From Bdellovibrio sp. (GTDB taxonomy: Bacteria; Myxococcota; SpSt-1050), in the NCBI GenBank assembly GCA_020725805.1, contig DYEF01000009.1, forward strand, positions 1 through 50,335: 50,335 nucleotides of DNA, read 5' to 3'. How positions within the stretch are numbered: position 1 is the stretch's first letter; each line of letters opens with the position of its first letter. Made by a program: the position numbers and the translations under genes. The notes below the pieces were generated by a model, which had not been told where the DNA came from, did no database searches, and was given only the letters and a program-made list of their open reading frames with translations. Shown here in pieces: positions 1 through 50,335 of the stretch.

Positions 1-66
1 AAAAATATGGAGGACAACCCACCTTTCATAAATACAGGCAGAAAAGTGCCGGGTAGAAAAGAATGA
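1..66 (+). CDS. possible 3' end of a gene running in from the left
   Basis: Frame 1 is open from the first base to a TGA at 64-66 and would encode about 21 residues ending in GRKVPGRKE. A basic, Pro/Gly-containing tail of this kind could be a real C-terminus. Another frame is also open for 17 codons, so an open frame of this length can arise by chance. No family is recognisable. The T-run just after it (71-76) is not preceded by a clear hairpin. Confidence 0.22.
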   Translation, partial: KNMEDNPPFINTGRKVPGRKE

Positions 67-123
67 AAAATTTTTTCTTGCATTTATAAAACTGGTGTGG
101 TAGTAAAATCAGGTTTTAATGTA

Positions 124-151
124 TTGCAAAATATGTTACACTATATATAAA
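124..151 (+). promoter_or_regulatory. putative sigma70-type promoter of smc
   Basis: TTGCAA at 124-129, a 16-bp spacer and TATAAA at 146-151 precede smc. Transcription would start near 158, giving a leader of about 28 nt that contains the GAGG ribosome-binding site. The same TTGCAA -35 recurs in front of other genes in this window. Confidence 0.5.
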
Positions 152-185
152 TCATATATTATATATTACGAGGTAACTTGGTAAT

Positions 186-3100
186 ATGAAGCCTATCAAA
201 CTTGAACTAATCGGATTTAAGTCGTTCTTTAACCATACAGTAATACATTTTATGGACGGTATCAACTGTATAGTCGGTCCGAATGGCTGCGGCAAGAGTA
301 ACATAGTCGATGCCATAAGATGGGTACTGGGTGAACAGGCACCGAGCCGAATAAGAGGCAAATCGATGGATTCTGTCATCTTTGCCGGTACCGAAAAGTT
401 TACCGCATCGGGAATGGCCGAAGTCTCATTCTACTTCGAAAACGACGAAAAGAATCTGCCCCCGCAATACAACTCCTACGACGAGATATGTATTACAAGG
501 AGAATCTTCAGAACCGGCGAAAGTGAATATATGATAAATAAAATGTCCTGCAGACTCACCGATATCGTAGAACTCTTTCTGGGTACAGGTTTCGGGACGA
601 GGGCTTATTCAATAATTGACCAGGGGACTATTACGAGCTTTGCCACTTCATCTCCCGAAGACAGAAGGCTTATGGTTGAGGAGGCTGCCGGAATAACAAA
701 ATACAGAAACCGGAAAAAAGTCGCAATCTCGCGGCTCGAGCAGACCGAAAACAATCTTTTAAGAATCTCGGACGTCATCAAGGAGATCGACAGACAGATC
801 TCAGTAATTCAGAAACAGGCAAAAAAGGCAGAAAAATACAAAAAACTGAAGGAAGAACTCAATAAAACCGAATTAAAGAGAGTCAGATACGAAATCAGAT
901 GTATACTCGAAACCGAAAACAGCACACTCAGCGAGATTGACCGCCTCAGAAACAGGGAGACAGAACTCAGCACCCAGCTTACAGAATTAGAATCGAAACA
1001 CATAACCATTTCCTCTGAACTCAGCGAAAAGGAGAAGATAATAAACGAACTCAACAACAGGATAGTCTCGGCCGAGAGCCGTATCCGCCTCCTTGAAAAT
1101 GAAAAAAGTTATTTTCAGAAAGAGATAGAACACCTGAATTCAAGCAACCGCAACGGGACAGACCGAATAATAAAGATTAAAGAGAGAATCGATGAACTTC
1201 AGCGCGAATCAGAAGCAAAGAATCAGGAGAAGACCGAGATTGAAAACGAGATATCAGTCCATGCGGTAAGGATTTCCGAACAGGAGAAGGAACTCAAGGA
1301 CATTACAGGTAAAAAGTCCTCTGTCCAGTCGAAGCTTTCCGATATTCAGAAGGAACTCATCGAGATAATGACCGAGATTGCCAGAAACTCCAACAGAAAG
1401 AATTATATAGAATCAGCTATTCAGGAAAATACAAAGAAGACAGAGACCCTCAGGTCTGAGGCTCAGTTTCTCACCTCACAGCTTACGGAGCAGGAAAAAT
1501 TATTGCAGACCAGACAGAATGATTTTCAGGTAAATGCAAAGGATATCGAAAATTCAGAGGCAAAATTCAGCAATTTCACAGAGAAACTGATGGATATGGA
1601 GAGTCAGTTAATCCATTCGGAGACAACAATCCTCAATACCAAGGAAAAACTTACAGAGGCAAAATCCAGATACAATTCACTTGTCGAACTGGAGAGGAAT
1701 CTCGAGGGATTCGATGAGGGTATCAAGACCATTCTGAAGGCAAAGAATGAAAACCTTGATGACAGACTCTCGGGCGGGATAATGGGTCTTATTACCGAAT
1801 ATATCGAGGTCGAACCTGCTTATGAGAAGGCAATAGAGTCAGTACTTGGAGAGAAACTGCAGTCACTTATTATTAAGGAGCCTGAAGTAGGACTTCACGC
1901 CATTGACCTTCTGAAGAGTTCATCATCAGGCAGAACCACATTCATTCCTGTAAAACCGAAGTGCACCTTGACAGGTACGGGGATACCCTCCGGTCAGGGT
2001 GTAATTGGTCCCGCAACAGATTTCATAAGATGTCAGCCCGAATTTCAGGAGATATCCACTGCATTGTTCAGTGATGTGGTTATAGTGGACAATATTACCA
2101 ATGCCTTAAATCTCTGGTCAAACAACGGATTCAACAAAACCCTCGTAACAACAGACGGCGACATTATCGAACATTCCGGCATCATTACAGGCGGCAAAAG
2201 GGAGAAATCCGGCGGACAGTTTGCACGTAAGAGGGAAATCAAGGAATTAAAGTCCAGAATAGAGGAATTCGAAAGGTCGCTCGGAATCGAACAGCAGAAA
2301 CACATAAACCTTAAGGAAGAGGTAACAAGACTGAGAGGCTTCATCGAATCCCTCAAGGAAGAGATTCAGGCACACAGAATCAGAAGGGTCGAAATAGAAA
2401 GGGATATACGTTCAGCCGAGGAACAGATAGCCCACACAAGAGAGAGACTGAATGTAATCAGATTCGAAAGCGAAAAGTACGAAAACGAACTCAAAGATAA
2501 CAGGGAGGAGCTCATTAATATAGAACAAGCTATAAAGGGCTTTGAGGTCAGGAGGGACGAACTCAAAGCCCTCGAGCTCTCTGTACAGAAGGAACTCTCG
2601 GAACTGAGTACAGAGGAGAAGATTCAGAACGAGAGACTCACTAATTTCCGGATTCAGTCCGCATCCGACAGTGAGAAACTTCAGTCGGTACTGAATCTGA
2701 TTAGCAGAATCTCCAACGAACAGAATGAACTCAGTTATGAAATCGATATACTCACAAAATCGATTTCCTCAAACAACATCAGGATAAACCAGCTCAAAGA
2801 CGAGATAACATCCAAAGATAAGGAATGTGCTCTGCTCGTTGAGGAGCACAGAAAGACAACGGAAGAAAAGAGTCTGATACTCAATGACTACAACAAATAT
2901 TCGGAGGAAATGCTTGGTATAGAAGGCCTGCTGAAAGATATACAGAAGCAGATTTATGAAACAAGGGAGAAGATCTCTTCTCTCACTCTCAATCTGAGGG
3001 AAATTCAGTTCAGAAAAGAGAATGCAATAAGCTTCTGTCTGGACAAGCTTAATACAGATATAACACCGGAGATATCAGACGGTTCCGTTATGAACGCCGA

Positions 3101-3782
3101 GAACCTGACAGAAGAAGAGATTCAGCACATAGAGGGCCTGAAACGTATAATCGAGAACTTCGGGGAGATAAATCTGACGGCAATAGCAGAATATGAAAGT
3201 CTCGAAAAACGCAAAGAGTTTCTGCAGAACAATTACGATGACCTCAAGAGGGCTATGGAGAATCTCAAGAGGGCTATTTCAAGAATAAACAGAATTTCAA
3301 AGGAGAGATTCATCGAGACATTCAACAAGATAAACGAGAAACTCGCAGAAGTTGCCCCCATACTTATGTCAGGCGGACGTGCATCGCTGAGGCTTATGGA
3401 TGAGAGTAATCTTCTCGACGGCGGTGTCGATATAGTTGTGAATCCGAGAGGTAAAAAGCTCATATCGATTGATATGCTGTCGGGCGGAGAAAAGGCACTT
3501 GTCGGACTCTCGCTGGTATTTGCAATCTACAAAATAAAGCCGTCTCCCTTCTGCGTTCTTGATGAAGTCGATGCCCCGCTCGATGAGGTCAATACAGGAA
3601 GATTCATTACCCTGATCAAGGAATTTTCTCAGAACAGCCGTTTTATGGTCATCACACACAATAAGAGAACAATGGAGGCAGCCAATCAGATCTACGGCAT
3701 TACTATGCAGGAACCCGGTATTTCAAAGGCTGTATCACTGACTATCGACCAGATATTCAATGAGGAAGCAGAAATTCAGTAG
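186..3782 (+). CDS. smc: chromosome segregation protein SMC
   Basis: This is the condensin ATPase that compacts and segregates the chromosome as a homodimer with ScpA and ScpB. At 1198 residues it has the usual length. The N-terminal ATPase half carries Walker A GPNGCGKSN near residue 32. A long coiled coil runs from about 170 to 510. The Gly-rich hinge begins near 530 with GGIMGLITEY, and a second coiled coil runs to about 1030. The C-terminal half has the ABC signature MLSGGEKALVGLS near 1097 and Walker B CVLDEVDAPLD near 1123. The ATG has GAGG about 10 nt upstream. scpA and scpB are not nearby, so smc appears to be transcribed alone. Its 3' end overlaps the convergent GH13 gene by 26 bp. 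No key residue is missing. Confidence 0.98.
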   Translation: MKPIKLELIGFKSFFNHTVIHFMDGINCIVGPNGCGKSNIVDAIRWVLGEQAPSRIRGKSMDSVIFAGTEKFTASGMAEVSFYFENDEKNLPPQYNSYDEICITRRIFRTGESEYMINKMSCRLTDIVELFLGTGFGTRAYSIIDQGTITSFATSSPEDRRLMVEEAAGITKYRNRKKVAISRLEQTENNLLRISDVIKEIDRQISVIQKQAKKAEKYKKLKEELNKTELKRVRYEIRCILETENSTLSEIDRLRNRETELSTQLTELESKHITISSELSEKEKIINELNNRIVSAESRIRLLENEKSYFQKEIEHLNSSNRNGTDRIIKIKERIDELQRESEAKNQEKTEIENEISVHAVRISEQEKELKDITGKKSSVQSKLSDIQKELIEIMTEIARNSNRKNYIESAIQENTKKTETLRSEAQFLTSQLTEQEKLLQTRQNDFQVNAKDIENSEAKFSNFTEKLMDMESQLIHSETTILNTKEKLTEAKSRYNSLVELERNLEGFDEGIKTILKAKNENLDDRLSGGIMGLITEYIEVEPAYEKAIESVLGEKLQSLIIKEPEVGLHAIDLLKSSSSGRTTFIPVKPKCTLTGTGIPSGQGVIGPATDFIRCQPEFQEISTALFSDVVIVDNITNALNLWSNNGFNKTLVTTDGDIIEHSGIITGGKREKSGGQFARKREIKELKSRIEEFERSLGIEQQKHINLKEEVTRLRGFIESLKEEIQAHRIRRVEIERDIRSAEEQIAHTRERLNVIRFESEKYENELKDNREELINIEQAIKGFEVRRDELKALELSVQKELSELSTEEKIQNERLTNFRIQSASDSEKLQSVLNLISRISNEQNELSYEIDILTKSISSNNIRINQLKDEITSKDKECALLVEEHRKTTEEKSLILNDYNKYSEEMLGIEGLLKDIQKQIYETREKISSLTLNLREIQFRKENAISFCLDKLNTDITPEISDGSVMNAENLTEEEIQHIEGLKRIIENFGEINLTAIAEYESLEKRKEFLQNNYDDLKRAMENLKRAISRINRISKERFIETFNKINEKLAEVAPILMSGGRASLRLMDESNLLDGGVDIVVNPRGKKLISIDMLSGGEKALVGLSLVFAIYKIKPSPFCVLDEVDAPLDEVNTGRFITLIKEFSQNSRFMVITHNKRTMEAANQIYGITMQEPGISKAVSLTIDQIFNEEAEIQ

Positions 3783-5151
3783 AATCTTTGTTCAGTCTCA
3801 ATAAATAAGCATCCGGTCCGTTTATCCTGATGATTTTGCCGTTGATCTCTGTTTCTCTCTCTGCTCTTTCCCTGTTTACGACAGCAACATAAATTCCAGA
3901 TGAGTTTTCGATTTTTATATAAAGCAGACCATCTTTATATTCCGTGAGAAATTTACCCGCAAGAGCACCCTTCTTCTTCAGCGAAATAAGGGTTTTATAG
4001 AAATTTCTGATACCCTTAAAATGTTCGGTAAACTGCATATCCCTTCTGTTTTCTATCCCCTTCCCTACCCTGAGACCATTCTCTTCCCCGTAATATATAA
4101 GCGGACTGCCTCCGCAGACAAACTGCAGAAGCGCCATTATTTTCAGAACACGGAACTCCTCATCTTCATTCATTACATCAAAATGTGTAATAATTCCGTC
4201 CAAATCGTGATTATTCAGAAATACGATAAATGACCTGCCGGCAGTCTCATATCTCTTGTTGAGATAAGAGACAAAGACCTCCGGACGCATAGCACCTCTC
4301 AAAAATCCGGACAAATAATCCCTGAATTCAAAGTCAAATAGAAAATCTGTTTTGTAATCAGAGAGCACAGCGAGTCCGTTTGAATCAGGAGCAGTACCCC
4401 AGTATTCACCGATAAAGATTATATCAGGATTTATTTTGCTCAGCTCATCTTTGAGTTCACCGACAAGCAGACTCCCGAAATGTTTCATCGCATCTATCCT
4501 TACACCGTCGAAGTCCGCCTTTTTCATTAAATCTTTGTAAACCTTAATCAGGTACTGCCTCACATCCTTCCTTTCGGTCTTAAAGTCAGGAAGTCCGAAG
4601 AGGCATTGCTTCATTTCATCATTTTCAATACAGCCCCCCATTCTCACAGACCTTACCCATACTGTATTCTTTTCCCAGAATGATTTATATCCCGAATGAT
4701 TGAGCACTATATCCTGAATATATGCAATACCGGATTTGTGAAGTCCTTCTGACATCCTTGAGAGAATTCTATAGTCCCCGAAATGTTTTTCAATCTGCTC
4801 AAAATTTTCAGGCCAGTAACCGTGATAACCGTAATGCTTGTAATTGTTATAATCCACATAACCATCCACATTGTCAATCACAGGGGAGAGAATAACCGCA
4901 TTAACACCGAGTTCGGAGAGATAACCAATCTTCTCATAAATCCCTCTTATGTCACCGCCGTGAAATCCGTAAGGGTTGCTTTTATCCACTCTGAAATTAT
5001 TTGTCTTGTCACCGTCATAAAACCGGTCGATCAGTATCTGATAAAATACCGGATTCTCCTCTTTCAGATTCTTATAGAATCCGGCCTTTATCCCTAAGCA
5101 GGACAGAGAGACCAGAACCAGGCAAAGTAATATTACATTCCTGTTATTCAT
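3757..5151 (-). CDS. GH13 alpha-amylase-family lipoprotein
   Basis: This is an alpha-glucan-acting glycoside hydrolase of family 13, predicted to be exported. The 464-residue product starts with a hydrophobic segment ending in LVSLSC, a possible though imperfect lipobox. It then has the (beta/alpha)8 barrel of secreted amylases: IDRFYDGD near the start, DIVLNHSG (region I), DGVRIDAMKH with the nucleophile Asp near 218 (region II), FIGEYWG with the acid/base Glu near 249 (region III), and FLNNHD near 315 (region IV). All three catalytic acids are present. I chose the ATG at 5151 rather than an earlier one at 5196, because it places the signal peptide at the N-terminus and overlaps the upstream stop by 8 bp, as in a coupled operon. 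Substrate (starch, maltodextrin, cyclodextrin) cannot be read. It is the last gene of the operon starting at 9994. Confidence 0.9.
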   Translation of the reverse strand: MNNRNVILLCLVLVSLSCLGIKAGFYKNLKEENPVFYQILIDRFYDGDKTNNFRVDKSNPYGFHGGDIRGIYEKIGYLSELGVNAVILSPVIDNVDGYVDYNNYKHYGYHGYWPENFEQIEKHFGDYRILSRMSEGLHKSGIAYIQDIVLNHSGYKSFWEKNTVWVRSVRMGGCIENDEMKQCLFGLPDFKTERKDVRQYLIKVYKDLMKKADFDGVRIDAMKHFGSLLVGELKDELSKINPDIIFIGEYWGTAPDSNGLAVLSDYKTDFLFDFEFRDYLSGFLRGAMRPEVFVSYLNKRYETAGRSFIVFLNNHDLDGIITHFDVMNEDEEFRVLKIMALLQFVCGGSPLIYYGEENGLRVGKGIENRRDMQFTEHFKGIRNFYKTLISLKKKGALAGKFLTEYKDGLLYIKIENSSGIYVAVVNRERAERETEINGKIIRINGPDAYLLRLNKDSTEFLLPH

Positions 5152-5551
5152 CACCAAGCATAACCGGAGGAGATACAGGTAAAAATGTCCTTGCATTCTC
5201 TATACCTTTTCTGCACTCCATAAGTTTCTCAAACCTGAATCTGTAACCGATTATATTCTCGGACAGATTCCCGAATGAATCCCTGACAGAGGGAGTTACA
5301 ACGACAAAATCCTCATTCTCTGTCCCCGTAAAATAGAGATAAAAACCGTAATCCAGACAGTCAGGTCTTTTTGAAGAAATAATATTTATATATTTCAGTC
5401 TCCCCTCGAGCGGACCGGCAATCCTGCCCGAATATCTGAAAGCATCGCCCGAACCTGTCTTCATCTCTGAAAGATACAGCTTATAGAGCATAAATACCCC
5501 AATTAGTCCCGTAACCGTTACAGCAAGACCGAAGAAGACTCTCTTTTTCAC
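5144..5551 (-). CDS. small single-pass membrane protein of unknown function
   Basis: I do not recognise this 135-residue protein. An N-terminal hydrophobic helix (about residues 6-26, preceded by KKR) suggests a membrane anchor or uncleaved signal, leaving about 105 residues outside the cytoplasm. The rest has mixed beta-type sequence with isolated Cys residues (CLDYG, ECRKG) that could form a disulfide. It starts with GTG, and that codon shares GTGA with the stop of the CDF gene. It overlaps the GH13 gene by 8 bp. Tight coupling on both sides makes it a real gene. A role near the amylase or the metal exporter is only suggested by position. Confidence 0.75.
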   Translation of the reverse strand: MKKRVFFGLAVTVTGLIGVFMLYKLYLSEMKTGSGDAFRYSGRIAGPLEGRLKYINIISSKRPDCLDYGFYLYFTGTENEDFVVVTPSVRDSFGNLSENIIGYRFRFEKLMECRKGIENARTFLPVSPPVMLGDE

Positions 5552-6450
5552 TTACACCTCTTAAAGCCTGATGATTCAATCTGCAGAGTTACGTGTAATA
5601 TATTGTATTTTGTCATCAGCAGTTGCGATATCTCGCTGATAATCGAATCCGTGACTTCAAGTGATTCTGCGTCCGTCACAATATGTGCCGTAAATATATA
5701 GATTCCCGAGGATATACTCCAGATATGTACGTCGTGAATATCCTTTACCCCTTTTACATCCGTCACAATACTTTCTGTAATTTCATTTATTCTGACGCCT
5801 GAGGGAACAGATTCCATCAGAATATCTGAGGCGTCTTTGATGAGTCTGATTGCGTTGTAGAAGATAAAAAACCCGATTATAATGCTCAGGACTGAATCGA
5901 TAATATTGAAGCCTGTAAAAATAATTATTACCGAGCCGGCAATTACACCCACAGAAGAGAGTGTATCACCGATTATATGCAGAAAAGCCCCTCTGATATT
6001 GAGATTTGAGGTGTGTCCTTTCAGAAGGAGAATACCAAGGATGTTCGCAAGCAGTCCCGTTACGGATACAACCAGCATAATTCTGCCATCTATATCGACC
6101 GGTTCGAGATATCTTCTGACTGCGCTGAATATTACGAACGCAGCAAGCAGCATAAGAAGTGTCCCGTTAATCAGCGAGGCCAGAATCTCTATTCTGAAAT
6201 ACCCGAATGTCTTATTCGAATCGGTTCTTCTGAGGGCTATTAAGGAGGCAAAATAGCAGACAAAGAGCGAGGCTGAATCTGCCAGCATATGTCCGGCATC
6301 GGCAATAAGTGCATTACTTCCGGAAATAATTCCTCCCGCAAACTCCAGAAGGCATATAAATATTGTTACGATCAGTGTCCATAAGACCCGCTTCGAATGC
6401 TTCTTTGAGGCAGAAATCTCATTTTCGATTATGTAACAGTTCTGTTTCAT
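5548..6450 (-). CDS. cation diffusion facilitator (CDF) metal exporter
   Basis: This is an inner-membrane divalent-metal/proton antiporter of the CDF family (CzcD/ZitB-like), usually exporting Zn2+, Cd2+ or Co2+. The 300 residues hold about six transmembrane helices and a cytoplasmic C-terminal domain with a DVHIWSISSG motif. The transport-site motif in helix 2 is DAGHMLAD near residue 50, and in helix 5 HIIGDTLSS near 158. The His/Asp pairing is the one usually linked to Zn/Cd selectivity. There is little His-rich loop. Its ATG overlaps the metH stop as ATGA, so it is translated from the metH operon. Linkage to a zinc- and cobalamin-using enzyme may be coincidental. Confidence 0.93.
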   Translation of the reverse strand: MKQNCYIIENEISASKKHSKRVLWTLIVTIFICLLEFAGGIISGSNALIADAGHMLADSASLFVCYFASLIALRRTDSNKTFGYFRIEILASLINGTLLMLLAAFVIFSAVRRYLEPVDIDGRIMLVVSVTGLLANILGILLLKGHTSNLNIRGAFLHIIGDTLSSVGVIAGSVIIIFTGFNIIDSVLSIIIGFFIFYNAIRLIKDASDILMESVPSGVRINEITESIVTDVKGVKDIHDVHIWSISSGIYIFTAHIVTDAESLEVTDSIISEISQLLMTKYNILHVTLQIESSGFKRCK

Positions 6451-8846
6451 TCTGCATCTTTTCCGGCTATTTTCTCGGCAATTGCTACGGCTTCAACAGC
6501 GTCCCCCCCGTAATATGCCCCTATCTCCCTTGCATATGAATCAGTAACAACTGCACCGCCTATCAGAACAGGAATATTGATATTGTTCTTTTTAAGAAGC
6601 CCGGTTACCTCGCGCATCCTTCCCATTGTGGTCGTCATCAGGGCAGATAATCCGATGATATCGGCACCGCTCTCTATAGCTTTGTTAACAATGACATCAG
6701 CCTTCACATTCTTCCCCAGATCGATTACCTCGAAACCCGAATTTCTGAGTACGGCAGAGACCAGATTCTTGCCGAGGTCGTGTATATCTCCCTCTACTGT
6801 CGCTATAACAATTCTCCCCTTCTTTTCGATACTCTGACCGCCTGATGACCTCATAATAATATCAAATGAGGCCTGTGCAGCCTCCGCTGAGAGCATAACC
6901 TGAGGCAAAAAAATCTGATTCGACTTGAACCTTACACCCACATCCTTCATCGCCCTCAATATTCCGTCGTTAATGACTTTCCGGGGGTCAGTCTTCTTTT
7001 TCAGAATCTCTTCGGTGATTCTGACCGCATCTTCCCTGCGTCCGGAAATTATTGCATCAGAGAGTCTGAGTACCGGATTAATCTCTGTCTCTGAAATTTC
7101 AGAACCTTTGGGAATAGAGCTTGCCCCGAAGTTTATATACCTCGAAAAATTACGGTCATACCCCGCAAGGGCAGAAGCGGCATATAGTGTTGCAACCATA
7201 TTCCTGTCGAGAGGGTCGATAATAGCTGCCCTGAGCCCTGCATCAATTGCAAATGAGAGAAATGCTGAATTTATGTAACTCCTCTGCGGTAGTCCGTAAC
7301 TAATATTACTTACACCGAGTACGGTAAATAACCCCCTTCTGCTGAATTCATTTATTGCTGCAAGTGTCATTCTGACCTGATTAAGGGAAGTTGCGGCTGA
7401 GAGAGTCAGGAAATCAAAGAGCATATCATCTGTATTCAGACCATACAAAGAGGCCTTTTCAATGATTCTCTCGGCGATCTGTATTCTCTCCCTCTCTGTT
7501 GACGGAATCCCTTTTTCCCCGAGCGTAAGCACAATAAATGCTGCACCATACCTTTTTGCAAGTCTCAATCTCTTTTCGAGAGAGGAATCATCCTTAATGG
7601 AATTGATGAGTGCCCTTCCGGACGCATATTTCAGGGATTTTTCGAGTGCCGTATCGTCGGTGGTATCAACCGAAAGAGGGATATCCGACTGACCCAGAAT
7701 ACTCTTAACAATCTGAGGAAGGACCTCTGACTCAACCGCAACGGAACTCCCGGCATTTATATCCAGAACCTGTGAGCCGGCATCAATCTGCTGCACGGCC
7801 TCCCTTACAAACGGGGAAAAATCACCGTTTTTCAGCCCTTCTATGAGATGCTTCTTGTTTGTGGGATTTATCCTCTCCCCGATAATCACAGGAAAAGAGT
7901 CGGAAGAAATGCTTACAAGCAGGCTTCTGGAAGTGAGAACAAGAGATGAACTGTCAGACTGCGGACCGAACGGGGAAATCTTCAATGAATCAAGTTCTTT
8001 TCTTATCCGTCCGATGTGAACGGCGGTACTTCCGCAGCAGGCACCTACGATTCTGACACCGTTATCAATCAGACGGCCGGTGTGTGAAGCCATCTCGTCG
8101 GGACTCTCGGGATAATATACCCTCCCCTCCTTCGTTACAGGAATCCCGGCATTAGGCTGTGCAACGAGAGGAAGAGGACTGAATTCCTTCATTTCTGCAA
8201 TTACATTGAGAATACCTTCCGAACCTATTGAGCAGTTCGCCCCGATGGCATCTACACCAAGTTTAGACACAACGGATGCCATAATCTGCGGGGTACTGCC
8301 GAAAGTACTCCTCATATTCTCATCAAATGTCATCAGTGCCACAACAGGTCTTTTGCTCGCATCCCTTACCGCGATTATTGCAGTTTTGAGTTCAGATATA
8401 TCAGTAAATGTCTCGAGCCAGAAGATATCAACACCCTCACTCTCATATATTCTTGCTATCTCGTAATAATAATCATAAATCTCGTCGAAGGTTGCCTTGC
8501 CGAAAGGATGCATCAGTTCACCGGAAGGACCTATCGAAACCGCAAGATACTTTTTCTCTTTTATCACTGAGCGGCAAAGTGAAATTCCGGCCTTTGCAAT
8601 CTCCTGAAGCCTTTCTTCAATCCCGAAATGTCTGAGTCTTGGTCTTATCGTACTGAACGTATTGGTCCTGATAATATCGGAGCCGGCACTGACATAACTT
8701 TTCATCACTTTTATTACAGGTTCGGGATTTTCAGTATTGAGTATATCAAACGGCAATTCGGAACTTATACCCATTGAAATCAGATTCGTCCCCATTGCAC
8801 CGTCAAGAAGCAGAACTCTCTCTTTTATTTCACTCCTGAAATCCAC
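6447..8846 (-). CDS. metH: cobalamin-dependent methionine synthase lacking the reactivation domain
   Basis: It transfers a methyl group from methyl-tetrahydrofolate through cobalamin to homocysteine. Domains in order: homocysteine methyltransferase (1-290) with zinc-ligand Cys in NCSIGSEG and GACCGS near 268; pterin-binding domain (about 310-570) beginning GERINPTNKK; cobalamin cap (about 590-670); and Rossmann cobalamin domain with the lower-ligand motif GDIHDLGKN near 687. The protein stops at 799 residues, about 400 short of E. coli MetH, because the C-terminal SAM-binding reactivation domain is absent. Such short MetH forms are common in anaerobes and need a separate reactivation partner. 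The start is GTG with AGGGAGA upstream. It follows the aminotransferase gene by 17 bp. Confidence 0.95.
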   Translation of the reverse strand: MDFRSEIKERVLLLDGAMGTNLISMGISSELPFDILNTENPEPVIKVMKSYVSAGSDIIRTNTFSTIRPRLRHFGIEERLQEIAKAGISLCRSVIKEKKYLAVSIGPSGELMHPFGKATFDEIYDYYYEIARIYESEGVDIFWLETFTDISELKTAIIAVRDASKRPVVALMTFDENMRSTFGSTPQIMASVVSKLGVDAIGANCSIGSEGILNVIAEMKEFSPLPLVAQPNAGIPVTKEGRVYYPESPDEMASHTGRLIDNGVRIVGACCGSTAVHIGRIRKELDSLKISPFGPQSDSSSLVLTSRSLLVSISSDSFPVIIGERINPTNKKHLIEGLKNGDFSPFVREAVQQIDAGSQVLDINAGSSVAVESEVLPQIVKSILGQSDIPLSVDTTDDTALEKSLKYASGRALINSIKDDSSLEKRLRLAKRYGAAFIVLTLGEKGIPSTERERIQIAERIIEKASLYGLNTDDMLFDFLTLSAATSLNQVRMTLAAINEFSRRGLFTVLGVSNISYGLPQRSYINSAFLSFAIDAGLRAAIIDPLDRNMVATLYAASALAGYDRNFSRYINFGASSIPKGSEISETEINPVLRLSDAIISGRREDAVRITEEILKKKTDPRKVINDGILRAMKDVGVRFKSNQIFLPQVMLSAEAAQASFDIIMRSSGGQSIEKKGRIVIATVEGDIHDLGKNLVSAVLRNSGFEVIDLGKNVKADVIVNKAIESGADIIGLSALMTTTMGRMREVTGLLKKNNINIPVLIGGAVVTDSYAREIGAYYGGDAVEAVAIAEKIAGKDAE

Positions 8847-8863
8847 CTGATTCTCCCTGAATC

Positions 8864-9994
8864 CTAAGGCAATACCTCGAAGAGAAAGTCAATCTCCTCC
8901 TCTGTCTGATAAAAATGCGGAGAAATTCTCAGATGATTATTGCGGATAGATACGATTATATTCTCTGAAAGAAGTCTTGCCACAAGCTCTTCACATGAAT
9001 ATTCAGGATGAGTTACCGAAATAATACCGGCCCTTTCCGAACTGCTCACCGGACCGAATATGAGATATCTTCTCCTCTTGAGTTCCTCAAATATGAGGTC
9101 GACATTCTTTGCCAGCATTCTGCAGATTGTGCCGTTGCCGATACTTTCCCTCAGTTTAAGAGCAGCCCCGAACCCAATAATACCTGCAAAATTGGCATTG
9201 TCCCCCTCGAATTTCCTTGCAAATGCCTTCGTATCCATTCTGAAATTCTTGCGCGATTCCTCCTCTATTACAGAGCGCCAGCTGACCTCCTCATAACCTA
9301 TCTCGTCTATTATATCCTTCCTTATGTACAAAACAGCAACGCCGTGAGGCCCGAATAGCCATTTGCTGGCTGCAACAGACATAAAATCGACATTGAATTT
9401 CTTGACGTCCACAGGAATCGCTCCCACCCCCTGAATCCCGTCGAGATAGAAGAATATCCCCTTCTTCCTGCATATATCACCAACCTCCTCCACATAATTC
9501 CTGAAACCGCTCCCGTATTCCACCAGAGAGAGTGCAATAATCTTCGTCTTGGCATCAATGGACTTTTCGATATCTTTGGGGTCAATCCTTCCGTCCCTTG
9601 CACCTACGAATTTTATCTCCACGCCTTTTGGAGTCATTGCCATCCACGGATAAATATTAGCGGGAAACTCCACATCTGCGGTCAATATCTTTTCGCCCTT
9701 TCTGAATTTCATCCCCTTGCAGATAATGGAAATGGCCTGTGAGGTACTCTTTATAAAGGCTATCTCCTCAGGTTCGGCATTGATCAGTCTGGCATACATT
9801 TCACGTGTCTTTTCAACCTGCCTTATCCACCTCCGCTCGTGCATATTCCCGTGGTGCATAATATCTTCGTTGAACTCCCTGATGGCATCAGCCACATCTG
9901 TAGGCATAGGAGAGATGCTTGCGTGATTGAAGAACTTATGATTATTTGTTATCGGAAAGTGTTTTCTGATTTCTGCCAGATCGACTTTTACCAT
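8864..9994 (-). CDS. class V aminotransferase-fold PLP enzyme (cysteine desulfurase-like)
   Basis: This is a PLP-dependent fold-type I enzyme of 376 residues. The N-terminus FFNHASISPMP and the central LDGIQGVGA hold the residues that stack on and protonate PLP. The Schiff-base lysine is in AASKWLFGPHG. It resembles the SufS/isopenicillin N epimerase branch. However, the C-terminal part reads RNNHLRISPHFYQ and lacks the active-site Cys loop of SufS or IscS, so a sulfur-transfer role is not supported. It could be an epimerase, a lyase or an aminotransferase. ATG is preceded by AGAGGAA. As first gene of the operon with metH it might handle a sulfur amino acid, but that rests only on position. 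Confidence 0.85.
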   Translation of the reverse strand: MVKVDLAEIRKHFPITNNHKFFNHASISPMPTDVADAIREFNEDIMHHGNMHERRWIRQVEKTREMYARLINAEPEEIAFIKSTSQAISIICKGMKFRKGEKILTADVEFPANIYPWMAMTPKGVEIKFVGARDGRIDPKDIEKSIDAKTKIIALSLVEYGSGFRNYVEEVGDICRKKGIFFYLDGIQGVGAIPVDVKKFNVDFMSVAASKWLFGPHGVAVLYIRKDIIDEIGYEEVSWRSVIEEESRKNFRMDTKAFARKFEGDNANFAGIIGFGAALKLRESIGNGTICRMLAKNVDLIFEELKRRRYLIFGPVSSSERAGIISVTHPEYSCEELVARLLSENIIVSIRNNHLRISPHFYQTEEEIDFLFEVLP

Positions 9995-10078
9995 AATATA
10001 TTCCTCTGCAAAACAGGTATTTTTTTAGCCATAAAACGATTATATAATCAGCCGCCTTATCATTAGTGACTGCCGGAA

Positions 10079-10107
10079 TTAATAACAGATATATAACCCT
10101 TTTGCAA
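10079..10107 (-). promoter_or_regulatory. putative promoter for the aminotransferase-metH operon
   Basis: On the minus strand TTGCAA (10102-10107), a 17-bp spacer and TATTAA (10079-10084) lie 85 bp before the aminotransferase start. The -10 is imperfect, and a second AT-rich palindrome GATTATATAATC lies closer at about 10038-10049. The remaining 9995-10123 region holds no gene. Confidence 0.3.
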
Positions 10108-10123
10108 TCAGATTTATATTTTC

Positions 10124-11374
10124 TCAGTGCTTAAATAGCCTCTGACCAGTAAAGACCATCGTAACATCTGCCTCGTTGCAGGCCTCAATTACCTGATGGT
10201 CATTTACAGAGCCACCGGGCTGAATGACTGCGGTTATTCCCTCCTTTATCCCCACATCCACACCATCCCTGAAGGGGAAGAATCCGTCGGAGACCATTAC
10301 AGAACCCTTAAGTCCACCTCTCTTCTCCCTCACCTCTTCTTCAATCTCTGCCCTCTTTAGTTCATCCTTAAGGTCATAGAGAGGAATACCATATTTTTCA
10401 AAGCAGATTCTGTCTGCAAGCTTCGTATAGGCCTTGTATCTTGCTATCTCCGCCACACCGACACGGTCCTGCTCTCCGGTACCTATTCCCACTGTGCATT
10501 CATCCTTGACGTAAATAACCGAATTCGAGGAGACACCGGATTCAACATACCATCCGAAGAGCATATCACGGTATTCCCTCTCGGTCGGCTCTCTCTTTAT
10601 GCAAATTTTTTTTCCGTTGAATTCTGCCTCGGCAAGTTTAAGACCGCTCTTATCCTTTATGGATATAATCTGCGAACGCTGGATAATCAGACTGCCGTCT
10701 ATCAATGATTTGAAATCTATAAAAGGCGTAGCAGTATATTTTTTGAGATTCCCTATATTTTTTATCTTCATAATTCTGAGATTCTTTCTCTTTGTAAGAA
10801 CCTCTATTGCCCCGTCTCCGAATTCCGGTGCGGCCACCACCTCGAGATACTTATCGGCAATGAGTTCTGCCGTATTTCTGTCTATCTCCCTGTTTACTAC
10901 GAGTGCACCCCCGAAGGCGGCAATTCTGTCCGTAAAATATGCCCTCAGAAAGGCATCAGAGATATTATCCGCAGATGCAACTCCGCTCGGATTGTTGTGT
11001 TTCATAATGGCTGCTGACGGTCTGTCAGAGAGGAATTTGAGGATGTTGAGAGCATTGTCGACATCAGTCAGATTAATCTTGCCGGGGTGTTTACCAAACT
11101 GAATGAGCTCTGCTGTAGGCAGAAGTGACATATCGGGACCAACAAATTCCACACCTGCTATCACAAGATTTCCGTTAATCAGTCTGTAAAAGGCCGCCTC
11201 CTGATCCGGATTCTCTCCGTATCTCAGCCCTCTCAGTTCACCATCTACAACCCAGTTTACCTTTTCATATTCGAGTGTTTTTATACCGTCCTCGAATTCG
11301 AAGTCCATTCTTATTCTTGAAGGAAAATTATCCTTGACAATCCTGTGATACATCTCCTTGATATTACCACTCAT
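10124..11374 (-). CDS. purH: AICAR transformylase, stand-alone (C-terminal half of PurH)
   Basis: This catalyses formyl transfer from 10-formyl-THF to AICAR in the ninth step of purine synthesis. The 416 residues correspond to the transformylase part of bifunctional PurH: LRYGENPDQEAAFY, the catalytic Lys-His motif in MKHNNPSGVA near residue 120, AAFGGALVVNREID, PFRDGVDVGIKEGI, and the canonical last residues VFTGQRLFKH. The cyclohydrolase half is encoded by the next gene upstream, 12 bp away. This gene has its own GGGAGG ribosome-binding site and ATG, and the first 30 residues are not cyclohydrolase sequence, so the split is real and not a frameshift. The two products probably act together. 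Confidence 0.93.
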   Translation of the reverse strand: MSGNIKEMYHRIVKDNFPSRIRMDFEFEDGIKTLEYEKVNWVVDGELRGLRYGENPDQEAAFYRLINGNLVIAGVEFVGPDMSLLPTAELIQFGKHPGKINLTDVDNALNILKFLSDRPSAAIMKHNNPSGVASADNISDAFLRAYFTDRIAAFGGALVVNREIDRNTAELIADKYLEVVAAPEFGDGAIEVLTKRKNLRIMKIKNIGNLKKYTATPFIDFKSLIDGSLIIQRSQIISIKDKSGLKLAEAEFNGKKICIKREPTEREYRDMLFGWYVESGVSSNSVIYVKDECTVGIGTGEQDRVGVAEIARYKAYTKLADRICFEKYGIPLYDLKDELKRAEIEEEVREKRGGLKGSVMVSDGFFPFRDGVDVGIKEGITAVIQPGGSVNDHQVIEACNEADVTMVFTGQRLFKH

Positions 11375-11386
11375 TTAATACCTCCC

Positions 11387-12067
11387 TTATTTCTCATCCA
11401 TAAATGAGTAACAGATAAAATCCGACTCAGATTTTTTAGCCAGAAACTCACTTATATGTCTGTCATACTCGGCGGTCCGTAAAAATGCCTTCTTTGCAAG
11501 TGCAAATCTCTCTTTTAGCGTCAAAGAGCAATTATTTTCCCTCAGTTTTTTCAATATATTATCATAATCAGAAGGGTCAACAATTACTGCTACCCTCAGA
11601 TAATTTTTGGCAGATGCCCTTACCATCGTGGGACCGCCGATATCTATATTGGCTCTTGCCTCCTCAACCGTAACATTTTTATCTGACGTCACCTTTTCGA
11701 AAGGATAGAGATTGACTACAACCATATCGAAATGTACTGCCCCCGTCCGCCTTATATCCTCCTGATGATGCGGATTATATTTTTCGGTGAGAATACCCAG
11801 ATAGATCTTGAAATCGAGTGTCTTGACAAGCCCGCCCTGTGTTTCCGGCTGATTCGTATACTGTGATACCTGAATCAGATTCTTCGGGTCTGTTATTAAT
11901 TTCTTTATGAAATCGTATGTCCCGCCTGTTGAATATATCCTGATATCAGGATTAATTTTTATGAGCTCATTTACAAAAATATCCAGCCCGGTCTTATCCG
12001 ATACACTTATTATGACATTCTGAATCTTCACCCTGTTGTCAATCTCTCTTACAATATTAACACTCAT
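11387..12067 (-). CDS. purH: IMP cyclohydrolase, stand-alone (N-terminal half of PurH)
   Basis: This closes the purine ring, converting FAICAR to IMP. The 226 residues match the MGS-like N-terminal domain of PurH: ISVSDKTGLD near residue 20, YSTGGTYDFIKK, LGILTEKYNPHHQED, MVVVNLYPFEK, IDIGGPTMVRASAKNY and the tail KKAFLRTAEYDRHISEFL. The protein ends with a normal TAA after a short polar tail just where PurH continues into its transformylase domain. The start ATG has GAGGAGG upstream. It forms an operon with the transformylase gene. It is not the archaeal PurO type. Both genes carry the purH symbol because no separate symbol is established. Confidence 0.93.
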   Translation of the reverse strand: MSVNIVREIDNRVKIQNVIISVSDKTGLDIFVNELIKINPDIRIYSTGGTYDFIKKLITDPKNLIQVSQYTNQPETQGGLVKTLDFKIYLGILTEKYNPHHQEDIRRTGAVHFDMVVVNLYPFEKVTSDKNVTVEEARANIDIGGPTMVRASAKNYLRVAVIVDPSDYDNILKKLRENNCSLTLKERFALAKKAFLRTAEYDRHISEFLAKKSESDFICYSFMDEK

Positions 12068-12155
12068 TACAAAACCTCCTCAAAGTTATTTTCAGAATAA
12101 AACCCATTTTTTTACAAAAAGCAAACAAAAGAGGAACCGGTCAATATATAAAATG

Positions 12156-13946
12156 CTATTTTATATCAGACGAGCGTTCAAAGACTATTTTATCAGAGAG
12201 TGATTTGTTGTATGCCTCGTTAGGCAGATAACCGAAGAGATTCATTCTGTACAGAATGCTCTGTATCTTTTCATTCCACTTTTCGGAAATCTCGTTTTTT
12301 ACATAATATGTATAATATCTGGTGGGATTGGGTATTACCGAAGCCAGATAAGCTGCCTCGACAACCTTTAATTCGGACGGACTTTTTCCGAAATAATGCC
12401 TCGACGCAGCACCGATTCCGAATATCTCAGGTCCCCATTCAATTCCGTTCAGATATATCTCGAGTATCCTCTCCTTGGAGAGGGCTGCATCAAGTTCAAT
12501 CGCAAGCAGAAGCTCCTTCACCTTCCTTAAGAGAGTCTTTTCCCTCGTAAGAAAGAGATTCTTTACAAGCTGCTGGGTTATTGTCGAACCGCCTCTCAGA
12601 TACGGTTTATCACTTTCTATATTATCTATCACGGCACTCTCTATCTCCCTGAACTCCACTCCCTTGTGGCCAAAGAAGCCGGCATCTTCGCTCACAACCA
12701 CAGCCCCGTAAACCAGAGGCGGAATATCAGAGAAAGGGACATAGTCGGGATTTTTCAGGCCAATCAGTATCTTCCTCTTCTTATTGTTCTTATTGGTAAA
12801 TTCGTAAGAAAAATCAGACTTCAGATAATCCAGCCTCTTTGAGACCTGAACAGGTTTTACCACTTCTCCCGTTAGAGATATACTATCTATCTTCTTTTCC
12901 GCTTCTATATTACCCGATGCCGACGCCTTAATCCTTATCTCACCCGACATATCAAAACCTTCGAACTCCTCACCTCCGAAAAAGGCAGCAAGGTCATTCA
13001 GTTCGAGTTTTTTGGTGACAATACTAACCGAATACTGATTTCTGTATAGTTTCCCCGAAACCACAAAATTCATATCGCTTATATTTGCATCAAGTTCATT
13101 TAGTCTTACAAGGCCAGAGGCAATCGAAAGTGAGAAACTGCCGTTCAGCAAAAATTTCTTTATCCCGAAAGGTCTTTCACCTATAAGGGGATGAGAGAGA
13201 GTCATATTCGTAACTGCTACATCCTGGAATTCTATCTCTATCTCCTGCCCCTTCTTTTTTGCCAGAACACTGCCACTCAGTTTACCGCCCAGCAATCCTG
13301 CATATCTGCCAAGATACCTCTCAAGAATAAAAGGGATATCAATACCGGTAAAAGACATCTTTGCTGACTTTTCAGGGATATTTATATCTGTCACCCTTAT
13401 TCTGTATTTATCCCTGAGTTCTATATCTATATACTTTTCCTTCAGTGAATACCTGCCCGAGAGTTCGAATTCTGCCTTCATTTTCCTGTAATTTGCCTCA
13501 AAACTATCTATCTGAAAACCAATATTATAGTCACTCCTGCTACCCTGATAACCAATCTTTTTTTCTCCGCCTTTCATTTTTTCAAAGTATCCGATATCAA
13601 CATTCCCTTTGCTGCATTTAAGGTCAAAACTGTTCTTGCTGAATAAAACCTTATTCTGAATCCCCTTTATAAAGCAATTCTCAAACCCGGCAACAACATT
13701 ATCCTTATCCATCAATCTGATACTGAGAAACTCAATCCCGGAGAATATACCTATATCACCAAGTTTATAGATTAATTTCAGGTTATCCAGTTTTGCCTTC
13801 CTGTTTATTGTATCGATAACCCTCGACCTGAAAGAATCAGAATTTATATAGACTTTTATGGCCAGAGAAGGCAGTACAAAGACCAGCAGAAAACCAGCAA
13901 TAATATAAAGGAGAACTCTGTTTCTTCTCTTTTTAAGAAAATTCAT
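12156..13946 (-). CDS. GT51 peptidoglycan glycosyltransferase with a long AsmA-like N-terminal region
   Basis: It polymerises lipid II into glycan strands on the outer face of the inner membrane. The 596-residue product has one N-terminal transmembrane helix (about 10-32) and about 350 residues of beta-rich sequence with AsmA-like character (repeated short strands, VDIGYFEKM, LNELDANISDMNFVVSG). A complete GT51 domain follows: SEDAGFFGHKG with the catalytic Glu near 417, RGGSTITQQLVKNLF near 455, and KELLLAIELDAALSKERILEIYLN. No transpeptidase domain follows, so it is MtgA-like at the C-terminus. I chose the ATG at 13946 because it overlaps the deacetylase stop as ATGA. Last gene of the envelope operon. 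Confidence 0.88.
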   Translation of the reverse strand: MNFLKKRRNRVLLYIIAGFLLVFVLPSLAIKVYINSDSFRSRVIDTINRKAKLDNLKLIYKLGDIGIFSGIEFLSIRLMDKDNVVAGFENCFIKGIQNKVLFSKNSFDLKCSKGNVDIGYFEKMKGGEKKIGYQGSRSDYNIGFQIDSFEANYRKMKAEFELSGRYSLKEKYIDIELRDKYRIRVTDINIPEKSAKMSFTGIDIPFILERYLGRYAGLLGGKLSGSVLAKKKGQEIEIEFQDVAVTNMTLSHPLIGERPFGIKKFLLNGSFSLSIASGLVRLNELDANISDMNFVVSGKLYRNQYSVSIVTKKLELNDLAAFFGGEEFEGFDMSGEIRIKASASGNIEAEKKIDSISLTGEVVKPVQVSKRLDYLKSDFSYEFTNKNNKKRKILIGLKNPDYVPFSDIPPLVYGAVVVSEDAGFFGHKGVEFREIESAVIDNIESDKPYLRGGSTITQQLVKNLFLTREKTLLRKVKELLLAIELDAALSKERILEIYLNGIEWGPEIFGIGAASRHYFGKSPSELKVVEAAYLASVIPNPTRYYTYYVKNEISEKWNEKIQSILYRMNLFGYLPNEAYNKSLSDKIVFERSSDIK

Positions 13947-14866
13947 AAAATATAATCTATGAGGCGAAAATCCGACAGTCTCATACATTTTTCGGGGTTG
14001 AAAATTTCTATCAGGGATTTCAGTCTGTCTCTCTTCCTTTCAAGCGGCACATTCAGGTCAAACTGGGACTTAATGAGCCTCTCATCTCTGATATCGTTTC
14101 TGTCTATGAAATCAATCCCGTGCAATTCTATATGTAGAAAACCGAGACCTTTTGCCTTCTTATTCAGATAGTTATGAACTATATCCCTGTAACCCATAAT
14201 AAATGTACCCACATATGGTATCCCCAGAATTCCGGCAACGGATATCGGAATCTCCAGAATTTTACCTGTCTTCGAACTGCTGTAAATATCATCACTCATT
14301 ACATATATATCCCGCTCTGAAAAAGGCATCCTGATACTCCCTGCAAGACTCTTCGTCTCTCTGCCCGTAAGTCTGTAAAAGGTTATAATCGCCAGCTTTG
14401 AAAAATAATAGAAAGGACTTGGCAGTACAGAAGAGTCATATCTGTATCCGATACCGATTAAAGTGCTTATAATCTGTCCGGAGAGATTGTATCCGGGTGC
14501 CCTGAAACCCACAGGTTTTACACCCAGCTGTTCGGATATTATTCTGTCACACCTTTCGATATCTCCATAGACCTCCTTTTCCGGCAAAAGTGAGAGGTTA
14601 TATGAGTGACTGAATGAATGATTGGCGATCTCATATCCCATATCAACGGCATTTTTTAATAATGATACAGCCTTATCACTCTGCAATTCCCTGCCAACCA
14701 CAAAGAGTGTAGGTTTTATATCCAGTCTCTCAAAGAATTCAAATATTCTCTCGAGTCCGGATGTATAAATTATATCACTGCAATTCTCTTCATCTCTTTT
14801 TATCCCGTGAATATCGTAATAACAGGATAACGGGTCAAGGTCTATAGAGACAGAAATAATCTTCAT
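13943..14866 (-). CDS. NodB-type polysaccharide deacetylase
   Basis: This is a carbohydrate esterase 4-type deacetylase removing N-acetyl groups from a polysaccharide. The NodB fold is complete: SIDLDP near residue 7 supplies the catalytic and metal-binding Asp, NHSFSHS near 80 supplies the two metal His, RAPGYN near 122 is motif 3, and LHIELHGIDF near 240 carries the late His. The 307-residue protein has no signal peptide, so it may be cytoplasmic, like the deacetylases acting on LPS, capsule or lipid-linked sugars. It overlaps glmU and the GT51 gene by 4 bp each, which ties it to envelope polymer synthesis. Substrate unknown. Confidence 0.9.
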   Translation of the reverse strand: MKIISVSIDLDPLSCYYDIHGIKRDEENCSDIIYTSGLERIFEFFERLDIKPTLFVVGRELQSDKAVSLLKNAVDMGYEIANHSFSHSYNLSLLPEKEVYGDIERCDRIISEQLGVKPVGFRAPGYNLSGQIISTLIGIGYRYDSSVLPSPFYYFSKLAIITFYRLTGRETKSLAGSIRMPFSERDIYVMSDDIYSSSKTGKILEIPISVAGILGIPYVGTFIMGYRDIVHNYLNKKAKGLGFLHIELHGIDFIDRNDIRDERLIKSQFDLNVPLERKRDRLKSLIEIFNPEKCMRLSDFRLIDYIL

Positions 14867-16251
14867 TTCTTAATCTTTTTCTTTTTCCTCAAAACCCACC
14901 CGGAAATATTCTTTTGTGGTGTGCGGGAGAGGGCAAGGGCATTTTCGGGCACATCTTCGGTAATTGTACTGCCTGCTCCGATATAGGCATTCCTGCCAAC
15001 TTTTACCGGCGCAACGAACTGGGTATCAGAACCCACAAAGACACCGTCCCCGAGTATGGTCTTGTATTTATTCTCTCCGTCATAGTTGCAGGTAATTGTG
15101 CCGGCCCCGATATTTACCCCGCTGCCTATTTCAGCATCGCCCAGATATGTGAGATGATTTGCCTTGCTTTTCTTACCCATATAGGTCTTCTTCAGTTCAA
15201 CAAAGTTTCCGATATGAGCCTCTCTGTCTACAAACGTATCGGGTCTCAACCTCGCAAAGGGACCAACTATTGCATCACCCGAGACAACGGCTCTATCGAT
15301 ATGACAATAAGGTTTTATTACAGCAAAATCCTTTATATCAGAATCGGATATAATGACACCGTTCTCAATTCTGACATTTTTTCCGATACAGGAGTTGCCT
15401 GAGATGAACACATTCGGAAAGATTACGGTATCCCTGCCTATCTCAACTGAATCTCCGATAAAGACAGAGTCCGGGTCGATAATAGTCACGCCCTCGAGCA
15501 TCAGGTGCCGGTTTATTCTTCTCTGCAGCATTTTTACGAGCAATGACAATTCCGCCCTGTTATTTGCACCAAGCAGAAATTCCTGTTTTGATTCGAAAAT
15601 ACTTATCTCGACATTCTCCCTTAGAGCAAATCTGAATATATCCGGAAAATAATATTCCTTCTGGGCATTGTTATTTGTGAGCATTCTGATATATTTTTTA
15701 ACAAGTCCGGTCGAGCAGAGATATAAACCTGCATTTACTTCCTTTATCTTCTTCTCGGTCTCAGATGCATCCTTCTCCTCTACGTTTTTCAGCAGATTAT
15801 CGTTAGCATCCCTTATTATCCTTCCATAACCAGACGGATTATCTGCCACAAAGGATGTGATAACCATATCTGCCCTTTTAGAGGACTTAATCAACTCACA
15901 TATTACCGATTCATCAATGAGCGGCATATCCCCGTAGAGCAGAATAAATCTTTTGCTTCTGACCTTTGGGAGGGCAATTCGAACCGCATCGCCCGTTCCC
16001 AGCTGTTCTTTCTGCAATACAAAAGTAAAATTCAGGTCACCAAATGCCGATTTTAGATATGCCTCAACCTTATCTGCCCCGAATCCGAGTACAACAACAA
16101 TCTCTTTAATCCCGCACTTTTTCAGAGCCATCACCGGATAATATATCATCGGTTTATCAATAAGATTGTGCAGGACCTTCGGAAACTCTGATTTAAACCT
16201 TACACCCTTGCCTGCTGCAAGCAGAACAGCCGAAATATCATTCTCTCTCAT
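14863..16251 (-). CDS. glmU: bifunctional GlmU: GlcNAc-1-P uridyltransferase / GlcN-1-P acetyltransferase
   Basis: GlmU makes UDP-N-acetylglucosamine, the precursor of peptidoglycan and lipid A. The 462 residues match the family length. The N-terminal pyrophosphorylase has LLAAGKGVRFKSEFPKVLH, YGDMPLI and GYGRIIRD. The C-terminal left-handed beta-helix acyltransferase has RPDTFVDREAHIGNFVELK, the NHLTYLGDAEIG motif with the catalytic His, GAGTITCNYDG and GSDTQFVAPV. It starts with ATG 9 bp after the STAS-like gene and shares 4 bp with the deacetylase gene. All sugar- and acetyl-CoA-binding landmarks are intact. Confidence 0.97.
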   Translation of the reverse strand: MRENDISAVLLAAGKGVRFKSEFPKVLHNLIDKPMIYYPVMALKKCGIKEIVVVLGFGADKVEAYLKSAFGDLNFTFVLQKEQLGTGDAVRIALPKVRSKRFILLYGDMPLIDESVICELIKSSKRADMVITSFVADNPSGYGRIIRDANDNLLKNVEEKDASETEKKIKEVNAGLYLCSTGLVKKYIRMLTNNNAQKEYYFPDIFRFALRENVEISIFESKQEFLLGANNRAELSLLVKMLQRRINRHLMLEGVTIIDPDSVFIGDSVEIGRDTVIFPNVFISGNSCIGKNVRIENGVIISDSDIKDFAVIKPYCHIDRAVVSGDAIVGPFARLRPDTFVDREAHIGNFVELKKTYMGKKSKANHLTYLGDAEIGSGVNIGAGTITCNYDGENKYKTILGDGVFVGSDTQFVAPVKVGRNAYIGAGSTITEDVPENALALSRTPQKNISGWVLRKKKKIKK

Positions 16252-16260
16252 ACTCTTACC

Positions 16261-16953
16261 TTATTTCTTCTTCTTCGGTGAACTCTTCTTTGCTGTGGTT
16301 TTAGGCTTTGCTGCAACTTTCTTCCCGGTCTTCTTCTCAACCTTCTTTGGTTTTGCCTCCTGTCTTGAAACTGTCTTCTTAACCGGCTCTTTCTTTTTTG
16401 ACACAACCTTCTTACTCTCCGGTTTCTTTTCTACAGTCCTGACTTCCCCTTCTTCTGCCTTCTCTTCTGCATATACAGGAGACTGCACAGCCTCATTTTT
16501 AACTTCGGCCATTATCTTTTCTTCGGTAGGCTTAACCGGAACAGGGGGTTTCTCTTCCTTTATAACCTCTCTCTCAACCGGCTCAACCCTGACTTCTTCC
16601 TCTTCCTTCTTCTCTGCATGAACTGTATGAATAGGTCCTCCGATGACAGCATCTATCCCCTCTACGGGTATGTCTTTCTTCTGACTGATGACAGAGTCAA
16701 ATACCATTTTTACAACAGCGGTCTGATTCTGCATTACAACCTTCTTTTTAAATTCCTCATATCCGACTCCCCTGAAGACGAGAGTCAGAAACTCCTCACA
16801 GAAATGCTTGTTTACACTCTGAACTCCCGAAAAGTCCATAATGACGTTTACATCCGGCTCCTTACGGACCGAATCGAGCACGCTTACTGCAATCCGCTTG
16901 CCAAGTTCCGGAGAACTCAAAAAACCACCAAAATCCTTAAGACTGATTCTCAT
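16261..16953 (-). CDS. STAS-like (DUF4325-type) protein with Lys-rich tail
   Basis: The N-terminal 95 residues look like the STAS-like DUF4325 fold: SPELGKRIAVSVLDS, then VIMDFSGVQSVNKHFCEEFL, which matches the strand-loop where such domains place DFSGV and a small residue. Such domains are often found near anti-sigma-type ATPases; none is seen here. Residues about 100-165 are acidic (EEEV, EEKP), and the last 65 residues are Lys/Ala/Pro-rich, ending SSPKKKK, like histone H1 or AlgP tails. This suggests binding to DNA, RNA or an acidic partner. The ATG has AAGGAGGG upstream. It lies between a fumarase subunit and glmU. Function unknown. Confidence 0.8.
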   Translation of the reverse strand: MRISLKDFGGFLSSPELGKRIAVSVLDSVRKEPDVNVIMDFSGVQSVNKHFCEEFLTLVFRGVGYEEFKKKVVMQNQTAVVKMVFDSVISQKKDIPVEGIDAVIGGPIHTVHAEKKEEEEVRVEPVEREVIKEEKPPVPVKPTEEKIMAEVKNEAVQSPVYAEEKAEEGEVRTVEKKPESKKVVSKKKEPVKKTVSRQEAKPKKVEKKTGKKVAAKPKTTAKKSSPKKKK

Positions 16954-16965
16954 AAAACCCTCCTT

Positions 16966-17547
16966 TTACTTCCTGACCGAAATGTTTTTATAATTCTCAA
17001 GGGAAAGACTATAGACCTCCTCGTGCAGGCTTTTTCCCTTTGAGTCCATCGTGACTACAGCCGGGAATCTCTCGACCTGCAATACCCACAGTGCCTCCGG
17101 AATCCCGAATTCCTCCAGTTTATAGACTTTAAGCACTTTTTTGATTCTGTCTCCTATATATACGGCGGCACCGCCAACTGCGTGAAGATATACTGCACCG
17201 TATGTCTTCAGACCTTCGAGTGTCTTCTTACCCATACCACCCTTGCCGATTGCACCCCTTAAGCCGTATTTTCTGATTACCTCTGCCTGATACGGCTCCT
17301 CCCTTATACTCGTGGTCGGGCCGGCGGCCTTGAATACATACTCTCCGTTCTCCTTTACAACAATCGGGCCGCAATGATAGATAAAAGTACCGCTCAATAC
17401 CTTCTTCAGTTCCTCATCATCATTTTCGACAAGGTATTTATGGGCCGCATCCCTGCCGGTCACAATTATACCGGTAATTTCAATCTCGTCACCGGCATTC
17501 AGTTTTCTTATATCCTCTTCATTAACTGGTGTGTGAAGTGTTACCAT
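16966..17547 (-). CDS. class I fumarate hydratase / tartrate dehydratase beta subunit
   Basis: This is the C-terminal (beta) subunit of an oxygen-sensitive [4Fe-4S] hydro-lyase that interconverts fumarate and malate, or dehydrates tartrate. The 193 residues carry the family's landmarks: GDEIEITGIIVTGRDAAH, HCGPIVV, AAGPTTSIREEPYQ, GKGGMGKKTLEGL, YLHAVGGAAVYI, and the late VERFPAVVTMDSKG. The cluster-bearing alpha subunit is not adjacent: a 179-bp gap and a cupin gene lie upstream. It must therefore be encoded elsewhere. Fumarase and tartrate dehydratase cannot be told apart here. The start has a GGAGGAG site that is partly inside a TCCGG-TTTT-CCGGA hairpin. Confidence 0.92.
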   Translation of the reverse strand: MVTLHTPVNEEDIRKLNAGDEIEITGIIVTGRDAAHKYLVENDDEELKKVLSGTFIYHCGPIVVKENGEYVFKAAGPTTSIREEPYQAEVIRKYGLRGAIGKGGMGKKTLEGLKTYGAVYLHAVGGAAVYIGDRIKKVLKVYKLEEFGIPEALWVLQVERFPAVVTMDSKGKSLHEEVYSLSLENYKNISVRK

Positions 17548-17573
17548 TTAATCTCCTCCGGAAAACCGGATTA

Positions 17574-17601
17574 AAAATATCACACTAATTTTAAAAATCA
17601 A
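17574..17601 (-). promoter_or_regulatory. putative extended -10 promoter of the fumarase-glmU operon
   Basis: On the minus strand TTGATT (17596-17601), a 16-bp spacer and TATTTT (17574-17579) preceded by TGA, an extended -10 TGn. Just downstream the palindrome TCCGG-TTTT-CCGGA runs into the GGAGGAG ribosome-binding site and could weaken translation when folded. The rest of 17602-17726 shows nothing else. Confidence 0.4.
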
Positions 17602-17726
17602 TAAATGAATTCCCGGAATATAGAACCTTGTCCGTATCTACAGGTCTGAGAGAATAAAAGGGTTACAGACTTACTGGACCGATGCCATAGCAGAGATGTA
17701 TATTTCAAAAAACCTTAACTAATTGC

Positions 17727-18080
17727 TCAGTTGTTCTTATCGGCTCTGCCGTACTTATCTTCAAGTCTTACCACATCGCTCAGGTGCGGAGTCGAAACCT
17801 CAAATACATCGCAATCGGTAACTGCCTCCATCCGGTGTTTCGTCATAGGCTTTATATGATAAGGTTCATACGGTCTGAGAATCAGTACTACCATCTTTCC
17901 TTTCTCCTCAACCTCGAACCTCATCTCTCCGGATACGACCATAATCGTCTCATCCTTAATCTTATGATACTGAAGGCTGAGCTTTTCACCCCTGTTGATA
18001 TGCAGAATCTTGCCGACATAGTGTTCGGTCTCTGCCCACAGAAGTTCATATCCCCAAGGTTTTTCTGTCTTTGTAATCAT
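17727..18080 (-). CDS. stand-alone cupin, mannose-6-phosphate isomerase type II-like
   Basis: This 117-residue single cupin resembles the C-terminal domain of type II phosphomannose isomerase/GDP-mannose pyrophosphorylase. It starts with KPWGYELLWAE and has GEKLSLQYHKIKDETI and EPYHIKPMTKHRMEAV, which supply the metal-binding His and Glu residues. Stand-alone forms may isomerise mannose-6-phosphate or act on a related sugar. Its ATG overlaps the stop of the RmlD-like gene as ATGA. That coupling suggests a role in nucleotide-sugar or surface-polysaccharide synthesis. No pyrophosphorylase gene is in the window. Confidence 0.85.
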   Translation of the reverse strand: MITKTEKPWGYELLWAETEHYVGKILHINRGEKLSLQYHKIKDETIMVVSGEMRFEVEEKGKMVVLILRPYEPYHIKPMTKHRMEAVTDCDVFEVSTPHLSDVVRLEDKYGRADKNN

Positions 18081-18934
18081 TTTTCACTCCCGTATTTATA
18101 TCTGATATATTCTTCGGTCTCTTCTTTCCAGTGCGGCATTGCAAAGCCCGTCGCATTCAGAAGTTTATCTTTCGACAGTTCGACTCTATTAGGTCTTTTT
18201 GCCACATTCTGAAATTCTGCCCATTTTTTCGACATCACAAGATTCTTGTCAAGACCGAGCAGGCTGCAGATAAATATCATCTGTTCGTACCTCGAACAGA
18301 CTCCTTCAGATGCAATATGAAATACCCCTCTGCAATCCTTTCCCAGAAGCCTCGCAGCAGCATATACCACATATTTGACATAGGTTGGTGAACCGAACTG
18401 GTCGCTGACTGCATCAACGGCCACTCCATTCATAAGTCTTCTGACAGATTTGTCGATAAACGTCTCACGGAATTCTCCAAAAAGCCATTGTACCCTCAGA
18501 ATGAGATATTCCGCACCCGAAAATTTCACAAGCTGTTCGCCTTCATATTTGCTTCTGGCATAAACGCTGACGGGATTTGCCTCTTCATCTTCCGAATACG
18601 GTGTATCCTTTCTGCCATCGAAGACATAATCCGTGGAAATATGAACGATTCTGATTCCGGTATCACGCGCTGCCGAAGCAAGATAACCTGCGCCACCCGC
18701 ATTTACGATAAAAGCCTCCTGAGAGTGGCTTTCACAGTAATCCACATCAGAAAGAGCGGCAGTATTAACCAGTATATCGGGTCTGAAATCCGAGACAGCC
18801 TTTCTGACCTTCTCCATATTCATAATATCACATTCAGAGTGAGTAAGAATATGTCTCTCGAAATTTTCCGGCAGATATCTTGCGAATGCCTTCCCCAGAA
18901 GTCCGCTTCCGAATATCAGTACTCTTTTGTTCAA
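18077..18934 (-). CDS. RmlD-like dTDP-4-dehydrorhamnose reductase
   Basis: This is an NAD(P)H-dependent reductase of the RmlD/RfbD SDR family, which makes dTDP-L-rhamnose or a similar deoxysugar. The 285 residues show the Rossmann start IFGSGLLGKAF, NTAALSDVDYCE, VHISTDYVFDGRKDTPY, the catalytic YARSK (YxxxK) near residue 126, and LRVQWLFGE. The start codon is TTG, six bases after the SPOR gene stop, with GGAGTAGG as ribosome-binding site. rmlA, rmlB and rmlC are absent here, so the specificity is inferred from family only. It is coupled to the cupin gene. Confidence 0.88.
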   Translation of the reverse strand: MNKRVLIFGSGLLGKAFARYLPENFERHILTHSECDIMNMEKVRKAVSDFRPDILVNTAALSDVDYCESHSQEAFIVNAGGAGYLASAARDTGIRIVHISTDYVFDGRKDTPYSEDEEANPVSVYARSKYEGEQLVKFSGAEYLILRVQWLFGEFRETFIDKSVRRLMNGVAVDAVSDQFGSPTYVKYVVYAAARLLGKDCRGVFHIASEGVCSRYEQMIFICSLLGLDKNLVMSKKWAEFQNVAKRPNRVELSKDKLLNATGFAMPHWKEETEEYIRYKYGSEK

Positions 18935-18939
18935 AATAC

Positions 18940-19620
18940 CTACTCCAGTGGTGTAATAAAAGAGTTGTATTTTTCCTTTTTGTCGAACTGCTGCTTGAAT
19001 TTCTCTGCATCTGCCTTTGTCGCAAATTTGCCGATGCGGACCCTGAAAATATCCTTCTCTTTGCTCTTTGCCCTCTGAATCCAGCTCTCATACCCCTTCT
19101 TTTCAAGTTCGGCCGCTGTCTTCAGTGCCTGTGAACGGTCAGGGAATGCCCCGACCTGAAGAGTAAATTTTGCATCAGTAATCTCCTGTTTTTTCTGCTC
19201 CATGGGGGTATCGGTCTTTGCAGCAACCTTTGTCTTTTCAGCCTTCTTCTCCTCCTTCTTCTCCTTCGGTTCCAGAGTTTCCAAAGCCGGCTTCTTCTCC
19301 TCAGAGACCTTTGGTGTTTCCGTTTTCTGCTCGGTATTCTTTGCGGACTCTTCGCTCTTTTTTACAGCCGCCTTCTCATCGGATTTTGCTATCTGTTCAC
19401 CGACATCCGTTACATCGGCATCAGCAGCAGGCGCCGGTATCTTTACTTCGGTCTCAGCCTTTTTTATGATATTACCCGCTCTCTCTGAAGAGACCGCCAC
19501 ACCGGACAATTTCTTTCCGAAGAAGACACCTGCACCAAAGACGAGTATCATAATGACAACAGAGGAAAAGAATAGAAGGAAAACCTGTTTTTTATCAATC
19601 AATACACTTTCATTCTTCAT
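18940..19620 (-). CDS. membrane-anchored SPOR-domain protein
   Basis: SPOR domains bind glycan strands stripped of peptide stems at division sites. This 226-residue protein has a short cytoplasmic N-terminus, one transmembrane helix (about 12-34, LLFFSSVVIMILVFGAGVFF), a Lys/Glu/Ala-rich periplasmic linker (about 50-145), and a C-terminal SPOR domain beginning KFTLQVGAFPDRSQALK and ending with FRVRIGKFATKADAE. The layout matches FtsN or DedD. Its ATG lies inside the 3' end of argS (11-bp overlap), with AAGGAGA as ribosome-binding site. A division role is likely but unproven. Confidence 0.93.
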   Translation of the reverse strand: MKNESVLIDKKQVFLLFFSSVVIMILVFGAGVFFGKKLSGVAVSSERAGNIIKKAETEVKIPAPAADADVTDVGEQIAKSDEKAAVKKSEESAKNTEQKTETPKVSEEKKPALETLEPKEKKEEKKAEKTKVAAKTDTPMEQKKQEITDAKFTLQVGAFPDRSQALKTAAELEKKGYESWIQRAKSKEKDIFRVRIGKFATKADAEKFKQQFDKKEKYNSFITPLE

Positions 19621-21334
19621 CTTCGTCTCCTTTCATACTCATTCTTTCAGGGGCATCTACCCCCATCAGATCGAATGCATTTTTCAGAACGGTTTTGAGA
19701 GCTATAATCAGAGCAAGCCTGCCGTTCAGCTTTACCGGGTCATCTGAGAGAACCTTTTCGGTCTTCTTATATTTTGTGTAATACTGATGAAACATAGCCT
19801 GCAGTTCCTGAATATAATATACAAGCAGATGAGGTTCAAGTGATTTTGAAATATTATCGAGGAGGTCAGGAAACTCACCCATTTTCTTGATGATATCCAG
19901 TTCTTCAGATAAAACAAGTCCGTCAAAATCTTCTTTGGAAATCCCTGCCGGAAGACCAATTCCGGCTTCAGCAGCCTTTCTTAGAATAGAACATATTCTT
20001 GCATATCCGTACTGTGCATAGTAAACCGGGTTGTTCAGAGACTGACTTTTGAGGATATCGATATCGAAGTCCAGCTGTGCATCTCCCTTTCTCATAAGAA
20101 ATGTATATCTCGTCGCATCCCTGCCTACATCCTGCATAATCTCATCGAGTGTGATAAAATCCCCCTCCCTTTTGGACATCTTTACAGGTTTCCCGTCTTT
20201 CAATACCCTGACCATCTGGACAAGAATCACGATAAAGTTTTCGGGATTATATCCCAGCAGTCTGACAGCCCCTTTCATCCTCGGAATATATCCGTGATGG
20301 TCAGAACCCCATATATCGATAATCTTCTGAAATCTCCCGTTTTCCCGTTCGAATTTATCCCTGTGATATGCTATATCCGACGCAAAGTATGTATAATACC
20401 CGTTCGACTTTCTCAAAACCCTGTCCTTATCGTCATCATTATTCTCCATCCTTAAAAACAGAGCCCCGTCCTTTTCGAAGACCTTCGACTCAGACTCAAA
20501 TTCCCTTATGCACCTTTCGACCATTCCCCTGTCAAAAAGGATGCTCTCGGAAAAGAAGTTGTCGAACTCAACACCAAGAGTCCCAAGAGTCGATTTGATT
20601 CTATCAAGCATATAATTAACTGCAAACTCTCTCACAACAGCCTGATTCTCAAGTGCACTCTCATAACCGATCTTCGTCTCAAGAATCAGCCTTTGTGCAA
20701 TCTCCCTTACATATTCTCCCTTATACCCGTCCTCTGGGATATTCGCCTCACCCTTCCCCTCAATCTCCTTTATCCTTTCGATTACGGAGAGGACCAGATT
20801 CTTCACCTGTGCACCTGCATCATTTACATAAAATTCCCTGAGTACATCATATCCGCAACATTTCAGCACCCTGCATATCACATCACCAAGAACCGCACCG
20901 CGTCCGTGACCTATATGCAGTGGCCCTGTGGGATTTGCACTTACATATTCCACAAGATATCCTTCACCCTTCTTCTCATCCGAATATCCGAACCTGTATC
21001 CGGACTCGAAAATACTGTTCAGTATGCCGAACATAAATTCTCTGGAGAAGAATATATTGATAAAACCCGGTGCCGCAAATTCAATCCTCGAGGCAAAATG
21101 GCCGCCCGAAGTTCTATGATTAATATCATTTAGTGTTTTAATCAGAAGAGAAGCAGTCTCGTCAGGCCTCTTCTTTAAGACCTTTGCAATAATCATAGGA
21201 GCATTGGTTGAGATATCACCCCATTCAGGCTTTCTGGGCTTCAGGATATCTATACCTGACAGATCTGATAAAATATCGGGGAATGTCTCTTGTACAGCCT
21301 GTAAAATTTTCTTTTTATAATAATTCCTGATCAT
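19610..21334 (-). CDS. argS: arginine-tRNA ligase
   Basis: ArgRS charges tRNA-Arg. The product has 574 residues, a normal class Ia length. It carries the N-terminal tRNA-recognition domain (1-110), HIGH-type ANPTGPLHIGHGRGAVLGD near residue 125, YASDIAYHRDKF, WGSDHHGYIPRMKGA, the KMSKREGDF motif, and the anticodon-binding domain in the last 120 residues, ending ERMSMKGDEDEE. An upstream in-frame start at 21544 is rejected. MIRNYYKK at 21334 has an AAAGGTG site, and the longer frame would run through both divergent promoters. It leads a four-gene operon with the SPOR, RmlD-like and cupin genes. Confidence 0.96.
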   Translation of the reverse strand: MIRNYYKKKILQAVQETFPDILSDLSGIDILKPRKPEWGDISTNAPMIIAKVLKKRPDETASLLIKTLNDINHRTSGGHFASRIEFAAPGFINIFFSREFMFGILNSIFESGYRFGYSDEKKGEGYLVEYVSANPTGPLHIGHGRGAVLGDVICRVLKCCGYDVLREFYVNDAGAQVKNLVLSVIERIKEIEGKGEANIPEDGYKGEYVREIAQRLILETKIGYESALENQAVVREFAVNYMLDRIKSTLGTLGVEFDNFFSESILFDRGMVERCIREFESESKVFEKDGALFLRMENNDDDKDRVLRKSNGYYTYFASDIAYHRDKFERENGRFQKIIDIWGSDHHGYIPRMKGAVRLLGYNPENFIVILVQMVRVLKDGKPVKMSKREGDFITLDEIMQDVGRDATRYTFLMRKGDAQLDFDIDILKSQSLNNPVYYAQYGYARICSILRKAAEAGIGLPAGISKEDFDGLVLSEELDIIKKMGEFPDLLDNISKSLEPHLLVYYIQELQAMFHQYYTKYKKTEKVLSDDPVKLNGRLALIIALKTVLKNAFDLMGVDAPERMSMKGDEDEE

Positions 21335-21362
21335 AAACACCTTTCTAAAACATACCACGCTG

Positions 21363-21391
21363 AGAATATTATTATATTTCTGCATTGGCAA
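21363..21391 (-). promoter_or_regulatory. putative argS promoter
   Basis: On the minus strand TTGCCA (21386-21391), a 17-bp spacer and TATTCT (21363-21368). It lies back to back with the plus-strand promoter at 21402-21430, so the 118-bp gap between argS and the small membrane protein is a divergent promoter region. Confidence 0.4.
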
Positions 21392-21401
21392 CAAAAAACT
21401 A

Positions 21402-21430
21402 TTGCAATTCATAAGACAAATCCTTATAAT
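21402..21430 (+). promoter_or_regulatory. strong sigma70-like promoter of the small-TM/ASH lipoprotein operon
   Basis: TTGCAA (21402-21407), 17 bp and a perfect TATAAT (21425-21430). Transcription would start near 21437, 16 bases before the ATG at 21453. This is the best promoter in the window and shows that the in-frame TTG at 21402 is a -35 element, not a start codon. Confidence 0.65.
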
Positions 21431-21452
21431 GAGCAGATATTCGGGAGGAAAT

Positions 21453-21686
21453 ATGTCCGGCAGAGATTCAAAAGACAGGATATCTGAAATCGAAGAACTG
21501 ATTAGCGAAGGCAGATATAATTCGGCTGCAGGTCTTTTAGGCAATCTGAACTACAATGACCTCACCGAAAACGACAGGAAAAAATATGACGATTTCAGAA
21601 AGATACTTGGCACTGACGGTATCTATATTCTGGTTTCGGCAGGACTTTTCATTATCATAGTAACATATTTTTTACTGGTAAAATAA
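21453..21686 (+). CDS. small tail-anchored membrane protein
   Basis: This 77-residue protein is not recognised. The soluble part (1-53) is charged and likely helical: ISEIEELISEGRYNSAAGLL, then NDLTENDRKKYDDFRKIL, like a single TPR-type helical pair. One C-terminal hydrophobic helix (about 56-75, IYILVSAGLFIIIVTYFLL) ends VK, giving tail-anchor topology. ATG at 21453 has GGGAGG 4 bases upstream and sits just behind a good promoter. The ASH-lipoprotein gene begins 17 bp downstream with its own AGGAGG site, so the two are probably co-transcribed. Confidence 0.8.
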   Translation: MSGRDSKDRISEIEELISEGRYNSAAGLLGNLNYNDLTENDRKKYDDFRKILGTDGIYILVSAGLFIIIVTYFLLVK

Positions 21687-21703
21687 AAGCAAGGAGGAAT
21701 AAA

Positions 21704-24700
21704 ATGAGAAATTTTTTGATTCTTTCACTGATTTCGGCACTACTGATGGTTTATGCATGTAACTGTGATGATACAGGACTCACTACCCTTTTCCCAAAAA
21801 GCGAGATTAAAGACCCAAGTGGAAATCTAAAAAAGAACGGCGATGTCTACGAACTGGATTTCGGCGAGGTCCTCGTCGGTTCATTGAAGATGATTGAACT
21901 TGAGATATACAACAACGGTGAAAGTGAACTAATTATAGAAAATCCCGTTATAACCGGCTCCACCGAATTCTCCGCCAAACTTCAGGATTCCAAGATAAAT
22001 CCCAACAAGAAGACAACACTGCAGGTAACCTATTCTCCCCAGAACAAAGGGGCAGACACCGCAAATCTCATAATAAACTCCAACGATAAGGAAAAAAAGT
22101 CAGTCACTATCAATCTGAAAGGAAAAGGGGTTCTGGCAGATATCGAGGTCTGCCTGACTGATGAGAATAAATGTAACGCGGATAAACCCGATGTCCTTTC
22201 CATCGATTTCGGTCAGATTACATACGGACAGGAGAGTAAAAAATACGGATTCTCGGTATCAAACAAGGGAGATTACAAGCTTAATATAATCAGTTCGAGA
22301 ATAATACAGTGTCCGTTCGACAAACCCGATTGCAAAATCGAGGAGATGGAGACACCAACTTATGCCGAATTTATATACGAACCTTCAGAGATTGCCGGAG
22401 AATATGAGGGCGGCAAGACGAACAGTTTTCAGATTTATTACAAACCTGTAAACGGCGGAAACGATAAAGGTGCGCTCGAGATAGTCAGCGAAGACCCCGA
22501 TGAACCGAAGGTCTATATTATGCTCAAAGGTGGCTGTATCGCCCCGCGAATCTGCCCCCAGCCGCCCTACTCCATCGATTTCGGGTCGGTCGTTGTAGGC
22601 CAGACAAAAGAGATGACATTTGAAATCACCTCCTGCGGCAGCGAAAAACTCGTAATCTCCAAAATGGAATATTCAACTACAACCTCGGATGAATTCGGAT
22701 GGACAGAAACCCCGGTACTTCCAATCGAACTTAATCCGGGCAGTAAATACACGCTCAAGGTCAAATATACTCCGAAAGATGTGGGAGAGGATAATGGCCG
22801 AATAGAAGTCAACACAAACGACCCGCAATCGCCCAACGGATACATTACTGTCAGAGGAAACGGTAAGGAAGGTCCGAGCTGTACCCTCGTCGTTGACCCT
22901 GTAGAACTGGACATGGGCTCAGTTGTACAGGGGAAGACCAGTCCCGAAAAAGTGGTAATGCTGACCAATACGGGAGAGCTCGACTGCAATATCAGTTCGT
23001 TTGTGAAGATTCAGGGACCTGATTCGTTCAAGATGACAAGACCCGATTTCAGTTCGGGAGCAACTGTAAAACCCGGACAGTCTTTGAATGTCTATTTCAC
23101 ATATACTCCTTCTGTAATCGGGACAGAACAGTCGAGATGGAGGATTACGAGCAACGACAAGGTTCACCCGAATCAGGATGTAGTACTGAAAGGTGAGGGA
23201 GTCAAGACACAGCCCTGTATAATCGAGGCAACTCCCAATCCGATTCAGTTTGGTCTCGTTGCCCTTGGCACATCGAAGGTCGTCAGTGTTACACTCAAGA
23301 ATACCGGAAACCAGAACTGCTTTATATCGGGACTCAAATTCGATTCGACCTCAAGCCCGGCATTTACTCTTGGAAATTTCCCGATTCCGAAGACACTTAT
23401 GCCAAATGCTACCGCCAAATTCGATGTGACCTTCAAACCGAGGGATATTAAGACAGAGACAGGTAAAATTCTCGTCGAAATACTCTCCGGATTCCTGCCG
23501 AAAACAGCAGCTACAATACCGGTATCCGGAGGAGGAACCGGTCCCAAGGTATGCGTAAACCCCAAAAAGGTCGAATACGGTATCGTAAACATCGGTGCCC
23601 AGTCTGACCAGAGTATCGAGGTCATTAACTGCGGTACGGCAGACCTCGAAGTTACATCCATCAAGCTCTCGGCACAGAGTTCACCTGACTTCTCGATTCA
23701 GGGAGCTGTTCCCACCGGCAAATATGCAGCGGGAGAGAAAAAGACGGTTACAGTCAGATACAAACCAATGGAGGAGGGAGAAGATAAAGGCAAACTCGAT
23801 ATAGCCAGCACTGACGCCATCGACCCGGTCTATTCTGTAGTCCTGCACGGCTACGGAGCAGACCCGAATACCCAGTGCGGAAATGTTACCGGCAGAGTCT
23901 GTTCTCCCGGTCAGGAAATCTGGATTGGCGGCGCCGAGGTCTGCGTAGGTTCAAAATGTACCATATCTGACCCGGACGGTTATTTCACGCTCTCCTGTGT
24001 ACCTGTCGGGAATCAGACCGTTCATATTGCCGCAGGCTCGTTTACAACCGATGTGCCTGTAGTGGTTAAAAACAGAGAGACTACCGATATAGGTGCCCAG
24101 TGCGTAAAATCCAACGCCAAGATTGCCGTTATGCAGGGACAGTGGGATGCAATGGAAAGTATTCTGGATGATTTAAAACTCCCCTATACCCTCTATCCTC
24201 AGGATGATGACAGGGTCGTGAGCAATTACAATGAGTTAAACAAATATGACATCCTTATTATTAACTGCGGTGCGATAGAAAACCTTGATTCAACAGCTAT
24301 TACCAATTTGCGAAACTGGGTTGCGGCAGGCAATTCATTTATGACATCCGACTATTCATATGATTATTTCGAAAAGGTATTCCCCAATGCGGTTGATTTT
24401 TACGGTGATGACAATTCCTCCGGCGCCGCACAGTCCGGTGGTTCTGCAAGAGGAATGACCGGGTGTACCGCACCTCTTACCTGTAACGTCATTGACCAGA
24501 ATCTGGTTGCACTTCTTGGTATCAATCAGGTAGGTATTGCCTCGATCTGCTGGACAACAATGGACTCAGCAGGGTCAAATACAGTCATACACATAGAAGG
24601 AGATGTTTATAATGACAAGAGCATGAGACCTGTTATTGTATCATATAAAGATTCGGCAAACTCAGGCAAAGCGGTATTTGCGTCATTCCATCTCAAAGAC

Positions 24701-24754
24701 CAGAATGCACAGAACATGGAGAAAATCTTTTTCTATCTTATATTCCAGATGTGA
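21704..24754 (+). CDS. large surface lipoprotein with six ASH domains, a regulatory-like beta domain and a GATase-like C-terminus
   Basis: This 1016-residue exported protein has a hydrophobic N-terminus ending VYACNC, consistent with lipidation. About six ASH/HYDIN-type (choice-of-anchor D) Ig-like domains of about 105 residues follow, each opening with a version of DFGxVxxGxxK and closing with LxGxG: roughly 50-140, 165-275, 285-385, 395-500, 507-610 and 618-720. Next comes a carboxypeptidase regulatory-like beta domain with disulfide-type Cys (725-800, GRVCSPGQEIWIGGAEVC). The last 210 residues (KIAVMQGQWDAMESIL, DILIINCGAIENL, LRNWVAAGNSFMTSDYSYDY) look like a ThuA or GATase1-like Rossmann domain without an obvious catalytic triad. 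Likely surface-exposed and adhesive or structural; function unknown. Confidence 0.85.
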   Translation: MRNFLILSLISALLMVYACNCDDTGLTTLFPKSEIKDPSGNLKKNGDVYELDFGEVLVGSLKMIELEIYNNGESELIIENPVITGSTEFSAKLQDSKINPNKKTTLQVTYSPQNKGADTANLIINSNDKEKKSVTINLKGKGVLADIEVCLTDENKCNADKPDVLSIDFGQITYGQESKKYGFSVSNKGDYKLNIISSRIIQCPFDKPDCKIEEMETPTYAEFIYEPSEIAGEYEGGKTNSFQIYYKPVNGGNDKGALEIVSEDPDEPKVYIMLKGGCIAPRICPQPPYSIDFGSVVVGQTKEMTFEITSCGSEKLVISKMEYSTTTSDEFGWTETPVLPIELNPGSKYTLKVKYTPKDVGEDNGRIEVNTNDPQSPNGYITVRGNGKEGPSCTLVVDPVELDMGSVVQGKTSPEKVVMLTNTGELDCNISSFVKIQGPDSFKMTRPDFSSGATVKPGQSLNVYFTYTPSVIGTEQSRWRITSNDKVHPNQDVVLKGEGVKTQPCIIEATPNPIQFGLVALGTSKVVSVTLKNTGNQNCFISGLKFDSTSSPAFTLGNFPIPKTLMPNATAKFDVTFKPRDIKTETGKILVEILSGFLPKTAATIPVSGGGTGPKVCVNPKKVEYGIVNIGAQSDQSIEVINCGTADLEVTSIKLSAQSSPDFSIQGAVPTGKYAAGEKKTVTVRYKPMEEGEDKGKLDIASTDAIDPVYSVVLHGYGADPNTQCGNVTGRVCSPGQEIWIGGAEVCVGSKCTISDPDGYFTLSCVPVGNQTVHIAAGSFTTDVPVVVKNRETTDIGAQCVKSNAKIAVMQGQWDAMESILDDLKLPYTLYPQDDDRVVSNYNELNKYDILIINCGAIENLDSTAITNLRNWVAAGNSFMTSDYSYDYFEKVFPNAVDFYGDDNSSGAAQSGGSARGMTGCTAPLTCNVIDQNLVALLGINQVGIASICWTTMDSAGSNTVIHIEGDVYNDKSMRPVIVSYKDSANSGKAVFASFHLKDQNAQNMEKIFFYLIFQM

Positions 24755-24808
24755 AGTATAAGGTTGGGAAGAAACTATATGAAAATATTCAAGCAAAGGA
24801 GTAATTAA

Positions 24809-25654
24809 TTGAAATTAACATTTTGGGGCACACGCGGTTCTATACCATCTCCCGGTAAAGGGAGGGAATATTACGGAGGGAATACCACCTGTGTCGAGAT
24901 CCGTCCGGACTCCGGGACACAGATAATAATTGATGCAGGTACCGGAATAAGGGAACTTGGTAATGACATGTTGAAGAACAAATCTGTAGCACAGGATTCA
25001 TATCTGCTCTTTACGCATTTTCACTGGGACCACATTCAGGGTCTCCCCTTCTTCGTACCCGCCTATATCTCCGGGAATAATTTTAAGGTTATGGGAGTAG
25101 AAAAAGACAGGGAGAAACTGAAAGAAATTATCTCTAATCAGATGAAGGTTCCCTATTTTCCCGTTACACTCGACACAATGCAGAACCAGCTTTCATTTCT
25201 CGAGTTATTCCCTGACGGAACGGAAATCGGAGATACCAGAATAAATTATATAAAGACAAATCATCCTCAGGATACGCTGGCATTCAGATTTGAAAAAAAC
25301 GGAAGAATAATTACATTTATGACCGACTGTGAACTTAATTCGGGCGCAAAGGATGCAAGACCACTCGAATTCTTTGCCGAGTTCTGCAAAGATTCGGACT
25401 TCCTTATTGTGGATGCACAGTTTACACAGGATGAACTCCCTAACAGATTCGGGTGGGGACATTCGTCAAATATGGACGCACTCAGGCTGGCGGAACTCTC
25501 CTGTTCGAAGAACCTGATACTCTTTCATCACGACCCCGCCCACAATGACGAATTTATTGACCGTATGGTCAGGGATGTAATATCTGCGGCCAATGAAAAG
25601 AAACTTGATATAAACTGTTTTGCTGCCCGTGATTACGAAAGTATCAGCACCTGA
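24809..25654 (+). CDS. metallo-beta-lactamase-fold phosphodiesterase-like enzyme
   Basis: The 281 residues have the MBL fold close to the PhnP / RNase Z-like branch that hydrolyses cyclic nucleotides or phosphodiesters. It opens MKLTFWGTRGSIPSPG and has IIDAGTGIRELG, the metal motif HFHWDH near residue 71, a second His in KTNHPQDTLAF, Asp in FMTDCEL, and the late HHDPAHND. It is cytoplasmic, with no signal peptide. The start is TTG with AAAGGAG upstream. It follows the ASH gene by 54 bp and ends directly against the stop codon of the convergent propeller gene. In MBL families this architecture does not reveal the substrate. Confidence 0.88.
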   Translation: MKLTFWGTRGSIPSPGKGREYYGGNTTCVEIRPDSGTQIIIDAGTGIRELGNDMLKNKSVAQDSYLLFTHFHWDHIQGLPFFVPAYISGNNFKVMGVEKDREKLKEIISNQMKVPYFPVTLDTMQNQLSFLELFPDGTEIGDTRINYIKTNHPQDTLAFRFEKNGRIITFMTDCELNSGAKDARPLEFFAEFCKDSDFLIVDAQFTQDELPNRFGWGHSSNMDALRLAELSCSKNLILFHHDPAHNDEFIDRMVRDVISAANEKKLDINCFAARDYESIST

Positions 25655-26947
25655 TTATTTCCAGCTCAGATTGTCTATATATTCAAGGTCTATAATCGGC
25701 AGATCATAAAGGAGATTTCCCTTAAGGTCTATTATCTTTATCCCCTTGCCGGGACCGTATGCTATTGCCATTGCATTTGCATTCGGCGAAAACGCTACCC
25801 CGTCGATGCCATTGTGGGTCTCCGCAGATACCCTCTTCGGCTGTGCCAGACCTTCTACGAGATAATATCCGGACTCGGGGAAAAGGATATGCAGATATCC
25901 GTGTTTGTTCTGGTCGGCAGACCATTCAGAGGAACGGTTTGCGACCTTTGCCTGAATCTTTTTGGCTTCATTTGTAATATTGACGAGAAATTTAGTCTCG
26001 ATATCATAGATGAACAGGTCACTCGAATAGACATCGTAGGAGCCTGCCGGATTCAGCATCGAGAATAATATCTTCTTTGAATCAGGAGAAAAGGAAGGAG
26101 ATGAAGGTCTGTTCTCCATCTCACCATCCATAAATGTAGTTATCTGGGTGTATTTCTTCGTCTCAAGGTTATAAATAAAGAGTTCATAATCATACTCCCC
26201 GAGATCATTAATCTTTACATATTTATTGAGGGCTATCAGTTTTTCATCGGGAGAAACTGCAAAATCCATCCCGCTGCAGACCTCTTCGGGCTCAAATTTC
26301 CCAAAAGGTGTTTTATATATCTTTCCGGATGATTCGAAATAAAACGAGTTTCCGTCCGGTGCCCAGAAAGGTCTTGTAAATTCATCCGAGAGGTCAGGGG
26401 AGATTTTCTGGGGGACGCCTCCCTCCGGGTCCGCATAGAAAATCGACGGCTTGGTTTTGAACTTTTCACGTGCAGAAAAGAGGAGTCCTCTCTTTGTACC
26501 GAAATCCAGTGGTCCTGCATCCGATAAAACAGTATCCTCATATCCCGCATCATAAGTATCTGTGGAGATATCGGCAGCAATCTCATCAGATATAATATCC
26601 GACGGCGATATATCTGAAACCGTATCCTCCGGCACATCCGTGAAAATGATATCCTCCGTATCCGTTACATCAGATTCCGTAATATCCTCATAGGAGACAT
26701 CTGCTATATCGGTCTGTCCTGTATCCGCTTCGCTGTCTGAAAGAGTTATATCGCCAGCGATTCCGGAATCGCTCTCCTCGTCCTTTATATCACCTGTATC
26801 AGAAGAGATATCAGACGAATAGTGATCACGTCCTGCGGATAAATCTGAAACAGCTGAATCGGAAATACCACTGCCGTTGCCGGACTCATCTGAACAGGAA
26901 TATCCGAAAGCAAATATAATTATCAGAAACAATAACACTTTCTTCAT
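25655..26947 (-). CDS. lipoprotein with Asp/Ser/Thr linker and TolB-like beta-propeller
   Basis: The 430-residue protein starts with a signal peptide and lipobox (FGYSC near residue 18). Residues about 20-145 are a low-complexity acidic linker made of SD, TD and DI units such as DTEDIIFTDVPEDTVSDIS. It would project the rest from the membrane and may bind calcium. The C-terminal 280 residues carry PD40/WD40-like blades: RPFWAPDGNSFYFES, DFAVSPDEKLIALNKY, PSFSPDSKKILFSM and VAFSPNANAMAIAYG. These resemble TolB and prolyl-oligopeptidase propellers, but no catalytic domain follows. ATG has AGAGGAGT upstream. It follows the 26962-27462 gene by 14 bp. Confidence 0.85.
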   Translation of the reverse strand: MKKVLLFLIIIFAFGYSCSDESGNGSGISDSAVSDLSAGRDHYSSDISSDTGDIKDEESDSGIAGDITLSDSEADTGQTDIADVSYEDITESDVTDTEDIIFTDVPEDTVSDISPSDIISDEIAADISTDTYDAGYEDTVLSDAGPLDFGTKRGLLFSAREKFKTKPSIFYADPEGGVPQKISPDLSDEFTRPFWAPDGNSFYFESSGKIYKTPFGKFEPEEVCSGMDFAVSPDEKLIALNKYVKINDLGEYDYELFIYNLETKKYTQITTFMDGEMENRPSSPSFSPDSKKILFSMLNPAGSYDVYSSDLFIYDIETKFLVNITNEAKKIQAKVANRSSEWSADQNKHGYLHILFPESGYYLVEGLAQPKRVSAETHNGIDGVAFSPNANAMAIAYGPGKGIKIIDLKGNLLYDLPIIDLEYIDNLSWK

Positions 26948-26961
26948 CTGATATTACTCCT

Positions 26962-27462
26962 CTACTTTATTCTGGTCTTTACCTTGACTGTCAGTTCAGT
27001 ATTTACATTATAGCCTGTCTCAAATTCTCTGAGCGAGCTGATGCACTCCTTCATAAAAGGACTCTTTGTCTTTGATTTCTGAATCTTGATACTCTCGAAC
27101 GTCCCACCTGTCACCTTAATCCTTACAACCGAATCCGAATCAAAGAGTTTCTTATCCTTCTTCTGATATTCTTCCTTAGCCATCAGAACCTTTGCAACAC
27201 AATCCTTGATATTGCTTTCGATCTTACCCGACGTCTCGGCCTTCTGCTCCTTTGTAAACTTCTTCCCCTCAGTCTTTACTTCCACCACAAGCAGTTTATT
27301 TACAATTTCGAATACGGAGACCTTCTTGTCTTTGCCCTGAACCTTCTTCTCGCCCTCTTTCTTCTCCTCAAGTCTTATCTCTTCCTTCTCACTTCCTTCC
27401 TGAGCATATACAAGATTAGCAAAAAACATTATCGATACAGCAACCAAAATCAGACTCTTCAT
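26962..27462 (-). CDS. exported protein with TonB/AgmX-like C-terminal domain
   Basis: The 166-residue product has a signal peptide (MKSLILVAVSIMFFANLVYA, cleavage before QEG) and an acidic/basic Glu-Lys linker to about residue 50. It has a C-terminal segment with CVAKVL, VVRIKVTGGTFESIKI, and CISSLREFETG, the pattern of TonB- and AgmX/PglI-type domains in which two Cys around a beta sheet form a disulfide. The assignment to that fold is inference. I chose ATG at 27462, which has GGAGG upstream; an earlier in-frame start at 27531 has no such site. It leads a two-gene operon with the propeller lipoprotein. Confidence 0.75.
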   Translation of the reverse strand: MKSLILVAVSIMFFANLVYAQEGSEKEEIRLEEKKEGEKKVQGKDKKVSVFEIVNKLLVVEVKTEGKKFTKEQKAETSGKIESNIKDCVAKVLMAKEEYQKKDKKLFDSDSVVRIKVTGGTFESIKIQKSKTKSPFMKECISSLREFETGYNVNTELTVKVKTRIK

Positions 27463-27542
27463 AGCCAAACCTCCAGAGGCGGATTTTTCTACATTATAAA
27501 TAACAACTTGTAAAGAGACTTTTATTTGCACATAAAAAATAC

Positions 27543-27571
27543 TTGACTCCGATGATTCTTTGACTTATATA
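27543..27571 (+). promoter_or_regulatory. promoter of tRNA-Asn
   Basis: TTGACT (27543-27548), 17 bp, TATATA (27566-27571), placing the transcript start a few bases before the tRNA 5' end at 27586. The -35 is of the TTGAC type, unlike the TTGCAA seen at protein genes. Confidence 0.55.
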
Positions 27572-27585
27572 CTCCCTCCTGTTGC

Positions 27586-27660
27586 TCCTCGGTAGCTCAA
27601 TGGTGGAGCAAGCGGCTGTTAACCGCAAGGTTGCAGGTTCGAGTCCTGCCCGGGGAGCCA
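27586..27660 (+). tRNA. tRNA-Asn (anticodon GTT)
   Basis: The 75-nt sequence folds as a cloverleaf: acceptor TCCTCGG pairs with CCGGGGA, discriminator G, CCA encoded (27658-27660). The D arm reads GCTC..GAGC, and the T loop is TTCGAGT. The anticodon GTT lies at 27618-27620 in the loop CTGTTAA. The G discriminator fits Asn. A short T-run follows at 27662-27666 and may end the transcript. Confidence 0.97.
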
Positions 27661-27692
27661 TTTTTCAAGCAACTTCAGTTTCAGAAATTTCA

Positions 27693-29483
27693 TCAGAAAA
27701 ATATCTTCCTTCCAAATCCGCTCTCATTCAGTATCAGTATATAGTCCTTACAGAACTCTTCCTTCCTGAATAGTGACTTATCTAAAAGAACGTCGTCTAT
27801 TTCCCTCCTAATCTTTTCACAGGAATTGCCGTAAAAAGCATAATATCCGTCTTTAGCCCTGCATTCACCTGAGAAATAATAATTCTTCTCATCATATTCA
27901 ATCAGCTCTGCTTTGCAATCAAAGGGGTTATCAGGCTCAGAGACATAATTGAGTGAATTGATTTCATAGCCATATAGAATCTGAAATATTCCCGATACCC
28001 ATTCCACTTCAATATGTTCAATCTCATAATCAGTACCCAGTCCGAAATGCAGTATACCGGTATTCTGCTGACCAAAACCCAATCCGGCAGACTCTACCTC
28101 TCTTGTCAATACCTGAGCGCCTTCCCTGTTTTTCAAAAATATCCGCACTCTGGAACCGACCGGAACCGAACCGGAACTTTTACCGCTCAGCCTGAATTGA
28201 ATAAAGTCACCCGGATAGCTGCACAGATTTTCAAATATATGGATACTCCTGTTCTTCTCGCCCCTGTGCCTCCCTGCCGTAATAATATCAGGACAACCAT
28301 CCCTGTTGAGGTCTGCATAAACTGCCCCCAGAGAATCATAGACAAGAATACCAGACAAAAAAGTGGTCTCTCCGTAGTACGGGGAACTGCTTATGCCGGT
28401 AAAAAATTTCGAATATGAATAGCTGTTTTCATAGACCTGAGTAAAAAATATATCCTGCACGGAATCGTTGTTGAAGTCGGCTATCGCAGAACTGCTGAAT
28501 AATTCGTTCCTGTAAACTCCGTTTATTACTGTTCCGACATTATCTGCTCTGATACCCGATTCTACTCTCTTATCCTGATAAATTTTCCGGTCCCTGTTAT
28601 ACAGGAGCAACTCCGATTTCTTATTGTAATCTCCCCTTTCATAGTCATTATGTGCGAGGTTGGAAAGTACAATATCCGTCAGTCCGTCATTATTTAAATC
28701 CGCAAACGAAGCACTGATTGTATGAGAACCGGAAAACCTGTCTTCTGAGGCAGAAAAGGATGCCGCATTAAGAGTAAATGCCTCATTTATGAAAACGCCG
28801 GATTTATCCTGCAAAAGAAGGAGATTGGGATAAAGCCGGTAATTACATACATATAAATCAATCAGACTGTCATTATTGAGATCTCCGGCCACAGAACATC
28901 TGGACGGCATCTTCTCCTGCACCAGATCAGAACGGAGAAGATATGATACATCATAAAACGAGAAGTCGCCGCCTGAGGCATATAGATAATCTTTGAAATA
29001 CTCCCCTTCATATTCATAAGTAGCACAGTAAATCAGTCCGTATCTGTAATCCCTGTGAGGAATATATCCTATCGCCTCCGTATGCCTGCAATTCTCGAGT
29101 CCTGCGAAATTCTCCACTTTTCTGAAAGTGCCATTACAGTTGTTTCTGTAAATCTGAATTTCATATTTCTGTCCGTAGAACAGGATATCGTAGCAGCCGT
29201 CATCATTCAGGTCTAAAAAGGTACCGTGTCCCTTTGCATCCCCGAGACCGGCTTCCTCTGTCACTTCATAAAAAAAGAACCCGTAATAACTGATGTTTCT
29301 ATATAGCCTGTTGTCGATGAGTATATCCTCCAGAAAGTCTTGGTCATAATCCCTGATTGACAAAAAAGAACCGTATGGCCTTTCACCGGGAATTGCCTCC
29401 ATTGTGATATCCGCAAATACCGGTATCTGAGGCACGGCAGATGCAATTCCGATAATATTTATGATAAATAGCATCACAGTCAC
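27693..29483 (-). CDS. exported FG-GAP/VCBS repeat protein with ASPIC/UnbV domain
   Basis: The 596-residue protein has a hydrophobic N-terminus ending IASAVPQ that looks like a signal peptide although it lacks basic residues. It contains several FG-GAP/VCBS calcium-binding repeats: DLNDDGCYDILFYG, DLNNDSLIDLYVC, DLNNDGLTDIVLS, DFNNDSVQDIFFT and DLNRDGCPDIITAG, as in beta-propellers of the integrin type. An ASPIC/UnbV-like domain follows (GSRVRIFLKNREG, ESAGLGFGQQNTGILHFGLG, IEVEWVSG). The last 90 residues hold five or more Cys. The start at the GTG 29483 is uncertain: an in-frame ATG lies at 29474, and the only strong GGGAGGG site is about 21 bases upstream. Function unknown; likely surface calcium-binding protein. 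Confidence 0.83.
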   Translation of the reverse strand: MTVMLFIINIIGIASAVPQIPVFADITMEAIPGERPYGSFLSIRDYDQDFLEDILIDNRLYRNISYYGFFFYEVTEEAGLGDAKGHGTFLDLNDDGCYDILFYGQKYEIQIYRNNCNGTFRKVENFAGLENCRHTEAIGYIPHRDYRYGLIYCATYEYEGEYFKDYLYASGGDFSFYDVSYLLRSDLVQEKMPSRCSVAGDLNNDSLIDLYVCNYRLYPNLLLLQDKSGVFINEAFTLNAASFSASEDRFSGSHTISASFADLNNDGLTDIVLSNLAHNDYERGDYNKKSELLLYNRDRKIYQDKRVESGIRADNVGTVINGVYRNELFSSSAIADFNNDSVQDIFFTQVYENSYSYSKFFTGISSSPYYGETTFLSGILVYDSLGAVYADLNRDGCPDIITAGRHRGEKNRSIHIFENLCSYPGDFIQFRLSGKSSGSVPVGSRVRIFLKNREGAQVLTREVESAGLGFGQQNTGILHFGLGTDYEIEHIEVEWVSGIFQILYGYEINSLNYVSEPDNPFDCKAELIEYDEKNYYFSGECRAKDGYYAFYGNSCEKIRREIDDVLLDKSLFRKEEFCKDYILILNESGFGRKIFF

Positions 29484-29572
29484 ATACCAGACAATACTAT
29501 GAACCCTCCCTTATGTCAAAATGCTGATTAATCTTCTGGATAAAAGAAAAAAGACAATATATGTTATTTTCT

Positions 29573-30580
29573 ATGAAGATATTCATAATTCTTCCGGTAA
29601 TACTTATTTCATGTCAGGCAAGAGACCTGCCGGTAAACGCAAACGTTAATTCTGATATAACGGCAGGCGATACAAATGTAACAGATATCTACGAATCAGG
29701 CGATACGGAGCATTACGCCGATGCCGGAGGTTTTACCGAATATGTATGCAAAATGTATAATATTCAGCTTTCAGAGAATAATGACAATACCGATATTTTT
29801 ATACCGGATTTAGCAAACGGAAAGTATTATGCTGTTCTGGTACTTCAGGGTTCGGACCTCCCGAAGGAGAATTACAGAATCATCTCTAATAAAATCTGCA
29901 GCTACGGTTTTGTTGTGGCGGTCTTTGACCACTACAAGGATAGTTTTTCCGGCAAGCATTTATACGCCGAGCAGAACACAACCAATGAGATATTTCGTAA
30001 AATCAGGGAACTCTCCTATACTGAAAATTCGTTTCTTTACGATAGACTCAGAGATGACAAATTCATTCTGCTCGGGCATTCCTATGGTGCAGGTTGCGGT
30101 CTGTTTATGATAGGGAATGAATGTAAATGGCCTTTCTGTTCCGATAACTACTCAAGACCGCAGGAACTTTCGGGAGGGATATTCTACGGAATCAGTCTCA
30201 AATCACCTTTTGGCGAGACCTACTATAAAATAAATAACGAAAGGATACCTGTCCTTCTGATTGCCGGTGATAATGACGGCGCAATAAAGTATGAATATGC
30301 CGAAAAGAGTTTCGAATCAATTGAAACCAATCCGAAAATATTTGTCAGATTAAAGGGGGCGAATCACTATGCAATCAATGATATCAATCCGCCGTATGGT
30401 GCCGATGCAGACAAAAATATTCAGACCCTCAGTCAGGAGACCGGACTCGGGATTATCTCCCTGCTTTCTGCCGCTTTTATCAAGGAATATATACTTGAAT
30501 CCGAAAATAACAGAGGAGATTTTGACAGGGCCGCATCCCGGTACGAAGAATTTATCGAGGTAATAAAGAGTACTGAATAA
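29573..30580 (+). CDS. lipoprotein alpha/beta hydrolase
   Basis: This is a serine hydrolase of the alpha/beta fold, predicted to be lipid-anchored: MKIFIILPVILISCQ has a lipobox at ISC. In the 335-residue protein (from the ATG at 29573) the nucleophile elbow is GHSYGAGCG near residue 170, with the acid likely in LLIAGDNDGAI and the base His in GANHYAIND. It resembles chlorophyllase/dienelactone-hydrolase-like or PET-type esterases, but the substrate is unreadable. The upstream in-frame ATG at 29561 adds only four residues. No good ribosome-binding site is visible for either. It is coupled to the TauE gene (stop TAA, then ATG). Confidence 0.85.
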   Translation: MKIFIILPVILISCQARDLPVNANVNSDITAGDTNVTDIYESGDTEHYADAGGFTEYVCKMYNIQLSENNDNTDIFIPDLANGKYYAVLVLQGSDLPKENYRIISNKICSYGFVVAVFDHYKDSFSGKHLYAEQNTTNEIFRKIRELSYTENSFLYDRLRDDKFILLGHSYGAGCGLFMIGNECKWPFCSDNYSRPQELSGGIFYGISLKSPFGETYYKINNERIPVLLIAGDNDGAIKYEYAEKSFESIETNPKIFVRLKGANHYAINDINPPYGADADKNIQTLSQETGLGIISLLSAAFIKEYILESENNRGDFDRAASRYEEFIEVIKSTE

Positions 30581-30581
30581 T

Positions 30582-31358
30582 ATGGATTTAGATTTTCTCT
30601 CAATCAATTTTTTACTCCTGATGCTGCTGATATTCTTTGGCGGATTTGTTGATTCGATTGCCGGAGGGGGTGGAATAATTACACTTCCCGCATATTTTGC
30701 CTTCGGGATTCCGCCGCATATTGCACTGGGGACAAATAAATTTTCCGGATTTTTCGGTACTCTCTTTGCCTCAGTCAGATATCTGAGGCACAATGCCGTA
30801 AATATCCCTGTTGCCGCAGTCGCCACAATCTCCTCTGTTCTGGGTTCCGCCGCCGGTTCGAAGGTCGCCACAATACTGTCCGGACAGGTCATCCACCTCG
30901 CAGTCCTTATAATCACTCCTCTTGTACTGATATTCTTTCTCACAAAGGACATTATTCTGCCCAAAAAGACAACTAAGAAAGAATTCAGAAAGAGTACTGG
31001 AGTTATCTATGCAGTCCTTATTGGCTCTCTGATCGGATTTTATGACGGAATTTTTGGTCCGGGGACCGGGACATTTATGACAATAGCATTCAATACCGTT
31101 ATGGGAATCGAACTGATAGTAGCCTCAGGAACGGCCAGACTCTGCAACCTCGGAAGTAATCTTGGTTCGCTCGTCGTCTTTTTGCTGAGTCACAAGGTTC
31201 TCTTCCCGCTGGCGATACTCACAGCCGCCTCCGGTATAGCCGGTAATCTTTTGGGTTCATCACTCGCCCTCAGAAAAGGCGAAAAGGTCATCAAACCATT
31301 TATCACCCTGATAATGCTTCTGCTCATAATCGAGATAGTCAGAAAAAGATTTTTTTGA
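30582..31358 (+). CDS. TauE/SafE (TSUP) family transporter
   Basis: The 258-residue integral membrane protein of the TSUP family has about eight transmembrane segments. The first repeat contains GGFVDSIAGGGGIITLPAYF and the second repeats it as GFYDGIFGPGTGTFMTIAF, as expected for the internally duplicated family. TSUP members export or import sulfite, sulfoacetate or related organosulfur anions. There is no direct sulfur gene nearby. It has no ribosome-binding site of its own and begins one base after the hydrolase stop, so translational coupling is likely. Confidence 0.92.
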   Translation: MDLDFLSINFLLLMLLIFFGGFVDSIAGGGGIITLPAYFAFGIPPHIALGTNKFSGFFGTLFASVRYLRHNAVNIPVAAVATISSVLGSAAGSKVATILSGQVIHLAVLIITPLVLIFFLTKDIILPKKTTKKEFRKSTGVIYAVLIGSLIGFYDGIFGPGTGTFMTIAFNTVMGIELIVASGTARLCNLGSNLGSLVVFLLSHKVLFPLAILTAASGIAGNLLGSSLALRKGEKVIKPFITLIMLLLIIEIVRKRFF

Positions 31359-31363
31359 CGAAC

Positions 31364-31392
31364 TTTTCACTTGCATTGAAGGCGTGTATAAT
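31364..31392 (+). promoter_or_regulatory. putative promoter of meaB
   Basis: TTTTCA (31364-31369), 17 bp, perfect TATAAT (31387-31392). The start near 31399 leaves a short leader before the GAGGGA site and the ATG at 31428. Confidence 0.45.
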
Positions 31393-31427
31393 ATCTAATC
31401 TCCTACGTTACAGAGGGACATCATATT

Positions 31428-32381
31428 ATGACAACATCAGAGATAATTCAAAAGATTAGGAGCGGAGATATCAGAACGGCTGCAAGGCTGATAAGGAATA
31501 TTGATGACGGAGACGAGTTGGCTTATGGCATTCTCAAGGAACTGCACACCTTTTCGGGCAGCTCACATATAATAGGAATTACGGGAAATCCCGGTGCAGG
31601 TAAAAGCACCCTTATCAACAATCTCATAAAGGCTTTCAGGAATCAGAACAAAAAGGTCGGCATAGTTGCCATAGACCCGTCAAGTCCCTTTTCGGGCGGT
31701 GCCATACTCGGCGACAGAATCAGAATGCAGGAGCACTCAAATGACCCCGGAGTATTTATGCGGTCTGTCGCAACAAGGGGAAATCTCGGCGGACTCTCCG
31801 CTTCAACCTCGTCCATAGTCAGGGTTATGGAGGCTATGGGAAATGATGTCATAATCATAGAGACGGTAGGAGTCGGACAGGATGAGGTCGACATAATAAA
31901 ACTTGCCCACACAACAATTGTTGTGACAGTCCCGGGGCTGGGAGACGATATTCAGGCAATCAAGGCCGGAATACTGGAAATAGCGGATATTTTCGTTGTC
32001 AATAAGGCAGACAAGGACGGTGTCGAAAAGACAATAAGGGATTTGAGACTGATGCTCGAACTGAAGGGGAATAAGGAAGGAATCCGGATTCCTCCCATTG
32101 TCACTACAAAAGGCATTTCAGGAGAAGGAACCGAGAATCTCATCAAAGAGATTGAAAACCACAGGACCTATCTGATATCCTCAGGAAAAGACAATTTCCT
32201 AAATGCCCGCCGTGATTATATTGAACTCCTCGACATTCTGAAAATCAATATCGGAAGAAGGATCGACAATATTATCGAAACCGGGACAGGAGGCAAAGAA
32301 GAGATTCTCAAAAGGCTTGAGAGAAGAGAGACAAATCCGTATGTACTTGCAGAAGATATTATTAAGAAAGTTTTTGGTTGA
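31428..32381 (+). CDS. meaB: MeaB-type GTPase, cobalamin mutase chaperone
   Basis: This G3E-family P-loop GTPase loads and protects adenosylcobalamin-dependent methylmalonyl-CoA or isobutyryl-CoA mutase. The 317 residues contain Walker A GNPGAGKST near 52, IDPSSPFSGGAILGDRIRM, RSVATRGNLGGLS, the base-activating motif ETVGVGQDEVDI, and NKADKDG (G4). This matches MeaB length and motif order. No mutase is adjacent, so the partner must lie elsewhere. ATG has GAGGGA upstream. Downstream lipoprotein and trxA genes may have their own promoter. Confidence 0.95.
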   Translation: MTTSEIIQKIRSGDIRTAARLIRNIDDGDELAYGILKELHTFSGSSHIIGITGNPGAGKSTLINNLIKAFRNQNKKVGIVAIDPSSPFSGGAILGDRIRMQEHSNDPGVFMRSVATRGNLGGLSASTSSIVRVMEAMGNDVIIIETVGVGQDEVDIIKLAHTTIVVTVPGLGDDIQAIKAGILEIADIFVVNKADKDGVEKTIRDLRLMLELKGNKEGIRIPPIVTTKGISGEGTENLIKEIENHRTYLISSGKDNFLNARRDYIELLDILKINIGRRIDNIIETGTGGKEEILKRLERRETNPYVLAEDIIKKVFG

Positions 32382-32406
32382 ATACTTGCAATTTTCATAT
32401 TATAAA
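32378..32406 (+). promoter_or_regulatory. putative promoter of the 32414 lipoprotein gene
   Basis: TTGAAT (32378-32383) overlapping the meaB stop, 17 bp, TATAAA (32401-32406). Transcription would start near 32413, at the ATG at 32414, so this message may be leaderless. Confidence 0.35.
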
Positions 32407-32413
32407 AATATCT

Positions 32414-33205
32414 ATGATTAACAAAATTTTATCATTACTGGTTTTCGGTATCGTTTTTATTGTTTTTACATCCTGCGGAATATTCGAAAGAGTTACGGCA
32501 GAGGTCCCTGTTGAGTTCGACATACCTGTTGAATTCGATATTTCTGCTGCCCTCAAGGCTGCCGGTCTCGACAATCTTCCGGACCCTTTGCCTCCGGGCA
32601 TCAAGAGGGATGATATTGTTGTCCCCTTACCCGCAAATTTGTCTGCATCCATTTCTGACAGAGAAGAAATAAAGCAATATGCAAACAAAATCTACAATGT
32701 CAGGATTGAATCGCTTTCGTTTATAGTCGATGAAAACGGTTTTACTCAGGAGATAAGGCCATCTGTTCTGGGGATTGCCAAAAAGGGAGATGGACTTACT
32801 TCAACGGCAGAGGAGAGCGAAACAATACTTTTAAGCACGCTCCCTAAAATCAGTCCGGAAGTAGAAGGTCAAACTACACTACCCTGCAATGTAGAGACAG
32901 AGACTCCTGACACCACATCCGAATATGTATTCGATAAAAACGGCAACTACGAATGCGAACCTGATTTCGACTCAGAAGCAGCCGAACAGTGTAATATGGT
33001 GCCCGGAGGCAGAGATGCCCCGTCAGAACACCTCAAACAACTCGAATTTACACCAAAGATAATGTTCTGTGACCCCAAGAAGAAGATTCTCAGGGAAGGA
33101 ATCCTTCTCTATATAGATTCGGATAAATATCCCAGAAAACCCGGCGGGAATGTCAAACTCAAAATACATCTTAAAATAGTATTGCGGGTGGCACCGCTGG
33201 ATTAA
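32414..33205 (+). CDS. predicted lipoprotein of unknown function
   Basis: The 263-residue product has a signal peptide and strong lipobox (FTSC near residue 20) and is not recognised. The mature part holds a Pro/Val/Asp-rich start (VPVEFDIPVEFDISAAL), a central region of mixed strands, and six or so Cys in the second half (LPCNVETETPD, NYECEPDF, EQCNMVPG, MFCDPKKK), so disulfides are likely. It ends with a basic beta segment KLKIHLKIVLRVAPLD. ATG at 32414 is chosen because it gives the signal peptide; the TTG at 32378 is the -35 box. trxA follows 30 bp later and might keep its disulfides in order. Confidence 0.8.
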   Translation: MINKILSLLVFGIVFIVFTSCGIFERVTAEVPVEFDIPVEFDISAALKAAGLDNLPDPLPPGIKRDDIVVPLPANLSASISDREEIKQYANKIYNVRIESLSFIVDENGFTQEIRPSVLGIAKKGDGLTSTAEESETILLSTLPKISPEVEGQTTLPCNVETETPDTTSEYVFDKNGNYECEPDFDSEAAEQCNMVPGGRDAPSEHLKQLEFTPKIMFCDPKKKILREGILLYIDSDKYPRKPGGNVKLKIHLKIVLRVAPLD

Positions 33206-33235
33206 TGCTTTGCCATTAAAGGAGGAAGAGGGACA

Positions 33236-33559
33236 ATGGCAGAAAATATCAGACATCTTAATGATTCAGACTTTGAATCAGCAACACAAAAGGGGATTAC
33301 AATTGTAGACTTCTGGGCGGAATGGTGTATGCCCTGTAAGGCTCTGGCCCCTGTTTTCGAGCAGGTAGCGGGCAAATATGCAGGGAAGGTGACATTCGCC
33401 AAAGTAAATGTTGACGAAAGTCCGAATACTGCCTCAAAGTTCAGAATAATGTCGATCCCCACACTTCTTCTTTTCAAGGACGGGAAGATTGTCGACCAGA
33501 TTACCGGACTGGTGCCGGCAAAGAAGATTGAAATGGCGCTCGATAAGGTCTTAAAATAG
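33236..33559 (+). CDS. trxA: thioredoxin
   Basis: The 107-residue thioredoxin fold keeps the general landmarks: WAEWCMPCK at residues 27-35 with redox Cys 31 and 34, cis-Pro in SIPTLLLF, and the C-terminal helix. The residue between the active-site Cys differs from the usual CGPC: it is CMPC, which can shift the redox potential. There is no signal peptide, so it is cytoplasmic. ATG has GGAGGAAGAGG upstream. It is probably co-transcribed with the lipoprotein gene before it. A hairpin with a T-rich tail lies about 80 bp downstream. Confidence 0.95.
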   Translation: MAENIRHLNDSDFESATQKGITIVDFWAEWCMPCKALAPVFEQVAGKYAGKVTFAKVNVDESPNTASKFRIMSIPTLLLFKDGKIVDQITGLVPAKKIEMALDKVLK

Positions 33560-33637
33560 ATCAGTCCTCAAACTATAACAATTATTTCTATGCCCTGCTG
33601 AATTCTTGCAGGTATAGGGTTTATTGATAATTTTTCG

Positions 33638-33672
33638 GGCAGGTTTCTCATTCAGCCACCTGCCGGATTTTA
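33638..33672 (+). terminator. possible terminator after trxA
   Basis: GGCAGGT (33638-33644) pairs with ACCTGCC (33658-33664), followed by GGATTTTATT. A second hairpin, CTAT-gc-CCTGC with GCAGG-t-ATAG, lies at 33588-33617. The 264-bp stretch 33560-33823 shows no gene on either strand; these hairpins are all it holds. Confidence 0.45.
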
Positions 33673-33823
33673 TTCTTATTTAATCTTCATATACGGAAAT
33701 GTAGCAATACTTCCGAAATTCAGACAGGAGTTCGCAAGAATAATTATTCCGGCTTAACAAAATGCTACTTTCAGAAAAGAGTCCTGATAAATCCCGGGTT
33801 ATAAACCGGAAAATTCAAATTTT

Positions 33824-34441
33824 TTATCTGCAATCGTTATAATTATCAGCCTTCGGACAATCTGTTTTACCCGCAGGACACTTTACAAAAAAAGGCATAG
33901 GAACATCTGTCCAGTAGGATATCTCCCTGTCCTCATTATAACCCCATACTGCAAACCAGTATAACTGTTTATAGTCGAGACTGACACAGTAATTATCGGC
34001 ATCCTTATCTCCTCTGTCCCTGTGAACCTTACAGGAAGTGAGGTCAACAGGTTCGCCATTCTCGTTCGTCCTGACTCCGTCGACCAGATTTATTCTCCCC
34101 TCAAGAGCCCTTCCGTCAGAGCGCATACCGGAAGTCCACATCCATACGATATCATTGTTATTTATAAGTCTGCCCGTCTGTTCCTGTGGTTTTGTTTTGA
34201 ATATTGCAGCAACTACCCTCTTGGAACCGGATATCCCTATCTCTACTTTTCCGTCTACCTGAGTCCCGAACTTGAAAGGCTCGGTATTTACATCCACCTG
34301 CGAACACTTCACATCCGGAACTATAACCACAACTTTCGTAGCATTCCCGAAGGTCCTGCTTGTCTCCGGTTCGCTTCCGAAAATGCCACAGGAAAGTATC
34401 GTCAGTGAAATCAACAAAAGTAGCAATGAATACTTCTTCAT
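33824..34441 (-). CDS. predicted outer-envelope lipoprotein
   Basis: The 205-residue product starts with a signal peptide and lipobox (LTILSC near residue 17) and is not recognised. The mature protein is beta-rich with KVVVIVPDVKCSQ near 35, VDGKVEIGISGSKRVVAAIF, WFAVWGYNEDREISYW and a C-terminal Cys cluster (VKCPAGKTDCPKADNYNDC). It could be a Fn3/Ig-like domain with disulfides. I prefer the second ATG at 34441, seven bases after GGAG, over 34447. It is the last gene of a three-gene operon after a beta-barrel protein and a secreted protein. Confidence 0.75.
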   Translation of the reverse strand: MKKYSLLLLLISLTILSCGIFGSEPETSRTFGNATKVVVIVPDVKCSQVDVNTEPFKFGTQVDGKVEIGISGSKRVVAAIFKTKPQEQTGRLINNNDIVWMWTSGMRSDGRALEGRINLVDGVRTNENGEPVDLTSCKVHRDRGDKDADNYCVSLDYKQLYWFAVWGYNEDREISYWTDVPMPFFVKCPAGKTDCPKADNYNDCR

Positions 34442-34451
34442 AATCATACTC

Positions 34452-35123
34452 CTAAAAGTTTACAAAAACACCGACTTCGGCAATAAACCCGTCCGTATTG
34501 AAATCAACCGGCTTGTTTGTCGGCTGACCAAACAGATTGAACTCCTTATACATAAATTTATAGGTAGGAATAAACAGATAGGAAAGTTCACCGTAAACTG
34601 TGACCTTTGAACGGGGATATATAAGGATACCGGCACCGGGCTTAATATAAAGATCCCCCGACCAGTCAGAGACAGATGTAATATGGGTAGAATCTGTCTT
34701 TACATCCGAGACATTCTGGATTGCGAGACCAATGTCTCCTGAGAAATACGGCCACATATACTTCATCTTCGACATTCTGGATGCCGGATTGATCAAAAAC
34801 TGCATACCAATTCTGACCGCATTAAGTGATAATTCTGTTTTATAATCAGAAGGGAGTGCCGCCATAGGCATATCCTTGAGCTTAACTGACCCGTTATGAT
34901 GATTGTAGTAGAGAGACGGCCCTATCAATGCAAAATCAGACGCCTGATAATGATATGCACCTCCGAACTGCCAGCCGATAAAGTCGAGATTGGACCAGGG
35001 ATTAATGACCATCCCTGCCGAGAGATTTGCTGTGTGACCTTCCTTGGGCAGTTTAATCTGCGCCTGAGCAAACAGAGGCAAAGATACAAATAAAACAAGA
35101 CAAACCAAAGTAACCTTTTTCAT
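34452..35123 (-). CDS. outer-membrane beta-barrel protein
   Basis: The 223-residue product starts with a signal peptide ending LFAQAQ and has alternating aromatic and polar beta strands: GWQFGGAYHYQASDFALIGP, YKTELSLNAVRIGMQFLI, MWPYFSGDIGLAIQNV, KVTVYGELSYLFIPTY. The final strand ends VGVFVNF. A C-terminal Phe is the classic BAM-recognition residue. Eight strands in an OmpA-like barrel would fit, but the number is a guess. The start has AAGGAG. It sits 12 bp after the secreted-protein gene and 10 bp before the lipoprotein gene, so the three are one transcript. Confidence 0.85.
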   Translation of the reverse strand: MKKVTLVCLVLFVSLPLFAQAQIKLPKEGHTANLSAGMVINPWSNLDFIGWQFGGAYHYQASDFALIGPSLYYNHHNGSVKLKDMPMAALPSDYKTELSLNAVRIGMQFLINPASRMSKMKYMWPYFSGDIGLAIQNVSDVKTDSTHITSVSDWSGDLYIKPGAGILIYPRSKVTVYGELSYLFIPTYKFMYKEFNLFGQPTNKPVDFNTDGFIAEVGVFVNF

Positions 35124-35135
35124 ATCCGCTCCTTC

Positions 35136-35912
35136 TCAGTCCCTCTTCGGGAAAGTCGGTGTATTTATCCTCAGAGACTGTTTGTAGACTGATGATACAG
35201 ACTCCTTCTCCCTGATATAAATCTCGATTTCACTAAATGCCACGACACAGTATACATTCAGGTCTTCCTGACTTTTAAGACTCAGATATGATGTAAAAAG
35301 AAAATCTCCCATAATAAACTTATCTTTTTCCCTCAGATTCTTACCCTTTTCGGGAGGAATCTTGAGCTTAAGATACAGGTCTACCCCGTTTTCGGAAGGG
35401 ACAAATCTCAGATTGGTCTGCTCCTCGGGGGGCTGATAAATGACATTATCCAGTAAAGGCAGTGTCATCAACTTTATATCGAAATACTGTTCCTCGGGAT
35501 TATACTGGGGCAGTACTACAGGTACATTCTTGACACTATAATATTTTTTCCTTTTATAAATAGTCTCCATAAGCTGTATCTTCTTTACATTCAGGTCATG
35601 CGAAGCACCCTCCATTCTCTTCTTGTACGCCTCATCCGTCTCAAACTCACCCTTTGGCTTTATCTCCTCTTTTAGTATCTCCCTGTACTGATTCAGATAA
35701 TTATTCGTCATTTCTGTCAGAATTTTACTGACATCCTCAAATTTGATTTCCTCTGTCTGAACTCCTGCAGGTTTTACACTCTTCTTATTCTCATTCTTCT
35801 TCTCTTCCTTTCCCGGTGCAGGTCTTATCTTCTTTGTCTCCTTTGCAAAAGATTCGACGTTCAAGATTAAAACCAAAATAATAAGAAAAATCAAAATACC
35901 GCTTCTCTTCAT
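35136..35912 (-). CDS. secreted or periplasmic protein of unknown function
   Basis: The 258-residue protein has a signal peptide (hydrophobic stretch to about residue 22, ending VESFAKE), a Lys/Glu/Pro linker, then a helical segment (ILTEMTNNYLNQYREILKEE) and repeating beta strands (KYYSVKNVPVVLPQYNPEEQYF, NLRFVPSENGVDLYLKLKI). I do not recognise it. It is first in the operon with the barrel and lipoprotein and has a good AGGAGGAG site. A promoter region shared with the divergent 34-residue gene lies upstream (35913-36037). Confidence 0.75.
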   Translation of the reverse strand: MKRSGILIFLIILVLILNVESFAKETKKIRPAPGKEEKKNENKKSVKPAGVQTEEIKFEDVSKILTEMTNNYLNQYREILKEEIKPKGEFETDEAYKKRMEGASHDLNVKKIQLMETIYKRKKYYSVKNVPVVLPQYNPEEQYFDIKLMTLPLLDNVIYQPPEEQTNLRFVPSENGVDLYLKLKIPPEKGKNLREKDKFIMGDFLFTSYLSLKSQEDLNVYCVVAFSEIEIYIREKESVSSVYKQSLRINTPTFPKRD

Positions 35913-35981
35913 AATCTCCTCCTGACCTTAGGAAGTCTATATTAATGTGTCATAAATATCAATAATTTTTATACTTCCCTG

Positions 35982-36010
35982 TTGCAAAATCCATAAATTT
36001 GCTGTAATAC
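35982..36010 (+). promoter_or_regulatory. promoter of the small basic protein gene
   Basis: TTGCAA (35982-35987), 17 bp, TAATAC (36005-36010) preceded by TG. Transcription would start near 36017, 21 bases before the ATG at 36038 and just upstream of the strong GGAGG site at 36026-36030. Confidence 0.55.
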
Positions 36011-36037
36011 CACAGCCTTTGTAACGGAGGAAATACT

Positions 36038-36142
36038 ATGAAGAGAAGCTACAAGCACAGAAACAGAAAAAAATGCAACAGACTCAAGGCATACAAAAAG
36101 ACCCGTGCAAGAAAGGCAACTCTCAGAAGAAAAGCAGATTAA
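36038..36142 (+). CDS. 34-residue very basic protein, ribosomal-protein-like
   Basis: An ATG with an ideal ribosome-binding site (CGGAGG, 7 bases upstream) and its own promoter opens a 34-codon frame ending TAA. Nineteen of 34 residues are Lys, Arg or His, and the product has a single Cys. The run RKKCNRLKAYKKTR-ARKATLRRK has the spacing of the Lys/Arg-rich motif of the COX24/AURKAIP1 (mS38) proteins that also occur as tiny bacterial ribosome-associated proteins. It is not L34, L36 or bTHX by sequence memory. A hairpin follows at 36183-36229. The small size explains why it escapes standard gene finding. Ribosomal function is inference. Confidence 0.72.
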   Translation: MKRSYKHRNRKKCNRLKAYKKTRARKATLRRKAD

Positions 36143-36182
36143 ATCTGCCCAAACCTTCACAACCATATCTGCCAGAAAAAAC

Positions 36183-36235
36183 ACAGAATTAATGTATTTA
36201 ACGTACAATAAACCGTACAAGAATTCTGTATTCTT
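36183..36235 (+). terminator. possible terminator after the small basic gene
   Basis: ACAGAATT (36183-36190) pairs with AATTCTGT (36222-36229), followed by ATTCTT. An inner GTAC/GTAC pairing may extend the structure. The remaining gap (36236-36360) shows no gene. Confidence 0.4.
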
Positions 36236-36360
36236 ATATTTCCGAATCCTTTAATCTCCGAAGACAATAATAATTTTTATCTGCTAAATCGTCAGTCTTT
36301 TATACCTTCGCAATTTTCTTAGTATCGGCTATGATACAGCCCAGTATCTGTGGCCAAGAG

Positions 36361-36654
36361 CTATTTTCTTTTCTTCTTTTTCGGTTTTGCCTTACTCTGG
36401 ATATTCTGCTGTTTTTCGTTCGAGAGTTTCTGCCCGAGACGCTCTATCTCCTTTGCCTGTACCTCGAGGTCATTCTTTACGAGTGCGAGGTCTTTAGAGA
36501 ATATTGCTATAGATTCCTCTGTCTTCTGAAGTTCGCCCTTAATCTGCCCTATCTCGGATTTCAGGTGTTCAATCTCATCCTTATATCCGCATCCTGCAAG
36601 CAGAAGAATGACGGGAACCACCAGTACAGCTGAAATCAGAAAATATTTACTCAT
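36361..36654 (-). CDS. small coiled-coil lipoprotein with Lys-rich C-terminus
   Basis: The 97-residue product has a signal peptide and a textbook lipobox, LLAGC, near residue 22. The mature part is a continuous heptad-type coiled coil (HLKSEIGQIKGELQKTEESI, LALVKNDLEVQAKEIERLGQ) of about 50 residues ending in KPKKKKRK. The architecture resembles Lpp (Braun lipoprotein), which ends in a Lys that can be linked to peptidoglycan, but the tail here is longer. Start at MSKYF gives the signal peptide; a longer frame to 36690 is possible. It follows the glycan-binding-domain protein by 87 bp. Confidence 0.75.
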   Translation of the reverse strand: MSKYFLISAVLVVPVILLLAGCGYKDEIEHLKSEIGQIKGELQKTEESIAIFSKDLALVKNDLEVQAKEIERLGQKLSNEKQQNIQSKAKPKKKKRK

Positions 36655-36741
36655 TTTATTAAAATTCGTTCTGTCTGAAATTATGCTCATTTATATTAAT
36701 CCCTTCACTAACGGAGTAACGTCGGTTTCTATAATTCTGCT

Positions 36742-37686
36742 TTACTTCTCACCTTTCTTATCTTCCTCATTAGGCGTGCCCTCTTTACCCTTGCCGGTAT
36801 CCTGTTTATACTTTTCAGGGTCGATAAAGTCAAAAATAAATATCTCACTTATATAGGCATCATCATTCTTGTCGCCCAGATATACGGATGTTATCTGAAT
36901 CTTGAGTTCCTTTACCTGTGTCTGCCTGACATCAAAGAAGCTGCAGACAGGCCTGTTTGGAAACGACATGTCCACCTCTTCCTCGGATATTGAAAACAGA
37001 AGGGAATTATCCTCCTCTCCCTTGGGGGGTTCTATCTGCATTTTTATTTTTCCTCTGTGGACGCGGTTGTTGTCCTTGTAATTTGGTATTCCGAAAAGCC
37101 CCGGTATAACACCTACCATACCAATATTTACGGCTTTTTTGAACTTTATCACAACGCTTTCATCAATCCCTGTACCGTCGGCCCCCTCTGCCCATGCGGT
37201 ATCAAAGTTGAAATCAATTACATTCTGGGCCTTTATGCCTTCTTTCTTCAAAAGCGAAGATGCCTCAGGTTTCAGTTCACCAAACGGAGTTTTGCCATTT
37301 TTCAGAAAGTCAAAATCCTTTCCGTATTCCATCTTTATAGTCTTTTTGACAGGCATCGTGGTATACTGTTCAAGAGAAACGGTTATTAACCTGCCATCGA
37401 CCTTGATATCCTTGGGTACATATTTGCTGAATATAACACCGTATGCCGGCATCCATAGTCTCTCTGTTCTGGAGAATATTACAATACCTCCCGAGTTTTC
37501 AGCCTCATCGCCGGGATACTGAAAACCTATTATTACAACATCTCCCGCGAAGTCAGCCTTCTTTTCAAACGTAATAATATATGGTCCGAAAAGATTCTCA
37601 AAGCAGAGAGACTGTTTCAGTTCCTGTGCACCAAGAGGAAGAAGAGAGAAAAGCAGAATGAATAACATACCGATAAACCTTATCAT
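36742..37686 (-). CDS. exported protein with discoidin/NADase-type glycan-binding-like domain
   Basis: The 314-residue product has a signal peptide (MLFILLFSLLPLGAQ). Residues about 30-140 are a beta-rich domain of unknown type. The region about 150-300 (QNVIDFNFDTAWAEGADGTG, VVIKFKKAVNIGMVGVIPG, NNRVHRGKIKMQIE, ELKIQITSVYLGDKNDDAYI, SEIFIFDF) matches the pattern of F5/8-type or NADase-type glycan-binding beta-sandwich domains. The acidic, Lys-rich end (KGKEGTPNEEDKKGEK) is disordered. I prefer ATG at 37686, seven bases after GAGG, over 37692. It is divergent from the dehydratase cassette. Confidence 0.8.
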   Translation of the reverse strand: MIRFIGMLFILLFSLLPLGAQELKQSLCFENLFGPYIITFEKKADFAGDVVIIGFQYPGDEAENSGGIVIFSRTERLWMPAYGVIFSKYVPKDIKVDGRLITVSLEQYTTMPVKKTIKMEYGKDFDFLKNGKTPFGELKPEASSLLKKEGIKAQNVIDFNFDTAWAEGADGTGIDESVVIKFKKAVNIGMVGVIPGLFGIPNYKDNNRVHRGKIKMQIEPPKGEEDNSLLFSISEEEVDMSFPNRPVCSFFDVRQTQVKELKIQITSVYLGDKNDDAYISEIFIFDFIDPEKYKQDTGKGKEGTPNEEDKKGEK

Positions 37687-37769
37687 TACCATACCTCACA
37701 TTTCCTCTTATTCTCTTAAATCATAACTTATAAGTTGTCAAATATTTTGAAAACGACTCAAATGATTAG

Positions 37770-37799
37770 TTGCATACCTGATAAAATATATGGTATAAA
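37770..37799 (+). promoter_or_regulatory. putative promoter of the dehydratase cassette
   Basis: TTGCAT (37770-37775), 18 bp, TATAAA (37794-37799). The transcript start near 37806 would give a leader of only a few bases before the ATG at 37810, so this site argues for that start over the TTG at 37735. Confidence 0.4.
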
Positions 37800-37809
37800 C
37801 CACTCAGTT

Positions 37810-38892
37810 ATGCAAATACCCTCAAGACAGGAGATTATCCGGAAATTAAGGAATAATAATAAAAAGATTTCCCTTGTCTTTCCTATCTATTATCCCTCTG
37901 CACTGCTAAGAGCATTTGACATTCATCCTGTTGAAATACTAAACGCCCCTGATGTCGATTTATCGCTGGCTGACGCACATATTCAGAGCTACACATGCTC
38001 ACTCGGCAGAATTTTATTATCTTTTATAAAGGAAGAGAGATTTCAGAACCAATATGACCTTATTTTTATTCCGCATATATGTGATACCTTCCAGCAGATA
38101 GGTTCTCTGCTCGTGGACTTCATCAGACCTTCACAACCTGTCATCAACTTTTATCTGCCCAAAAGGAGCGATGAGACCGGTATATCCTTCTGCATTGATG
38201 AGCTGAAGAGAATCGCAGGTATACTTGAAAATGTATGCGGCAGTAAACTTGATATCAAAAGACTGACCTTAGAACTCGGTAAGGATATCGAGATTAACAA
38301 TCTCCTCAAAGAGGTATTTGAAAAGAGGGAATTTCTCCCCGTAAGTGATACCGACTTTTACCGTATCATTACATCGAAAACATATCTTCCGCCTGATGAT
38401 TTTATTAAAATTCTGAAAGAACTTCTCGCCTCAAAAACTGACTCTAAAAGAAAAACAGGAAAAAGGATTTTTATTTCAGGGATTTCGGCCGAGCCACCTG
38501 AAATATTTGAAATTATTAACAGTCATAATGCATCAGTTGTATTCGATGACCTTGCGGTTTCAGGCAGGAGAATAATCGATTTTTCAGGGTTTTCAGACGA
38601 ACCATTCAGGAGACAATCAGAGATGATGCTCTATACTATGCCCGATGCAGAAAAAGGCTCACCGATCGAGAAAAGAGCATACTGGATAAGAGAGAAGATA
38701 AAGAGAACCGGTGCAACCGGCGGGATATTCTATATAATGAAATTCTGCGAACCGGAATTTTTCGATTATCCACAATTAAAGAAATATCTCCTGTCAGAAG
38801 GTACAAAAACATTTCTTATTGAATACGAAATGACGGGGAAAGTTTCGAAGCAGAATATCAACAGAATTCAGTCATTCATAGAAGGTTTATGA
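37810..38892 (+). CDS. 2-hydroxyacyl-CoA dehydratase / benzoyl-CoA reductase-type subunit (HgdB-like)
   Basis: This is one Fe-S component of an ATP-activated dehydratase or reductase. The 360-residue product shows FPIYYPSALLRAFDIHPVEI, SYTCSLGR, FIPHICDTFQQIG and, late, MKFCEPEFFDYP, the four landmarks of HgdB/BcrC-type subunits, with Cys near residues 62, 89 and 312 as cluster ligands. An in-frame TTG at 37735 would add 25 residues, but it has no ribosome-binding site and lies before the likely promoter. It overlaps the next gene as ATGA. Substrate (2-hydroxyglutaryl-, lactoyl-, phenyllactyl-CoA or aryl-CoA) is not readable. Confidence 0.87.
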   Translation: MQIPSRQEIIRKLRNNNKKISLVFPIYYPSALLRAFDIHPVEILNAPDVDLSLADAHIQSYTCSLGRILLSFIKEERFQNQYDLIFIPHICDTFQQIGSLLVDFIRPSQPVINFYLPKRSDETGISFCIDELKRIAGILENVCGSKLDIKRLTLELGKDIEINNLLKEVFEKREFLPVSDTDFYRIITSKTYLPPDDFIKILKELLASKTDSKRKTGKRIFISGISAEPPEIFEIINSHNASVVFDDLAVSGRRIIDFSGFSDEPFRRQSEMMLYTMPDAEKGSPIEKRAYWIREKIKRTGATGGIFYIMKFCEPEFFDYPQLKKYLLSEGTKTFLIEYEMTGKVSKQNINRIQSFIEGL

Positions 38893-40232
38893 TAATTAAA
38901 AAACTCAAATATCTGATAAATTCGGAACTGATAGGCAAGACATTTCTGAGAATAAACAGTTTGCTCGAAAAACGCAAACTCAAAAAGAGGCAAAAGACAA
39001 AAAAGGACAAATTGTTCGGGCCTCCGGTCTATTCCTCATCCGAGATGAAGAGACTAATGAGCCAGCACTACTTAAGGGGCGCATATACCACCAAAAAGGT
39101 AGCTTGGGTCACATCCGGCGGTCCGGTCGAACATCTGCTCGCACTTGACTATCATCTCTTTTACCCTGAAAACCACGCCGCATTGTGCGGGGCAAGGAAG
39201 CTCTCGACAGAACTCATCGAAGACAGTGAGGATTTCTCATATTCTCAGGATATCTGCAGTTACGTGAAAATCAACTTCGGCGGCGTCCTGAAAAACAGAG
39301 ATCCCATCGCCAGAATTCCCAGACCGGACCTGATTCTTACCTGCAACAACATCTGTCAGACTGTATTGTACTGGTACCGCGTAATAGCAGATATATACAA
39401 AATTCCCATAATTGTTATCGATGCCCCGTTTGTCTATGATTCGGTCAGAAATCACCAGAGAGAATATGTAAAAAAACAGCTCTCCGGAGCCATAGAGGTT
39501 ATGGAAAGGATTGCGGGAAAGAACCTGAGCGAAAAAAAGCTCTCCGAGGTCATGCATTACTCAAAAGAGGCGGTCTCCCTATGGCTTAAAATCCTTATGA
39601 CAGCCAGACACAAACCCTCTCCGATTACTGCATTTGACACATTTATCCATATGGGACCGATAGTAAATCTCCGGGGAGAAAAGTCCACAGTTCAGTACTA
39701 CAGACAGCTTCTTGCCGAGCTCGAATACAGAACAAGAAATAACATCGGCGCAATTCAGAACGAGGAAATAAGGCTTCTCTGGGACAACCTCCCGATATGG
39801 TTTATGCTGAGAGAGATTTCAACCTCTCTTGCCGGAAAGAACACAAACATTATCGCGGCTACCTTCAGTTATGCATGGGGAGAACTTGCCCCTCTTATGG
39901 ATGAGTCAAGGCCAATTGATTCGATTGCCGATATTTATTTGCAGGTACTTCTGAACAGGAGCACATTCTCCAAGCTCGAGACATTCAAGAAACTTATCAG
40001 AGAGCTCGACATTGACGGTATTATTCTTCATTCGAACCGCTCCTGCAAACCCTATTCACTCGGTCAGATTGACCAGCGAAACCGGGTAGCATCAGACCTT
40101 AATATCCCCGCATTTCTGATAGAGGCAGATCAGGCAGATTCGAGGGATTTCAACTTTAATCAGGCAAATATGAGACTGGAAGCTTTTATCGAAGAGATAA
40201 AGGAGAGAAAATGGAAAAGAACGGCTCAATAG
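38889..40232 (+). CDS. 2-hydroxyacyl-CoA dehydratase / benzoyl-CoA reductase-type subunit (HgdA/BcrB-like)
   Basis: This is the larger partner of the preceding subunit, 447 residues, with the family features VAWVTSGGPVEHLLALDY, ALCGARKLSTELIE, RPDLILTCNNICQTVLYWY, IPIIVIDAPF and the C-terminal HSNRSCKPYSLGQID and LNIPAFLIEADQADSRDF. Cys in CGAR, NNICQ and RSCKP are likely cluster ligands. The basic N-terminus (KRKLKKRQKTKKDK) is longer than usual and may be an extension. It overlaps the activator gene by 22 bp. Together the three genes form a dehydratase cassette with one activator. Confidence 0.88.
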   Translation: MIIKKLKYLINSELIGKTFLRINSLLEKRKLKKRQKTKKDKLFGPPVYSSSEMKRLMSQHYLRGAYTTKKVAWVTSGGPVEHLLALDYHLFYPENHAALCGARKLSTELIEDSEDFSYSQDICSYVKINFGGVLKNRDPIARIPRPDLILTCNNICQTVLYWYRVIADIYKIPIIVIDAPFVYDSVRNHQREYVKKQLSGAIEVMERIAGKNLSEKKLSEVMHYSKEAVSLWLKILMTARHKPSPITAFDTFIHMGPIVNLRGEKSTVQYYRQLLAELEYRTRNNIGAIQNEEIRLLWDNLPIWFMLREISTSLAGKNTNIIAATFSYAWGELAPLMDESRPIDSIADIYLQVLLNRSTFSKLETFKKLIRELDIDGIILHSNRSCKPYSLGQIDQRNRVASDLNIPAFLIEADQADSRDFNFNQANMRLEAFIEEIKERKWKRTAQ

Positions 40233-40972
40233 GTATCGATATCGGTTCTACCACATTCAAGGCGGTGGTATTAAACCGCAAAAAGGAAATTCTATTCTCA
40301 AAGGTTGTACCGACCGGAATTAAAATTGCGGACCAGATCGATAACCTTTTTCAGGAAATTTCTTTCTACACAAAAGAGGGATACAATATAATATCTACCG
40401 GATACGGAAAGGAAATGGTCAGGGAGGCGACAAACAGATACACTGAAATTACCTGTCATCTCAAAGGAATATATGAAGAATTCAGAACGGCCTCTACTAT
40501 CGTAGACATCGGAGGACAGGACTCCAAGGTAATCAAATGCGGTCCTGACGGAGAACTTATTGATTTTGTGATGAACGACAAATGTTCAGCCGGCACAGGA
40601 AGATTTCTCGAAAATATGGCCGGCAGATTCGGTATTCACATCTCCGAGATAGGCGGTATTGCAAACAGGATAAGTAAGGCGCAGAACATATCCTCTACCT
40701 GCACGGTCTTTGCAGAATCCGAGATAATATCTCTGCTTTCACAGGGAGTCAACACAGATGAAATCCTGAGAGGCCTTCACCTCGCTCTCGTCAGAAGGAT
40801 AAAATCGATGATAAAAAGTATCGGTTTCAATCCTCCACTCATTATGTCCGGAGGAGTCTCTCTAAATCCGGCAATCAGAGAGCTTCTGGGGAAGGAACTC
40901 GGGACGGAAACGCTTGTATCAAAGAATCCCCAGCTGACAGCGGCATACGGGGCGGCACTCTTAGGCCTTTAA
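40211..40972 (+). CDS. BadF/BcrAD/HgdC-family ATP-dependent activator
   Basis: This dimeric ASKHA-fold ATPase with a bridging [4Fe-4S] cluster injects a high-energy electron into the dehydratase or reductase, paying with ATP hydrolysis. The 253 residues contain SIGIDIGSTTFKAVV, STGYGKEM, VDIGGQDSK, and the two cluster Cys in NDKCSAGTG (near 125) and SSTCTVFAESE (near 163), plus MSGGVSLNPA. Its length matches single-chain HgdC, FldI or HadI rather than the two-chain BcrA/BcrD. GGAG precedes the ATG. Confidence 0.93.
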   Translation: MEKNGSIGIDIGSTTFKAVVLNRKKEILFSKVVPTGIKIADQIDNLFQEISFYTKEGYNIISTGYGKEMVREATNRYTEITCHLKGIYEEFRTASTIVDIGGQDSKVIKCGPDGELIDFVMNDKCSAGTGRFLENMAGRFGIHISEIGGIANRISKAQNISSTCTVFAESEIISLLSQGVNTDEILRGLHLALVRRIKSMIKSIGFNPPLIMSGGVSLNPAIRELLGKELGTETLVSKNPQLTAAYGAALLGL

Positions 40973-40999
40973 AATTCGGATATTAAGTATCATTTTTTA

Positions 41000-41029
41000 T
41001 TGATTTTTGTAAAAAATAATGTATATAAT
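41000..41029 (+). promoter_or_regulatory. promoter of carD-ispDF with a small leader hairpin
   Basis: TTGATT (41000-41005), 18 bp, perfect TATAAT (41024-41029). The leader holds GTAGT-TTA-ACTAC (41041-41053), a short stem directly before the AAAGGAGGT ribosome-binding site. Confidence 0.55.
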
Positions 41030-41067
41030 CAGACCGCTCCGTAGTTTAACTACAAAGGAGGTCAGAG

Positions 41068-41562
41068 ATGAATATCAATTTCAAGGTAGGCGAAAAGGCC
41101 GTTTATCCGGCTCAGGGGGTAGGCGAAATCGTTTCAATAGAAACAAGAGAAATCAACGGGAATAAAGAGACGTTCTATGTTATGAAGATTCTGAAGACAG
41201 AGAGTAAAATACTGATTCCGACCAAGAAGGCACAGGAAGAAGGTCTCAGAAAAATTATAAGCAAGGAAAAACTTAAGGATATATACACTATACTCAAATC
41301 CAAGGATGTATCGCCCACTTCCAAAAAAACATGGAACAGGAGATACAGGGAATATATGGATAAGATCAAGACAGGCTCTGTCTTCGAGGTTGCAGAGGTA
41401 ATAAGGGACCTCTCAAGGCTCAAGAGCCAGAAAGACCTGTCGTTTGGTGAGAGAAAGATGCTCGACACAGCCAGGAGTCTTCTGATAAACGAGCTTTCAA
41501 TCGTAAAGAATACAAACGAAGAATCAATCGTTCAGGAAATAAAATCAATATTTAATGCATAA
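41068..41562 (+). CDS. CarD/CdnL-family RNA-polymerase-binding regulator
   Basis: CarD-like proteins bind the RNA polymerase beta subunit and stabilise the open promoter complex, mostly at rRNA and growth genes. The 164 residues match CdnL length: an N-terminal Tudor-like domain (FKVGEKAVYPAQGVGEI, MKILKTESKILIPTKKAQEEGLR) and a C-terminal helical DNA-binding domain (WNRRYREYMDKIKTGSVFEV, LSFGERKMLDTARSLLINEL). The ribosome-binding site is AAAGGAGGT. The end overlaps ispDF by 8 bp. CarD next to ispD or ispDF is a known arrangement in deltaproteobacterial-type genomes. Confidence 0.93.
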   Translation: MNINFKVGEKAVYPAQGVGEIVSIETREINGNKETFYVMKILKTESKILIPTKKAQEEGLRKIISKEKLKDIYTILKSKDVSPTSKKTWNRRYREYMDKIKTGSVFEVAEVIRDLSRLKSQKDLSFGERKMLDTARSLLINELSIVKNTNEESIVQEIKSIFNA

Positions 41563-42712
41563 AGTATCGTATGACCTGATTATCCTCTCTGCCGGAAGGG
41601 GTAAGAGGCTCGGAGGAAGAAACAAGGGACTGCTCAGAATAAACGGGAAGAGTTTTATAGAGAACGAACTCGATATTATCTCTCAGACAGCAAAACCGGC
41701 AAATATCGTAATTACATATCATCCGTCTGCACTCAGGAAACTGAAAAAAACTCTGGCCGGACATCCGCTCTATCCCAAAATCTCATTTGTAAAGGGAGGA
41801 GAAGAACGGGTATTCAGTGTAAATAATGCCCTTTGTTTCCTGAAAGAGAGTGATTCGGAACTCGTTATGATCCACGATGCCGCAAGACCCAACATCTCAC
41901 CCGAACTTATAAAACGGGGAATCAGGACAGCTCTAAAATATGGCTCGGCTATACCGGCTCTTCCGCTTACCGATACAATAAAACAGGTAAAAAAGGGCAG
42001 AATCCTGAAAACAGTTCCGAGAGACGAGATATACTATGTGCAGACACCTCAGGTCTTCAACAAGAAACTCATTTTTTATGCCTACAGCAAATGGTCTGAA
42101 CAGAAGAACAGCTTTGTACCAACTGATGATGCATCTCTTCTTGAACATATCGGCATATCCCCGGTTATTACCGAGGGAGATAGAAGAAACATAAAAATTA
42201 CCTACAGGGAAGACATGTATATGCTCCGTGATAACAAATCGTTCAGAACAGGCTTCGGATATGACATACACCGTATAAAAAGAGGAGGCAGACTCTTTCT
42301 GGGAGGAGTCTGTATCGATGAGACCAGATCAGCAGTTGCACATTCAGACGGAGACGTCCTCATCCACGCAATATGCGATGCCCTGCTTGGTGCCTGCGGA
42401 CTCAGAGATATAGGATATTATTTCCCGAATTCAGATGACAGATACAGAGGTATCAGCAGCCTGAAGATTCTCGAAAAGACATATTCTCTTATTTCAGAAA
42501 AGGGATTCAGAGTAGTCAATATTGATTCAACCGTAATCCTCCAAAGCCCTAAAATCGGGAAGCACGTAAACGAAATGAAAAAGAATATAGCAACTGTTCT
42601 CAATATTGCCGAATCAGATGTCGGAATAAAGGCAACAACACCCGAGAAGACCGGAGAGGCAGGTTCGGGCAGGGCATTCTGTGCATACTGTACAGTGCTT
42701 CTCTGCGGTTGA
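41555..42712 (+). CDS. ispDF: bifunctional IspD-IspF of the MEP isoprenoid pathway
   Basis: This fuses 4-diphosphocytidyl-2-C-methylerythritol synthase (IspD, 1-225) and 2-C-methylerythritol 2,4-cyclodiphosphate synthase (IspF, 230-385). IspD has LSAGRGKRLGG, HDAARPNIS, TDTIKQVKKGRILKTVPRDE, YYVQTPQVF and GDRRNIKITYREDM. The N-terminal loop NKGLLRINGK reads more like MobA than the usual PKQ motif. IspF is standard: GFGYDIHRI, HSDGDVLIHAICDALLGACG, DIGYYFPNSD, DVGIKATTPEKTGEAGSGR. Both active sites look complete. It has no ribosome-binding site and relies on coupling to carD. Confidence 0.95.
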   Translation: MHKVSYDLIILSAGRGKRLGGRNKGLLRINGKSFIENELDIISQTAKPANIVITYHPSALRKLKKTLAGHPLYPKISFVKGGEERVFSVNNALCFLKESDSELVMIHDAARPNISPELIKRGIRTALKYGSAIPALPLTDTIKQVKKGRILKTVPRDEIYYVQTPQVFNKKLIFYAYSKWSEQKNSFVPTDDASLLEHIGISPVITEGDRRNIKITYREDMYMLRDNKSFRTGFGYDIHRIKRGGRLFLGGVCIDETRSAVAHSDGDVLIHAICDALLGACGLRDIGYYFPNSDDRYRGISSLKILEKTYSLISEKGFRVVNIDSTVILQSPKIGKHVNEMKKNIATVLNIAESDVGIKATTPEKTGEAGSGRAFCAYCTVLLCG

Positions 42713-43369
42713 TCATCTGTACATACCCAGAAGGATATACATTATAACATTGGAAATCCAGTGCAGAAAGACTGACGGATATATATTCCCTCTTCTCTCT
42801 CTCAGAATGCCGAAGAGAAGAGAGGGAAAGAACACAGCGAGTCTGTCAGGACGGGGATTGATAAAAAAATGTCCGAGGGCAAAGAGAACCGATGTTATAA
42901 GGTTGGCAAGACTTACCGGTCTTATTACTGACCTGAAGCCATAGACACGACGTAATTGCCCCTGCATATAGCCTCTGAAGAATATCTCTTCGGGAATTGC
43001 AGCAACGAGAAGATTTGTAACTGCATTCTGGATAATATTATCCCTCAGATACAACTGGAACTGATGTTTCAGAAAAAGCGTCTGATAGAAATGGCTGGCG
43101 ACCAGAAAGAAGGGAAATATCAGAAGAATACTAATGAACATATAGGCAATATCCCTCTTTAAAGAATCAGTCCTGACTCCGAGAGCTGCCGCATCAAGGT
43201 TTTCTATCTTTGATAGAATTATGGTTGCAATAATAAAGACTGCTGCTCCCAAAGTCAAAACAAGGTTCCTGCCTAATACAGGTTTAAGAAACAATAATGG
43301 CACAAGAATCAGATTGACAACGATATATGCCGTAAGTGTATGGTTTAATATTTTCCTTTGATAATTCAT
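42713..43369 (-). CDS. CPBP-family intramembrane metalloprotease
   Basis: The 218-residue protein has about six to seven transmembrane helices and the CPBP (CAAX protease/bacteriocin-processing) motifs: AIPEEIFFRGYMQG near residues 124-138 with the paired Glu, FALGHFFI with the first conserved His, and FLHWISN with the second. These are the presumed metal ligands of a membrane-embedded protease. The stop TGA abuts the stop of ispDF in the palindrome TGATCA. Substrate unknown. In some bacteria such enzymes mature exported peptides or modify quality control. Confidence 0.88.
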   Translation of the reverse strand: MNYQRKILNHTLTAYIVVNLILVPLLFLKPVLGRNLVLTLGAAVFIIATIILSKIENLDAAALGVRTDSLKRDIAYMFISILLIFPFFLVASHFYQTLFLKHQFQLYLRDNIIQNAVTNLLVAAIPEEIFFRGYMQGQLRRVYGFRSVIRPVSLANLITSVLFALGHFFINPRPDRLAVFFPSLLFGILRERRGNIYPSVFLHWISNVIMYILLGMYR

Positions 43370-43386
43370 AAATTTGTTAGTATATA
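43358..43386 (+). promoter_or_regulatory. putative promoter of the DUF3108-TPR operon
   Basis: TTGATA (43358-43363), 17 bp, TATATA (43381-43386), overlapping the start of the divergent CPBP gene. It would start a leader of about 42 nt before the ATG at 43435. Confidence 0.45.
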
Positions 43387-43434
43387 TAGCAGGGTCTAAT
43401 GATGCAAGGAGTAAATTACAGGAAAGGACTTTTT

Positions 43435-44328
43435 ATGAAAATGTTCAGAATACTGATACTGCTTATTATACCGTCAGTTCTGCTTGCCGAGGAAGGCCCT
43501 GTGCTGAAACTTCAGAAAAAGCTCAGCAAAGGTAAAGAGAGGGAGATTACAAAAAAAGTCAAGAAGTGTACTAAGGAGAAGATAAGCAAGATTACCATAC
43601 CCTACTCCGACAATGAACTTCTGTATTATATAGTCGCACTAAAGGATATCCCGATAGGCAAGGTGTATCTGAAAATTATGAGAGAGGAAATCAAGGACGG
43701 GGATATACAATTTAAGGTCATCTCCAAGGCAACAACCAATTCCTTTTTTTCGAAAGTCTATAAGGTAAATGCATACTTTAAGAATGAATTCAGTCTTCCA
43801 GATTTTTCGAATGTATCCTTCTACGAGGATGTAACAGAAAAGGATATCCGCCGCAAAACGACATACCAGTTTCAGAAGAACGGTACCGTCATTACCAATA
43901 CCGAGAAGAATGAAGAGAAGGAGACTAAGAAATATACGGGCGGCGACCATACTATGGATTTTATGACCCTGATGTATATGATAAGAGGACTTCCGCTTGA
44001 GAAAGGCAAATCCTACTGTTTTGAGGTTTTTTACCATAAATATTTCTGGGAGGTATCAGGCTCTGTTAAGGGGAAGGAAAGAATCCAGACACCGGCGGGA
44101 TTTTTCAATTCCATATACATAGAAGGTATTGCGCAGAGAAAAGACAAACCTTCCGTAACAAAAAAGCTGAAATTATGGATTTCGGATGATGATAAAAGGG
44201 TTGTTCTGAAGGGAGAAACAGTTATGAATATGGGAGAGGTAACCGGATATCTTGCCTATATCAAGACCGGCAAACAGATTAAAAACGAGGAAGTAATTAT
44301 AGATGAGGATGACAACGCAGCGGAATAA
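43435..44328 (+). CDS. exported DUF3108-like protein
   Basis: The 297-residue product has a signal peptide (MKMFRILILLIIPSVLLAE). The mature protein matches the DUF3108 pattern of periplasmic or outer-membrane-associated beta-rich proteins: YYIVALKDIPIGKVYLKI, KATTNSFFSKVYKVNAYFKN, YQFQKNGTVITNTEKNEEKE, DHTMDFMTLMYMIRGLPLEKG, GRI-type beta turns and LKLWISDDDKRVVLKGE. The role of DUF3108 is not well defined. ATG at 43435 follows GGAAAGGA. The next gene, the TPR protein, overlaps its 3' end by 26 bp. Confidence 0.88.
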   Translation: MKMFRILILLIIPSVLLAEEGPVLKLQKKLSKGKEREITKKVKKCTKEKISKITIPYSDNELLYYIVALKDIPIGKVYLKIMREEIKDGDIQFKVISKATTNSFFSKVYKVNAYFKNEFSLPDFSNVSFYEDVTEKDIRRKTTYQFQKNGTVITNTEKNEEKETKKYTGGDHTMDFMTLMYMIRGLPLEKGKSYCFEVFYHKYFWEVSGSVKGKERIQTPAGFFNSIYIEGIAQRKDKPSVTKKLKLWISDDDKRVVLKGETVMNMGEVTGYLAYIKTGKQIKNEEVIIDEDDNAAE

Positions 44329-46126
44329 TTTTTCTGGCCTGATATCCCTTTTTTCCCTGTTCATTTTTCTGTATACCGTTCAGGCAACAGCTTCTTCACA
44401 AAAACCGGAATATATAAGCCCGTCTGCCCTCAACTATTTCATTACAGGGAAGATTTACGAATACCAGCAGGACTACGTCAATGCCCTCGAAAATTATAAA
44501 CAGGGACTGGTCTTCGACCCTTTCTCTTCGCTTTTACGAAATAACATAGCCCTGATACTCATCAGAAAGAATGACATTCAGGGTGCAATAAAACAGATTA
44601 CCGCAGCGGTCGAAGCGGATAAAGAGGACTATGAATCCCGGATACTTCTTTCATCGATTATGTTTTCCAGAGGAAACATTGAAGAGGCAAAGAAACTACT
44701 GCTTGAGGCAAAACAGATCGACCCCCTACGCATCGATGCTTATCTTAAGCTCTCTGACCTGTATCTCTTCATCAAAGATGAAAAATCCGCACTTGATGTC
44801 CTGAGTGAGATGCTGAAAAACTCAAAAGACAAATCAGAGGCCTATTTACGAATGGGGAATATTTACCTAAACCGCAGAAATATCAGACTTGCACTCGAAT
44901 CCTTCACAGGCGCACTCAGAATCAATCCTGCAAACAGGGATGCGGCTGTAATGCTATCTGTAACCTACGAACTCGAGGAAAAATACGACAACGCCATAGA
45001 GATTCTGAAAAAGGCACAGAAATATGTATCCGATGACCTTGAGATAATTCTCCTCATCGGCAAACTGTATCTGAGAAAGGAGGATTTTGCATCTGCAAAA
45101 CTCTTTTTCGATTATGCACTGAGAAATTCCCCCGATACTGTCTCTGTATCAATTGCGATTGCCGGCACATATTCACAGGAAGGTTATTATGCCGAATCCG
45201 AGAAGATATACCGCAGCCTTCTGGCCGAATACAAGCACAATGATGAACTCAGATACTACTATGGCAAGCTTCTGATCACTATGAAGAAATACGACGAAGG
45301 AATCGATATCCTGAGCAAGATTGCCGATAAAAAGCTTACCGGCTATTCACAATCCCTTATCTGCGCATCTCATCTCGAAAGGAAAAAATATGAAGAGGCG
45401 TATAATTGTGTATCGAAGGATATTGCTGACAATGAGACAACGTTCTTCATAAAGGCAGAGGCCATGCTGGGGATGAAAAAATTCGAGGAGGCCAGAAAAC
45501 TTCTTGAGACTGCAATAAAGAAACGGGAGCTGTGGTGCGATGCCGTAATTTATCTCGCACGTGTCTATGAAAAGATAATTTCCAGAGATGCTGCATTGTC
45601 TCTTCTGACAGAGGCGACCAACAAATATGACATACTTCTTGATGAAAAGATACGGATTCTCTACGAAATCGGTATGATATACGAAAGGGATTCCAGAATA
45701 AATGATGCACTTGAAGTTATGAAGCTCATTCTCAAACTGAATCCTGAAAATCCTGAGGCATTGAACTTCATTGGTTATACATATATCGACAACAATATCA
45801 ATCTGGAACAGGCAAAAGATATGATTCTCAAGGCATATATGTACAGCTCGCGGAGCGGTGCAATAATTGATTCGGTCGGCTGGATGTATTACAAACTCAA
45901 TGACTATCAGGCCGCGCTCAGATATCTCAAGAAGGCATACAGGCTGATTCCCGAAGAACCGATTATTGCAGACCATCTTGCAGATACCTACGTAAAACTC
46001 AACTATATAAAAGAGGCAAAGGAGATATACGAGAAGATTCTGAAGATGGAAAATCTGGAAGAAAAAATTAGGGAGTCAGTAACAAAAAAACTCCGTGAAA
46101 TCGATAAGCCCAAATCATCAAAATAA
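44303..46126 (+). CDS. exported TPR-repeat protein
   Basis: The 607 residues hold a hydrophobic N-terminus (FLYTVQATAS) and about 14 consecutive TPR units, for example NYFITGKIYEYQQDYVNALE, KSEAYLRMGNIYLNRRNIRL, ALNFIGYTYIDNNINLEQAK and LRYLKKAYRLIPEEPIIADH. TPR proteins of this size scaffold periplasmic complexes, for example pili, secretion systems or outer-membrane assembly. The ATG at 44303 lies in the DUF3108 gene, so the two products are co-translated and may work together. No other domain is seen. Confidence 0.9.
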   Translation: MRMTTQRNNFSGLISLFSLFIFLYTVQATASSQKPEYISPSALNYFITGKIYEYQQDYVNALENYKQGLVFDPFSSLLRNNIALILIRKNDIQGAIKQITAAVEADKEDYESRILLSSIMFSRGNIEEAKKLLLEAKQIDPLRIDAYLKLSDLYLFIKDEKSALDVLSEMLKNSKDKSEAYLRMGNIYLNRRNIRLALESFTGALRINPANRDAAVMLSVTYELEEKYDNAIEILKKAQKYVSDDLEIILLIGKLYLRKEDFASAKLFFDYALRNSPDTVSVSIAIAGTYSQEGYYAESEKIYRSLLAEYKHNDELRYYYGKLLITMKKYDEGIDILSKIADKKLTGYSQSLICASHLERKKYEEAYNCVSKDIADNETTFFIKAEAMLGMKKFEEARKLLETAIKKRELWCDAVIYLARVYEKIISRDAALSLLTEATNKYDILLDEKIRILYEIGMIYERDSRINDALEVMKLILKLNPENPEALNFIGYTYIDNNINLEQAKDMILKAYMYSSRSGAIIDSVGWMYYKLNDYQAALRYLKKAYRLIPEEPIIADHLADTYVKLNYIKEAKEIYEKILKMENLEEKIRESVTKKLREIDKPKSSK

Positions 46127-46146
46127 CCTGTCTGGATAAAAAAATA

Positions 46147-46219
<73 letters not shown>

Positions 46220-46231
46220 AACGGAAGAGGA

Positions 46232-46259
46232 AATATATTAAATTAATCTGATTTGTCAA
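46232..46259 (-). promoter_or_regulatory. promoter of tRNA-Phe
   Basis: On the minus strand perfect TTGACA (46254-46259), 16 bp, TATATT (46232-46237), ending 12 bases before the tRNA 5' end at 46219. Confidence 0.6.
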
Positions 46260-46355
46260 GAACTTTGAAAGATATTTTTTTATTGAATTTCAGTGAGTAA
46301 AGAATTAACAATAATCCTGCTGCCGCAATTTGTTAATGATTTGCACGGAGTTGAT

Positions 46356-47879
46356 ATGAATAAATACAGTATTTTCAAGACCGGAGACATCAATGCCTTT
46401 TTCGGACTCCTTCTCGACAATCTCCTGAATCTGGTGGTTTTAGGGGGTATTCTTATCCAAGGATTCGGGATGCCTAAAGACATAGTGATAGGAAGAATGA
46501 TTCCCGGAACGGCAATTGGTGTCCTCTTCGGTGATTTAGTTTATTCGTATATGGCTTACAGACTTGCAAAAAAGACCGGAAGGAATGATATAACCGCAAT
46601 GCCCCTTGGTCTGGACACACCCTCGACGATCGGAATGGCCATTATGGTGATCGGCCCGCTCTATCTCGAGACAAAAGATGCAGTCTTAAGTTATAAGGCG
46701 GCGATGGCTGTAATGGTTTTTATCGGTATAGTCAAGGTCATCTTCTCTTTCTTGGGTGACTTTATCAAAAGAATTCTTCCATTACCGGCACTTCTTGGAC
46801 CTATTGCAGGAATAGGACTCGCTCTCCTCGGATTCTTCCCTATGACAAAGATATTCTCAAATCCGGTTGTGGGATTTACCTCTCTGGCAATAATTCTGTT
46901 TGCATTCATCGGCAGATACAGGATTCCGTATCAGATTCCTGCTGCATTTATAGCTGTGGCTTTATCGACCCTGATATATTATCTCGGAGGGTTTGCAAAT
47001 ATCTTCCATATTAAACCGATACAACCTGCAATAGAGTTTTCAGTCCCCATACCAACACAGGGATTCATTGAAGGAATTCCGCTTATGGTCAAATATATAT
47101 CTATAGCAATACCATTCGGACTTCTGACCATTATAGGCGGCATAAATGTTACAGAGAGCGCAAGACTCGCCGGAGATGATTACAGGACAAGGGATATTCT
47201 TCTGACCGAGGCAGTTGCTACTATAATTGCCGGTATATTCGGAGGAGTTGCCCAGAGTACACCGTACATTGGTCATCCAGCATATAAATCAATGGGGGCA
47301 TCATCCGGATATACAATACTGACAGCACTGACGATCGGAATCGGTTCGATACTTGGGATTACCGGCCTTCTTGTTGACATTATACCTGAAGCAGCGGTGA
47401 CACCGATTCTATTATTTATCGGAATCGAAATAATAAAGCAGGCCTTCTCGGAGACACCCAAAAGATTTATAGAGGCAACGATATTTTCATTTCTGCCGAT
47501 TATCGGATATCTGGGACTTTTAAACTACGATACAATAATCGGTTCACTTGGCAGTATCCCTGTCCCCGAAGGTATTCAAAACGAGCATAAAGTACTGATG
47601 ATTCTCGGACACGGCTTCATTCTCACATCTCTTCTGTGGGGCGCCATACTCACATATCTGATAGAAAAAAACCTAAAAGGCTTTGCAATCGCTCTTGCAG
47701 TTTCAATCCTGTTTACAATGACAGGCCTTATTCACTCCCCTCTGCCAAACGGCTCTATGTTCTTCCCATGGGACACATCAAACACCGGGAATCTGCACTT
47801 GGCTGTTGCCTGCGGTTATGCAACACTGCTGACAACCGGAATATTTTTCATAAAATACAACCGGAAAATCCCGGATTAA
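46356..47879 (+). CDS. NCS2/xanthine-uracil-permease-like membrane transporter
   Basis: The 507-residue protein has about 12 transmembrane segments and resembles the xanthine/uracil/ascorbate permease superfamily (NCS2/AzgA-like): GRMIPGTAIGVLFGDLVYSY, TAMPLGLDTPSTIGMAIMVI, LPALLGPIAGIGLALLG, GGINVTESARLAGDDYRTRD, and GGVAQSTPYIGHPAYKSMGA. The substrate, likely a nucleobase or related anion, cannot be assigned. I chose ATG at 46356 because it has ACGGAG five bases upstream; a GTG at 46293 lacks one. Its TAA stop interlocks with that of the convergent gene in the tetranucleotide TTAA. Confidence 0.85.
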   Translation: MNKYSIFKTGDINAFFGLLLDNLLNLVVLGGILIQGFGMPKDIVIGRMIPGTAIGVLFGDLVYSYMAYRLAKKTGRNDITAMPLGLDTPSTIGMAIMVIGPLYLETKDAVLSYKAAMAVMVFIGIVKVIFSFLGDFIKRILPLPALLGPIAGIGLALLGFFPMTKIFSNPVVGFTSLAIILFAFIGRYRIPYQIPAAFIAVALSTLIYYLGGFANIFHIKPIQPAIEFSVPIPTQGFIEGIPLMVKYISIAIPFGLLTIIGGINVTESARLAGDDYRTRDILLTEAVATIIAGIFGGVAQSTPYIGHPAYKSMGASSGYTILTALTIGIGSILGITGLLVDIIPEAAVTPILLFIGIEIIKQAFSETPKRFIEATIFSFLPIIGYLGLLNYDTIIGSLGSIPVPEGIQNEHKVLMILGHGFILTSLLWGAILTYLIEKNLKGFAIALAVSILFTMTGLIHSPLPNGSMFFPWDTSNTGNLHLAVACGYATLLTTGIFFIKYNRKIPD

Positions 47880-50218
47880 TACCACCCCTCATTTGATGTA
47901 ATTGTGAGATACCACTTGTTGCACTGATTCGTACCGCCACCTATGTATTTTACCTCGACATATACATCAAATGCATCATCACAATTACTTGGCCAGCATT
48001 GAGTATCTTCTCTGGTAACCATTATTGCCTCATCAATTCCTGCACCCTGAGGGAAACTCGTACCTGTTGTCCCGCAGGCCCAGTATACAACGAGTTCATA
48101 GTCCTGCGGAGCATTAGGAACATCAAGAGAGACAAGGGCGGCGAGTTTGTCAGCAAAAACACCGCTGTCACACTCTTTAACCTTGAACTTAAACCACTTC
48201 GAGCCGTTTCCTTCGAAAGGACCAAGGGTTGGTGTTCCGTCGTCACCGCAAAGCTCTCCGGCATTGACAAAAGTGCCGCAGGCATTGGCATATGAATTAT
48301 GATTTATCTCGCAACCATTATTAACATTTGAATCGCAATTGGCTGTATGTGTATTACAGTCACCAATCTGGCACAGATAATTCGAGCAGGTTGCAGAGGC
48401 TACATTGGGAAGGGCAAAGCAGTTCTTGTAGCAGCTCCCGCAGTTGTATACATCACTGGGCAGATATATCTCACACCCGTTACCCCAGTCGGTATCACAA
48501 TTTGCATAATGGGTATTGCAAACACAGGCCGAATTATTGCAATATGCGTTATTGTTACACTTGTTGTTGCAGGCCCCGCAGTTGTTGCTGTCATTTGTAA
48601 GATTGGTTTCACAACCATCCACACCGGGATTGCAGTCTGCAAAACCGGCTTTACACTTGCAGATTCCTTCTACACACTCCATATTCGCTCCGCACTTGTT
48701 GCCGCAGGTTCCACAATTATTCGGGTCTGAATTGGACAGAGACTCACACCCGTTGTCTATAAGACCATCACAATCCCTGTACCCTGACAGGCAAACGTAC
48801 TTGCACTGTCCCATATCACAGGAGCTTGAAGAATTTGGAGGATTCGGGCAGACTTTTTTACATTCGCCGCAGTTGTTCTTGTCGAACATCAGATATTTCT
48901 CACACCCGTCAAACCAGTCTCCGTTACAGTTTCCGTACCCACTATTGCACTTACACTGATAATTATCGCAGATTGCATTGGCGCCGCATTTAATATTGCA
49001 ATCACCGCAGTTGTTCGGGTTTGTCTTTATATTTACCTCACAGCCGGTGTCGAGTTTGAGGTCACAGTCTTTATAATCCTGCTGACATCCGCAGAATCCC
49101 GAATTACAGACCGAATTTTGTCCACAGTTCGTCTGACAGTCGCCACAGTGGGCAGGGTCATTATTCTTGTCAACCTCACAACCATTCGACGCAAAATCAT
49201 TGTCACAGTTGAGGTACCCGGTATCACAGACGCAACTCCCGCTCTTACACATCGACCTGTCACCGCAGATCTTCTTGCACTCTCCGCAATTGAGATTATC
49301 TGTTAAAGAGTCGGATTCACACCCATTTGAAACATCCTTATCGCAATCATTAAAGGTACCTTTACAGCTCTCTATCTTACATTTCTTGTTCTCGCACAGG
49401 GCATTGGCATTGACAGGATTGCAAACGAGTTTACAGACCCCGCAGTTATTTATATCTGACCTCAAATCCACCTCACACCCGTTGGAGGGGTCCTCGTCAC
49501 AGTCTGCATGGTCTGCATCACAGTTACTTCCGTTGCCGACAAGAGGAATATTCAGCGAAAGATTCTCTGCATCAGAGGAAGATATAATTATTGCGCCATT
49601 CTTTACACCAAGTGTAGTCGGTTTAAAGGTCACTCCGAATGTTACTGATTCGTTGTATTTCAGCCTTACAGGATAATTCTTCGGGAGATTTATAAGCGAA
49701 AAGTCCTTTGAACTGCCCGCCCCGAATTCAATATTATAAACCAGTAATGTACCATCTCCGATATTCCTTATCTCAACATTGACCGGACTGGCAGACGAAT
49801 TCAGGAGTACATCCCCGAAATCAACCGAAGACGGATTTACTCTCATCTCGGAGTTTATACCCGTACCCCTGAAACTTAGTTCTGCGACAGGTTTTATCGG
49901 GTCATTACTGATAATTTTCAATATATCCTTGACCTCACCGATAACGGACGGTGTAAACTCGGCCTCGATATTATTTATACACTGCCCGTATTTGAGCGAT
50001 GCCTCAAGAGATGACGGATTCAGGACAAAATTTCCGTTTACAAGGGCCGAAGCCTTGTCAATTATGAGTGTTCCGCCTCCGTTATTGCAGATCTTAAAGA
50101 GTTTCTTGCTTTTGATTCCCTTCTCGACCTCTCCGAAATCTATGCCGGCCGATAATATATCCTTATCATTCAGGTCCAGAACAGAAAGCTGCGGGTCTGT
50201 AACTGCAACGTCAAAATG
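47876..50218 (-). pseudogene. 5'-interrupted cysteine-rich ASH-repeat surface protein
   Basis: The open frame runs from a stop codon at 50219-50221 to a TAA at 47876, about 780 residues with no start codon or signal peptide at its upstream end. It begins mid-way into an ASH-type domain (IDFGEVEKGIKSKK, LxGxG end), with a second ASH domain to about residue 230. Nine cysteine-rich repeats of about 40-45 residues follow (about 235-640), each with NGCE or DGCE, NCGxC, and CD or CN pairs. A C-terminal beta-rich domain ends NEGWY and is PPC-like (GNGSKWFKFKVKEC). The upstream part seems severed by an insertion element. If complete elsewhere, it would be a large surface protein. The first plausible internal start is a TTG at 49921. 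Confidence 0.75.
48300..49490 (-). repeat. nine tandem Cys-rich protein repeats (NGCE type)
   Basis: Degenerate tandem units of about 130 bp encode successive motifs NGCEVDLRSD, NGCESDSLTD, NGCEVDKNND, TGCEVNIKTN, DGCEKYLMFD, NGCESLSNSD, DGCETNLTND, NGCEIYLPSD and NGCEINHNSY. Each carries about six Cys. DNA-level identity between units is modest, so expansion is old or heavily drifted. Confidence 0.8.
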
Positions 50219-50250
50219 TTACATTTCTGCAAAATTAAAATGTTACATTT
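50213..50250. repeat. two direct repeats at an element end
   Basis: The 14-base AAAATGTTACATTT occurs at 50213-50226 and again at 50237-50250, 24 bp apart. This is the kind of repeated subterminal unit seen at ends of IS21-family elements. Confidence 0.7.
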
Positions 50251-50335
50251 TTCGGCTTCATTGATTTTCATATAACTGCCTCACTATATTCTTTTACTAT
50301 CCCTGATTTTGTTTTGCAAAGTCTTTTTCCTTTGT
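50217..50335. mobile_element. probable end of an insertion sequence (IS21-like by terminal repeats)
   Basis: From about 50217 (TG...) rightward the sequence has paired TGTTACATTT repeats and no longer fits the ASH gene's frame. On the minus strand, one frame reads in from the right edge as about 21 codons ending in a TGA at 50270-50272, which could be a transposase tail, but other frames are open for part of the way too. The exact boundary and family are inference; the transposase gene, if any, lies outside the window. Confidence 0.4.

Follow-up and report, generated by a model that had tools for sequence, protein, structure and literature searches.

Two questions are raised by the locus at positions 36038-36142 (plus strand, stop codon included) of the 50,335-nt stretch analysed here, hereafter the window: does this short frame encode a protein, and does the product belong to the COX24-type ribosomal proteins? 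The first-pass annotation had described it as an overlooked small gene for a basic protein, with a Lys/Arg spacing resembling the COX24/AURKAIP1 motif. The frame translates into MKRSYKHRNRKKCNRLKAYKKTRARKATLRRKAD, 34 residues followed by a stop codon, in which Lys and Arg account for 50% of the positions and the pI is 11.8. Such a composition is rare, as only two of the 390 mechanical ORFs of at least 30 amino acids in the window reach a Lys+Arg content of at least 45%, the small gene being one of the two. Hydrophobic residues are nearly absent, and the hydrophobic moment is 0.1. Structure prediction from two sequences gave a single helix spanning residues 5-33 with a mean pLDDT of 90, a lone helix that carries little information on binding partners. 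The gene had also been considered too short for standard callers, which is overstated, since its 105 nt exceed the usual lower limit of 90 nt of common gene callers.

We compared the locus with its counterpart in another species of this genus, represented by the metagenome-assembled genome "Deltaproteobacteria bacterium isolate SKW273" (G001, contig JAOAFA010000016.1). This congener carries an intact ortholog at the same place, free of internal stops and encoding a protein identical at 30 of 34 residues, so that the conserved ORF expected in relatives was found in one congener. The two genes differ by 25 base changes, 19 of which fall on third codon positions (binomial p = 1.6e-5), and the 20 changed codons comprise 16 synonymous and 4 nonsynonymous ones. 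In 20,000 trials that distributed these changes randomly, 14.8 amino-acid changes arose on average and never fewer than 7, as against the 4 observed, and two thirds of the trials introduced a stop codon, of which there is none in the real pair. DNA identity amounts to 76% within the ORF, 53% in the 62 alignment columns before it, 39% further upstream and 31% after it. It is true that the frame is short and that A+G-rich DNA easily yields Lys/Arg-rich frames. However, that the frame is open by chance or belongs to a non-coding element is scarcely credible in view of the predominance of synonymous changes, the fact that none of the 20,000 simulations gave four or fewer amino-acid changes, the stops that interrupt the other reading frames in one or both species, and the lack of an Rfam match, on which a noncoding RNA was rejected. 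Judged by this substitution pattern, the frame is a genuine protein-coding gene under strong purifying selection, and its description as an overlooked gene for a small basic protein was correct. In this species pair, the 88% identity of the 34-residue protein is close to that of bL34 (44/49, 90%) and bS21 (57/61, 93%) and above that of five neighbouring proteins (62-81%), a rate of conservation that refers to one pair only.

The signals around the gene were only partly as annotated. A Shine-Dalgarno-like GGAGG, read directly from the sequence at 36026-36030 (plus strand), is present 7 nt ahead of the ATG, and the congener has GGGAGG at the same place. Further upstream, TTGCAA (35982-35987) and TAATAC (36005-36010), separated by a 17-nt spacer, form a probable promoter at 35982-36010 (plus strand). 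A promoter ahead of the gene is likely because TGTTGCAAA and CTGTAA keep the same spacing in the congener, where the remaining upstream region is not conserved; the motif occurs once in the window and not at all in shuffled sequences. Its presence is therefore credible, but the strength attributed to it is not, as TTGCAA matches TTGACA at 4/6 positions and TAATAC matches TATAAT at 3/6 (7/12 together), and a consensus promoter scan did not list it. The hairpin said to follow the gene corresponds to an A+T-rich inverted repeat at 36177-36235 with 20-nt arms that are 80% complementary. It is unconvincing as a terminator: it lacks a T-run, it folds with unremarkable energy (z = -1.52), a terminator scan listed no plus-strand terminator there, and the congener showed no inverted repeat at the corresponding place. 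A leader peptide was rejected because no gene lies directly downstream on the same strand.

Contrary to the original description, the gene does not stand between divergent genes, since only the upstream neighbour at 35136-35912 (minus strand) is divergent and the downstream one at 36361-36690 (minus strand) is convergent. The former encodes an uncharacterised 258-residue protein with an N-terminal hydrophobic segment and no Pfam match above cut-off, 67% identical in the congener; the latter encodes a lipoprotein-like product (62% identical) with a coiled coil and a Lys-rich tail. Beyond it lies the gene at 36742-37692 (minus strand) for a 316-residue protein with a NADase_transloc (F5/8 type C-like) domain (PF25302, E = 5.5e-19), which is 78% identical in the congener and 41% identical in a same-order genome without the small gene (G002). 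These three minus-strand genes are the shared, syntenic neighbours of the small gene in both species, and no translation gene adjoins it among the ORFs listed around 36038-36142. Two further uncharacterised minus-strand genes, at 33824-34447 (lipoprotein-like product) and 34452-35123, adjoin 35136-35912; their order is kept in the congener, with 78% and 81% identity, respectively. Relatives of the NADase_transloc-domain protein occur in several further families of the phylum.

A profile search based on the two sequences found the small gene in 2 of 195 phylum genomes, both of one genus, and no further credible match among the 195, G002 included. There, the coiled-coil gene adjoins the NADase_transloc gene as in the window, with no small basic ORF beside them. 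Weak matches elsewhere in the phylum (E > 0.04) appear to be due to chance: translation of the eleven top-ranking matches from the alignment search and of nine from the single-protein search revealed no ORF of this kind. BLAST found no phage or plasmid match, although its low-complexity filter weakens both searches, and an exact degenerate-pattern search of viral contigs gave no match. The suggestion that the gene had been missed in the whole lineage is hence not borne out.

We next examined membership in the COX24/AURKAIP1/mS38/bS22 family. The 34-residue protein resembles bS22 (AURKAIP1/COX24; PF08213, NF047430) in its length of 33-34 residues, in having about half or more Lys and Arg, in its helix and in its own short gene. 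It differs in that it had no Pfam, NCBIfam or PDB match, with nothing reported by hmmscan even at E = 10, whereas real bS22 as positive controls matched PF08213 at 4e-12 and NF047430 at 3e-17, and Mycobacterium and Cutibacterium bS22 were readily found in the Pfam search. The profile comparison proposed earlier with COX24/AURKAIP1, bTHX and small ribosomal families thus returned no match, with strong matches for the COX24 controls. We also scored the protein against its own shuffles with a profile made from the six bS22/mS38 sequences of PDB entries, and 6609 of 10,000 shuffles scored at least as high. The Lys/Arg spacing is therefore at chance level for a sequence with 50% Lys/Arg and no evidence of kinship, as shuffles score as well. 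With a profile of the actinobacterial and yeast subset, 2432 of 10,000 shuffles equalled or exceeded the protein, and 639 did so for the protein of the congener. The actinobacterial bS22 pair recognised yeast mS38 (0/3000 shuffles), but the actinobacterial and yeast profile failed on Borrelia or Flavobacterium bS22, and the reverse failed, too. According to cryo-EM structures, the actinobacterial, yeast, Borrelia and Flavobacterium proteins all occupy one pocket (PMC10618245, PMC10085706). The sequence test is accordingly weak, because bS22 proteins of distant groups in one pocket fail to recognise each other. Still, PF08213 had no match above cut-off in 146 phylum genomes, and the remaining likeness, in basicity, helical form and a length of about 30-34 residues, is common to any basic helix. 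Membership was rejected by the profile, database and shuffle tests and, as far as sequence comparison reaches, is not supported.

Other small ribosomal families fared no better. Like eL41/eS32, the protein would be a tiny basic helix, but eL41 has 25 residues, and the profile score of the 34-residue protein lies within the shuffle range (3979 shuffles as good). bTHX (PF17070), which only some bacteria possess, is a ribosomal peptide that is likewise tiny and basic; a relation was rejected, as the protein has no PF17070 match, and none above cut-off was found in the host genome (G000), the congener or G002. The 34-residue protein shares an MKR[ST][YF] start and high basicity with bL34 (PF00468), but a normal bL34 gene sits elsewhere in the genome and the score is again within the shuffle range (7880 as good); a bL34 paralog or replacement was rejected on account of the separate bL34 in both the host and the congener. 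Likewise, bS21 is a separate normal gene, and a relation to it was rejected.

What could such a protein do? We considered a core RNA-binding role mainly because of its conservation near that of bL34 and bS21 in the one pair. A short, very basic single-helix peptide would bind structured RNA, most likely on the ribosome, where its positive charge may neutralise rRNA phosphates; its transcript would carry this gene alone. It would thereby act like bS22, bL37, bTHX and eL41, very small basic peptides, helical or extended, that are embedded in rRNA. There are precedents in the tiny ribosomal proteins of Borrelia, unannotated in the genome and seen only by cryo-EM (PMC10618245), and in the short bS22 and bL37 of Cutibacterium (PMC10085706). 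We put at roughly 45% the probability that the 34-residue protein works by binding structured RNA, its likeliest role being that of an accessory ribosomal protein specific to this lineage. The level of conservation, the pI, the Lys/Arg content and the predicted helix speak for the ribosomal reading; the absence of a sequence link to any ribosomal family and of a translation gene beside it speak against it. Restriction to one genus among the genomes searched, with a same-order genome lacking the gene, would also be unusual for a ribosomal protein. Our best guess for the product is a convergent tiny rRNA-binding protein. More tentatively, it would be a hitherto undescribed ribosomal protein that a single deltaproteobacterial genus possesses and that may fill the bS22/mS38/eL41 pocket by independent origin.

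The predicted single basic helix would fit DNA or other RNA as well. The main rival reading, a small peptide of the nucleoid or one that binds RNA in general, acting in DNA compaction or as an RNA chaperone, would agree with the charge, the helix and the lineage restriction, but we regard it as rather unlikely in view of the near-ribosomal conservation in the one comparable pair, and nothing else suggests this role. Known Lys-rich bacterial H1-like proteins are, moreover, longer and built of Ala/Pro/Lys repeats. Less probable still is a divergent or convergent counterpart of bS22/mS38 (COX24 type) or eL41 in the pocket between 16S h2/h27/h44/h45 and 23S H67/H68. Its size (34 residues against 33 in bS22), equal charge and same predicted helix would suit such a counterpart, the profile tests have little power to link distant bS22 groups, and no other bS22 was found in the host with PF08213 or with a Bacteroidota-type profile, the latter search being run without a positive control. 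However, true bS22 match Pfam and NCBIfam strongly and this protein does not; it scores below most shuffles against bS22/mS38 and is unremarkable against eL41. Vertical inheritance of bS22 is unlikely with a COX24 domain above cut-off in 0 of 146 phylum genomes. The strong positive charge would also suit a cationic antimicrobial peptide or a small toxin-like protein, and bS22 and bL37 added as free peptides inhibit bacterial growth (PMC10085706). We nevertheless consider this very improbable, as there is neither a signal peptide nor an immunity gene in the same transcript, and the very low hydrophobicity and hydrophobic moment and the strong purifying selection argue against it; action on membranes is unlikely because hydrophobic residues are nearly absent.

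If the 34-residue protein is ribosomal, it would be another case of separate lineages recruiting tiny basic peptides to their ribosomes, and sequence families such as COX24 would undercount tiny ribosomal peptides. Ribosomal or not, the locus shows clearly how comparative evidence can establish a short gene.
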